From Crambe crambe (lineage: Eukaryota > Porifera > Demospongiae > Poecilosclerida > Crambeidae): 64,000 nucleotides of DNA. Below the pieces are notes generated by a model. It made no database searches. It was given only the letters and a program-made list of their open reading frames with translations, and was not told the origin of the DNA. The stretch covers positions 3,906,001 through 3,970,000 of the forward strand of contig OZ004592.1 of NCBI GenBank assembly GCA_963924555.1. The letters are read 5' to 3'. Of the stretch, positions 1 through 64,000 are shown piece after piece; positions within the stretch are counted from its first letter, which is position 1; the number at the start of each line of letters is the position of its first letter. A program made the translations under genes and the position numbers.

Positions 1-43
1 TATAATCTCCACAAATCCGCACTTGATACTAAGTTTTCGCAAA

Positions 44-97
44 GCAGTGGCTATTGTTCCGGCAACCGGACGGTGCAATCCTATGCTATAGATCCGG
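44..97 (+). repeat. Left outer TIR of element B
   Basis: 54 bp, identical to the reverse complement of 9030-9083. It ends in CCGG (94-97), which is the point where element A begins. Confidence 0.9.
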
Positions 98-2599
98 CAA
101 TCCAGATGCGCATGCGCAAACACGTGAGAACCTTGAACCTTGAGAGCTAGATGGAAACTTCGTTATGGAAGTTTGTAGTTTTTCTGTTGGTGAGAAGTTT
201 GCGAGATTCGACGCATTAAAAGAGAAAATTGCTACATATGAGAAGGACCGTAGTGTTCAGCTATATCGTAGTGACTCCAGGACTCTCGAAGCTGCCGGTA
301 AAAGAGTTCCCCTCAGGGTAGAGAAAGCTAAAAAAGATCTCGTCTACTATTCTGTTACCTTTTCTTGTGTGTTTGGTGGAAAAAAATACATTGACAAAAG
401 AACTGGTAAAAGACCCGTTCAGAGGTATGAATATTTGGATGTGGTATAGCCATTTTGCTTTGAAAGGAAGGCTCTTTTGTATAGATCATTAAAACAAGAC
501 TGCAAAGCTGCTATCAAGTTTTCATTGAGTGAGGATGGTCAGCATTTAGTAGTGTCTGGATTGAATGAGGAACACAATCATAATATTACCACTGTAAGTT
601 TTTGTAGTTCTGTAAAACTACGCTCTGACTGTAATGTGTTCATAAAGGCTATTTATCAACATCTTCCCCGTCAGCGAAAGTTGAATGCAGAAGATATAAG
701 TAAGGCTGAAGTATTTATGAAAATGAAAGTGAATAAGAAGTTGTTGCAACATCTTAGCAAATGTACTGGGAAAATTATTACTCTAAAAGATTTAAGCAAT
801 ATTCAAACTGGGTTGAACAAATCCGATGACAACAGTTTGGAGAATGTTATTTCTACATTACAAAGAATTGAAGGTGATTTATTAGAGAAAGTTTTAAAAT
901 TTTTATGATACTATTGTGATATAATAGGTTCAACAGTGGAAGTTTTTACCGATTCAGACAACACCCTCATGGGTATCATGTTTCAGGATGGTATTATGAA
1001 AACAGTCTTTTCAGCTTACCCAGAACTGCTACTTGTAGATGCTACATATAAACTTAATGACCTACGGATGCCAGTTTATCTTCTGATGTCAATTGATGGA
1101 AATGGACAAGGAGAGATCATTTTAGTTTTCCTTACACAGCTTGAGACAGAGGCAGCGCTATCGAAAATGGTGCAGGCATTTAAACTACATAATCCTAAAT
1201 GGAAGGAGACAAGGGTGATTATGAGTGATAAAGATTTTAATGAAAGAAGTGTATTCCGAAAAGAATTTCCAGATGCTGTTTTACACTTGTGCTTGTTTCA
1301 TACTCTTCGATCTTTTCGCCGAGAGGTGACATGTGATAAACTTGGAATCAGGCCCGGTGAAAGGGATCATGCTTTGGAACTATCCACTAAATTGGTTTAT
1401 TCAAAATCTGAGAATGAGTATGATGAAAATTATCAAGAACTTTTACAATCAGGTCTTTCAACTGTTATTTCCTATTATAATATCAACTGGCATCCAATTC
1501 GTCTTGAATGGGTTGAGTGTTTTAAAGGTGTAAACTTTTCACTTGGTGAAACTACAAATAATAGGCTGGAGAATATTAATGGAAAAATCAAAAGTGTTTG
1601 TAACAGGTACATGATGTATAATATTTAATAAACTATAATAATTACATGTATTTATCATCCTATTAGGTATAATAGTCTTCTTAAATTTTTTGAGCAATTT
1701 TGTGCTGTGCTTTCTTCTCTTCGTAATGAGCGTGATCACAATACTCTCATGGCTATGATAAAAAAGAGAGTAGACTTGCAGGATCCAATTGTGATCGACT
1801 ATTCATCAATTCTTACGCCTTATGCTTTGGGATTCGTATCACAACAATTAGTCCTCAGAAAGAAGATAAATGTTATTCAGGACTTTAGTGAAGAGTGTTT
1901 TGTTACCTCGTCCCAAGGCTTACTAAAAGTTAAAACTGAGAGTTGTCAATGCTCCTTTTGGAGCACTATGCATTTACCTTGCCGACATGTGTTTGCTGTC
2001 AGGGAAAGAAAAGGCCTCCCTTTGTTTGTTGACAACATTATTGCTGATAGGTGGACTTTGGATCATCCTACGATCAGAAAATACATGATTCGCATCCAGA
2101 TTCCTTTCAGGTTTGTTGTTACAGTGCAGTCCCATAGTATAATTCCTAACCTAATTTCAGGTTGTCAGCATTGGTTCTGATCGTGCTAGAAGTGTTTTGT
2201 CTCAACATCAGAAATTTCATAAGGCTACTAAAGTTACCCAAAAACTTGCTTCCCTAGCTTCAGAGGGTGGTATGGACCAATTTAATGAGAGATTTGGACT
2301 TCTGAAGCGACTAAGGGATGAGTGGGCCAGTGGTGGAAGGGTTGTTCTTAGTTCCATTACCATATCAGGTGATAATGCATTGCCAAGTGTTCAATGGTAT
2401 CTTTAATACATACTGTTGTTTCTGATACACACTGGTCATTAATATTTATGAGATTTTCAGGCAACTATATAGTTATAACTTCTGATTTTGGTGCTAAAGA
2501 AAGTTCTAGGCCCCCTCATTGCCTTCCTTATAAAACCCAATATTCTGTTATTGTGTATATACTGTTACTGAATACTGACTCAATCTCGTAATGTGACAC

Positions 2600-2748
2600 T
2601 CAGAGGGAAAGGGAGAGCCTGGTTGTCACTGTCTGTGCATGTGCTACTAAACTTCCTGTGTCATGGGTCAAAGTACGTGTAGCTCAAAAAATGTTTGTCA
2701 GTACATGTAGACAGTGGCAACCAGGCCTTCCCCCTCCCCCTTCCAGAG
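2600..2748. mobile_element. Small foldback (MITE-like) in an intron of the transposase gene
   Basis: Arms around gagagcctggttgtcactgt (left) and acagtggcaaccaggcct (right) are imperfect inverted repeats over about 35 bp, separated by ~70 bp. No coding potential. The ends are approximate. Confidence 0.5.
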
Positions 2749-2929
2749 AGCCTGAACTTATAAAGTATGATATATGAAATAAAATTTTGTGAGGGGTTTA
2801 AAGCTTATTTATTTTGGCACCAAAAACTAGGGTCAAGGTAAAGCTTACAGAAGTTATCTGAAAATTATCTAATGAGCAATGGGTAGCAACTCCCTTAAAC
2901 AGCTATTATCTGACTTATTAATTAAATTG

Positions 2930-3492
2930 GTGCAGCATCTTCTGATACTGATCACCTTCCAGTTCCAAGTCTATCTCCCACTAGTGATTCTGCTGGAGGT
3001 CATTCTACCAGAAACCAATTTTCTAAGAACCAACTTTCATGTAAATTGTGGTGTTGAGGTTGTGTACTTATGACTAATAACCAGCAGTTGTATGTAAACT
3101 GCACTACTGCAAGCACAAGCATGTCAAGTATCTATTAATAATGTGCAGTATCTTCTAATGACCAGCTTCTAGATGGGTGTCCTTCTGTTCCAGATCCTAC
3201 CAGTGACTCTGCTGGGGGTCAGTCTACTAGCAAGAACCAGGCTTCACATAATCAAATTTTCTGGTATGGGCTTATGTAAACTCTTTTGGGAGTATAATTA
3301 CATACATGTGTATTGTAAACACATGTATGTACTATCTATTAATAATGTGCAGCATCTTCTAATGACCAGCTTCTAGATGGGTGTCCTTCTGTTCCAGATC
3401 CTACCAGTGACTCTGCTGGGGGGCAGTCTACTAGCAAGAACCAGGCTTCACATAATCAGATTCCTGGTATGGGCTTATGTAAACTCTTTGGG
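2930..3492 (+). repeat. Triplicated in-phase exon in the transposase gene
   Basis: Three related blocks (~2933-3045, ~3142-3265, ~3345-3468) each follow an AG acceptor and keep the same frame, encoding a peptide with SDSAGGxST and NQ near its end; the first and probably the second end at a GT donor. Blocks two and three are almost identical (period ~203 bp, intron included); the first is diverged. This looks like tandem exon duplication lengthening a Ser/Thr/Asn-rich linker before the AT-hook. Confidence 0.65.
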
Positions 3493-4578
3493 GAATAATT
3501 AAACTGATGCTCTTCAATATTAGGCAGAATCATAATGCCTCCCAAAATGAAGAAGAGGGGAAGGCCAAAAGGAGCTGATAAAACTGTAATTGGTCTACCT
3601 CGTAAAAAGATGAGGACTAGTGGAAAACCATTGCCATTTTTTAAAAAATCACCTAAAGAAAGAGAAAATTGTTAGTAAGCAGAATTAGTATCCTTCTCAC
3701 CATCAGCATGGCTAGTACTTTTCTTGCCCTATATGCAATGGCAGCAACCACACAACATGTGTAAGTCGTGTGATCTGCCAAGTGGTCTGTATAGGTATGG
3801 AGTGAGGAATTTTTTTCTCAGTTTACAAAAATTATCATGCACACTATCTTTGTTTTACAGTGATACTTTCCTGGTTTGTCGATTCAAGTGTAGCTGCAGG
3901 TGCCATTGATGGAAAGATTATTGAGGAGGATGAAGTAGAAGTTAGGCCAGAGAAAATCACTGCATCATGTTTAGATGAAAACGTATGCTTGGATAGCACC
4001 AGAAAGTATTACAGTCAAGATGCCTGGTTGGCTGTTGAAGATGTTGTAGAGGCTCTCAGGGGTAATCCTGTGTACTACTGTGGAAGGTGCACATGCCCAA
4101 TCAAAGATGAAACACAATCTTCTATTGTTTGTGATGGCTGTTTATGTTGGTTTCATTTTCAGTGTTTGAATCTCAAACAACCCCCCAAGTCTAAAGTGTG
4201 GTTTTGTCGTAATTGTTATGCTGATTGTCATGATGATGATACAGTATTTTAAAATTATGATCACTTTGTTAGAGAGGTGAAAACTTAATCATAATGATCA
4301 GTGCTGAAAGCTGCTATGCCCAAGCATCCGAAATGACAGCATACACGCACCGATACAAGGGGCATTTAAACAATTATACTGAGTGAATTTGTATGGTTAG
4401 AAATAGGACTGTATTGTATGGTTGAGTAGTCAAAAGTTGAATCTGGTCTTACCAATTCCCGACTGCAAAGCACATAGATACATATAAAACACCTTTGTCT
4501 TCTACACCTCTAATAATAATTCATGTTTGAATAAGCCACAGGGGTAGGAGTCAAATAAAAATGAGAAAACTGCCCCCG

Positions 4579-5097
4579 TCAGGTGGGCATTGTGGAAAAC
4601 AGTGTGATGATAGGTGCAAGGTCCAGGGAAGGTGATGTAAGGGTTTTTTCAATATCTTCCTTGGTCATCTCTTGTCCTTGGATGTGTTCATTCACGTAGT
4701 GATCAAAATAAGGGGTAGACTCTGGAATTAACTGATCGCATAGGCTGCATGGGATGCTACCAAACACAGGTCTGGTCATTTCTTTGAATAGTGACTGTAT
4801 TGCCTTGGTACCTCTTTGGCCAAAGTCAATGGCTGTGTCCCAGATCTTGAGCCAGTTGGTAGAGGTAGCAATCTTGGAGCTAACATGGGTGTTGCAGTCG
4901 TCAAGAAGGGTAGTCTGGTCGGAAAGTAGCAGCTCATCCTTGATCCCCCTGGGCGAAAAAGAGCCATCCTTTACTCTCACAACAATTCCCTCCAGACTTC
5001 GAAGGAGCATCCTTCGAGCCGTGTTTGCGCATGCGCATTTGGATTGCCGGTGTTGCAGTGATTTCTGTTTCCCCGGGTTGCGTGTTTCCCCGCACAT
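4579..5097 (-). CDS. Minus-strand reading frame of element A with a C2H2-like finger
   Basis: 172 residues if read from the first Met, but that start lies outside A's right TIR (5021-5046). Met at residue 29 (MLLRSLEG, ~5013) is a more credible start inside the element. It contains CSLCDQ..HYVNEH, a plausible C2H2 finger (residues ~116-138), and a long acidic/hydrophobic tail. It is convergent with the transposase gene and ends ~330 bp from it. I do not recognise a family; it could be a last exon or an accessory protein of the element. Confidence 0.45.
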   Translation of the reverse strand: MCGETRNPGKQKSLQHRQSKCACANTARRMLLRSLEGIVVRVKDGSFSPRGIKDELLLSDQTTLLDDCNTHVSSKIATSTNWLKIWDTAIDFGQRGTKAIQSLFKEMTRPVFGSIPCSLCDQLIPESTPYFDHYVNEHIQGQEMTKEDIEKTLTSPSLDLAPIITLFSTMPT

Positions 5098-5122
5098 ATA
5101 ACCCTAGGGAGGAATGTTTCCC
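5051..5122 (+). repeat. Displaced inner part of the left TIR of element B
   Basis: 72 bp perfectly inverted at 8958-9029. In an uninterrupted B it would follow directly after position 97. Insertion of A moved it 4.95 kb inward. Confidence 0.88.
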
Positions 5123-5552
5123 AACGGGGGGTCAAAGGTCATCACAAAGTTTCCAGGGCTGGATGTTTCCTTGGTTCTTGCTTGCGGCGCTGCATCAGAG
5201 CTCCTAGCCAGCTTTTTAGTTGTAGTTTTCTCTCTGACAGGTATCATGTAACCAGTCATGTTTAATATTTGGTCCTGCGATTGTTGTCCATAGCAATTGG
5301 CCTATGACTGCTGTCATCTCAGGTATCTATAGCTGCATCTAGTCCAGAGACATTAATTTTTTATTAAGGAGTGATAATGCAGGATTATAGAACCAGGCAC
5401 TCAAGAGCAATTGGTCTCCAAATAAGAAATGCAACGTACTTGAAGTGATGGAGACTAGAATAACCAGTCTTCTTACAGCACAGTTCCTACTGTGGCCAGA
5501 GATCATAACTAGCTATAGTAATTGTTGATTATAAGATTATGCACACTTTTAG

Positions 5553-5965
5553 TGAAGGAATAAGCAGGGGAAACACATATCCCTGATCAGTGATATGCGT
5601 TCCCCTGACATGAAATTTGCAGCAAAGGGATTATACATTCCTGATCAATATACCCTGATATATGTAAGGTAATATTCCTCACTAGAGGTTTCTTTTATTG
5701 AAGGAATAAGCAGGGGAAACATATATCCCTGATCAGTGATATTGTTCCCCTTACATAAAATTTGCAGCAAAGGGAATACACATTCCTGATCAGTGTACCC
5801 TTGCCTGACATAAGATAAAATCAATTAGCTATAATGACCTGATATTTCTTTTTGTGAAGAAATAAGCAGGGGAAACACATACCCCTGATCAGTGATATGT
5901 GTTCCCCTGACATGAAATTTGCAGCAAAGGGATCATACATTCCTGATCAGTATACCCTGATATAT
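5553..5965 (+). repeat. ~155-bp satellite, first block (3 diverged copies)
   Basis: Copies begin at about 5553, 5698 and 5855 with gaaataagcaggggaaacac-like sequence and contain ttcctgatcag with a gatcag palindrome. They are related to the six copies at 6923-7752 and are separated from them by a retroelement fragment. The stretch 5123-5552 shows no gene. Confidence 0.75.
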
Positions 5966-6028
5966 TATGTAAGGTAAAAAATCAATTATTCCTAAACCAC
6001 CTTTTTGGACATGTGATTCAGGGCTTGC

Positions 6029-6634
6029 TTGCTAGCTGCTACTAAAAAAGAGTCTGGGGCATGGCTACATGCGTTGCCAGTATCGTGTCTTGGACTGAGA
6101 CTTGATGATGACACCATTAGAATTGCTGTTGGCCTGTTACCTCATCTCTGTAGTCACTGTGGTTCCCCTGTAGATGTCCTTGCCACTGCAGAAAGAGTTA
6201 GGGGAGACATTTGAGGCATAGTTCCATCAATGCCTTGATAAAAAGATCTTTATCATCTGCAAAAATCCCATCTAAATTAGAACCAAGTGGAATCAGTAGA
6301 AGTGACGGAAAGAGACCTGATGGAGTCACCCTTTGCCCTTGGTATGGGACTTCACTTTTTCTATATTGCACGTCAGCCTGGCTGCTTGAAGCACGAAATG
6401 TGGCTAATGAAGCGGAACACAAGAAGAAGGTCAAATATTCAAACTTAGGAGATCAGTACCTCTTTGTCCCGTTGGCAGTGGAGACATCAGGATCCTTTGG
6501 TTCAGCTGCCATGTCATTCTTTGGAGAAGGATTAGGGAAAACACTGGGGAGATAAAGTCTTACTTTTATTTAGTGCAGAGATTGTCCATAGAGATACAAA
6601 GAGGCAATGCTTCTGCTGTGCTGGGGACTTATTA
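6029..6634 (+). pseudogene. 3' fragment of a retroelement ORF (C-terminal region after a reverse transcriptase)
   Basis: Fragments in shifting frames read [28 protein letters not shown], then EPSGISRSDGKRPDGVT, then VPLAVETSGSFG, then QRLSIEIQRGNAS to a stop at ~6634. The order and motifs match the C-terminal region found downstream of the reverse transcriptase in non-LTR-like elements of sponges and cnidarians, from memory. At least two frameshifts break it. It sits inside B, splitting the satellite, and is followed by T-rich and (TTA)n tracts typical of a 3' tail. Confidence 0.65.
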
Positions 6635-6651
6635 ACTTTAACCATATTATA

Positions 6652-6778
6652 GTTTTTTTGTTTGTTTGTTTGTTTATTTTTTTGTTTTTTTGTTGGCATT
6701 TCATTATTGATTCTCCGTTTCCGGATTCCCATCTCATTTTTTATCTAGAACTCGTTATTATTATTATTATTATTATTA
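6652..6778 (+). repeat. T-rich and (TTA)n tract after the retroelement fragment
   Basis: Runs of ttttttg, (tttg)n and ttattattattattatta directly follow the stop of the retroelement fragment. Probably its decayed tail. Confidence 0.6.
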
Positions 6779-6922
6779 CAGTCATGTTATCGTTTTTGTT
6801 TTTGTTTTCCACTAGCTTTCTTCTTGGTATTTGTTTGTTCTAGAAAAAAAACTTCTGATCCTGAAGTTGAATTTACACCTGTTTAAAAAAAAAGAAGAAA
6901 AAACCTCACCAGAGGTTAGCTA

Positions 6923-7752
6923 CTTTTAGTGAAGAAATAAGCAGGGGAAAGATATCCCCGATCAGTGATATGCGTTCCCCTGATATGAAATTTGCAGCAA
7001 AGGGAATACACATTCCTGATCAGTGTACCCTTGCCTGACATAAGGTAAAATCAATTATACTTCACCTGAGGTTTCTTTTAGTGAAGAAATAAGCAGGGCA
7101 GGAAACACATATCCCTGATCAGTGATATGCGTTCCCCTGATATGAAATTTGCAGCAAAGGGAATACACATTCCTGATCAGTGTACCCTTGCCTGACATAA
7201 GGTAAAATCAATTATACTTCACCTGAGGTTTCTTTTAGTGAAGAAATAAGCAGGGGAAACACATATCCCTGATCAGTGATATGCGTTCCCCTGATATGAA
7301 ATTTACAGCAAAGGGAATACACATTCCTGATCAGCGTACCCTTGCCTGACATAAGGTAAAATCAATTATACTTCACCTGAGGTTTCTTTTAGTGAAGAAA
7401 TAAGCAGGGCGGGAAACACATATCCCTGATCAGTGATATGCGTTCCCCTGATATGAAATTTGCAGCAAAGGGAATACACATTCCTGATCAGTGTACCCTT
7501 GCCTGACATAAGGTAAAATCAATTATACTTCACCTGAGGTTACTTTTAGTGAAGAAATAAGCAGGGGAAACACATATCCCTGATCAGTGATATGTGTTCC
7601 CCTGATATGAAATTTGCAGCAAAGGGAATACACATTCCTGATCAGTGTACCCTTGCCTGACATAAGGTAAAATCAATTATACTTCACCTGAGGTTTCTTT
7701 TAGTGAAGAAATAAGCAGGGCGGGAAACACATATCCCTGATCAGTGATATGA
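6923..7752 (+). repeat. ~155-bp satellite, second block (six copies)
   Basis: Repeat anchors (gtgaagaaataagcagg) lie at about 6929, 7081, 7238, 7392, 7549 and 7703, giving periods of 152-157 bp; the last copy is cut off near 7752. Each unit carries two palindromic gatcag sites and alternating motifs cagggg(aaac) and cagggc(ggaaac). The higher-order alternation (154/157) suggests dimeric amplification. Confidence 0.9.
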
Positions 7753-8957
7753 CCACCACCCTGAATTAGTAGCACCTGTCCTTATAGTATTTTAGGTATG
7801 AAAAGGGATAGCTATATTAATTCCTTCAAAGTCAAGCTTATTATGCTTTTCACTGATTATTGAACTCATTATAGCGATTAAAATGGTTTCTGCACTAGCT
7901 AAATGACACCTATTATTTCTTTGTTTTGATACATACAAATGGCACCCCAATATTATACTGCACTGATATGGGGAAAAAATAAAATTGGGTTGCATAAAGA
8001 AAGGACATAGCTAACCCTGACTGATGATACTTATTGCTGGACATACATACATAAACTAAATGAAACACAGTTGAGATAATTATTAGCTATATATGATGTA
8101 GAGGGAACTTGGTGTTCCCTAATTTCTTTAGTATTCAGGACATGTCGCTTAGGCCGAGCAGAGTTTATCGTCACCTCCCTCATCATCAAAATATTGAATT
8201 TTTAGTGAGGCATTTCAGACAAAAATTTAAAAAATTGGTACATTTTATTCATTTGATTATCCAAAGTACAATATTGAATGGTGACCAGGTTCCCTCCCTC
8301 ATGGAAATCTGTGTTTGTGTGGGCTTATCAGGGAAGTGAATATGTTCCTCTGCTGGTTCTTTCACATGTTGGGTGGCTCATACTTATTATTAGCTGGTTA
8401 ATTAGCTAGTTTATCATGTCATGTCCCTTACAACATGGAACGACTGACTAGCTACGTTGCAAGACATAGGAGGCGGAAGGTGGGGGCTGGAGGGGCTAGA
8501 GCCCCCCCAATATTCAGAAGGTGGGGGCTGAGCCCCCTCAAAAATGATGGATTATGACATCACAAGTGTAACTGAATGTAGTTTGCTGCAGTTGTTTTTT
8601 TTTTGTTGTTGTTTTTGTTTATATTTTTAGGCAGCTTAGTTAGCTAACAAGCTATAATATTCAGTGCATGGGAATTGAGACTTGAGACATCACCCTAGAA
8701 CCTCAAAGAATGTATCAGATCCAATCCAATGAGGCTTAAAATCCATCCTGTGCCCACAGACCCCCCTAGAAGGCACTCTATGTAGTGTGATCACTATTGT
8801 TACACTCAGCCCTCCCAAAATAGATGACCTTCCTCCCCCTATGCAAGAGACTAGCAGATCGTAGCTATAGCTAGCTATTCGCGATGGAAACATTCTACCC
8901 GGGGAAACACTTACCACTGCCGGCAATGAATCTTCGCAGTTCAGTGCTCAATGTGCG
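7753..8957. other. Inner right part of element B, no gene seen
   Basis: Nothing coding is supported. A purine/pyrimidine-biased patch near 8460-8545 repeats gtgggggctg and gagcccccc, and a T-rich tract lies at 8588-8620. Short frames here have no recognisable content. Confidence 0.6.
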
Positions 8958-9083
8958 GGGAAACATTCCTCCCTAGGGTTATATGTGCGGGGAAACACGC
9001 AACCCGGGGAAACAGAAATCACTGCAACACCGGATCTATAGCATAGGATTGCACCGTCCGGTTGCCGGAACAATAGCCACTGC
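8958..9083 (-). repeat. Right TIR of element B (126 bp)
   Basis: Perfect reverse complement of 44-97 plus 5051-5122. The inner part contains repeated TTTCCCC blocks. It is the intact reference that shows how the left TIR was split. Confidence 0.88.
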
Positions 9084-9195
9084 GTAAAAATAATACAGGG
9101 CGCTTTTCTAACAACTAATAAAATGTGATTAGTTGCTAGCTGGCGCTTAAATTATAGTGGCGCTTGAATTACAGCATAGATATATTACACCATAT
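9084..9195. other. Gap between elements B and E with a possible pogo-type end relic
   Basis: Contains ggcgcttaaattatagtggcgcttgaatt. Read on the minus strand this resembles the subterminal AAGCGCCACT..AAGCGCCA pattern of the pogo element at 21703. Too short to define an element. Confidence 0.3.
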
Positions 9196-10133
9196 GATTA
9201 CACCTTAGATAATTAGACTACGTACACAGGATTGGAAACAGCTCACGTGCGCCCATTATGCTAATACAAATCGTCGCGGACTATCCGTGTTGCTATGCGC
9301 GAAGGAAAATTGGAAATTTATTCCTTGTTTCTCGAGTATACTTTTCATGAAAGGAGAATAACTGGTGAGTTTTAGCATCAAATAAAGGGCTACTTTACAG
9401 AGTATGTTCCAGGGATGTGAAATGTGTTTCTTAAGTATAGTTAGTTTGCTCATAAAATAGTTTTCCATGAAGATTTTTATCACCCTAGCAACGGATAAAG
9501 TTTTTTTCTTCTTTCATTGCAAAGGCATAATTCCTGTGTCCTTTTAATGAAGTTTATGTTATTGAGTGATGCTTGCCATACGGAATGGTGTGCATAATAT
9601 ATGTTTTTGTCCTGAATCTTTGATGCTTTCTGGCTTTTTCTGTGTTTGGAGGTGTATATTTTTGCTTTCTTTCACACAAAAGGCACTGTTGCATGAGCAA
9701 TGAAATTTTGCTGACTGATAAAGTTAGTGCTGCAGTTTGGAATAGCATCAATCCCATAAGCTGCAGTGACCAAAATTATAGCTAATGTACATGCTAACTT
9801 ATCCACATTGATTTATTAGTTACAGCTATGCCAAGGAGGAAAAAAAGCAAACTGTGTGTCAAAAAACATGGAAATAAGAACATTCTCAAGGTGCCATTAT
9901 CTTCAAGTCCTGCTTCTAGTATCAGTGATCTTTCAATCACCTGGACAGACTTCCATCTAAATGGGTCAGATTGAAAGAGCCCAACCTCACCTTTTGGTGA
10001 AACTCTCAAAATGCCCAAATTCCACAGCAGTTTGTTCACTCTTTAGTGTTACCATATCATCAAAATTAAGCTAGTATATCAGCAGTAGAAACTTTATAAT
10101 TATAAAATTATAATACCTACATAATAATTAATT

Positions 10134-10495
10134 TTATGATAATCTATTGAGGGTCTTAGTAGTCTTCCTTATGCCCTTGGTTTTCTGGGTCAATTTCTTA
10201 GCTACTTGCCATTTTGAGCTAGCAAAAGCAAAGCCTCGTGTGGTGATCCAAAGGTCCACTATCATTTCAATCACCTTGCTCTCCTCTTCATCCCAATCCT
10301 CAGAAATTTCAGACTATTTTTGTACATTCCTTCTTTAATACTTTTCTTAATGTTATCAATGGGCTTTATCAAATGATTCTGAACTTCTTTCTCCATCTCC
10401 ACCATGAAACTATACATGGAGTTTGAAATGTGGAGTAATCTCCTATCGACCAAGTCTATATCCAATCCTCTGATTCTTCATCATCATCATAGTAA
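10134..10495 (-). pseudogene. Decayed C-terminal fragment of a transposon-borne protein
   Basis: The upstream part reads LVDRRLLHISNSMYSFM..EKEVQNHLIKPIDNIKKS. After a frame change near 10318 it reads WDEEESKVIEMIVDLWITTRGFAF, then SSKWQVAKKLTQKTKG, to a TAA at 10134. The LW-T-RGFAFAS..K.TQK.KG.RK ending recalls the C-terminus of a repeated transposon protein in sponges and cnidarians, from memory. It lies inside D and could be its degraded transposase or accessory gene. Confidence 0.45.
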
Positions 10496-11006
10496 CAAAT
10501 CATCAATATAACATATCAAATTTTCTTTCAAGGGTGAGAGGAACTTTTTAATCTCTTGTGCAGAGCCCTTGGGATGTACCCTGCTGCATACCGCAATGCA
10601 TTACTCTCTTCGTAAGTCATAATCATGCTGGGAGGCGGAGCTGAGGTCACTTGAAATAGGGCAGTTGTTGTTCAAATAGCTAACACATCTGTAATTTTCT
10701 AGTACAGGAGGGGTGATTGCTATACCAGCTTGACAAAAAAAAGTCTTTTCAGATTTTCTGAAACTCTGTGGTGGTTCTAATTTTATGGTACTGCCCCCAC
10801 ATAATTCGTTGTGTTTTCTCTAAGGGATGAGGGTCAAGTAATTTTATTAGAAGCAATTCAACATTTCATAGCTTGAAGGATTTGTGCACCACTCGAGAGC
10901 TGCAGTAGCAATTTCTCGAACAATTCTGTGGATGAGAGAACATCTTAGTCTTCACAATTTGTTGCAAAACTTGGACAATAATTCCACTAGGATCTATAGT
11001 TAAAGC

Positions 11007-11398
11007 AATTAAGCTCAATGAAGTGGTCATGTAAGCTTCAGTTAATAGCTAGCTAGCTAGGTCTCTAGCACTGTAAATTAGCAGTAGCCAGCTAGCTGAT
11101 AGAGCTAGCTAGATCATAGCTAGGTCTCTTAGCACTGGCTAGCCAATAATAACACAATTTTACCTTGTAAATCAGGTTTTCTCCAGCTATACAAGCACTA
11201 ACAATTAAGCTCAATGAAGTGGTCATGTAAGCTTCAGTTAATAGCTAGCTAGCTAGGTCTCTAGCACTGTAAATTAGGAGTAGCCAGCTAGCTGATAGAG
11301 CTAGCTAGATCATAGCTAGGTCTCTTAGCACTGGCTAGCCAATAACAACACAATTTTACCTTGTAAATCAGGTTTTCTCCAGCTATACAAGCACTAAC
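11007..11398 (+). repeat. 196-bp unit in two tandem copies
   Basis: aattaagctcaatgaagtgg begins at 11007 and again at 11203, and the units are almost identical. They are rich in tagctagctagc and lie inside element D. Confidence 0.85.
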
Positions 11399-11545
11399 AA
11401 GCCACACACTTAGAGAAACAAACCACACACTGTAAACAGCTGCAATAATTTGGCGCAACGCGCATGGTCCGCGCGCGAATAATTGTTTCCAATCCTGTGT
11501 ACGTAGTCTAATTATCTAAGATTACACGGAACAGGATTGGAAACT

Positions 11546-12806
11546 CCCCAAATTCGCGGACTATCCGTGCCATAGCGCGCGCGGCCTGCTATGCTCACAA
11601 TTGCGGCCTAGTTAAAAGTCAAACAGGCTTCTTTATAATCTAGCTACGTAGCTATCTGAAAGATAGTCTTCTTATAGAGAAAAACACAAACAGGACTGAT
11701 ATTTTTTGGAGTTGCTGTTTGTTGACTTGGATGATGATAGGAAGAGGTGGATGCACAAAATGTGGGGTTATTCTGTGACTTGTAAACTATTTACAATACG
11801 AGTACACATTTTAAATGCTCACCCTTATATCATTCTCTGATATCCCACTGAAATTCAACATTCCCTTCTTGCTCTTCTGATCTTTAAGCTGATCATGGTG
11901 CATGACCCAGCAATGGCCCAGTAATCTGCCTCTGACTTTGCAGGCAGAAATTGCTTCCACTCTCTTCTTTCACTGGTTATATCTCACATTTTGTAAGGTG
12001 AGGCAATTATTAGTTGTAACGAACTGCACTGCCCACTCCCTGGGTATACTGGACTGTGATCTTGTCAACATGGTGTATAAACTCTTGGCAGAGGAGCTCA
12101 GTAGATGGAATGTGGGATTTGGATAATCAGAGATGTGTCATCTTCTCTTTTTCTCTTCCTCTTGTGGTTCTTTCTTGTATCAAATATCAATTTTCTTCTA
12201 GCTACTCATCCTTGTCTAATGATAATAGCCTATGCCTAGCTAGCTAGCTATTTTCATGACAATTTTATAGTGCACAACATTATACTTCGAAGTTCTACTC
12301 GTTTCATTCCAATAGTAATGCTGTTACTGCTTCCATACATATTCAAATGAACATACATTTCTCTTATTTTTATAGTGTTTTTGTTACACAAAGATAATGA
12401 CCATTAAACGAGTTATAACAGAATTCATACATAAGAAAGTCATTTAATCCAGTAGTTCATACCTCAATGCATGCAATTTATACTTGCTAAAACTTTAATG
12501 CTATCTCCTAACTAGAGAAAATGTGACACAAAACATTTCAGCCATGAAGTAAGGTCACTAAACAGTCCTCCAACTCTCGTATGGTTACTGCTTTCTCACC
12601 TGCAATAAGAAAAGATGATCGTGGTAAGTTCCGTGCATGTTTCACGGACAGTCCTGGCCTAGCAAACTGTAGCACGCTTTGCAAAAACCACAAAACCACA
12701 AGACAGAGCGTCTACAATATCGCCTAAAACCATGACAACGGAGCGAAAATGCTATGGCAAGGATTGTCCGTTTACAATTATATTAGGCCTATGGGCGCAC
12801 GTGACG
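11546..12806. other. Interior of element E, no gene supported
   Basis: Only short frames occur. The stretch contains (ctag)n patches around 12236-12252 and CG-rich subterminal sequence near both ends. Confidence 0.5.
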
Positions 12807-12832
12807 AGTTTCCAATCCTGTTCCGTGTAATC

Positions 12833-12895
12833 AGAGAGCGCGGTAGCGCTCTCTATGTAGGGATGACCTATGACCCTCCATAGGACTAATACAAA
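12833..12895. repeat. Terminus of a 'TAGGGATGACC' MITE family
   Basis: agagagcgcggtagcgctctct is a palindrome followed by tagggatgacctatgaccctcc. The same tail occurs on the other strand near 40690-40730, and relatives lie at 45995-46045, 49835-49850, 32308-32330 and 59008-59030. Confidence 0.45.
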
Positions 12896-13379
12896 ATGAA
12901 GTTGGAGACTAAGTCCGGGGGCGTACTGTTAATTACAAAGTAGGGGAGTAGACTATGGGAGATTTCCTTTTTCTTGTGATGTGCACATGGGAAATTCATC
13001 AACCTGAGATCTTCTACCGCTATCAGGAGCATATTAAAACATTTCAGCTAGCTACGATCTTCATTTGACATAAAGATAGCTAGTATGAGCTTGATTGCAT
13101 GGCCATGAATTCTACACAACAGGCCCTTTTGACAGTGACACTGGCTGCATGACTTCTTTGAAGTCACTGTTCAAGTACAATAAGATTAAGAGATTGTCCC
13201 ACTCGCTTTGCAACTTGATTTATCAATAGCAATGTACTGTAAATGAAACTGCTGTCGCATCGTCTTCTACCTTGGGTGGGTAAGGGTCGCCACTACGCCA
13301 GACTATCTAGCTAGCTAGCTCTATCTATGCAACGATCTTTCCCTACCTCCTTGAACTTGAACCTTTATCAAATCTCTAA

Positions 13380-13572
13380 TATCAATAATCTATTCAATAC
13401 TCGATAATCGGGTCAGTCAATCATTAGCTAAAAATCAATAATCAATTCAATACTCGATAATCGGGTCAGTCAATCATTAGCTAAAAATCAATAATCAATT
13501 CAATACTCGATAATCGGGTTAGTCAATCATTAGCTAAAAATCAATAATCGATTCAATACTCGATAATCGGCC
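13380..13572 (+). repeat. 53-bp minisatellite, ~3.6 copies
   Basis: The unit contains attcaatactcgataatcgg followed by gtcagtcaatcattagct. It lies ~140 bp upstream of gene copy 1 and outside the duplicated block. Confidence 0.85.
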
Positions 13573-13712
13573 AGTCGTTAATCCGGACTACAACCGGATT
13601 TTGTCGCGGTTGGTATTCCATAGTTACCAGACCCTTGCGCTGGAGTTCCGGAAGTGCCTGGGGCTGGCTACGCCAGACTAACTAAAGCTTCGGTTCGGGC
13701 TTAGTGTGAATC

Positions 13713-14325
13713 ATGGGGAACAAGTGCAACAAGGAGAAACGACCCGATCTTGATCCCTCTATCCCCTCAGGGGGTGTTCCTTCTTCTTCAAGTACGAGAC
13801 CAAATGATCATCCTTCTCCTAACGCTGGGCTTAGCAATTCTTCTTCAAAGTCTGATAATGAGTCCAGTAATTCTTCTCCACTAAAAACTGACTCTTCTTC
13901 TGACCCTCCCCCTCCAAACGCTGTGCTGAGTGTTCCTGCCCCAAGGACTCTGTCAAGTGAGCCTCCCCCTCCAAGCTCTGTGGCGAGCGTTCCTGCACCA
14001 AGGACTCTGCCAAGTGACCCTCCCCCGCCAAACGCTGTATCGAGTGTTCCTGCACCAAGGACTCTGTCAAGTGACCCTCCCTCTCCAAGCTCTGTGGTGA
14101 GCGTTCCTGCACCGAGGACTCTGCCAAGTGAGCCTGCCCCTCCAAGCGCTGTGCCGATTGTTCCTGCACCAAGGACTCTGCCACCCCCTCCAAACATTAA
14201 GCCTAGTAACCGTCGTTCTCCAAAGTCCAAGGTCAGAAATGCAGGGCCTCCTTCACCATGGACTGGACGAAAAGTCTCTAGACAAGAGAGACGAAGAATT
14301 GAAAGAATTAAGCGCAAGTCCAAAG
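13713..14325 (+). CDS. Exon 1, paralogue 1: Gly-2 N-terminus and Pro-rich repeats
   Basis: Starts MGNKCNKEK. It ends in a basic patch (RQERRRIERIKRKSK) just before donor AAAG|GTAGCT, phase 1. The start is fixed by identity with paralogue 2 and the Gly-2 context. Confidence 0.82.
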
Positions 14326-17300
14326 GTAGCTACATAACGTTCATGCCTTACCTCATTGGTCTTACTTACCTTTTACCAATTTAAGGGGTGATGAGTTTGG
14401 TTGTCATCTTTTAGTTCCCAAGTAGAGAAATGTATTTTACCTGTCCCATTTTCTCAAACACGATTAAAACTAAATTTTAATCTGTAGTGTATATGGATTT
14501 TTGGGATCGATGATGGGAAGTAGTCCAATCACAATATCCTTACATCATGTGGTAACATGGATGGTCCCTTATGCATCCCTTTTTGTATGCCTGCACAAGC
14601 ATAAGGCTAGCTATGGCAAAAAATTATATGGATTTCTTATTAATGGTGAACCCACTAAGTTCTGCCCTAGAATTATCATCATAAAATAACAACAACAATA
14701 ACAACAAAAAATAAGCAACAACAAAACCCACCAAAAAACCACAACATGATAACCTTGAAGAACAGTGGGCAAAATAAACACTCTCATAATACTTCTACGA
14801 TTGAGTGGATTGACTTGAGATAACAGCTGTTCATAAATAATATCATAAAAGTGAAAATAGTGCATGTAGTAGTAGATTTGTTTCATAGGTCCCTGTAGCT
14901 CAAATATTTGCGTTGAAGAATAAATTTGAAATAAATGTCTGAACAGTTAAAGTAGCATGGTATCTCCAACCCTTGAATCTTCTGTGTCCATTCAATATCA
15001 TACCCACTCTTCTTAAAATAGAGGATATTTTCATTGACAAATTTAATTGTCCTGCTTTCTTGCTACCGGTTCTTTCTCACGTATGAACATTTAACTGACT
15101 GCTACCACCCAGATTTCAATATAATCTATGACAGATTTGTTGCACTCTTTCTCTCTACTTGTGGAGCTAAGTTATTGCACTGATACTAAGACTATAGTTG
15201 ATTCAAATGGAGTGATCTGACTGGTCAGTTGCAGGGCTCTTATTTCACTTAGTGCCCATCGTCCTTGGCAGTGGGCACTATGTGATCCAGTCTCAGGCCC
15301 TAAGTAGTGACCTCGCTGTGCTCAATCACTACAGCCCAGGGCCTTCAGGTCTCTTAAATGCCGTATATCCATTGGTCTCGGTGTCTAACTATTTTAGCCA
15401 GTGAAGAATGATATTGTGTGTGTTTTGGGAGATAGAAATCAGTTGGGGAGCATATATATGAATAACGGGGAGGGAATTTTTTTCCCCCCCCCCCCCCCCC
15501 CCCCCAAATTGATAACAAAGAGAAAGGTGTTGTCAAAATTGGTCTTACTTGATGGAGACTTAGAGGAATAAACATTTAGGAGGTACATTATGGAAAGTAC
15601 AGAACCATGTACCTAGGCCCATTATTGCACCTATGGTAAATAAATCATCATACCATGCAGAATAACTTTCCCTCTGTAGCATGATGTGGTGTGTTATAGG
15701 GTTCTGTTCAAGTGTCCTGAGTTAGAGAGTTATGACTTTCAGTGTTGAGTGTCAGTACCACTATGTACAGACCAGTGTACATTTAATGTTTTGCTTATTT
15801 ATTTCCAGCTCCTCCACTCAGTGTGGAAAATGTCATGACAGTCCTAGAAACCCTTCCATGGAGGAAGGTTGGTAACATGCTGTTTGTCCCTTACTCCAAG
15901 CTTGATGCAATAGGTGCTGACCACACAACAGACGAGGGGAAAAAAGGAGCAGTGATAAGATATTGGCTGTTGAGGGATCCGTACGCCTCCTGGAGGAGGC
16001 TTATAGATATGCTTGACAGGGAAGATAAGTTTGACATGGCAGACCAGATACGGAACTATGCAGAGAAGCAAACAGGTCAGTAACCACATCAAATAGTTGG
16101 TCCCCTCAATTAATGTACTGTATATAGCTTGAGTGAAAGCATAGTGGGAATGACTTTACTATGATCACCCTCTCCTTGTTTGTGTGAGTGAGTAACTGTT
16201 GAAGTCACATAGTTGTACTGTCTACTTTGGACTGTAGGAACATAATATTATGTTATAGGCATGGGTATGGTGAAAGTCTGTCCACTTGTGTCCCCGGAGT
16301 CCCAGGAATGGGATAATAGTAGGACACTTGAGTGTACAATTTAAAATTAGGACTGACTCTCCAAGACTGTCCCTTATTGTCAGTCTATTGAATTAGCTAG
16401 TGTTGTTATAGCAACCTCAACCTGTAGCTCCAATAGTAACTACTCCCCCTGATGAAACAATTTTTTCCCAAATATAAACACACAGCTACATACTTATTTG
16501 AGTGCACTGGGTTTAGCTAGTGTGGTATGAGCAAGACTCTACGTACATCCAGATGTCAAGACATTTCAGTTGGAGTATAATAATGATATATGTGTAGTAC
16601 ATCCCCTAGCCCTCGCTATATGCACCAGTGCAGTACAGTTGTTTTTTATCCAGAGAGAAATCTAGCTAGCTGCTACCAGTAGCTACTGTATCTCTGCCAT
16701 CGCTATCAATGGCTGAAACTTACACAAAAGGGTCAATGAATGAAGGTTATCAAAGCCAAACCATGAATAGAAGAGCTGCATTGCGTGAGTGGACTGACTA
16801 ACTTTCAAGATCCTTTATGTAACAGTGATAAAATAGTTGGACATGTACCTTTGACTGTTCTCCAATTTGAATAATGTCTCTAGAAATGGCGCACTGTTAT
16901 GTTATTTTGAAGGATCTGTTAATCTGAAGAGCCTATAAATATTATCAAGAGCATTAATTTGTTATAGCATTACATTACATTTTATCCAAGAAGATGCTGA
17001 CTCCAAAGAACATTCTTGAGAAAAAAGTTTAACTTTTTCCTTGAGGCAGACACCATGACCCCACTTACCTCTATGCAAAAACTGTAGAGTGATCAGATGC
17101 TTGGACATGTTTCATAGTTCTTTAGATGTTGACTAGAAACTGGTATTCATAATGGCTGCTGGCTTCTAAAACAGCAACGGGGCCAAGGATTAGAAGTATA
17201 GTCCAGACTATTATAGAGGTAGGCAGCTTTATAAAAATAATGGATAACTACTAAAAATTATTAATGAGCAAACATGACTTACTTATGGGTGACCAAATAG

Positions 17301-19353
17301 GCCTAACATTCAGATTTCCATCCCCTTATTTATATGGACATCATCACACAGAATGTAGTACTTCTCCTATGACTCAACTGCAATGTATGTGTTGTAGATC
17401 CAAAGAATAATCACATGCAATTTTATAGACTCGAAGGCCAGAAAATTTTGCTGAGAATTTAATTTAACTCTCCTGTGAATAACTGTATTTATTATTATAA
17501 AGGTTACGAAAGTTGTGGTTGATGCTAGCGGTATCAGCAGTGGTCAAAATTATTGTGATACTGAACGTCTTTCTTCCAAATTTCATTTTCATTGACATTC
17601 TTTGAAACTGTGAAAGCATTTCTTCTAAGTATTTTAGACGAGTGTTCTCTCTGAATGCTATGGTACATACTTGAAAAATGAGTATAATTGAAATTTACTT
17701 CACGAAAGTGCATATACAATATTTCCTGCCAGCTTCAGCCCTGCTTGCATATTTTTATTACAGACTTTTAATGGGGAAAGAGATTCTAGTCCCAACTATC
17801 TACTTGGTTATATTATTTGGATTTGGTGTAATCTTGTCCCCCAGACCCCAGCCTCACCTGTCACAGTTTGTTGACTGCTCTGGACACTGTGAAGAATGCA
17901 AAGGACAATGATGAGATTGAGAACAGTGTTGATGGTATTTTGGAGGATGTACTTATAATACCACCACACAAGAGTAAGGAGATGAGGTCATATTATGCAG
18001 ATGAGGAAGATTATAGAAAGAAACTTGTGGAATACTTCATAACAATATCTCCATGGGCTAGTTGGAATCATGTCGCAGGGGGACTTCTCGGCTATGAACA
18101 TCATGGAGCTCTTGAAAAAGTCAAGGGGAATGTTAAAGTTGATAAAGGTGGGTGTGTGGTAGATGAGGAGGAGAGATATGGGATATACTAATCCTCAGAG
18201 TGAGTGTGAACTCTCTTTATTTAGTGATCAAACATGCTCCATAGAGAAAATACAAAATTGGATTCAGTATGTAATTGCTGCTCTAAATGTTTCTCCCTGT
18301 TATATCACACATGTCCAAGATTACCTCGTGTGACAATAGAATCTCTCATGCTTAGTAATATGCCAGTCCATCCCTACTTGTACTCCTTAGTCAAGGACCA
18401 ACCCAGCTAGTCTGTCTAAGTTACTGATCACTTTTTGTAAAGGGTCGGGCTCGCAAGACTAGTCCATTCCAATGTGTCACATATTACACTCTCAATTCTA
18501 AGCCAAAAACAAATGTCCTGGTTGATCCCAAATTACATCAGAGAGTTGGTAGTGGTAATAAATAATTCAATGTGACATATGGAAGACAATGTTCAATGAT
18601 GGAATGGGGTGGTTATGAATCAATAATTTTGGTAAGGGGTCATCACTCACAAAATGGTGTCTACTCGCAACAGTGTGTAATCCAACCTCTTGATTGCTTG
18701 ATGGCAAAGAATTGTTGATTTCCGCTCTGGTAAGACCAAAGTAAATGTAGCCATATACATGATGTGGAGAAGCAGTTAATGTTGTACTTGGTATGTAATT
18801 AACATTATTACATATGATCTTGTACATATGACTGGTCTGCTGTAACAGTTGAACCTCTCTTAATTGTTGGGCTTGTTGAGGTCAAGGTCTCAATAATGAT
18901 GATCTAGCTATTAAAACTCTCCCTCCCCTGTTTGTAGTTTGATAGTTAGCTAGTGGAGGAGTCACTTTTCCCAAGTAAGTATTTGGAGTTTCCTGATACC
19001 GAAATTATGTGTAGCTTGTAAGAAAGTCTCAGCCTTGGAGGTGTTGTATTTTATAAACTCAAGTGCTGTGAATACATTGACCTCTGACCCTATATCTTCC
19101 ATTATGGACTAAGCTGACCCCATATACCAGGTTGGTCTATTAATTAATTAGAGTCATTTCCAAATCAGAAAGGCCAATCAAAATCATGCAGAGTGATTAA
19201 GATTATCCTCTGTTAAGCATAGAGTACCACTGAGCAATTATTCTATTGTATAGCTATTGGACAAATTAGAAATCCAAAGCTTGACACTGAGTTTAACCAA
19301 ATTGAATATATCTAACACCAATAGGATTTTTGCCTCGGCACCAAAGTGCAAGT

Positions 19354-19384
<31 letters not shown>

Positions 19385-22300
19385 ATGGTTCCAAACATAT
19401 GAAGGGAGATGTAAAAAAATGGCACTTTTTTCACTTTTTTCACATTTATCTTTTTTTCTTTGGAACTATACCCCCCCTTGAAATCCCTTCATTCATTCAA
19501 AGCAGCTAGGCCCATAGAAGCTATGATAGGAGTATCAAAGGCCTCCTAAGTATGTGGTAATTTAAAAGAATTTTTTTATTTAATGAGGTCATGTCAGGTC
19601 TTCCATATATGGGGGGTGTAAAGTTGTAACTAAGTACACTATTGGAAAGCTCTCAAAGAGAGCTCTCTTTTGAGACCTAAATCAAGCTTATAGGGGGTAG
19701 TATAATGAAGATATGGACGTTTTAAAATTTTTATTTTTTATGGTGTAGGACACCCTTTGAGCAATTATTCTATTGTATAGCTATTGGACAAATTAGAAAT
19801 CCAAAGCTTGACACTGAGTTTAACCAAATTGAATATATCTAACACCAATAGGATTTTTGCCTCGGCACCAAAGTGCCGAGGTACTGTGCTGGAAGCGACT
19901 ATGATCGGCAATGGTGGTACGTTTCATGCACACGTGCAATGATGCACGATGATGCGTATTGAGCACGTGCATTAATTTAGCTCTGCGCTTAGTAGCTAGC
20001 TAGACATACAGTACTAAGGACAAACAGACAGGCTCAGGCTCGCAGTCCACTTAGTGCTGATGCTTCTTGGCCGTCTTTTACCAACAAATCAAGCCCATTA
20101 TCACATGCAGAGAACTGACTAAAAGACAGCAGTGAACAAAAACAACAGAGATTGCAGTGTACACGAACTAGTGATCGTTTGAAGTGTCAAAGAGAGAGCC
20201 ATGGTGAAGGAGAATCTCAGAACTAAGACTTTAAGGCTTCCAAACAATGAGAGAATCCAGTACACATACTTCAATCAAGCTATGCTTGAGAATAACCATT
20301 AAACAGCAGTTCCAAATCGTTGAACAGCAAAAATACTAGCTGTGTAAATACTAATCTTACTACAATATAAGCCATGTTGCTCAGTGTGCACTCTCCACAG
20401 AAAAGAAGCTATTTTGGCAACATTTTGTAGAAACATTTGACCCCACAACCCCCTGCACTTTTCATATGCCCATGCAGCAAGTGTTCAGCAATTCCAAACA
20501 TAATCATCCTTGTAGGACTCTGGCTTCAAGCCGGTGATCCTTCAGTGTATCTTTATTGTCTACTATATACCACTGTCACGTCATATTCACTGTAAAGCAT
20601 TTAAAATAAATAAACATAGAAAGGTTGCACTTAAGTGCCGAGGCATTCCTAGTCTTTTTAAAAGACTATTTATTCAATGTTGTTATTGTTCATGTTCTCT
20701 CTTACAGACCCCTCCCTTAACCTCACTAATCTCACTAAGCTGTTGGAGGATGTGGAGGATTGGGATGATGTAGGTAAATGTCTTGCCATCCCTGACTCAG
20801 TGCGTGATATCAGCAAACAACACTCCAGTATGTCCCAACGTAAGGAAGCTTGCTGGGAATGGTACCTGAATAACCACCCATCCCCATCGTGGCATGACAT
20901 AGCATATGCTCTATATATGAATGAGGAGCATGAAGTGCTGGAAGTGTTAAAGAGTCAGTACCTCAAAGGTGGGTTGCATATTGTAAGTGGTATGACATGA
21001 TCAGTGGTACTATAAGTGTACGTATATACTATAGAGCCATGCATGTGATTAACCTCAGTGCATGCAAGTGTGTATCTGTGTATCTGTGACATCCACCACA
21101 CTGCCAGTAGTGATTAGAGCGCTTCAATTTCAGCCTTAACGATGTCCAGACGATACTCTCCAGTGTTTAAAATGAGCTGATTTCGGAAAAGGCTTTATTC
21201 CGGCAAGAAGGGCAGCTCCTTACTTAGCCTCGTACCCAGGCCTTTTCCTTTTCGGGGGGAGGGGAGGAAAAGGGCCTGGTATAGATTGCATGCGCATGCG
21301 CCAAATCCAATGAATTCCTTGGGCTCCGTTACATTTTTAGTAGTCTACCGTTACACGTGACGACAAAAATCATTACGTCATTCGACTTATTTCGAGAAGA
21401 TGGCTGAGAGTTCATGCCAAGATTCTTTTGATTCTGCTGTTGCGTATGGTCTTGCTACGCTCGCCTCCCCTCATCTCACCCTCAAAAGAGAACAGTTACT
21501 ATCAGTGAAAGCTGTGTACGATGGGAAAGACGTGTTCGTGTTGCTATACCGACGGGGTTTGGGAAGAGCCTCTGCTACCAGATTCTCCCTTTTGTCTTCG
21601 ATCATAAGCTTGGTTTGATAGGCTCAGACAGGAATAGCGCTGTTCTGATTATTTCTCCGCTAATTTCACTGATGGTGGACCAGGTCCAGAGTTTGAGAAT
21701 TACCGTACTCGATGGATTTAAAGCGCCACTGTAATATAAGGGCCACTTTATAAATTTCTTTTTTCTTTCCTTTGCAATTAAAGCGCCAAGCGCAATTTGA
21801 ATTATTTTTGGGTGGTGCTTACTGATTTAAGGCCAACTTGCAACTTGACATGATGTCTCAGACTCTGCACAATATTTCAAGAAGAGTTTTGAATTGGCCC
21901 CACTGACTGTTTCAGAAGGCCTACGCAATAAGGCAGGAACAAGCCAGCCAAAACAGAAGTGCCCAGTTGGTAGGCCTAGAAAGAGAACTAGAATTGATGA
22001 ATCACCTGATCAGGCTAGTGTTCCAGTACCATTACGGAGGCCTGAAGATCCTGTTGGAGACAGAGTTGGGGAGAAGGAAGCTGTTGTCACATCTCAGGCT
22101 ACACCTTCATGTGAACAGCAAAGTAAGTTTAAGTTAGAATCTAAGACTAAATAGCTAGCTACTGGCCTTATGCTGTAGGTCCTATAAAATAAATGAGGAC
22201 ACGGTACACCAGGGCTCAAAAGGCTAAAGTTGCACGCTATGCCAGGTTCCATGGGTCGAGAGCAGCAGCACGTCACTATTCTATTCACCATAAAAATGCT

Positions 22301-25300
22301 CAAAGGTGGCTAAAAGAGGATCTTGATAAGGTTACAATTATAAGGCGATCCAAACAAAAGAATAAGAAAGGACAAGGAAGGAAAGTAACACACCCACATG
22401 AGGTCGATGAAGAGTTATATAAATGGATTCTGGAAAAAAGAGAGGTAAACAATGTTTCAGTGTCAATTTTTTCCTTAAAGGCTAAGGCATTGTCTTTAAT
22501 TAAGCCTATACTGCCAATTTCAAGGCTTCTAATGGCTGGGTTCAAGGTTTTCGTAGATGTTTCAATTTAGTAATGCGAGCACAGACATCTATTGCTCAGA
22601 TGCTCCCTGCTGATCTCGAGAGCAAACTTACTAATTTCAGACAGGAAGTGAAGTATATTCGGCAAAATGGTGATTTTCAATACTCCTATAATTATAGCAA
22701 ACATGGATGAAACCCCTGTATATATGGATATGATACCAGGCAAAACCATTGATAAAAAGGGGAAGAAATCTATAAAGGTTCGCACTACCAAATCAGAAAA
22801 ACGTCGTGTTACTGCTGTCTTATCATGTACAGCAACTGGTGACATGTTGCCGCCAATGATAATATTTAAGGGTACAACTGCTCGATCAATTCGTGGTGTT
22901 ACCTCGAATAATGCTATTATATCTTATCAAAAGAAAGCATGGGTTGATGAGGGACAAATGCTGAAATGGATCAAGGAAGTGTGGATTAAGTACACCAAAA
23001 AAGCCCCAAGTTTACTTTTTTTGGACAGTTTCAGTGCTCATACAACTCAGGCTGTAAAAGATTCATTCAAGCAGTATAATACTACTATTATAGTCATTCC
23101 AGGTGGATTAACATCGGTATTGCAGCCATTGGATGTTAGTATTAACAAGCCAGTCAAGAACCACTTGAGGCATTCATGGGAAGATTATATGTTACAGAAT
23201 ACCAATAGTGGTAATCCAGCTAAGCCATCTAAACAACGCATTGTTGAGTGGATCGTGGAGGCAAATGGAATGATTGATAGTAATAAATGTATTGTGAAGA
23301 AATCTTTTTTAGTAACAGGTCTATCCAATGCATTAGGTGGCTATGAAGATGCACTGATCAGAAATGACTTGATCAGGAGAGAAATTGATGAAGTTATTGG
23401 AGAGGTGTTTGGGGATGCTATGGGTTTTCAAGAACCTCATTCAGATGGTGATCCATTTGAAAGTTCTGATGATGATGCTGATGACGATGTTCAAGGCAAT
23501 GGTTCTGAAATTTCAGGTACCATTTCTACTTCAGCAGATTCATCTAATCTAGAGCCATACTCCTTACTAAACGATAGTTTTGATGAACCAGATACAACTG
23601 CCACAGAATCAGATTCTATTTCAGCTCCTGAATTTGAACCATGGTCTGGCAGTGATCATGATTTTTCGTGTTAAGAATAATATAGCAGCTAGTAATGATG
23701 ATAAATGAAATGTTTAATCAATAAGTTTGAACTGTGCCTCTTCCAAAATTGTTCTAAGTTTGGCAATTAGTTTTTTTTCCCCTCTAAATGTATATATACA
23801 AGGGATCTCTAGTCCTCCTTCCAGAAGAACAGATCTCTGTCTATTTCCAGTGATTCTGCACAAAATTTCTGTTTTATATCTAGCCAGGAACATCCAACAA
23901 GTTTTTGATATTTCCCTTGGAATGTGCCCAACTACACCAATGCCAGTCTTCATCACTGCTACAGCATATTGATCCTCAGGATTCCCATGCTCCCATGCAC
24001 CTCACCTAAAAATTAACCATATCATTCTATAATAAACATATACCCATTTAAGTTACCTACAACAGGTGCCCAAAGTGACATATAAACATGAAATCCACGG
24101 ACCACACTCACAATACTTGCTTCAAAATCGCCCATTATTAGTAAGCGCCACTCTAATATGAGCGCCACGTGTGGTGGAAATTTTTTTTTTTTACTTGTAG
24201 TTAGAGCTCCAAGGTCACAACTAATTAATTTTTCCTGGCGCTTTAAATCCATCGAGTACGGTATTATCTCATCTGGTACAGCAATCGCGGAGAATTTACT
24301 AGCAACTGATTCAAGTCTCCTGAGTGACAGCCTCCTTTTTTGTGCCCCTGAATCTCTCATGAAGATCAGATGGAGAGAGGCTCTTGAGAACCAATCTGTT
24401 TCATCAGGAATTGTGGCAGTAGTCGCAGATGAGGTTCATTGTGTCTCCAAGTGGTAAGTAGATATGCATACACAGATATAGATATAGCTAACTTCCCTAA
24501 CATGAAAATAAGTTTGTATGTTGGTATATGTAGGAGCAAAGAATTTCGTCCTTCCTTTGGCCATATTGCTGAGATCAGCGCTCTGGTGCCTCCTGGTACT
24601 CCGTACATGGCACTCACAGCAACTGCTACCAAGAGCGTGCACAGCGAAGTGATGCAGTGTCTAGAGATGGAAAAGTGTGTGCAGATCAGCTTGTCACCGG
24701 ACAGGCCGAACATCTTTTATGAAGTCCGTGGTCGCACAACTATTGAGTTGGATTTGGCATGGCTGATACTTTCTCTTCGAGAAAACCTGCAGAAGACCCC
24801 TCGAGTGATTGTGTACTGCCAATCATTAGACATGTGTTCATCTATATATGCTGACTTTCACTTGAGATGCATCATACTATCCAGTTGGTGCTGCACATCT
24901 CAGTGAAAATCGCCTGTTTGGCATGTTCCACTCAAATACCCCTCAACACAATAAGGATATCATCCTTCAGAGCTTTTTGAAGCCTGATGGTATTGTGAGA
25001 GTAGTTTTTGCCACTATTGCTCTAGGGATGGGAGTTAACCTTCAGGATGTTAACTGTATTGTCCACTATGGTGCTCCACGGAGCATCGAGGATTAATTTC
25101 AGGAGAGTGGGAGGGGAGGAAGAAGTGGTGATAATGCACAGTCGATTATCTATTGGAAGCCTTCTGATTGTAAGGTTCGAAGTGAGCCATCTACTCCACA
25201 GCATCATGAAGCAATTGCTGTGAGAAGTTATCTGGAGAACACATCAACCTGCAGACGTCAGTGGCTACTGGAGTACTTCCTTCCAGGGTGTGCACAACCA

Positions 25301-28300
25301 GAAGACAAAGATAGGTGTTGTGATGTGTGCTCTCTGAAAAGCTGAACATCCAGTGAGTATATATTTCCATTCTCCCTTTACATTTATGTGAATTATTTTA
25401 TTTTCTCTTTGTTTAAACATCTATATCACTATCACTATCACTTCCATTCTCTTCACTGTCATCACTAATCATGTCAGCTCTAAATCTCCCTTTATATTTC
25501 AAGTAGGATTTCTTTTTCTCTTTAATCCAGGACTTCGTTTTTTTCATATCCCACTTGTGTAATGGGTTCAGTTGCAGGTTTGGGAAGGACCTGTGCTTCC
25601 TGGATTTGACTGGTGTGATGAGCCTGTGCTGAGATACTATCCTGAAAACTTTTTTGATGTCACTGGTGTCTGATTGAGTTGAGTGAGCACTGGTGATGCA
25701 TGGAACATTGGATTCCTCATCAAACCTCTCACTGATAAGGCTGAGGCTGGATACACTGCGTGCTGCTCTCTGCAAGGAATCTTCTGTTAGGTTGGAACCC
25801 ATGTTGATAATTATATTCTTAATCAGCTTATTCATGTGTTCATTGAATAGGTCGCATGGAATATTTCTTCCAATCCCTCCCTTGACATTTACGAACCTAT
25901 TCCACCTGACCTGGTGGGCAAGATTCGGAGAGAGGACAATACTGGTCTGGAACTGAAGTCTGAGGGCTTCAAGTGCATACTTGGAACTGCCAGATGTTTT
26001 AAAATGTGGCATGAACAGTTTCCAACAGCGCAACATCCTGTCACCATTTCCTTCAGCCCAGGCATCCCGAAACTCCATCACCAGGCTACCATAGTGGCAG
26101 AGCACGCGGGCATAGTTGTAGACAGTGTCATCAGTCACCGTATCATCTTCACTGTTATCTCCGCCACTCACAAAAGCTGAGTCTACAAGAGTCATCCGTT
26201 CAACAACCTCCTCTGCTATTCCTTTGATAAACAAAAGCTGCTCTGCTGTGCCTGCCTTCTTCAAGCCAGGTGGTACCTTGATGGTCTCATCAAGATTTGA
26301 AATCCCAAGAACCTCGCAAGCACAGACCAGCCAATGACCAATCACCACAGTGTTCAGGAAATCAACAGTGGCATCAACTTGCTTCTTTGGTTCCTTGCCA
26401 ATAGTGACACGGTTTAGCCTGGTCTTAAAGAAGGCAAGTGTGCCATAATCACCAGATGACCTGCGGTTAGTAAGATTGTTATTTTATATTATTTTATTAT
26501 TATTAATATTATATTTACTTTCAGCAGGCACACAAGAGCATGCCAATCCTCAACCACTGGCTCCAATAGCTCCATACGTTCTCGTGGTGTATCCCCATCC
26601 ATCAGATGCCTCTGTGCCCCAATCTGACACTCAACTGTGAGATGGTCCCCCCCACAAGCAACTACACGCTACCCTTCACCAAGGTAGCCCTGCATAGCAC
26701 TCATGATATCGATCATGTCCGTATGTTTAGCTTCATTCTTCATTAGAACATCAAGCACAAACACTTCTGATTTTTTGGACATAACCTTGGAGTACTGATG
26801 CTGGATATGTTTGGGCACAGCCTTAGCAAAAGGCACCAGTCCAGGAATGTAGTGCGTGAGGATGCGACTGACAAGAACTACCAGGTTCGTCTTCACACTC
26901 TGCACATCATCAGACGAAGGAAGGAAGAACTCTAAGGGGGTCTCATCAAGGGTTGATAGATGACCAATGTGAGGAAGCTCTGGAGCTGGTGTCCGGCTTA
27001 GACCAACCATAATGCTGAACATGTGGATCATCTTGCCTCCATTCAGAGCGATAGTCACGAATTTTCTGCTTTTTGTCAACATTGTCACCCCAGTACTTAA
27101 CCACAGCCCCATCCTTGATCCACTTCTCCAATGGCACCATATGCTTCTTGCTCAACTCATCAAGGTACTGGAGTAGCTAAGACAGATATTCAGGTGATTG
27201 AGTCGACTGTACATCTATATAGGTATATAAACAAAAATTTTTATTACGTATAGAATTGTATCAAGGAACAATGGTAACCTGTTTCTCACAGTGGCAGGAG
27301 TACATCAACATAGAAACAAGTGACTGAAGTCGACAGTTCCTCTCCTTCAACAGGACTGCAGCTGCAGTGCCAATCCCTGGATGATGTGCTGGGCCAACCT
27401 TCTTCTTATTTCTATGGTCATTCCTCACAGCTATGGAAGTGAGAATCTTCAGTAATAGTGGGGACTTTGACTCAAGCTCATCTATCAACGTATTCCACTT
27501 GAAAATTTTAAGCTGATCCACAGGGATGTGTCTGAAGTGAGAAACAGTGGATGTTTGGCATAGCACTGAACACTCTATTGATGGACTCTAAGAAGGATGT
27601 GAAAATAGCCTCTTTCACTGCCTCCATTGCCAAAACTGCACTGGCAATAGAAGGGGCATGTCCTTCAAGTAAAGCCATAGCAACTTTGCCTTCAGCATCA
27701 CCAAGACTCTGAGAAAAGGATGTTTCTTGTGATGGATTGTTAACTGTCACCTGTATTATAATGTGTGTATTCAAGTGGTGATGATGTCCTTTCTCTATGT
27801 AAGTTATTCTTACAATTATGCTCTTTTGATGCCTGCATATTCTCACTAACACCTGTTGAAAAAGGTTATATAACCTTTTTTTTTTTTTTCTTTTGGTCTT
27901 TCAGCAACTTACATGAAAGTGTGCAAGAAGAAAGGGGCACTGGTGAAGACACTGTTGATTGAACCACCTCACAAAGAATGCCGACCGACTCTCCTGCTAT
28001 AAGTGTACTATGTTTATTCTTTCACTATTTTTTATTTATAATTTAACTTACATTGAAAGTCTAATCTCTTGCATGACAGTTTGGAAGGAGGTCTCTCCCT
28101 AGAAGTGTCTGGAGACACTCCTACAGATCCGCTAGTCACTTTGTACCTCTTCACGGGACCTCTGATCTTCTCCTGCTTGGACAGTGATGACTTGGCCAAG
28201 ACTCTGAAAGCTGTGAAATCTGCAAGGGATTTTTCCAGGGACACAATTCGGTTCTTGCAATTGTCGCAAAAATATTGAGAGAGTCTATCATTGCAGTCAA

Positions 28301-31300
28301 TTGAAACTTCCAACAGACTTGAAATCCTTGAACTCCACTCGTGTTGGATACCAGAAGAGCTGAACAAGTTAATTGATCTCTTGGTAGTTGTTTCAGTAGC
28401 TACAAACCCTCGCGGTGCGAAGCCATTGTTTATACATGTACGTACATACACGCGCGAGTGGTTTTTTTATGAGTAATGTCGTCATTGTATAATTACTTAA
28501 CGCGAGTATACGTCATAGGGTGTAAAATTATGTAATACCGCGTAGTAACCAACGTATAAATTAAGCGCATGCGCATGCAATCTATACCAGGCCCTTTTCC
28601 TCCCCTCCCCCTGAAAAGGAAAAGGCCTGGGTACGAGGCTACTCCTTACTATATGTAATATCTTATCCACACCTGCATGAGAATGATGCTATACTGAAGG
28701 TAAGTGCATTACATCACCGAGAGCATCATTTGAGTGCACCATACATGGAGCTAGATCAGAGTGATCTAAGCAATTTAGTGCTGATCACATGACTTGGATC
28801 TAATCGGATTCCAGTTGGAGCATTCTTATGACTCACCATAATCTTTCTTTTATCGTATCTAGCAAGTTCTGAACTTCTGACACATGTTTGGTTTTTAAAG
28901 AATGCATGCAATTATCGATGAAGTTTAAAAAATAAATGAGGTAAATTCCTGAGGTTTTCCTTCTTGAAACCCAATGTAACTAGTGAAATGCTAAAGTATA
29001 TAAAAGAAGATATTTAGCTCCTCACTTAGGCCAGACCAATTTGAATGTTGCTTCCAGAAAGTGACCTTGGTGGCAGGAATAAATTTATAAGAACCAAAAA
29101 TAATTGTTATACATAAAGTGACTCGTGGAAGGAACAATTTTTAGTTCCAATGAATAATTATATTATACAAAGAAAGCATTGATTTCCTGTCAAGAAAAAA
29201 TAAAATACTAGTCCAGAGTTTTTCAAATATTACTGACAGCTCATAATGTGGTCCATCTGTGCGGCACAGGAAACATATTGGTCTTACCAAGGTTTCATTT
29301 AGAAATTTGTCCGGGGGGGGGGGGGGGGGGGCAGATACAAGTATATGGAAGGGGGGAAATTATGAGGCCATGTAGGGTAAACACGTAGGGTGAACAAACA
29401 TCAAAATTATGCTGTCTTCAATAATAATCCCTACATCACTCCCTAAACTAAGCAGAACACTTTTACACTGACATGAACAATGAAAGCAGCTTGGTGGGAG
29501 GCGGTGATGTAGGGATTATTATTGAAAACAGCATAATTTTTATTACAGAAACTGCCATAGGTTAAAGTATTAGCATAATTTTTTTTTCCTTTCACTTGTT
29601 TGTTTACTTTTTATATGACCTTTGGATATTAATGTTTTAATAGCTCACTGGGCGCGCACGTGCATACGTACGAGGGGGGATTTTCTTGGGTGGGGTCCCC
29701 CCTTCCTAATCCACAGGGAGGGCTAGAGTACAAGAAGGAAATGTACATACAGCCTGATACAGGTAGGTAATTACTCTCAGTTGACACAGTAGGTGTTGCA
29801 GAAATTCCCTTCTGCCTCATGGCTCATCCATGCAGAACAGGTTGTGTATGAAAGCTCACTGTTGTAAATTTTCAAGGGGGGAGGGCAAAAAATTACCACT
29901 TCATCTTCCACTAGTGTTTGACCACCACAATGGAAAGTTTGCTGTACGAGTACTGTAATACTGAGGTTCAGCAGGATCTTGGCAAGTAAGAGAACGAGCT
30001 ATAATGGTGGAGTGATTGGTGGAAATAATATACTTCCACTTCCTCAAGATCACACGGCATATTTTTCTCTTCTGGTTTAAGCTTCAGAGTACACACACCT
30101 ATATGAACAAGAAAATTATATGGAAAGTACAAAGACATGGTTTGAAACGTTCTACTGTAGTATTTCTGCTACTAGTCAACTATAAACTCAAATAGAGTGA
30201 AAACTTTTATCCAACTATAGATTCAACAACTGACAGAAAAATGATAACTTTGTGATTAAAAAGCATTATGTGCACATACAATATACCACAAACAAGATAA
30301 CATGACCACACAAATACAATTACATAAATCAATCAAGACCAGTTAACTATAGCTAATAACCTGCATAGTTGGAGTACTCAATGGCACCATATGATTCTGA
30401 CATCCATCCATCACTTATTTCAACCTCAGCTTCACCAGATATCAATGCTAATTCATTTATAAATTAAAAAGTGACATCATCATTTTAGTCACGTGATCAA
30501 AAGGAGTCCATGTGTGTGTGAAATTTGGAAAATGGCCGTTAATAGTTGCTGAGGCAAGAAGGGGTAACACACTTTTGCTTCCCTCTACTGTAATAGTTGA
30601 AATGTTTGGATCTGTTTTAGAAAGAGCTATAATTATACCCAGTGGACTCATGAAGCAATATTTCAAGTTGGTCTGGCCTTACTGTAAGCTGAGGCTGGAA
30701 GGTCATAGTCCTAGTGGATCTTCCATTAGGCTCCTGCAGAATTGTTATATTAAGCTCGTAGCACAGAAGGGCAAGCGAAGCAACATAGCTTGCTATTAAA
30801 ACTTTAAATGTTGCATTATGATATTTTGGAGTTGCATGCATGCCCTCTTCTCGTAGAGTCTATAAGGCCTTGATTCTACTAACCTAGCTTCTCTTTGTTC
30901 AGCACACTCTGAATCTTTTTTGTACAGCCTTATTTCCCTTCTCCTTTATTTCTTCTGTACTTGGCATCCGCAGACTCTGCTTGTCGTTTTCTTCTTTCTC
31001 TATCCCTTTCTCAGAGCTTCTTCTGGCTCTATCCTTCGCATTCCTTCGGTCTAACCTTGCTCTTTTTTGCTGCTCATTTTTGCAGTGTTCATTCAACATG
31101 CATCGTTGGCTAAAAGTTTTGCAATCATTTCTATAGCTATTTTGCGCATGTGCAGTATTTTACACTCAGGGGTTGACGTACGTACACTCACAAATATATA
31201 TCGCCACTATTCACATTGCACACCATAGAAAGGGGCTCGCTTTGCTCACCATTGAAAAATTTTACGCACATGCGCATTGGAGATGAATTTTCCCCCACCC

Positions 31301-31331
31301 AGTTTCTGCAGAATTAGAAGCAATGGACTAT

Positions 31332-31399
<68 letters not shown>

Positions 31400-34300
31400 G
31401 TGTACGTGGCTATCATGAGTAGAGAGCTATTTGGGCTGCTGAGGAGCTGGAGTATAGGCGAGAACCAACACTTTTGATCCATACACTGTCGCTGTTCTTA
31501 TATGGTGGTTGGACATCTACCACAAAAGGAATCACGAGCCTATTGACTTTTTATGAGGAGAGGAGGGCAGATAAAGAGCCTTATAAATGGACTCAAGATT
31601 CCTTACACTATAATATACAGGGGAAACCCAAAGGAGTGCAGAAACTACTAACACTTAAAAATTGAGGCAATCATAATCGTGAATCATGTTTAACTAGCTA
31701 CAATTATTATGAGTGAATGCCAGCCTTGATGGAACAATTTGTAACAAGTACGGGGAAAAATGAAAAAAAATGTAGGGATGACCATTGCTCGAAAAAGTAA
31801 GGAAACAAGGGTAGGGATGAAGGATGGAAATGGGTTGTTCTGTATATCAAGCCAACAATCCCTACATGTACGTTGGGTAGCTTCAGATTATAGTGCAAGG
31901 ATTGTTGGCTGGATATACAGAACAAAGATTTATCCATCCCTACCCTTGTTTCCTTACTTTTTCAAGCAATGTTCTTTTTTTTTTCATTTCGCGGAAATAT
32001 TTTTCCTTTACATGTTCCTGGTCTTTTTTCTCTCTTTATGGTTTTATGTATGTACAGATGCAAGAGTTCATTTTCTATGTGTATGCAGGGACAGAAGTTT
32101 CTTGAGATGTATAGTTCTCTAATAGCATAGCAGCCTAATGATTATTTATCAGCGAGTCAAGACTTAAAGTGTAGAGCTATACTTGGGAGGTCAAGGATGC
32201 TGAAATAGAGTTTAGTGGTAGATGGATCCCTGAGTTGTTTATGATCTAGCACGCACATATCTACAGCTAGAGCTTAGCTAGTTGAGTAATATCAGAGTAC
32301 AATAGTACTCTCTAAGTAGGGATGGCACCGATAGCCCCATTGGACTAATGCTTAGTATTTTCTTTCATAACTCCAGGATACTTCCCTCCTACAGTCAGCA
32401 ACTCCTAACTTCAAGACTTCAATGTGCTAGGACTGAAGTATATACCAGTAGCAATTGAGCGCTTCAATTTCTGCCTTAACACAAATTGTGGTGATATTGC
32501 CCATCTCTACTCAGCATATATTAGCTAACTACAGCAGAACTCAAAGTTCACATGCTGATCCAACATCTTCAACTCCTTGAAGCTTTTATCACTTTCCATT
32601 CTGCTTCAAAATTCCTTTGCTGGTTTATTGACAGCAATGTCCATTGGTTGAACTGTTGGTTGGAAGTAGATGTAGTTGTTGTTGATAGTGGTCATCACTT
32701 GGACTAGTGCAGCCTTGTTTGTATGTTTGTATCACCTTCATACTCTCTCTGCACTTCCACATATGGAATGATGACATTGTCGATGTACTGGATCATCATT
32801 TCTTCTGTTGACGAACGTTTAGATGAGTGTCACAATACAGTCAGGTGGGAAATTAAAATTAGATTGTCTTGCCTTATAAATAGGCAAGAAATCACCAGTA
32901 AGTGAACCACAGAAGTAATGTTTGTCATTCATGCCAGTGATTTCCACTTTCTTAGAACCTTCACGGTCCATTGGCCAAGCAGATGCCAAGTACCGGTTTG
33001 GTAAAAATGAGCTCCAGAGAAATCTCTTCCATTGTTATCTAGAAAACTCTCCTTCAAACTTCTGCTAGTTGTGCTTGCCCTTTGATGTGCTCGCCTGATG
33101 TAGTTGCCTTCCTCTTCGTCAAGTTGATTCTATGATAAGTTCAGTTCCTACTCAAGCTACAATAATGTGACCCCCAAATTCAACTGATTCTTGCAACATT
33201 AGGATGCCATGGGAAGAAACAGATGCTGTGATCACACCTTATTGTTCTCTAAATAAAATGCTCTATATATCCTCAAAGAAGACAATGTCCAGATTTCTTT
33301 GGTTGTATGGCAGTCACTTCGACATCTGAATCAACCTTTCTCTTCATGTAACTATTTACCAAGCTTGTGTGAAAAAATAGATCTATAGCTGCTGAGATGC
33401 CATGCTGACTAGCATATTTCCTAATAGCTACTAGTAACTTAGTCTGTTGGAAATACCTAGAAATAATAATATACAATGTGTATAGCGCTTCTTTAAAACT
33501 GTCAGAGGCATCTATTGCTTTCACTTCATGCTGCCAGAAAATGATCTGGGAGTCCATCTCTTGGTTTAAAATATCCACAAAGTGACATGGTAAAATATGG
33601 GGATATACCATATCTTCATTTTTTAAATTTTCCGTCCATACTTCCATGATGCTAACACTAACAACTTGATTTTGGTCTTGAAAGAAAATTCTCTCAGAGC
33701 TTTTCAATGGTGTACTCTACAAAAAAAAAAAAAAAAAAAAATAATGAAATAAAATATGGGATGATACAAGACCTCAGTGGTTAAAAATATTCATAAGTGA
33801 CCACAGACCCCTAGTAGACCTTCGATATTGCTAGTATTTCTATTAACCCAATTGCTTCATTTGAGTGATGGATTTTCACTAGGGAGGTATGGTTTCAAAA
33901 TTATGAGTCAGAGTACCATAATGATCTGGGAGTCCATCTCTTTGTTTAAAATACCCACAAAGTGACATGGTGAGAAAAAAATACTTAAGTGAGTTACAAA
34001 GCCTAGTGCCCATTGCAATGCTGAACACGTGTTTAATATTCTTCTGAATATTTCAGTGTGAAATATTCCAGAAACACAAAAACAAAAATTACAAGAACTC
34101 CTAAGAATGTCAATGAGGAGAATTAATGCTCTAACAAACTGTAAAATTCTTCTCACTGAATGAATCTATATACTGGTATAATGTACACTATCTAGCTAGC
34201 TCTTTCAAATCAAATGAGCTATTTTTAGCACTGATAGTAATTAATCAATATACATTGTACTTTGACCTGTAGGTTCCTCTGAGTCACGTCGACTGTATAA

Positions 34301-36766
34301 CGAGGCCATGAAGCAGGGACATGTCAAGTCACAGATTAACAAAGTCCTCCTCTATGGGGCTCCAGGAACTGGTAAATCCAGCTCCATGGACCTCTTCGTT
34401 GGCAACCCTCCACGCAAAGTGAGAATAAGCACCCCCGTAGCAGCTCGTCCCATCACGATGTTTCAGGTGGGAGTCACTGCTGAGGAGTGGAAAAGGCTTC
34501 TTCCAAAAGAACGGAAAAAAATATTCGCTAGGGCCATTTATGCTCAGCTTCATGCCAACGACTCAGACTCAGGAGGGGATTCTGTCTCTGGTGAAGCATC
34601 AGGTGATGATTCAGATTCTGGTGAACTGTTAATTGAAAAAGAAACCGGTACGACTCCTCAGCACGCTAATTCATCGACACGTGACGAAAATCCACAAGTA
34701 CACTCAGCATCTCCTTCCAGTTCAAAACCTACTAGAAAAGCGAAAAAAGGTTCTGTACCAGAGGAAAAGTTCTCACTGCCATCCATTAGCACACATGAGG
34801 AACTAATGGAACTATTGGACGAGATCTCTGATTTAGATGAACCTTCACCTGTCTTCCGTAAGGTCAAATTGATTGACTCTGGAGGACAACCACAATTTCA
34901 TGAGGTGCTACCTGTATTTCTTCGTCGCATGTCCCTCTACATATTTGTCTTCAAGCTGTCAGAAGAGCTCGCCACCAAGCCCATGGTGGAGTATTTCGGT
35001 GAGGATGGGAAACGAGTGGGAACCCCTTACCAATCAGCTGAGTCCAACGAGCAGCTGTTGAAGCACTGCCTTCGCACTTTGCACACCCACAGATCATCTC
35101 CCGATACTAAAGGTGAGGGCTCCAAAATCATGATTGTGGGGACCCACAGGGACGAAGAACACCTGTGCACCACCGAAACACGAGAGGAGAAGAACAAGAA
35201 GTTAGCAGAGCTGTTGCTTCCAATGTTCCAAGAGGAAGTCATCTATTACAACCTGCCAGAAAATGAGCTGATCTTTCCAGTCAATGCCAAAAATCCTAAT
35301 GAGTTCGATAAGGGTACAGCTAGAGATATCCAAAGTGTAGTCCTAACAAAGTGTATGCCTGATCCCATTGATGTGCCTCTTCAGTACTTCTCTTTGGAAA
35401 TTGTCCTTGAAGAAGTGAGCCTTTCTCTCGGTAGAGGTATACTGAGCAAAGAAGAATGCCTTAGAGCAGCAGATAAGCTTTACTTTGATGAGCATACACT
35501 TGGTGCAGCTCTCCAGTTCCTTGACGAAATTTCAGCAGTCTTCTATTTCCCTGAGGTTCTGGAGGGTGTTGTATTCACTAACCCTCAAGTCCTCTTGGAC
35601 AAGGTAACCGAGTTAGTAGAGAAGATCTACTGCTTGAGACAAAAGATTGGTGGCAAAAAACTTCATGCACTTTCTGGAGAATGGCAGAAGTTTAAAGACC
35701 ATGGCATTGTCAGTTTAGAGCTTCTGCAAGAGAAAGAATTCGAAAAGCATTATGTGCCTGATATCTTTACTCCTGTTGATCTTGTCAAGCTCTTCAGAAA
35801 GTTGCTCATCATAGCTGACTTTAGTGCTTCTGAGTACATCATGCCTGCCCTCCTTCCTGTCCTCGAGGCTGAGAAAGTTCACGAGTATCGTGTGACCAGT
35901 AGTTCTCCTGTAGCTCCCCTTGCTCTGGCCTTCCCTCTTGGAGCTCCTCGTCTCGGTACTTACTGCAGTCTCACAAGCTTCCTAGTCTCTCCTGACAACC
36001 AGTTTCCTTGTCCTTGGAAGATAATGTTGCTTCCTCGTTCCAACACTCCAGCATGCCTCAATCGAAACTGCGTCCTATTTTCGGTACCTGGCCACCCTGG
36101 GTCTGTTTCGCTGATTGACACGTTCACTCACTTCGAAGTGCACGTGGACACAGCCCAGACCAGCTGTAGCAAGCTGTGTTCTTTAGTCTCCCAAGCCATA
36201 TTGTCAGGTCTGAAGAAAGCGACGGTGGTCCTTGGCTACAACAACTCCATCCCGTCGAAAGCAGTGCTCTGTCCATGTGGGGGTGAAGATCCGCACATTG
36301 CCACTTTTGGAGATGGAGTCTGGATCTGCAGTCGGAATAGCAAGGTGTTTGGAGAGCTGACTCCCAAACACAGGCTTTGGTGTGATCAAGTGGATCATTC
36401 TTCAGCTAAAGGTAATTGTACCAATGGATCCATTACATTCCTCTTTTATGACATACAAAAATGATTTGTTGTACAGTTACAACATCACTGGATTTGAAGA
36501 GTGTGCGTAGAGCTCTGTGGGATGCCAGATGCAAGTGGTATGATATCGGTGTGGAGCTGGACTTGGACACAGCAACTCTGGACACGATCGATGCTAACTT
36601 CCATGGAAAGGTTGAAGACTGCTTCCGAGAAGTTCTCTCAAAGTGGCTGAATGTTGCTTCACCTGATCCCTCGTGGGAACCACTGGTGGAGGCCCTCAGG
36701 TCTCCTGCAGTGGAACACCCTGAAATTGCTGCCAAGATCGAAAGCAAGTACATTGTAGAAAACTAG
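13713..36766 (+). CDS. Death-domain ROCO GTPase, paralogue 1 (six exons, 1290 residues)
   Basis: Exons inferred from GT..AG borders and paralogue agreement: 13713-14325, 15809-16075, 17845-18147, 20708-20968, 34273-36411, 36477-36766. The total is 3873 nt, open throughout. Residues 1-204 are low-complexity with MGNKC (potential N-myristoylation plus adjacent Cys) and five 19-residue Pro-rich repeats; 205-293, 294-394 and 395-481 are three Death domains; 482-1194 hold a ROC GTPase (P-loop GAPGTGKS ~510-517, DSGGQ ~681, THRD ~771) followed by a COR-like region; 1195-1290 are a fourth Death domain. ROCO proteins use the COR region for dimerisation and GTPase cycling, and Death domains nucleate signalling oligomers, so a role in apoptotic or immune-type signalling at membranes is inferred. 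All inner introns are phase 1. Unseen alternative exons are possible in the 13.3-kb fourth intron. Confidence 0.85.
13899..14183 (+). repeat. 57-bp coding minisatellite, 5 units (19 residues each)
   Basis: The units share the core VPAPRTL with flanking PPPP. The unit length is a multiple of 3, so copy changes keep the frame. Paralogue 2 has six units, which accounts exactly for the 57-nt difference in exon 1. Confidence 0.9.
14326..15808 (+). other. Intron 1, paralogue 1
   Basis: Contains (aac)n-like sequence at 14690-14725 and a 22-C homopolymer at 15484-15505. No further exon is supported. Confidence 0.6.
15484..15505 (+). repeat. Poly-C tract (22 bp)
   Basis: Uninterrupted C run after a T run; the matching place in paralogue 2 (49615-49643) is C-rich with two A interruptions. 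Confidence 0.9.
15809..16075 (+). CDS. Exon 2, paralogue 1: Death domain 1
   Basis: 267 nt between phase-1 introns. Motifs are LPWRKVGNML at the start, KKGAVIRYWLLRDPYASWRRLI in the centre and QIRNYAEK at the end, which fits a six-helix Death-fold. Confidence 0.8.
17845..18147 (+). CDS. Exon 3, paralogue 1: Death domain 2
   Basis: 303 nt between phase-1 introns. The ending YRKKLVEYFI..PWASWNHVAGGLL and EHHGALEKVK is the usual Death-domain C-terminal pattern, with W..A..L..EH..ALE. Confidence 0.8.
18567..19104 (-). pseudogene. Unrecognised antisense reading frame in intron 3 (paralogue 1)
   Basis: On the minus strand a frame starts MEDIGSEVNVFTALEFI at 19104 and later reads NYIPSTTLTASPHHVYG and GLTRAEINNSLPSSNQEVGL. 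It is broken by a one-base change near 18990 and an in-frame TGA near 18888. The counterpart at 53215-53675 is open through the first of these breaks. I do not recognise the family; it may be an old gene or transposon fragment trapped in the intron. Confidence 0.35.
19231..19876 (+). repeat. 408-bp insertion flanked by perfect 119-bp direct repeats
   Basis: The 119-bp repeats are 19231-19349 and 19758-19876. Between them lies a 408-bp sequence with a 30-G run at 19354-19383. Paralogue 2 has only one 119-bp copy (53804-53922) and no insert, and the two copies here share a base that differs from paralogue 2 (ggacaaatt against ggataaatt). The duplication is therefore recent. Confidence 0.82.
20708..20968 (+). 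CDS. Exon 4, paralogue 1: Death domain 3
   Basis: 261 nt between phase-1 introns. It starts DPSLNLTNLTKLLEDV and later reads REACWEWYLNN-like sequence, HPSPSWHDIAYAL and EEHEVLEVLKSQY. Relics of this exon recur in the spacer at 40.2, 41.3 and 44.5 kb. Confidence 0.8.
21703..24261 (+). mobile_element. Pogo/Tigger-like transposon nested in the RecQ gene (2559 bp)
   Basis: The TIR begins CCGTACTCGATGGATTTAAA at 21703 and is inverted at the right end (24236-24261). TA flanks both sides (21701-21702 and 24262-24263), the usual pogo/Tc1-mariner duplication. Deleting the element plus one TA makes the helicase frame continuous across the site. Confidence 0.92.
21894..23674 (+). pseudogene. Pogo/Tigger (DDE_1) transposase, decayed
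   Basis: An upstream exon-like frame has an AT-hook-like VGRPRKRTR (21894-~22120). A helix-turn-helix region follows from 22193 (YTRAQKAKVARYARFHGSRAAARHYSI). Then come ASNGWVQGFRR, QTSIAQMLPADL and the DDE core with NMDETPVYMDM (first Asp), LLFLDSFSAHTT (second Asp) and LQPLDVSINKPVKN (third Asp). The acidic C-tail ends at 23674. Frameshifts near 22505 and 22675 and a stop just before 22193 break it. The catalytic residues themselves are retained. Confidence 0.85.
25413..28451 (-). pseudogene. DUF6589-like protein of the transposon, N-terminal ZAD-like finger
   Basis: Read from 28451 down. The first exon (to ~28051) has SINLFSSSGIQHEWSSRISSLL and FCDNCKNR, a ZAD-like zinc region lacking its first Cys pair. 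Later pieces read GDAEGKVAMALLEGHAPSIA, FKWNTLIDELESKSPLLLKIL, YWGDNVDKKQKIRDYRSEWR, MIHMFSIMVGLSRTPAPELP and AQRHLMDGDTPRERMELLEP. The C-terminal part (26348-25413) has GDRMLRCWKLFMPHFK, KYALEALRLQFQ and GGIGRNIPCDLFNEHMNK, which is the DUF6589 pattern I recall from cnidarian, sponge and fungal repeats. Frameshifts near 27550 and 27035 and a TAG near 26668 disable it. It is probably the transposase or an essential partner, since nothing else in the element could be one. Confidence 0.78.
29313..29331 (+). repeat. Poly-G tract (19 bp)
   Basis: In paralogue 2 the same place (55933-55975) is 43 bp with two T interruptions. Length differs sharply between otherwise near-identical copies. Confidence 0.9.
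29403..29540. mobile_element. MITE with ~37-bp inverted arms (paralogue 1)
   Basis: Left arm aaaattatgctgtcttcaat and its inverse attgaaaacagcataatttt enclose ~65 bp. The arms contain atccctacatcac / gtgatgtagggat. The paralogous copy is at 56047-56183. Confidence 0.7.
30450..30624 (-). other. 175-bp segment inverted relative to paralogue 2
   Basis: This is the reverse complement of 57120-57291 (172 bp) with a few changes, whereas the flanks (atcaatgct on the left, agct..ccagtggactcatg on the right) are collinear. Both breakpoints lie at gct/agct, a tiny palindromic match. Confidence 0.85.
30899..31099 (-). other. Basic, charged reading frame of unknown origin
   Basis: 66 residues starting MLNEHCKNEQQKRARLDRR, retained in paralogue 2 (57534-57749) with few changes. 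Very rich in Lys, Arg and Glu. Possibly a relic of a transposon N-terminus; no family recognised. Confidence 0.25.
31335..31396 (+). repeat. (GA)n microsatellite, 62 bp
   Basis: Pure GA repeat. The paralogue 2 site (57984-58008) has only ~25 bp with a T interruption. Confidence 0.95.
31752..32005. mobile_element. Hairpin MITE with TAGGGATGACC arms (paralogue 1, partly deleted)
   Basis: The left arm tgtagggatgaccattgctc is mirrored by ttcaagcaatg on the right; inner arms gccaacaatccctac and ggattgttggc also pair. The outer parts of both arms have lost bases compared with the fuller copy at 58396-58695. Confidence 0.75.
32576..33707 (-). pseudogene. Decayed Tigger-like DDE_1 transposase (paralogue 1)
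   Basis: From the N-terminal side (33707): KLLVAIRKYASQHGISAAID, a helix-turn-helix-like start, ending ~33273. Then SLKESFLDNNGRDFSGA, GSLTGDFLPIYKARQSNFNFP and finally QPMDIAVNKPAKEF near 32630. The order matches a DDE_1 transposase, with the last motif being the third catalytic Asp region. Several frameshifts. It lies in the intron antisense to the host gene. A collinear copy is at 59264-60393. Confidence 0.65.
34273..36411 (+). CDS. Exon 5, paralogue 1: ROC-COR GTPase core
   Basis: 2139 nt in one exon after acceptor CCTGTAG|G. It contains GAPGTGKSS (G1), IDSGGQPQFHEVLP (switch II), IMIVGTHRDEEH (G4-like, THRD in place of NKxD, as in other ROCO proteins), an acidic Ser/Asp-rich insert, then COR-like FSLEIVLEEVSLSL..ALQFLDEISAVFYFPE and TPVDLVKLFRKLLIIADF. 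The C-terminal part ends HIATFGDGVWICSRNS. Donor AAAG|GTAATT, phase 1. Confidence 0.85.
36477..36766 (+). CDS. Exon 6, paralogue 1: C-terminal Death domain
   Basis: Follows a 65-bp intron (36412-36476). LDLKSVRRALWDARCKWYDI, GVELDLDTATLDTI and CFREVLSKWLN..DPSWEPLVEALRS give a complete Death domain, with the stop at 36764-36766. Confidence 0.85.
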
Positions 36767-37229
36767 GAACTAATTTCGAGTTTTACCAGTCATACATATA
36801 TTTTTTTAAAGAATTGTTTTACACGCTCATGCGCAGATGAAAACGCACAATCACACGCGCGCGCAGAAAGATCAGTCGACTATCTACCCTTTACCTTATT
36901 CTACCTAGCTGGTAGCCATCATCATCATCCAACGACTGAGATCAGAATGTGAAGCCCCCTTCTCTAAGAAGGCCTTAGACAAGAGGTAGTTCAAGATCAA
37001 AGGTAAGGGTACTTATTCTTTCTGGCAAAGAAAGGGATTGGTGTTTATATGAAGTGAAGAATAATCTTACATGTGTTACTTTCCAGTCGATTTTTAAATT
37101 AATTAAAGGGATGGGAGTGGAGACTATACAACATATTTCCTACAGTATTGGACATTTCAACTCCATAACTTTGTTTGGTCAACAGTCTAAATAGGACATT
37201 TCGACTCCATAATAGAGAATATTTGCTCT
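36767..37229. other. 3' flank of paralogue 1
   Basis: Similarity to the paralogue 2 flank stops just after the stop codon. Includes a CG-rich cgcgcgcgcag patch near 36858. No gene seen. Confidence 0.5.
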
Positions 37230-37800
37230 GTGAGGTATATGAAGAGAGTGATGGTCTATATTCATTTTCTTTTTCAGGAATATGTGTCAAATTGACTAAG
37301 CTCAATATGGACCTGTAGTTTGCTTTATGCTAAGACATGGTAAGTTCCTCTGTGGCGTAAAATCTTGATACATGATCATGTCTTGTTGCCAGTGTTGGTG
37401 CTCACTGTACTTATCCAGGTTTAATATGAGAAAATAGGTTTGGATCAAAGCTTAAAACTAGCTGTTTTCTCAACCACATCTGATACTTTGATAACCCTTT
37501 ACCATATTGGGTGCACATCAATCCTTGTGGCCTACCTATTAGTTGTAATGCTGAAAGGTGGGTGTGTGGTGGGTGAGAATTATGGATACAGAAAATGTGG
37601 TAATTTTCAGAGCATGTGATGCAGCTGTTGCTAAGGTGGTATCAGATTCAACCATCCCAGGTTGGTCTATCATTTCAAATCTGAAAATAAGCAAGACCGA
37701 TCAAAATCATCACATGAAAGGAACTGTCTAATGAGTTAGAAGCATGTTATACCCCAGGCAGTATTTTCAGGCTTATGTGATTCATAGTTTCAGGCAGGCT
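37230..37800 (+). repeat. Decayed intron-type cassette in the spacer
   Basis: Shares gtgaggtatatgaagagagt, cctctgtgg..taaaatcttga, catgtcttgttgccagtgtt and the later ggttggtctatcattt block with 41700-42110. Shorter parts recur at ~40800-41230 and ~44160-44470, and the ggttggtctat block also occurs in intron 3 of both genes. Remnant of older gene copies. Confidence 0.65.
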
Positions 37801-38439
37801 GAGACTATAGGCTAAGCTAGCACTGAGCATGTAGGGTGTGACTGCTTCATGCACCTGCATAAGTGGAGATAAAATGTATTTGGGGGAGGGTTGGGGGTGT
37901 GTGGTATAATCATGGTGTGAAAAATTTTGGAGGACCCTTTAGTAAGTGGTAGGGTGAGACTTGCTTCATGCACCTGCATAAGTGGCGTGTGCTGCATTAC
38001 TCAATCTCCGAGAGGCACTGAGTTATCTAATGTGTGACCTTGAAAGTGCAAGCCAAAGTTCGGTAATATGTCATGTATACATAGACTATTTTCTATTCAC
38101 AGTACTTTGACGTAGGTAGCCTTAGATGATTGTTATAACCACGTTGTAAGTTAGTTATGATGTCTAATGATGTTCCTCTAAATAATTATACCATAAGGCA
38201 TTCCATATTAGAGAGAAGCACAAATTATGAAGTAAAAAGAGCTAAGTAGCATGGTCAAGATTTCTGGGACACTACAGAGCTACAAGCCTAGCTTGGGGGA
38301 GGGGGGTGGTGTAGCATCATGTTATGGTGCTATTGGTATCCCATTGGTTTCATCCCATTACATTGAGTGTAATTAAATTGCATCCATGAATATATCCTTT
38401 AGAGTATAGTCACTCATATTTGTCCTCTATGTAATATTT

Positions 38440-38935
38440 AGTTCACTCTTTTCTAGCTCTAAGTGTTTTAATGCACCTGCACGAGAATGATGCTATAATG
38501 CTCGAGGTGAATGTAATGCACGAGCCGAATCATTCGAGTGCACCATGCATTAAAACACATGGAGCTAGAAAAGAGTGATCTAAACATTTTAGTGCTGGTC
38601 ACATGACTTGTGACCAATCAAATTCCAGTTGGTCCTTACAGAACCCTAGCCCTAGCCTAACCCTAGCTAGCCCTGGTACCTAGCAAGCTCTGACACACTT
38701 TGGTTCAGTAAGAATGCTCTAATTTAAGAGCCGAATCATTCGAGTGCACCATGCATTAAAACACATGGAGCTAGAAAAGAGTGATCTAAACATTTTAGTG
38801 CTGGTCACATGACTTGTGACCAATCAAATTCCAGTTGGTCCTTACAGAACCCTAGCCCTAGCCTAACCCTAGCTAGCCCTGGTACCTAGCAAGCTCTGAC
38901 ACACTTTGGTTCAGTAAGAATGCTCTAATTTAATG
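38440..38935 (+). repeat. 206-bp tandem duplication plus hairpin MITE
   Basis: gagccgaatcattcgagtgc begins at 38522 and again at 38728; the units are almost identical. The first unit overlaps a foldback whose arms contain gttttaatgca and tgcattaaaacac. Related sequence lies in intron 4 of both genes (28665-28800, 55255-55400). Confidence 0.8.
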
Positions 38936-39329
38936 ATATTCAAAAAAATAAATGAGGTAAATTCCTGAGGTTTTCCTGTTTGAAACCCAATGTAAAAAGT
39001 GAAATGCTAAAGTCTATAAAAGAAAACATTAAGACATGTACTTACTGTAAGCACTAGGGACTGAGGCTGGAAGGTCATAGTCCTAGTGGATTTTCCACTA
39101 GGCTCCTATGTACCTTCAGCACAGTTTCTCAAGTGTGCACTAAATATTTAGTGCACATGAAAGTGTGCTCTATGAGATTTAAAGCACACTTTTCAGAGAA
39201 TCTGATTGGTCACAAGTCATGTGACCAGCACTAAGGAACAAGTAAGTGTATTGAATTACTCTCCCTCTTCAACTAGTGAATCAATTACGGGTTTGCATGG
39301 TGAATTTGAATGTACTTATTGCATCCAGG

Positions 39330-39414
39330 TCACAGAATCAGTATTCTTTGCAAGTTTACTTCACTGACCTCTTCGATATACCTCCCCCTGACAACACTGG
39401 TGGATGGAATGGTA
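39330..39414 (+). pseudogene. Exon-like cassette, copy 1 of 4
   Basis: Begins after catccag| with gtcacagaatcagtattctt and ends before |gtaagtcc. The frame is lost here relative to copy 3 (43589-43677), where it reads VTESLFFAKCTSLTSLI. The parent protein is unrecognised; possibly leucine-rich. Confidence 0.45.
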
Positions 39415-40224
39415 AGTCCCAGGGCTCACAATAGCATCACAGGACACTAACTGCCCTTGTGTGACCAAAAACTACTATTGGAGAATCATGTCTCCATGGA
39501 CAACGATAGTGTTATTGCATGCCCTGAAGTCCCTGTACTCACATGACTATCACTTGTATCAATCCTTAATTGTCCCTTTCTATTTTCAAAGTCATGGCGG
39601 GTAATATGAAGGCGCTATGAACCAAAATGTCCGGTCACCTAAAACTACTTCATTACTTGACTTCATGACCACAGTTTTATAGTCTAACCTCTAGATACTG
39701 TATACTTCTGACTAACCAAACAATCCACACAAAAGCAGTACTACTATAGGACCCAACCATATAAGGTTACTGCTGATTGATTAAGTCAGACATGGCCAAC
39801 AAGAATAATTCATAGCTCACCACATATTTGTGGTAGCTTCTATGGGCCTGCATGAATGTTGGGGGTACAGTTCAAAAGATTTTTCTGTCTCAACATGTAA
39901 TGAAAATTTCTTTTGAACTGAACTGCCTAAAAAAAGGACCACTGAGACTGGCTAGATCAAGATTTGTATTAGCTGGAAATTTTATGTGGTGTATCTTTAG
40001 TGGATGTTGTGACATTGAAAAATATTCACAACAAGATAAGGGCATTTATTTGACTCACACTTCTATTTTGTGCAAACCACAAAAATTTTGAGCTATACGG
40101 TATCAAGCATTGAGCAGTTGTTGCTCACTGCATCACTATTCGACGTACTAGAAATTCAAAGAGTGACGACTGAATCATTTAAACTCGCATCCAATCTTGA
40201 ACCAATAGGATTGGTTATTCAGTA

Positions 40225-40320
40225 TTCTTTATGTTCTCTTCTACAGACCACTCCCTCACTCTCAGAAGGACATGGAGGAAAGGAATCTAGCCAGTGCTGA
40301 TCTCAGGAATAACACTCTAG
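40225..40320 (+). pseudogene. Relic of Death-domain exon 4 and its acceptor
   Basis: atgttctcttctacagacca corresponds to the intron-exon border of exon 4 (atgttctctcttacagaccc). Upstream aaccaataggatt also matches intron 3. Coding similarity fades after ~20 bp. Confidence 0.5.
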
Positions 40321-41261
40321 TGAGTTACTAACACAAGGAGGCTTGTTTGGAATTGTACTGGTAATAGGGGAAGTGGTATTTGTTGATGGTGCCTTCCTGG
40401 ATGAAGTCTAATGTGGGCACACCACCTAGTGGATTTGACCTCATCCTTGCATAATCAGCCCTTGTCCAACTCTTTCTTGACCAGTTTACCAGCCATCCCT
40501 AGTTTTTTTTCTTTCCATTTTTGAAATTGAAATTTGATTGCATTATGATTAAGAACATAAAGAATAATGATAAAGTATGCTTTTATTGTTCTTCTGCATT
40601 GAGTCTTTCTCCTGCATGATAAGAATGTGCTTAAAATACAGGGTAAGCAGACATAACAGCTAGAACTTACTCAATTCTAAGAAAAGCTTCGTATGGAGGG
40701 TCATAGGTCATCCCTATATAGAGAGTGCTAATTATTATTAAGGTTGTACAAAATTTCAAAAGTGAATAGCCATAGTTTTGATCCACAGTTGTATCTATAG
40801 TACATCTGAGACTTTGATGACCCTCTACCATATTAGGTGCTCATTAATTGCAATCCTATTGAATTAGGAGGTGAAGTATACATACCCATTAGATTTGTTG
40901 TATGGCTAAGAAATTATGTAAATTTGATGGATTAATGGCTACAAAAGATGGGATGTGGTAATCGTAAGAGAGATGTCTGACGACTATACATGCATGCTCC
41001 ATCGTTGTCTCAACCGTCCCAGCTAGGTTGGTCTATCATTCAGTCGTTCCCAAATCTGGAAATAAGCAAGGCCAATCGACATGAAAAGAGCTGTCTAATG
41101 AGTTAGATGTCCCCACAGGCAGTATTTTCAGACAGGCTGAGCTGGATTATATGGCTAAGCTAGATCAGAGATTCGTTTATCCTCTGTTATGCATAGCAGA
41201 TATTGAATAGCACTGAGCATTATGTGGCTGTTGACAGACTAGAAATTCAAAGTGTGACAAT

Positions 41262-41335
41262 GTGTTCTCTCTTTCAGACCCCTCTCGACTGAGTCACCCT
41301 CACTAATCTCACCCAGCTGCTGGGATTTTTAGTGG
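41262..41335 (+). pseudogene. Second relic of Death-domain exon 4
   Basis: tgttctctctttcag is followed by acccctctcgactgagtcac and then ctcactaatctcacccagct, matching the first ~50 bp of exon 4 with a small insertion that breaks the frame. Confidence 0.6.
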
Positions 41336-41699
41336 GTGCTGATCTTGACATCCACTACTTTTGGTGTGTGATAGCATCTGGAAACGACACGTACCATTCC
41401 AGTAAGCCTTGACACTACATTCCAACTGTATTCCATATGGATTTGGATGTGGATATATGCAACAAAAAAAAATTATGCTAAACCACCAAAATAAGTGACT
41501 AGTAGTGTTCCACACACGTGACTCTGACCCAAATCCTCAAAATGCCTGAGAACCCATGCCGGTATCCCCTGGACCTATAGTGTGTACATTAAACCCTGAC
41601 TTTACTGCAAGACAATAAAGATCACTCAAAGTAAAGCTTTAATGGATACATTGTGCTCAAAGAGAATTGAAGGCAGCCTAGGATACTAATGATATCTTG

Positions 41700-42110
41700 T
41701 AGCACTGTGAGGTATATGAAGAGAGTGATGATTCATATTCATTTTCTTTTCGAGGAATCACTAACTGATTGACTTGCTAGAATATCTGGACCTGTAGTTA
41801 GCTCAGAATCTGCTAGGACATGATAAGTTCCTCTGTGGGGTCTAAAATCTTGAAACATAATCATGTCTTGTTGCCAGTGTTGGTGCTTGCTGTGTTTAAT
41901 GTGAGGAAATAGGTTTGGATTTGAACTCTGTACCCTTAATCCTAGCAATGTGCCATGATCACAGCCGGCCTGTTTCTCAACCCCAAGTACATCTGAGACT
42001 TTGACGACCCTTTTCCATACTAGATGTTAATCCAATCAAAATCCACATGAAAAGAACTGTCTAATGAGTTAGAAGCATGGTTATATCCAGTCAGTATTTC
42101 AGGCTAATGT
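41700..42110 (+). repeat. Second copy of the decayed spacer cassette
   Basis: Collinear with 37230-37440 and 37660-37750, about 4.47 kb apart. Confidence 0.6.
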
Positions 42111-42302
42111 GATATATTGTCTATACAATGCACCATGTGGTGTAGCGTCATGTTATGGTGCTATTGGTATCCCATTAGTTTCCTGTAATTACATTGAGTA
42201 TACATATCCACGAATATACTTTAGAGTTTAGTCACTCATATTTCTCTTCTATGGAGCATGTAAGAATGTGAATTTCAGTGCTGAATCAGTCACAAGTTTT
42301 GT

Positions 42303-42390
42303 GCATCCAGGTCACAGAATCACTATTCTTTACAAAGTGTATTTTACTGACCTCTTCGATTATACCTCCCCTTGACAACACTGGTGTAGT
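42303..42390 (+). pseudogene. Exon-like cassette, copy 2 of 4
   Basis: gcatccag|gtcacagaatcactattc to ccccttgacaacactggtg; the donor end is lost. The downstream block tgaccaaaaactgttatcgg is shared with copy 1. Confidence 0.4.
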
Positions 42391-43588
42391 TGCCCTTGTG
42401 TGACCAAAAACTGTTATCGGATAATCATGTCTCCATGGACGATAGTGTAATTACATGCCCTGAAGTCCCTGTACTCACATGGTTATCATTTGTATTAATC
42501 CTTAATTGTCCTGCTTTTGTGTAGATTGTGGTTTGTCATTCTCCATACATATATTCTGTGCAATATCAGGACACTGGATGGTTTCAAGAAGAACCTTGTG
42601 AAGTAAGTACTGTACTTGGTGTGTGTGACTTTGAAAGTCTCACTTTCTGGTGGAAATAAGGAGGAAAACATTTTTGTTAGAATCAGTGTTATTATCATGT
42701 GCATTATTTGGAGTTATCCTTCTTTCCCATAACTTACATGAGGTACCAGTTCATAAGTCTGCATGCCCACTATAATACAATTCATGATGCAGATTGAGAA
42801 ATCTTTGGTTAGTCAGAAGTATAATATCTAGGGATAAGGTTAGACTATAAAACTGTGGTCATGAAGTCAAGTAATGAGTGTGACTAGAATTGTGTGGTAT
42901 TCCTCCATCCTGTCCCTCAAGTGCGCATTACATGTATGTGGAATGTAGATCATGTCATCCTAGCCTGTATGTGCTATTTAGTGTACCCATGTAGTGATAC
43001 TTGATATTGGTGGGAGGAGCATGACTAGCTGGAAGTGCTCTGTGCATGATAAGTGGTAATGTAAGTGGTTAGATATAGAACCACAATTATTTACAGTATA
43101 GCCTGTACAGATCAACTGATCCATATTGGAACTGTATACTAGTGATTGTAATCCATTGTCCCACACCATGCAAGAGTGTGAATACTCTAAAGCACCACTT
43201 TACATGACTCTTGTCTCTGACAGCAATATCTAACACTGGAGCCTATCAGCTACTTCAATTGCTCACTTGCTCACTGTCAAATGCTGCACATTGCTATAGT
43301 AGTAGTTGTAGAGGCTCTAGGCTTATCTAAGTCCTTAGGTACATATAAACTCAACAGCAAAAGAATTGAAGCACTCAAGAATACTTGCTTGCTCGCTCGC
43401 TGTCAAATGTTGCACATTGCCCTAGTTGTATCCACGAGTAGTATAGTCACTCTTACTTCTCCTCAATGGAGCATGTAAGAATGGGAGGCATGCTATTACA
43501 GAAAAAGTGTATTGAATTACCCTCTTTCCTCATCAATCACAGGTTTGCATGGTGTGTTCTATTAATTCCTTCAATATACTTTTTTCAT

Positions 43589-43677
43589 CCAGGTCACAGA
43601 ATCACTATTCTTTGCAAAGTGTACTTCACTGACCTCTTTGATTATACCTCCCCTTGACAACACTGGTGGATGGAATG
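43589..43677 (+). pseudogene. Exon-like cassette, copy 3 of 4 (best preserved)
   Basis: ttcatccag| acceptor, open frame VTESLFFAKCTSLTSL, then IIPPLDNTGGWN, and donor |gtaagtcc. Both splice sites are intact. The family is unknown. Confidence 0.5.
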
Positions 43678-44463
43678 GTAAGTCCCATGGCTCACAATAA
43701 CATCACAGGACAATTTTTCGGTCTATTTCTTCACTTGTCCTGTCACTTTCTGCTTGTGTCTGACTCTCTCCTATAACTTAAGAGAAGGGCTACTGCACTC
43801 ACAATCCTGTATGTAAAGCTTGATCCACTATATTAGCTAATCATACTTTAGGTCATAACTAAAACAACTGTGGTTATACTCCTGGCCACTTGAAGTCAGA
43901 GTTGTATAAATGTGGAATGCAAGGGAGAGTGTAGATCTGTCATCCTGTGCCATTGGAATTTTTTGTGTGTCCCCTTCCCAGACACCAATATTGTCCCTGT
44001 TAACCCCCTAAAGTAACAAATTCCAAGTAAAGGGGCATCAAACTTTAGACATTGCTCTGACTCAACTAATGGATAATTGCTCATTTTAAATGTGAACTTT
44101 GACCCCAACTCTAGCAATATGCCATGATCACAGCTGTATCCATCATTTTCTCAACCCTGGTACTAGCTAGTTCTAGCAGTATATCTGAGACTTTGATGAC
44201 CTTTTACCATACTAGGTGCACATTAATTCCAATCCTACATGGAATAATTAGGTGGTGAAGTATACCCTACCCATTAGATTTGATAGTTGTATGGCTGAAA
44301 GGTGGGTGTGTGGTGATGGGTACAAAATATGGAATATGGTAATCGTCTGTGAGAGTGTGATCTAGCTGATGACATAGCTAGCATGTTGGTGTCTCGACCA
44401 TCCCAACTAGGTTGGTCTATCATTCAGTCATTTCCAAACAGCTCTCTAATGAGTTAGAACCAA

Positions 44464-44530
44464 TGCTAAAAGATTAGTCATTCAGCATTCTTTATGTTCT
44501 CTCTTACACATTCCTTTCTGGGTGGGTGGG
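44464..44530 (+). pseudogene. Third relic of the intron 3 / exon 4 border
   Basis: aatgctaaaagattagtcattcagcattctttatgttctctcttacac resembles the 40.2-kb relic and the true border, but the AG is lost and no coding sequence follows. Confidence 0.4.
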
Positions 44531-45102
44531 TTCTCAGGAATTTTAGTCCTTTGGATCATGTCAGGAGTCATGATTGGACTGGAGCTGAACTATTTTGGTG
44601 GTTTGTGGATGCATAGACTTCTGTTCCATAATTATGGCTTCTGCATTATACCCACATCCACAAATTCCAATTGAATGTACAGATTAGATTGTATAAGGCT
44701 TTATTAAGTGCAGTGGTTAGTGGTCACTGGAGCGGAACTAATTACTATGCATGACTAACTTCAAAACATGATATGCTTGCAGAGGTGGCTCCAGCTGATT
44801 ATAGGTGGTCAGGTCAAGGGACATACTCATAATAGCATAACAGAAGACATTATCCCATTCTCCTTCACTTACAAATTCATTAGCAGGAATTTTTAACATG
44901 TCACCATTGTTCCAAAAGTGAGCACTCACTGAACTACATGCATAACTAAATGGTCATATTAAAGTACTTAGACCAACCCAACCACCAGCTTGTGAATGTA
45001 ATCCATTGTTCCACACCATGCAAGAGAGTGTGAATACTATGTGGTATGTACATCATGGGAAAATCATCATGTCATGTAGCATCATGTTATGGTGCTAGAT
45101 AT

Positions 45103-45364
45103 ACAAGTGAGCGCAAAAAATTTCTTCTAAATAAAAAGGTTAAGTAGGGATAGCTTAAAATCTAGCTGGGCTATAATAATGTACTGCAGCCTCATATGAA
45201 AACAATCCCTACATTTACATCCACTACTTATAGCTAGCTATGGCAGTTGTAAAAGTAGGGATTGTTTTCATATGAGGCTGCAGTACATTATTATAGCCCA
45301 GCTAGATTTTAAGCTATCCCTACTTAACCTTTTTATTTAGAAGAAATTTTTTGCGCTCACTTGT
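45103..45364. mobile_element. Hairpin MITE with 110-bp perfect arms
   Basis: 45103-45212 is the reverse complement of 45255-45364 without visible mismatch; the loop is 42 bp. Ends ACAAGTGAGCGC..GCGCTCACTTGT. Arms contain two TAGGGAT motifs. The perfect arms mean recent insertion or arm homogenisation. The target duplication is unclear. Confidence 0.9.
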
Positions 45365-46230
45365 TTCCATCCTTTTTTCTTATTGCTTGAAGTTGAATGT
45401 AAGTTTGTGTATGTAAAGAATTGAATGGCAGTAGTGACCGTCACTTCAACTGAGGCACTACAGCCAAGTACTGGCTATAATACTACTATAAGATGAGCAT
45501 CTGTACTGTAGGAGTGACTGGAACATCATCAGATAAGAATAAAATTAGCTACCTAAACGATTAAACTGAGAAGCTTACGTGGCTCCGCCCATAAGCCCCG
45601 CCCCCTACCGACGTGCGCTTCAAAATGGCGTCGAAAGATTGGCTAGTGTTCCGAGTGCTCGAATAGTGAAGTAGAGCCTTAGTCAAAACTAATAGCAAAA
45701 GATCAGCCTCTAGGTGCCGCTCTAACAGATGGCCAAAGCAGAATTTTGATGACTATAGCCAGTAAGCCGGTACGTCGATCTTATATTTATTATCCTTATT
45801 ATTATTATTATTATTATTATAAAGAAAAAGAACAAAAGTCAATTTTAGACATCGTTTTTTTCTTATGTTAGCGAATGAATTTTTGGTTTTGGAACATTCT
45901 CCTCTCTTCTTTGTAGATGTAATAATTCACTGTAGCCTTCTGAGAACCTGTAGAGCAAGGGTAGAAGAGAAAGAAGAGTTTTTAGTTCATACAGTCTTAT
46001 GACCTTTGACCCGCCATCCCTACTTAGAGAGTGCTAGCGCACTCTCTGATCAGTGGTATTCCTTTGGTTTCATTAAGTACTTTTAGAGTATAGTCAATAC
46101 CATTCTCCTCTATGAGGTATAGGGTACCATAAGAGGATTTCAGTGGAATATGCTATTTTAGAGAAGTGTGTTGAATGAATTAAATGCCTCAAATAATCAC
46201 TATTTATGGGTTTGCATGGTGTGTTCTACT
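45365..46230. other. Spacer with a GC-rich patch and MITE ends, no gene
   Basis: A GC-rich stretch (45580-45640, gctccgcccataagccccgcccc) carries Sp1-like boxes and a short ATG frame of 15 codons. (atta)n lies near 45795-45822. A palindrome agagagtgctagcgcactctct at 46024-46045 is preceded by catccctactt. A promoter relic is possible but unsupported. Confidence 0.35.
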
Positions 46231-46244
46231 TCCTTCAATACTTT

Positions 46245-46332
46245 TTACATCCAGGTTACACAGTCACTACTCTTCATGAAGTATACTTCACTGACCTCTT
46301 TACCCCTCCCCCCAGCACTGGTGGATGGAAGG
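46245..46332 (+). pseudogene. Exon-like cassette, copy 4 of 4
   Basis: acatccag|gttacacagtcactactc; frame VTQSLLFMKYTSLTSLPLPP, and donor |gtaagtccc. Diverged from copy 3 but still open. Confidence 0.45.
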
Positions 46333-46914
46333 GTAAGTCCCTGTACTCATTATGAACCATTGTGAGTAGATCCCCTCCATAGATACTCTGTAGAATACAT
46401 CAGGATGCTGGATAGTTTCAAGAGGTACCTCATGAAGTTTAGTGTGTGATTTTGAAAGTCCCACATTCTTGTTGAAAGGAGGCTAGGGAGTCGAATGAGA
46501 AGGCACTATTATAATTATATTGTATTGTCCTATTCAATACAGTGACGCGATTGGCTTACTGAGCATGTGTGCTCACCCCACAATGCTTTGCATTTCCCTA
46601 GTTAATTCTCAATGCATTATTAAAGGTTACTATGGCTACATGAACTGGCCACTTAAAGTTAAGTAATGAAGTGTGACTAGAGTTATGTGGTATTCGTCCA
46701 TCCTGTCCAGTAATGAAGTGTGCAATACATGTGTCAGAGCTCAGTTATGTGGGAGTGTTTGGAAAATGTAGTCCCTGGTCTTGTCATTCTGTGTCCCACT
46801 TTGACTTGACAGTATACTTACTGCAAGTTTCAATTAGGTGGCTATACAGTGGCATGTAGGGAGAGTGTCATACCTTATAGAAATGCAGAGTGAGTGATTT
46901 AATATTTTCATTTA

Positions 46915-47140
46915 GATACCCCGATGACAGAGTAGGTTGGGGGATCTCTCCATGAGGTGCTGGTTACAGGGTGTCTCTGAAAACCTCATCCACAACAAGG
47001 GACTCACCCTCATTAGTAGAGCCCATCAACAGGTTTGTTATTCCATATGATTATAAATAAATGTATACCTCTTTGTCTAAAATGTTATAGGGTTACAACT
47101 GGTGCCACGAGTGTAATGTAGTGACCAGGCAGCTATGGAC
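46915..47140 (+). pseudogene. PP2A catalytic-subunit gene fragment
   Basis: Reads YPDDRVGWGISP-GAGY, then in another frame NKGLTLISRAHQ, then after a ~57-bp intron-like gap GYNWCHECNVVT. This is the order DDRGGWGISPRGAGY..GLTLVSRAHQ..GYNWCH of the C-terminal part of PP2A catalytic subunits (not PP1 or PP6, which differ at the GYNWCH site). A stop and a frameshift show it is dead, and the following APNYC region is missing. Confidence 0.72.
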
Positions 47141-47424
47141 AATGGACTGAAGTACACAATAGTATCATTTTATGTATTGTTTACTATTTTCTGTATACAT
47201 GTGCACTTAGTTTCGCTTTTAATTTATGCAAATAATTTATGCATGGGCAGGCACTGTATAAAATGGCAAGGTAGGGTTATCCTAGTTAGCTAATCAAGTA
47301 TCAAAGAATCTCGTCCCTGTCCCTTGGACTGGAACTTGCATGTGCTATCATAAGATGGAAAGTTGTTGCTAGATATACCCCGGTAGTGGTAGAAGCTGCT
47401 TGTTGGACACACCTCCTATGATAC

Positions 47425-47625
47425 ATTAGGGGGCCTTGCTGACGACACAATTCAAACTGTTCGCTCCATTGGCAAGGCCATCGCAGACAGAGTGGGTACT
47501 ACAGATTCCTCCAACTCTTCCAAGCACCTCTTTGGTCGACTAGCCATCGCCCTGTGGCGTGGCAACGCCTGTTTATGGCTACATCGCTTCCCAACTCTCC
47601 CCCCCCCCCCTCTCTAGACGGAGTG
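47425..47625 (+). pseudogene. Retroelement C-terminal fragment
   Basis: One frame reads GGLADDTIQTVRSIGKAIADRV, then SKHLFGRLAIALWRGNACLW. It resembles the end of the ORF described at 6029-6634 (..G..IA..TG..S..FL.QRL..A.QRGNA). Ends in a C run (47599-47611). Confidence 0.45.
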
Positions 47626-47819
47626 CCATGACTTGGACTTGTTTGTTTGTCTGTGTATAATCGAATTTCATTATTAAAAATTTATGATACATCATTATGC
47701 GCATGCGTAGTTTAGAATATAGGGAGTGGCATTATACAGCAGATAAACAAATGCAGCGGTGAACCATTGAAATAAACGAATGATCATACTAAAGCTTCGG
47801 TTCGGGCTTAGTGTGAATC

Positions 47820-48489
47820 ATGGGGAACAAGTCCAACAAGGAGAAACGACCCGATCTTGATCCCTCTATGCCCTCAGGGGGTGTTCCTTCTTCTTCAAGT
47901 ACGAGACCAAATGATCATCCTTCTCCTAAAGCTGGGCTTTGCAATTCTTCTTCAAAGTCTGATAATGAGTCCAGTAATTCTTCTCCACAAAAAACTGACT
48001 CTTCTTCTAACTCTCCCCCTCCAAACGCTGTGCTGAATGTTCCTGCCCCAAGGACTCTGTCAAGTGAGCCTCCCCCTCCAAGCGCTGTGGCGAGCATTCC
48101 TGCCCCAAGGACTCTGTCAAGTGAGCCTCCCCCTCCAAGCGCTGTGGCGAGCGTTCCTGCCCCAAGGACTCTGTCAAGTGAGCCTCCCCCTCCAAGCGCT
48201 GTGGCGAGCGTTCCTGCCCCAAGGACTCTGTCAAGTGAGCCTCCCCCTCCAAGCGCTGTGGCGAGCGTTCCTGCCCCAACGACTCTGCCAAGTGAGTCTG
48301 CCCCTCCAAACGCTGTGCCGATTGTTCCTGCACCAAGGACTCTGCCACCCCCTCCAAACATTAAGCCTAGTAACCGTCATTCTCCAAAGTCCGAGGTCAG
48401 AAATGCAGGGCCTCCTTCACCATGGACTGGACGAAAAGTCTCTAGACAAGAGAGACGAAGAATTGAAAGAATTAAGCGCAAGTCCAAAG
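47820..48489 (+). CDS. Exon 1, paralogue 2
   Basis: Starts MGNKSNKEK and ends at AAAG|GTAGCT, phase 1. Low-complexity Ser/Pro sequence plus the basic RQERRRIERIK patch. Confidence 0.82.
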
Positions 48490-51400
48490 GTAGCTACATA
48501 ACGTTCATGCCTTACCCCATTGGTCTTACTGACCTTTTATCAAGTTTAGGGGAAAAAAGGGGTGATGAGTTTGGTTGTCATCTTTTAGTTCCCAAGTCGA
48601 GAAATGTGTTTTACCTGTCCCATTTTCTCAAACACGATTAAAACTAAATTTTAATCTGTAGTGTATATGGATTTTTGGGATGATGGGAAGTAGTCCAATC
48701 ACAATATCCTTACATCATGTGGTAACATGGATGGTCCCTTATGCATCCCTTTTTGTATGCCTGCACAAGCATAAGGCTAGCTATCGCTAAAAATTATATG
48801 GATTTCTTATTACTGGTGAACCCACTAAGTTCTGCCCTAGAATTATCATCATAAAACAACAACAACAATAACAACAAAACCCACCAAAAAACCACAACAT
48901 GATAACCTTGAAGAACAGTGGGCAAAATAAACACTCTCATAATACTTCTACGATCGAGTGGATTGACTTGAGATAACAGCTGTTCATAAATAATATGATA
49001 AAAGTGAAAATAGTGCATGTAGTAGTAGATTTGTTTCATAGGTCCCTGTAGCTCAAATATTTGCGTTGAAGAATAAATTTGAAATAAATGTCTGAACAGT
49101 TAAGTAGCATGGTATCTCCAACCCTTGAATCTTCTGTGTCCATTCAATATCATACCCACTCTTCTTAAAATAGAGGATATTTTCATTGACAAATTTAATT
49201 GTCCTGCTTTTCTTGCTACCGGTTCTTTCTCACGTACGAACATTTAACTGACTGCTACCACCCAGATTTCAATATAATCTATGACAGATTTGTTGCACTC
49301 TTTCTCTCTACTTGTGGAGCTAAGTTATTGCACTGATACTAAGACTATAGTTGATTCAAATGGAGTGATCTGACTGGTCAGTTGCAGGGCTCTTATTTCA
49401 CTTAGTGCCCATTGTCCTTGGCAGTGGGCACTATGTAGCTCAGTCTCAGGCCCTTAGTAGTGACCTCGCTGTGCTCAGTCACTACAGCCCAGGGCCTTCA
49501 GGTCTCTTGAATGCCGTATATCCATTGATCTCGGTGTCTAACTATTATTTAGCCAGTGAAGACACTACCTCTATGATATTGTGTGAATAATGGGGAGGGG
49601 AATTTATGCCAAATCCCCCCCCCCCCCACCCCCCCCCCCCACCAAAAAAAAAAAAAAAAAAAAGATAACAAAGAGAAAGTGTTGTCCAAATGTACATTAT
49701 GAAAGTACAGAACCATGTACCTAGGCCCATCATTGCACCTACGGTAACAGACCATTATAGCATCCTTATAATAAGAGTATTGGGGAACATTAAAATTTTC
49801 ATATGAAGTACTACTCCAATGGAGCATCCGTGCCATCCCTACTTAGAGAGTATTCATGTGTCCTGTAATACTAGACCAGATACAAAAGTAGTTTTTTCTG
49901 TTAATTAAGTGGGTAAATTTTTAATAGTAGCACTGCCTCAGTTACTCCCCACTTAATCTCATACCATGCAGAATAACTTTCCCTCTGTAGCATGATCTGG
50001 TGTTACAGGGTTCTTTTCAAGTGTCCCGAGTTAGAGAGTTATGACTTTCAGTGTTGAGTGTCAGTACCACTATGTGCAGACCAGTGTGGTGATACTGTAT
50101 TTTTAATGTTTTACTTATTTATTTCCAGCTCCTCCCCTCAGTGTGGACAATATCATGACGGTCCTAGAAACCCTTCCATGGAGGGAGGTTGGTGACATGC
50201 TGTGGGTCTATGACTCCAAGCTTGATCCAATAGATGCTGACCACACAACAGACGAGGAAAAAAAAGGAGCAGTGATAAGATATTGGCTGTTGAGGGATCC
50301 GTACGCCTCCTGGAGGATGCTTATATTGAGGCTTGATGTGTACGAAAAGTTTGACATTGCAGACCGGATACGGAACTATGCAGAGAAGCAAACAGGTCAG
50401 TAACCACATCAAATAGTTGGTCCCCCCAATTAATGTACTGCATATAGCTTGAATGAAAGCATAGTGGGTGAGAAAGAATGACTTTACTATGATCACCTTC
50501 TCCTTGTTTGTGTGAGTGAGTAACTGTTGAAGTCACATAGTTGTACTGTCTACTTTGGACTGTAGGAACATAATATTATGTTATAGGCATGGGTATGGTG
50601 AAAGTATGTCCAATTGTGTCCCCGGAGTCCCAGGGATGGGATTATAGTAGGTCACTTGAGTGTACAATTTAAAATTAGGAGTGACTCTCCAAGGTTGTCC
50701 CTTAGTGTCAGTCTATGGACATTAGTGAATTAGCATAGCAACCTCAACCTGTAGTTCCAATAGTAACTACTAGCCCTGATGAAACAAATTTTTTCCCAAA
50801 TATAAACATACTTATTCGAGTGCACTGGGTTTAATGTGGTATGAGCAAGACTCTACGTACATCCAGATGTCAAGACATTTCAGTTAGAGTATAATAATGA
50901 TATATGTGTAGTACGTTGCAAAAAGGATTTTTTCTATCTACCACAAGCTACCATAAAAACTGTAGAATTATTTTTTAATCACATCCCCTAGCTATATACA
51001 CCAGTACAGTACAGTTGATTCTTTTTTTATCCGGAGAGAAATCTAGCTAGCTGCTACCAGTAGCCACTGTATCTCTGCCATCACAATCAATGGCTGAAAC
51101 TTACACAAAAGGATCAATGAATGAAGCCAAACCATGAATAGAAGAGCTGCATTGCATGAGTGGACTGTCTAACTTTCAAGATCCTTTTATGTAGCAGTGA
51201 TAAAAGATTACAGTAGTTGGACATGTATTTTTGACTGCTCTCCAATTAGAATTATGTCTCTAGAAATGGCCCACTGTTATGTTATTTTAAAGGACCTGTT
51301 AATCTGAAGAGCCTATAAATATTATCAAGAGCATTAATTTGTTATAGCATTACATTACACAAAAAAATTACAAAAAATAATAATAAAGAAAAAGCATTTG

Positions 51401-54400
51401 CCTTTGCATTTTATGAAACTATAGCATACTAGTTGTATAGTCTGAACCATGGTTTTGATCCTTGGGCCTGTAGCTGTTCACTCCAGCTGCAAACCCACAA
51501 ATATTATACATTAGGATGTCAGTCTTCAGTTGTATTGCAAACTATAGAAGAGCGGACAGTATCCAAGAAGATGCTGACTCCAAAGAACATTCTCGAGAAG
51601 AAAAAGTTTAACTTCTTCCTTGAGGCAGACACCATGACCCCACTTTACCTCTATGCAAAAACTGTAGAGTGATCAGATGCTTGGACATGTTTCATAGTTC
51701 TTTGATGTTGACTAGAAACTGGTATTCATAATGGCTGCTGGCTTCTAAAACAGCAACAGGGCCAAGGATTAGAAGTATAGTCCAGACTATTATAGAGGTA
51801 GGCAGCTTTATAAAAATAATGGATAACTACTAAAAAAATATAAATGAGCAAACATGACTTATTTATGGGTGACCAAATAGGCCTAACATTCATCCTCTTA
51901 TTTATATGCACATCATCACAGAATGTAGTACTTTTCCTATGACTCAACTGCAATGTACGTGTTGTAGATCCAAAGAATAATCACATGCGATTTTATATAC
52001 TTGAAGGCCAGAAAATTTGCTGAGAATTTAATTTAACTCTCCAGTTAATAACTGTATTTATTATTATAAAGGTTATGAAAGTTGTAGTTGATGCTAGCAG
52101 TATCAGCAGTGGTCAGAATTATTGTGATACTGAACGTCTTTCTTCCAAAATTTCATTTTCATTCTTTGAAACTGTGAAAGCATTTCTTTAGATGATTGTT
52201 CTCTCTGACTGCTATGGTACATACTTGAAAAATGAATATGATTGAAATTTACTTCATGGAAGTGCATGTACAATAATTATATTTCCTGCCGGCTTCAGCC
52301 CTGCTTGCATATTTTTATTACAGACTTTTAACGGGGAAAGAGATTCTAGTCTCAACTATCTACTTGGTTATATTATTTGGATTTGGTGTAATCTTGTCCC
52401 CTAGACCCCAGCCTCACCTGTCACAGTTTGTTGACTGCTCTGGATACTGTGAAGAATGCAAAGGACAGTGATGAGATTAAGAACAGTTATGGTAGTATTT
52501 TGGAGGATGTACTCGAGATACCAGAACCCAAGAGTAAGGAGATGAGGTTATATTATGCAGATGAGGAAGATTATAGAAAGAAACTTGTGGAATACTACAT
52601 AACAATGTCTCCATTGGCTAGTTGGAATCATCTGGCAGGGAGACTTCTCGGCTATGAACATCATGGAGCTCTTGAAAAAGTCAAGGGGAATGTTAAAGTT
52701 GATAAAGGTGGGTGTGTGGTAGATGAGGAGGAGAGATATGGGATATACTAATCCTCAGAGTGAGTGTGAACTCTCTCTATTTAGTGATCAAACAACATGC
52801 TCCATAGAGAAAATACAAAATTGGATTCAGTATGTAATTGCTGCTCTAAATGTTTCTCCCTGTTATATCATACATGTCCAAGATTACCTATGAATGTCTT
52901 CTGTGACAATAGAATCTCTCATGCTTAGTAATATGCCAGTCCATCCCTACTTGTACTCCTTAGTCAAGGACCAACCCAGCTAGTCTGTCTTGCAAGTCAC
53001 TGGTCACATTTTGTAAAGGGTCGGGCTCGTGAGACTAGTCCATTCCAATGTGTCACATATTACACTCTCAATTCTAACCCAAAAACAAATGTCCTGGTTG
53101 ATCCTAAATTACATCAGAGAGTTGGTAGTGGTAATAAATAATTCAATGTGACATATGGAAGACAATGTTCAATGAGCTGGAATGGGGTGGATAATTTGGG
53201 TAAGGGGTCATTACTCACATAAAATGGTGTCTACTCACAACAGTGTATAATCCAACCTCTTGATTGCTTGATGGCAAAGAATTGTTGATTTCCGCTCTGG
53301 TAAGACCAAAGTAAATGTAGCCATCATATATATGATGTGGAGAAGCAGTTAATGTTGTACTTGGTATGTAATTAACATTATACATATGATCTTGTACATA
53401 TGACTGGTCTGCTGTAACAGTTGAACCTCTCTTAATTGTTGGGCTTGTTGAGGTCAAGGTCTCAATAATGATGATCTAGCTATTAAAACTCTCCCTCCCC
53501 TGTTTGTAGTTTGATAGTTAGCTAGTGGAGGAGTCACTTTTCCCAAGTAAGTATTCGGAGTTTTCCTGATACCGAAATTATGTGTAGCTTGTAAGAAAGT
53601 CTCAGCCTTGGAGGTGTTGTATTTTATAAACTCAAGTGCTGTGAATATATTGACCTCTGACCCTATATCTTCCATTATGGACTAAGCTGACCCCATATAC
53701 CAGGTTGGTCTATTAATTAATTAGAGTCATTTCCAAATCAGAAAGGCCAATCAAAATCATGCAGAGTGATTAAGATTATCCTCTGTTAAGCATAGAGTAC
53801 CACTGAGCAATTATTCTATTGTATAGCTATTGGATAAATTAGAAATCCAAAGCTTGACACTGAGTTTAACCAAATTGAATATATCTAACACCAATAGGAT
53901 TTTTGCCTCGGCACCAAAGTGCCGAGGTACTGTGCTGGAAGCGACTATGATCGGCAATGGTGGTACGTTTCATGCGCACATGCAATGATGCATGATGATG
54001 CGTATTGAGCACATGCATTAATTTAGCTCTGCGCTTAGTAGCTAGCTAGACATACAGTAGGCTCAGGCTCGCAGTCAACTTAGTGCTGGCCATCTTTACC
54101 AACAAATCAAGCCCATTATCACATGCAGAGAACTGACTAAAAGACAGCAGTGAACAAAAACAACAGAGATTGCAGTGTACACGAACTAGTGATCGTTTGA
54201 AGTGTCAAAGAGAGAGCCATGGTGAAGGAGAATCTCAGAACTAAGACTTTGAGGCTTCCAAAGAATGAGAGAATCCAGTACACATACTTCAATCAAGCTA
54301 TGCTTGAGAATAACCATTAAACAGCAGTTCCAAATCGTTGAACAGCAAAAATACTAGCTGTGTAAATACTAATCTTACTACAATATAAGCCATGTTGCTC

Positions 54401-57400
54401 AGTGTGCACTCTTCACAGAAAAGAAGCTATTTTGGCAACATTTTGTAGAAACATTTGACCCCACAAACCCCTGCACTTTTCATATGCCCATGCAGCAAGT
54501 GTTCAGCAATTCCAAACATAATCATCCTTGTAGGACTCTGGCTTCAAGCCGGTGATCCTTCAGTGTATCTTTATTGTCTCTTATATACCACTGTCACGTC
54601 ATATTCACTGTAAAGCATTTAAAATAAATAAACATAGAAAGGTTGCACTTAAGTGCCGAGGCATTCCTAGTCTTTTTAAAAGACTATTTATTCAATGTTG
54701 TTATTGTTCATGTTCTCTCTTACAGACCCCTCCCTCAACCTCACTAATCTCACTAAGCTGTTGGAGGATGTGAAGGATTGGAATTTCGTGAGGGGTGGTC
54801 TTGCCATCCCTTACTCAGTGTATGATAGTATCAGCGAACAACACTCCAGTATGTCCCAACGTAAGGAAGCTTGCTGGGAATGGTACCTGAACAACCACCC
54901 ATCCCCATCATGGCGTTACATAGCATATATTCTATGTGTGTTTATGGAGCATGAAGTGCTGGAAGTGTTGAAGAGTCAGTACCTCAAAGGTGGGTTGCAT
55001 ATTGTAAGTGGTATGACATGATCAGTGGTACTGTAAGTGTATATACTATAGAGCCATGCATGTGATTAACCTCAGTGCATGTGCAAGTGTGTATCTGTGT
55101 ATCTGTTACATCCACCACAGTGCCAGTAGTGATTAGAGCGCTTCAATTTCAGCCTTAACGATGTCCAGACGATACTCTCCAGTGTTTAAAATGAGCTGAT
55201 TTCGGAAAAGGCTTTATTCCGGCAAGAAGGGCAGCTCCTTACTATATGTAATATCTTATCTAACTCTAACACACCTGCACGAGAATGATGCTATACTGAA
55301 GGTAAGTGCATTACATCACCGAGAGCATTATAGCATCATTTGAGTGCACCATGCATTAAAACACATGGAGCTAGATCAGAGTGATCTAAGCAATTTAGTG
55401 CTGATCACATGACTTGGATCTAATCAGATTCCAGTTGGAGCATTCTTATGACTCACCATAATCTTTCTTTTATCGTATCTAGCAAGTTCTGAACTTCTGA
55501 CACATGTTTGGTTTTTAAAGAATGCATGCAATTATCGATGAAGTTTAAAAAATAAATGAGGCAAATTCCTGAGGTTTTCCTTCTTGAAACCCAATGTAAC
55601 TAGTGAAATGCTAAAGTATATAAAAGAAGATATTTAGCTCCTCACTTAGGCCAGACCAATTTGAATGTTGCTTCCAGAAAGTGACCTTGGTGGCAGGAAT
55701 AAATTTATAAGAACCAAAAATAATTGTTATACATAAAGTGACTCGTGGAAGGAACAATTTTTAGTTCCAATGAATAATTATATTATACAGAGAAAGCATT
55801 GATTTCCTGTCAAGAAAAAATAAAATACTAGTCCAGAGTTTTTCAAATATTACTGACAGCTCATAATGTGGTCCATCTGTGCGGCACAGGAAACATATTG
55901 GTCTTACCAAGGTTTCATTTAGAAATTTGTCCGGGGGGGGGGGGGGGGGGGGGGTGGGGGGGGGTGGGGGGGGGGCAGATACAAGTATATGGAAGGGGGA
56001 AAAATTATGAGGCCATGTAGGGTAAACACGTAGGGTGAACAACATCAAAATTATGCTGCCTTCAATAATAATCCCTACATCACTCCCTAAACTAAGCAGA
56101 ACACTTTTACACTGACATGAACAATTAAAGCAGCTTGGTGGGAGGCGGTGATGTAGGGATTATTATTGAAAACAGCATAATTTTTATTACAGAAACTGCC
56201 ATGGGTTGAAGTACTAGCATAATTTTTTTTCCCTTTCACTTGTTTGTTTACTTTTTATATGACCTAATGTTTTAATAGCTCACTGGGCGCGCACGTGCAT
56301 ACGTACGAGGGGGGATTTTGGATTTTTTCTTGGGTGGGGTCCCCCCTTCCTAATCCACAGGGAGGGCTAGAGTACAAGAAGGAAATGTACATACAGCCTG
56401 ATACAGGTAGGTAATTACTCTCAGTTGACACAGTAGGTGTTGCAGAAATTCCCTTCTGCCTCATGGCTCATCCATGCAGAACAGGTTGTATATGAAAGCT
56501 CAGTACATGATTATTATCTGTTGTAAATTTTCAAGGGGGGAGGGAAAAAAATTACCACTTCATCTTCCACTAGTGTTTGACCACCACAATGGAAAGTTTG
56601 CTGTACGAGTACTGTAATACTGAGGTTCAGCAGGATCTTGGCAAGTAAGAGAACGAGCTATAATGGTGGAGTGATTGGTGGAAATAATATACTTCCACTT
56701 CTTCAAGATCACACAGCATATTTTTCTCTTCTGGTTTAAGCTTCAGAGTACACACACCTATATGAACAAGAAAATTATATGGAAAGTACAAAGACATGGT
56801 TTGAAACGTTCTACTGTAGTATTTCTGCTACTAGTCAACTACAAACTCAAATAGAGTGAAAACTTTTATCCAACTATGATTCAACAACTGACAGAAAAAT
56901 GATAACTTTGTGATTAAAAAACATTAAGTGCACATACAGGAAATACAATATTATACCACAAACAAGATAACATGACCACACAAATACAATTACATAAATC
57001 AATCAAGACCAGTTAACTATAGCTAATAACCTGCATAGTTGGAGTACTCAATGGCACCATATGATTCTGACATCCATCCATCACTTATTTCAACCTCAGC
57101 TTCACCAGATATCAATGCTCTTTCTAAAACAGATCCAAACATTTCAACTATTACAGTAGAGGGAAGCGAAAGTGTGTTACCCCTTCTTGCCTCAGCAACT
57201 ATTAACGGCCATTTTCCAAATTTCACACATGGACTCCTTTTGATTACGTGACTAAACTGATGATGTCATTTTTAAATTTATAAATGAAATTAGCTACCCA
57301 GTGGACTCATGAAGCAACATTTCAAGTTGGTCTGGCCTTACAGTAAGCTGAGGCTGGAAGGTCATGGTCCTAGTGGATCTTCCATTAGGCTCCTGCAGAA

Positions 57401-60400
57401 TTGTTATATTAACTAGTTATGTGCTCGTAGCAACACAGCTTGCTATTAAAACTTTAAATGTTGCATTATGATATTTTGGAGTTGCATGCATGCCCTCTTC
57501 TCGTAGAGTCTATAAGCCCTTGATTCTACTAACCTAGCTTCTCTTTGTTAAGCACACTCTGAATCTTTTTTGTCCAGCCTTATTTCCCTTCTCCTTCATT
57601 TCTTCTGTACTTGGCATCCTCAGACTCTGCTTGTCATTTTCTTCTTTCTCTATCCCTTTCTCAGAGCTTCTTTTGGCTCTATCCTTCGCATTCCTTCGGT
57701 CTAACCTTGCTCTTTTTTGCTGCTCATTTTTGCAGTGTTCATTCAACATGCATCGTTGGCTAAAAGTTTTGCAATCATTTCTATAGCTATTTTGTGCATG
57801 TGCAGTATTTTACACTCAGGGGTTGACGTACGTACACTCACAAATATATATCGCCACTATTCACATTGCACACCATAGAAAGGGGCTCGCTTTGCTCACC
57901 ATTGAAAAATTTTACGCACATGCGCATTGGAGATGAATTTTCCCCCACCCAGTTTCTGCAGAATTAGAAGCGATGGACTATTTAGAGAGAGAGAGATAGA
58001 GAGAGAGACTTGTGTACGTGGCAATCACGAGTAGAGAGCTATTTGGGCTGCTGAGGAGCTGGAGTGTAGGTGAGAACCAACACTTTTGATCCATACACTG
58101 TCGCTGTTCTGATATGGTGGTTGGACGTCTACCACAAAAGGAATCACGAGCCTATTGACTTTTATAAGGAGAGGAGGGCAGATAAAGAGCCTTATAAATG
58201 GACTTGAGATCCCTTGCACTATAATATGCAGGGGAAACTCAAAGGAGTGCAGAAACTACTAACACTTAAAAATCGAGGCAATCATAATCGTGAATCATGT
58301 TTAACTAGCTACAATTATTATGAGTGTCAATCAATTGCTGTTATGGAGCTTGAGGAATGCCAGCCTTGATGGAACCATTTGTAATAAGTACGGGGGAAAA
58401 CATTTCCATGAAATGAAAAAAATGTAGGGATGACCATTGCTCGAAAAAGTAAGGAAACAAGGGTAGGGATGAAAGATGGAAATGGGATCAATCTTTGTTC
58501 TGTATATCAAGCCAACAATCCCTATATATGTACGTTGGGTAGCTTCAGATTATAGTGCGGTAATGTGTGGATTGTTGGCTGGATATATAGAACAAAGATT
58601 GATCCCATTTCCATCCTTCATCCCTACCCTTGTTTCCTTATTTTTCAAGCAATGGTCATCCCTACATTTTTTTTCATTTCACAGAAATGTTTTTCCATTA
58701 CATGTTCCTGGTCTTTTTCTCTCTTTATGGTTTTATGTATGTACAGATGCAAGAGTTCATTTTCTATGTGTATGCAGGGACAGAAGTTTCTTGAGATGTA
58801 TAGTTCTCTAATAGCATAGCAGCCTAATGATTATTTATCAGCGAGTCAAGACTTAAAGTGTTGAGCTATACTTGGAGGTCAAGGATGCAGATGAATCTGA
58901 AATAGAGTTTACTGGTAGATGGATCCCTGAGTTGTTTATGATCTAGCACGCACATATCTACAGCTAGAGCTTAGCTAGTTGAGTAATATCAGAGTACAAT
59001 AGTACTCTCTAAGTAGGGATGGCACCGATAGCCCCATTGGACTAATGCTTAGTATTTTCTTTCATAACTCCAGGATACTTCCCTCCTACAGTCAGCAACT
59101 CCTAACTTCAAGACTTCAATGTGCTAGGACTGAAGTATATACCAGTAGCAATTGAGCGCTTCAATTTCTGCCTTAACACAAATTGTGGTGATATTGCCCA
59201 TCTCTACTCAGCATATATTAGCTAACTACAGCAGAACTCAAGGTTTACATGCTGATCCAACATCTTCAACTCCTTGAAGCTTTTATCACTTTCCATTCTG
59301 CTTCAAAATTCCTTGGCTGGTTTATTGACAGCAATGTCCATTGGTTGAACTGTTGGTTGGAAGTAGATGTAGTTGTTGTTGATAGTGGTCATCACTTGGA
59401 CTAATGCAGCCTTGTTTGTATCACCTTCATACACTCTCTGCACTTCCACATATGGAATGATGACATTGTCGATGTACTGGATCATCATTTCTTCTGTTGA
59501 CGAATGTTTAGATGAGTGTGTCACAATACAGTCAGGTGGGAAATTAAAATTAGATTGTCTTGCCTTATAAATAGGCAAGAAATCACCAGTAAGTGAAGCA
59601 CAGAAAAGTAATGTTTGTAGTGATTTCCACTTTCTTAGAACCTTCATGGTCCATTGGCCAAGCAGATGCCAAGTACCGGTTTGGTAAAAATGAGCTCCAG
59701 AGAAATCTCTTCCATTGTTATCTAGAAAACTCTCCTTCAAACTTCTGCTAGTTGTTCTTGCCCTTTGATGTGCTTGCCCTTTGATGTAGTTGTCTTCCTC
59801 TTCGTCAGGTTGATTCTATGATAAGTTCAGTTCCTACTCAAGCTACAATAATGTGACCCCCAAATTCAACTGATTCTTGTGACATCGGGATCCCATGGGA
59901 AGAAACAGATGCTGTGATTACACCTTAAATAAAATGCTCTATATATCCTTAAGGAAGACAATGTCCACATTTCTTTGGTTGTATGGCAGTCACTTCGACA
60001 TCTGAATCAACCTTTCTCTTCATGTAACTCTTTACCAAGCTTGTGTGAGAAAATAGATCTATAGCTGCCGAGATGCCATGCTGACTAGCATATTTGCTAA
60101 TAGCTACTAGTAATTTAGTCTGTTGGAAATACCTAGAAATAATAATATACAATGTGTATAGCTATGGACCACACTTCTTTAAAACTGTCAGAGGCATCTA
60201 TTGCTTTCACTTCATGCTGCCAGAAAATGATCTGGGAGTCCATTTCTTGGTTTAAAATATCCACAAAGTGACATGATAAAATATGGGGATATACCATATC
60301 TTCATTTTTTAAATTTTCCGTCCATACTTCCATGATGCTAACACTAACAACTTGATTTTGGTCTTGAAAGAAAATTCTCTCAGAGCTTTTCAATGGTGTA

Positions 60401-63400
60401 TTTTACCTACTCTACAAAAAAAAATAATTAATAATGAAATATAATATGGGATGATACAAGACCTCAGTGGTTAAAAATATTCATAAGTGACCACAGACCC
60501 CTAGTAGACCTTCGATATTGCTAGTATTCCTATTAACCCAATTGCTTCATTTGAGTGATGGATTTTCACTAGGGAGGTATGGTTTCAAAATTATGAGTCA
60601 GAGTACCATAATGATCTGGGAGTCCATCTCTTTGTTTAAAATACCCACAAAGTGACATGGTGAGAAAAAAATACTTAAGTGAGTTACAAAGCCTAGTGCC
60701 CATTGCAATGCTGAACACGTGTTTAATATTCTTCTGAATATTTCAGTGTGAAATATTCCAGAAACACAAAAACAGAAATTACAAGAACTCCTAAAAATGT
60801 CAATGAGGAGAATTAATGCTCTAACAAACTAAAATTCTTCTCACTGAATGAATCTATATACTGGTATAATGTACACTATCTAGCTAGCTCTTTCAAATCA
60901 AATGAGCTATTTTTAGCACTGATAGTAATTAATCAATATACATTGTACTTTGACCTGTAGGTTCCTCTGAGTCACGTCGACTGTATAATGAGGCCATGAA
61001 GCAGGGACATGTCAAGTCACAGATTAACAAAGTCCTCCTCTATGGGGCTCCAGGAACTGGTAAATCCAGCTCCATGGACCTCTTCGTTGGCAACCCTCCA
61101 CGTAAAGTGAGAATAAGCACCCCCGTAGCAGCTCGTCCCATCACGATGTTTCAGATGGGAGTCACTGCTGAGGAGTGGAAAAGGCTTCTTCCAAAAGAAC
61201 GGAAAAAAATATTCGCTAGGGCCATTTATGCTCAGCTTCATGCCAACGACTCAGACTCAGGAGGGGATTCTGTCTCTGGTGAGGCATCAGGTGATGATTC
61301 AGATTCTGGTGAACTGTTAATTGAAAAAGAAACCGGTACGACTCCTCAGCACACTAATTCATCGACACGTGACGAAAATCCACAAGTACACTCAGCATCT
61401 CCTTCCAGTTCAAAACCTACTAGAAAACCGAAAAAAGGTTCTGCACCAGAGGAAAAATTCTCACTGCCATCCATTAGCACACATGAGGAACTAATGGAAC
61501 TATTGGACGAGATCTCTGATTTAGATGAACCTTCACCTGTCTTCCGTAAGGTCAAATTGATTGACTCTGGAGGACAACCACAATTTCATGAGGTGCTACC
61601 TGTATTTCTTCGTCGCATGTCCCTCTACATATTTGTCTTCAAGCTGTCAGAAGAGCTCGCCACCAAGCCCATGGTGGAGTATTTCGGTGAGGATGGGAAA
61701 CGAGTGGGAACCCCTTACCAATCAGCTGAGTCCAACGAGCAGCTGTTGAAGCACTGCCTTCGCACTTTGCACACCCACAGATCATCTCCCGATACTAAAG
61801 GTGAGTGCTCCAAAATCATGATTGTGGGGACCCACAGGGACAAAGAACATCTGTGCACCACCGAAACACGAGAGGAGAAGAACAAGAAGTTAGCAGAGCT
61901 GTTGCTTCCAATGTTCCAAGAGGAAGTCATCTACTACAACCTGCGAGAAAATGAGTTGATCTTTCCAGTCAATGCCAAAAATCCTGAAGAGGTTGATAAG
62001 GGTACAGCTAGAGATATCCAAAGTGTAGTCCTAACACAGTGTATGCCTGATCCCATTGATGTGCCTCTTCAGTACTTCTCTTTGGAAATTGTCCTTGAAG
62101 AAGTCAGCCTTTCTCTAGATAGAGGTATATTGAGCAAACAAGAATGCCTTAGAGCAGCAGATAAGCTTTACTTTGATGAGCATACACTTGGTGCAGCTCT
62201 CCAGTTTCTAGACGAAATTTCAGCAATCTTCTATTTCCCTGAAGTTCTGGAGGGTGTTGTATTCACTAACCCTCAAGTCCTCTTGGACAAGGTAACTGAG
62301 TTAGTAGAGAAGATCTACTGCTTGAGACAAAAGATTGGTGGTAAAAAACTTCATGCACTTTCTGGAGGCTGGCAGAAGTTTAAAGACCACGGTATTGTCA
62401 GTTTAAAGCTTCTGCAAGAGAAAGAGTTCGAAAAGCATTATGTCCCCGATATCTTTACTCCTGTAGATCTAGTCAAGCTCTTCAGAAAGTTGCTCATCAT
62501 AGCTGACTTTAGTGCTTCTGAGTACATCATGCCTGCCCTTCTTCCTGTCCTCGAGACTGAGAAAATTCATGAGTATCGTGTGACCAGTAGCTCTCCTGTA
62601 GCTCCCCTTGCTCTGGCCTTCCCTCTTGGAGCTCCTCGTCTCGGTACTTACTGCAGTCTCACAAGCTTCCTAGTCTCTCCTGACAACCAGTTTCCTTGTC
62701 CTTGGAAGATAATGCTACTTTCTTGTTCCAACACTCCAGCATGTCTTAATCGAAACTGCATCCGATTTTCAATACCTGGCTACCCTGGCTCTGTTACACT
62801 AATCGACACGTTCACACACTTCGAAATCCATGTGAACACAGCCCAGACCACCTGTAGCAAGCTGTGTTCTTTAGTCTCTCAAGCGATATTCACAGGCCTT
62901 AAGAAAGCAATGGTGGTCCTTGGCTACAACAACTCAATCCCATCAAAAGCACTACTTTGTCCATGTGATAGTGAAAAGCTTCATGTCGCTACTTTTGGAG
63001 ATGGAGTCTGGATCTGCAGTCGAAATACTGATGTATTTGGAGAACTTACTCCTGAACACAAGCTGTGGTGTGATCAAGTGGATCAGTCTTCAATTAAAGG
63101 TATATCTATTGGTACCATAGTTACTGCAACCAATGGCTCTATAAGGATTCTTAAATATTTTTCATCAGGTTCAGCTTCGCTGGATTTGAAGAGTGTGCGC
63201 AGGGCTCTGTGGGATGCTAGATGCAAGTGGTATGACATTGGTGTGGAGCTGGACTTGGACACAGCAACTCTTGATGCAATTGGTGCTGACTACGGAAAGG
63301 TTGAAGACTGCTTCCGTGAAGTCATCTCAAAGTGGCTCAATGCTTCACCTGATCCCTCATGGAAAGCACTGTCAGAGGCCCTCAGGTCTCCTGCTGTGGA

Positions 63401-63452
63401 ACACCCTGAAATTGCCGCCAAGATTGAAAGGAAGTACATTGTTGAACAGTAG
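47820..63452 (+). CDS. Death-domain ROCO GTPase, paralogue 2 (six exons, 1308 residues)
   Basis: Exons 47820-48489, 50129-50395, 52405-52707, 54726-54989, 60961-63099, 63169-63452; 3927 nt, open throughout. Architecture as in paralogue 1: Pro-rich N-terminus (1-223, six repeats), Death domains at 224-312, 313-413 and 414-501, ROC-COR at 502-1214 and Death domain at 1215-1308. MGNKS replaces MGNKC, so the possible Cys next to the myristoylation site is absent. Differences from paralogue 1 concentrate in the Death domains (for example DVKDWNFVRGG against DVEDWDDVGKC) and after the COR region, while the ROC core is nearly identical. That pattern would fit partner specificity changing faster than the switch, but no rates were calculated. 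Confidence 0.86.
48006..48347 (+). repeat. 57-bp coding minisatellite, 6 units
   Basis: Units 2-5 are almost identical (PPPPSAVASVPAPRTLSSE), more homogeneous than in paralogue 1, which points to recent expansion. Confidence 0.9.
49615..49643 (+). repeat. C-rich tract followed by poly-A
   Basis: C runs broken by two A bases, then ~20 A (49644-49663). Counterpart of the 22-C run in paralogue 1. Confidence 0.85.
50129..50395 (+). CDS. Exon 2, paralogue 2: Death domain 1
   Basis: 267 nt, phase 1-1. LPWREVGDMLWVYDSKLD and DPYASWRMLILRLDVYEK show several changes from paralogue 1. Confidence 0.82.
51480..51672 (+). pseudogene. Coding-like fragment of unknown origin in intron 2
   Basis: Reads IEERTVSKKMLTPKNI, then FNFFLEADTMTPLYLYAKTVE, ending at TGA 51670-51672. 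The paralogue 1 counterpart (~16985-17095) keeps the sequence but has an indel that breaks the frame. Looks like a trapped exon or retrocopy end; family not recognised. Confidence 0.3.
52405..52707 (+). CDS. Exon 3, paralogue 2: Death domain 2
   Basis: 303 nt, phase 1-1. Ends LASWNHLAGRLLGYEHHGAL..VKVDK. Confidence 0.82.
53215..53675 (-). pseudogene. Unrecognised antisense frame in intron 3 (paralogue 2)
   Basis: MEDIGSEVNIFTALEFIKYN from 53675, then KTPNTYLGKVTPPLANYQ..RSSLLRP and a TGA near 53457. A second open stretch follows, with NYIPSTTLTASPHHIYD. Slightly better preserved than the paralogue 1 copy. Confidence 0.35.
54726..54989 (+). CDS. Exon 4, paralogue 2: Death domain 3
   Basis: 264 nt, one codon longer than in paralogue 1, phase 1-1. 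RKEACWEWYLNNHPSPSWRYIAY and EHEVLEVLKSQY are conserved. Confidence 0.82.
55933..55975 (+). repeat. Poly-G tract (43 bp, two T interruptions)
   Basis: Four or more long G runs on one strand, compatible with a G-quadruplex. Confidence 0.9.
56047..56183. mobile_element. MITE with ~37-bp inverted arms (paralogue 2)
   Basis: Same element as at 29403-29540, at the same place in intron 4, so it predates the duplication. Confidence 0.7.
57120..57291 (+). other. Counterpart of the inverted segment
   Basis: Reverse complement of 30450-30624. Which orientation is ancestral cannot be told from two copies. Confidence 0.85.
58396..58695. mobile_element. Hairpin MITE with TAGGGATGACC arms (paralogue 2, fuller copy)
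   Basis: Long near-perfect arms start near aaaacatttcc and end near ggaaatgttttt-type sequence (read on the opposite strand), with a loop around 58527-58558. Confidence 0.75.
59264..60393 (-). pseudogene. Decayed Tigger-like DDE_1 transposase (paralogue 2)
   Basis: Collinear with 32576-33707. The piece 59740-59303 is open for 145 residues: NGRDFSGAHFYQTGTWHLLG, THSSKHSSTEEMMIQYIDNV, QPMDIAVNKPAKEF. The upstream piece has KYASQHGISAAIDLFSHTSL. Confidence 0.65.
60961..63099 (+). CDS. Exon 5, paralogue 2: ROC-COR GTPase core
   Basis: 2139 nt, the same length as in paralogue 1. GAPGTGKSS, IDSGGQPQ and VGTHRDKEH are conserved; the COR region keeps ALQFLDEISAIFYFPE. Donor AAAG|GTATAT. Confidence 0.86.
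63169..63452 (+). CDS. Exon 6, paralogue 2: C-terminal Death domain
   Basis: Acceptor TCATCAG|G after a 69-bp intron (63100-63168) that is open and a multiple of 3, so read-through would add 23 residues without a stop. Death-domain motifs are as in paralogue 1; stop at 63450-63452. Confidence 0.85.
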
Positions 63453-63640
63453 GAACTGGTTATGACTTTTTTCATGTTTTTCTTCAGTTATATTAATATC
63501 CTGGATGCATTATTTTTTATTGACCATCCCATTTTGATGTGTTTATGGATACTTTTTTTGGCCTTCCTATGCGCATGCGCAGATTATTGGCGAGCGAGCG
63601 AAGCCCCACACTAATTGGTCAAAATGGAAATTCGCGCGCG
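63453..63640. other. Intergenic, CpG and tgcgcatgcgc rich
   Basis: tgcgcatgcgcag at ~63570 and cgcgcgcg near 63633, and tgcgcatgcgc again at 63670-63697. No gene. Possibly a shared upstream region for the next gene. Confidence 0.4.
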
Positions 63641-63644
63641 ATAT

Positions 63645-64000
63645 TTATATGTAACGTACGTCACTCAAAATGCGCATGCGCTTACGCATGCGCATGAAAT
63701 AGCTACTCAGCAACGTCATTCGTATTCCTTGAGAAATCAGAAGCTTTTTCTCCGAATCACTTTTGTGCACTTCAAGAACGTGACCATCTTCGGCCAACGA
63801 GATGCTTGAGAATTTTCCTAGGGTGTGTGCCAATGCACTTTCGGGACTCCAATCGATTTGGCTGTCTCTAATTTTACCCACCTTGCGGAAAATTCGGTTA
63901 GAAAACCAGGTATTCGCTTCATGGGATTCAACGATGTATCCTTTGCTGTTGATGCTAACTGAAGGATTTACTCCCCCTTCTTGAAGTGATTCTAACTCCT
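63645..64000 (-). CDS. Partial exon of a repeat-propeller-like protein
   Basis: On the minus strand the frame is open from the window edge: GVNPSVSINSKGYIVESHEA, FRKVGKIRDSQIDWSP and KFSSISLAEDGHVLEVHKS, down to a stop at 63645-63647. The alternation G.xPSVxIN..GyvVEvH.S / vG.i....I.W resembles repeats of a beta-propeller-like family seen in sponge and other invertebrate proteins, from memory. The last ~25 residues before the stop are low in similarity, so the true exon may end earlier. The start is outside the window. Confidence 0.5.
   Translation of the reverse strand, partial: ELESLQEGGVNPSVSINSKGYIVESHEANTWFSNRIFRKVGKIRDSQIDWSPESALAHTLGKFSSISLAEDGHVLEVHKSDSEKKLLISQGIRMTLLSSYFMRMRKRMRILSDVRYI

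Follow-up and report, generated by a model that had tools for sequence, protein, structure and literature searches.

A RecQ-DUF6589 element with its empty site

The window that we analyzed is a 64,000-nucleotide stretch of the Crambe crambe genome, and within it we found an insertion of 7,417 bp, at positions 21225-28641, that carries a RecQ helicase gene and a DUF6589 gene in convergent orientation (Table 1). The junctions read, in order, CTCCTTACT, the element start TAGCCTCGTACCCAGG..., the element end ...GGTACGAGGCTA, and a second CTCCTTACT. In a paralogous flank 34 kb away there is a single CTCCTTACT and no element, and the flanks minus the element are continuous at position 55235. Identity at this empty site extends 60 bp leftward (duplication counted) and 17 bp rightward, and the wider flanks are ~93.5% identical to the paralogue. 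Chance is ruled out as the cause of the insertion, its ends, the duplication, and the empty site. The sequence-only reading of this DNA had described a mobile DNA element with 77-bp terminal inverted repeats differing at one position, a 9-bp duplication free of mismatches, and an exactly matching empty site in the paralogue; we confirmed all three features, and the element is indeed mobile DNA. A long G-rich simple repeat lies near the empty-site paralogue, at 55933-55975.

Table 1. Positions of the element, its genes, the nested transposon, and the empty site in the window
Feature	Position	Strand	Evidence or remark
Left target site duplication, 9 bp (CTCCTTACT)	21216..21224	no strand	Sequence comparison
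Left terminal inverted repeat, 77 bp	21225..21301	+	1 mismatch in 77
RecQ helicase gene, first part (DEAD)	21525..21698	+	PF00270, 29.6 bits, residues 32-89 of ORF 21432-21734
Nested pogo/Tigger-type transposon, 2559 bp	21703..24261	+	Flanked by TA, within RecQ gene
Pogo-type transposase ORF (DDE_1) of nested element	22652..23674	+	PF03184, 104.8 bits
RecQ gene continuation, DE-x-H box region	24262..24457	+	ORF 24092-24457; by-eye match to L011:4517-5065; DNA match
RecQ gene, helicase C and zinc-binding part	24526..25339	+	L029 RecQ, two overlapping matches (54% and 60% identity)
DUF6589 gene, main part	25413..26944	-	Pfam, 121.9-123 bits, larger part
DUF6589 gene, upstream exon region	27261..27900	-	Matches L011:7935-8549
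ZAD-like zinc finger, DUF6589 N terminus	28245..28391	-	20.3 bits, below cut-off of 28
Right terminal inverted repeat, 77 bp	28565..28641	-	Paired with left end, 1 mismatch in 77
Right target site duplication, 9 bp (CTCCTTACT)	28642..28650	no strand	Perfect copy of left one
Empty (pre-insertion) site, paralogous flank	55235..55243	no strand	Flank comparison

The two genes had been predicted from the letters, and Pfam identified both (DEAD at 29.6 bits and DUF6589 at 121.9 bits). The claim that they are the only genes inside the element did not hold, since there is a third, a DDE_1 transposase gene within a nested pogo-type transposon. This nested element has 28-bp perfect inverted ends, flanking TA counted, and occupies 21701-24263 with both TA dinucleotides. 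It shares its DDE_1 transposase and TA flanks with pogo/Tigger (Tc1/mariner) elements, features that belong to the nested element alone, and it is a separate, later insertion outside the surrounding element proper. Because it split the RecQ gene, the window copy is unable to make an intact RecQ protein. The helicase C and zinc-binding part of that gene also contains three stops (one TGA, one TAG, and one TAA), and the DUF6589 gene has two internal stops (one TAA and one TAG). A Pfam search of the upstream exon region of the DUF6589 gene gave no match. The ZAD-like N terminus proposed for the DUF6589 protein is present above the cut-off of 28 bits in one copy, L011 (29.0 bits), while the finger falls below it in the window, L029 (23.4 bits), and L047 (14.4 bits). 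In L011, the DEAD, Helicase_C, RecQ_Zn_bind, and zf-AD domains all exceed their Pfam cut-offs, and the best match of the L029 RecQ exon among solved structures is the Bloom syndrome protein.

Related copies and families in the source genome

A search with the terminal inverted repeat identified a locus 224 kb away, L009 (C15:4150900-4159200), that is 99.78% identical to the window over 8.3 kb. Because this identity extends into the flanks, L009 is the same insertion duplicated and no independent event; it could reflect either a recent segmental duplication or a duplicate created in the assembly. Two other copies, L010 and L011, are independent, and each lacks one end. Neither contains the pogo-type element, and relative to them 18 bp (one TA counted) are missing at its insertion point in the window. 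L011 also has an extra stretch (L011:8857-9198, reverse strand) with an ORF that by eye resembles the BED/TTF-type zinc finger of hAT-like elements.

We found two diverged families with the same convergent RecQ-DUF6589 pair. The element in L029 (L029:1307-6518) has inverted ends of ~60 bp, the 63-bp repeat match reaching 3 bases into the flanks, and an unambiguous 10-bp target duplication. The third family, L047, has ends of ~70 bp, where a 74-bp repeat match likewise overruns into the flanks, and a 10-bp duplication. Two further copies of this family, for which the ends alone were read and the genes are known from the searches, have duplications of 10-11 bp (on C20) and 10 bp (on C3). The end of the L047 family is ambiguous, and when it is drawn one base further out (TAGTCTGG), the three duplications become 8, 9, and 8 bp. 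Unambiguous 10-bp duplications are also present at L021 and L023. The window end (21225-21301) and the L029 end (L029:1307-1366) each hold an internal inverted repeat, CCAGGCC...GGCCTGG, which could form a hairpin and is common to two diverged families.

The check proposed in the sequence-only reading was whether full copies always hold both genes and 9-bp duplications. Among the five copies for which both ends were read, the duplication is always 9-11 bp, with an alternative reading of 8-9 bp for the three from the L047 family. The same ends are also found on gene-less elements, a different gene content that had been named as grounds for refuting that reading; those that we read are ~600-bp derivatives with window-family ends, and three of the six pairs read have perfect 9-10-bp duplications.

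RecQ and DUF6589 are paired across the genome

We searched the genome for DUF6589 and for the L029 RecQ exon, and since both searches score the best candidates alone, the counts are lower bounds. At least 110 DUF6589 matches merged into at least 81 loci (matches on the same strand and less than 4 kb apart being joined), and at least 86 RecQ matches into at least 67 loci. A RecQ locus lies within 8 kb of 42 of the 81 DUF6589 loci; at 41 of these the RecQ match is 223-1068 bp away, always in convergent orientation, compared to ~0.6 pairs expected by chance. The one remaining paired locus is in tandem, and its RecQ also partners a convergent neighbor. At G000 C9:4427059-4432431 there are two convergent pairs ~5 kb or less apart. 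Within the 8-kb limit, no partner is present for 39 of the DUF6589 loci and 26 of the RecQ loci. The view that the two genes belong together is upheld by the 41 convergent pairs. DUF6589 does exist without RecQ, and the one such family that we examined fully is the nuclease-bearing, Academ-like element described below.

These data bear on whether the element could be a Mutator-like (MULE) transposon that captured a host RecQ-DUF6589 pair and is moved by a MULE transposase encoded elsewhere. Long inverted ends and a 9-bp duplication are likewise features of maize Mu elements, according to PMC2774946. We nevertheless consider this origin very improbable, given that the same convergent pair recurs in the diverged window, L029, and L047 families and at 41 loci, that the duplications of L029, L021, and L023 are unambiguously 10 bp long, and that a Pfam scan of 10 of the 16 ORFs of at least 100 amino acids revealed no MULE transposase.

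A nuclease-bearing element shares DUF6589

In the L030 element (L030:704-7274), a single long ORF encodes DUF6589 fused with a FEN/XPG/XRN-like nuclease. The element has short ends and a CXC-like C terminus that scores below the cut-off, and all five copies of its family with both ends read have a 4-bp duplication. Six of 11 matches to a right-end query are full-length at 99-100% identity, and the family looks recently active. DUF6589 is therefore shared with an element type that makes 4-bp duplications and, with its nuclease and short ends, differs from the window element with its RecQ gene and 9-bp duplication.

This difference parallels a published division of Academ transposons, as set out in a passage of PMC10045372, into AcademH, with a helicase and 9- or 10-bp duplications, and AcademX, with a nuclease and 3-4-bp duplications. 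The L030 family has the XPG-type nuclease and the 3-4-bp duplication of AcademX, and if it is AcademX, then DUF6589 is common to AcademX and the window element. The window element itself does not fit AcademX, having RecQ in place of a nuclease and a duplication of 9 bp, not 3-4. Its features are those of AcademH, a DNA transposon of animals and fungi with which it shares a helicase gene and the 9-10-bp duplication class: terminal inverted repeats (77, ~60, and ~70 bp in the three families), a 9-bp duplication, and a RecQ-type helicase, broken in the window. The published AcademH/AcademX split thus pairs a helicase with duplications of 9-10 bp and a nuclease with those of 3-4 bp, and by comparison with this description we assign the window element to AcademH and file the window, L029, and L047 as putative new AcademH families. 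In the window the helicase is a separate gene, convergent to DUF6589. Overall, the feature is very probably a decayed AcademH copy in which DUF6589 would be the DDE transposase and RecQ an accessory helicase.

AcademH was named in 2020 (Kojima, Mob DNA 11:15), and RecQ in Academ had been noted by 2013, so that our finding adds families to a kind already known and is no new kind of mobile element. The sequence-only reading had regarded the element as the best candidate in the window for an under-described system, an overstatement with regard to RecQ in transposons with inverted repeats: the phrase "RecQ Helicase in Academ" appears in 2013 in a passage of PMC3627910, and a passage of PMC9587614 describes RecQ in KolobokH. 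In the literature library that we searched, no paper names DUF6589 and none joins Academ with sponges or Porifera and transposable elements; the one paper listed for PF20231 deals with nanophotonics and is unrelated.

Since KolobokH is also a DDE transposon with an added RecQ, which in Kolobok-1_CCri is on the complementary strand (passage in PMC9587614), we asked how well a Kolobok transposase with RecQ would account for the window element. The same passage reports KolobokH from fungi only, and the DUF6589 of our element is common to a nuclease type fitting AcademX. KolobokH differs in both transposase superfamily and duplication. The window duplication is CTCCTTACT, not the TTAA that Kolobok elements duplicate. 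A KolobokH-like origin is accordingly the least probable of the readings that we weighed.

DUF6589 as the likely transposase

DUF6589 is the best transposase candidate because it is the sole protein found in both element types. The suggestion that it may be a transposase is thus probably right, and it is most likely the DDE transposase core of Academ. The conserved residues are aspartates in "DN-[VIL]-D" and "GD" motifs and a glutamate in "NEH" or "DEAHE". In a structure model of the L030 protein, the first aspartate is in a strand and the second directly after a strand, followed by a mostly helical stretch and then a short helix bearing the glutamates, with middling confidence in the first strand and low confidence (pLDDT < 50) in the last helix. 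This modeled order is the one expected if an RNase-H-like core is interrupted by a helical insertion. For an AcademH-type DUF6589, the confidence of the AlphaFold model was low at both aspartates and the glutamate, and a PDB fold search with this model returned no match at an E value of 0.001 or better; in the search with the L030 (AcademX-type) model, the matches were filled by the nuclease domain. The RNase-H-like fold of DUF6589 is therefore putative. Members of both DUF6589 groups exceed the DUF6589 Pfam cut-off, and a profile comparison between the groups was weak (probability, 21.8%; E value, 0.00098). A protein of the fish Misgurnus anguillicaudatus (P0128) scores 40.5 bits for DUF6589 and has by eye a ZAD-like N terminus that Pfam does not call.

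In the mechanism that we propose, the ZAD-like finger of DUF6589 and its neighboring region are the probable end-binding parts, and the DUF6589 core would cut the inverted ends and join them to the target with a 9-10-bp stagger, which would produce the duplication. RecQ helicases have 3'-5' polarity, and the probable role of RecQ as an accessory helicase is either to unwind the ends or to assist in resolving the gapped product of strand transfer. Such an element would move by cut and paste. It is also conceivable, if somewhat unlikely, that AcademH moves replicatively, or as a peeled single strand, with RecQ unwinding the element; most DDE transposases excise without a helicase, and two families have inverted repeats within their ends, while the single clean insertion and empty site fit either route.

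The presence of DUF6589 in both the helicase-bearing and the nuclease-bearing elements raises the more speculative and rather doubtful idea that one DUF6589 core can partner either of two interchangeable accessory enzymes, and that the duplication length is set by this enzyme and not by the transposase, with RecQ giving ~9-11 bp and the FEN-like nuclease 4 bp. PMC10045372 already hints at this idea. The idea is directly testable because both element types live in one genome, where they can be compared side by side. These results tie DUF6589, a Pfam family of "unknown function," to Academ transposons, and genes annotated with this domain are worth checking as transposon genes.
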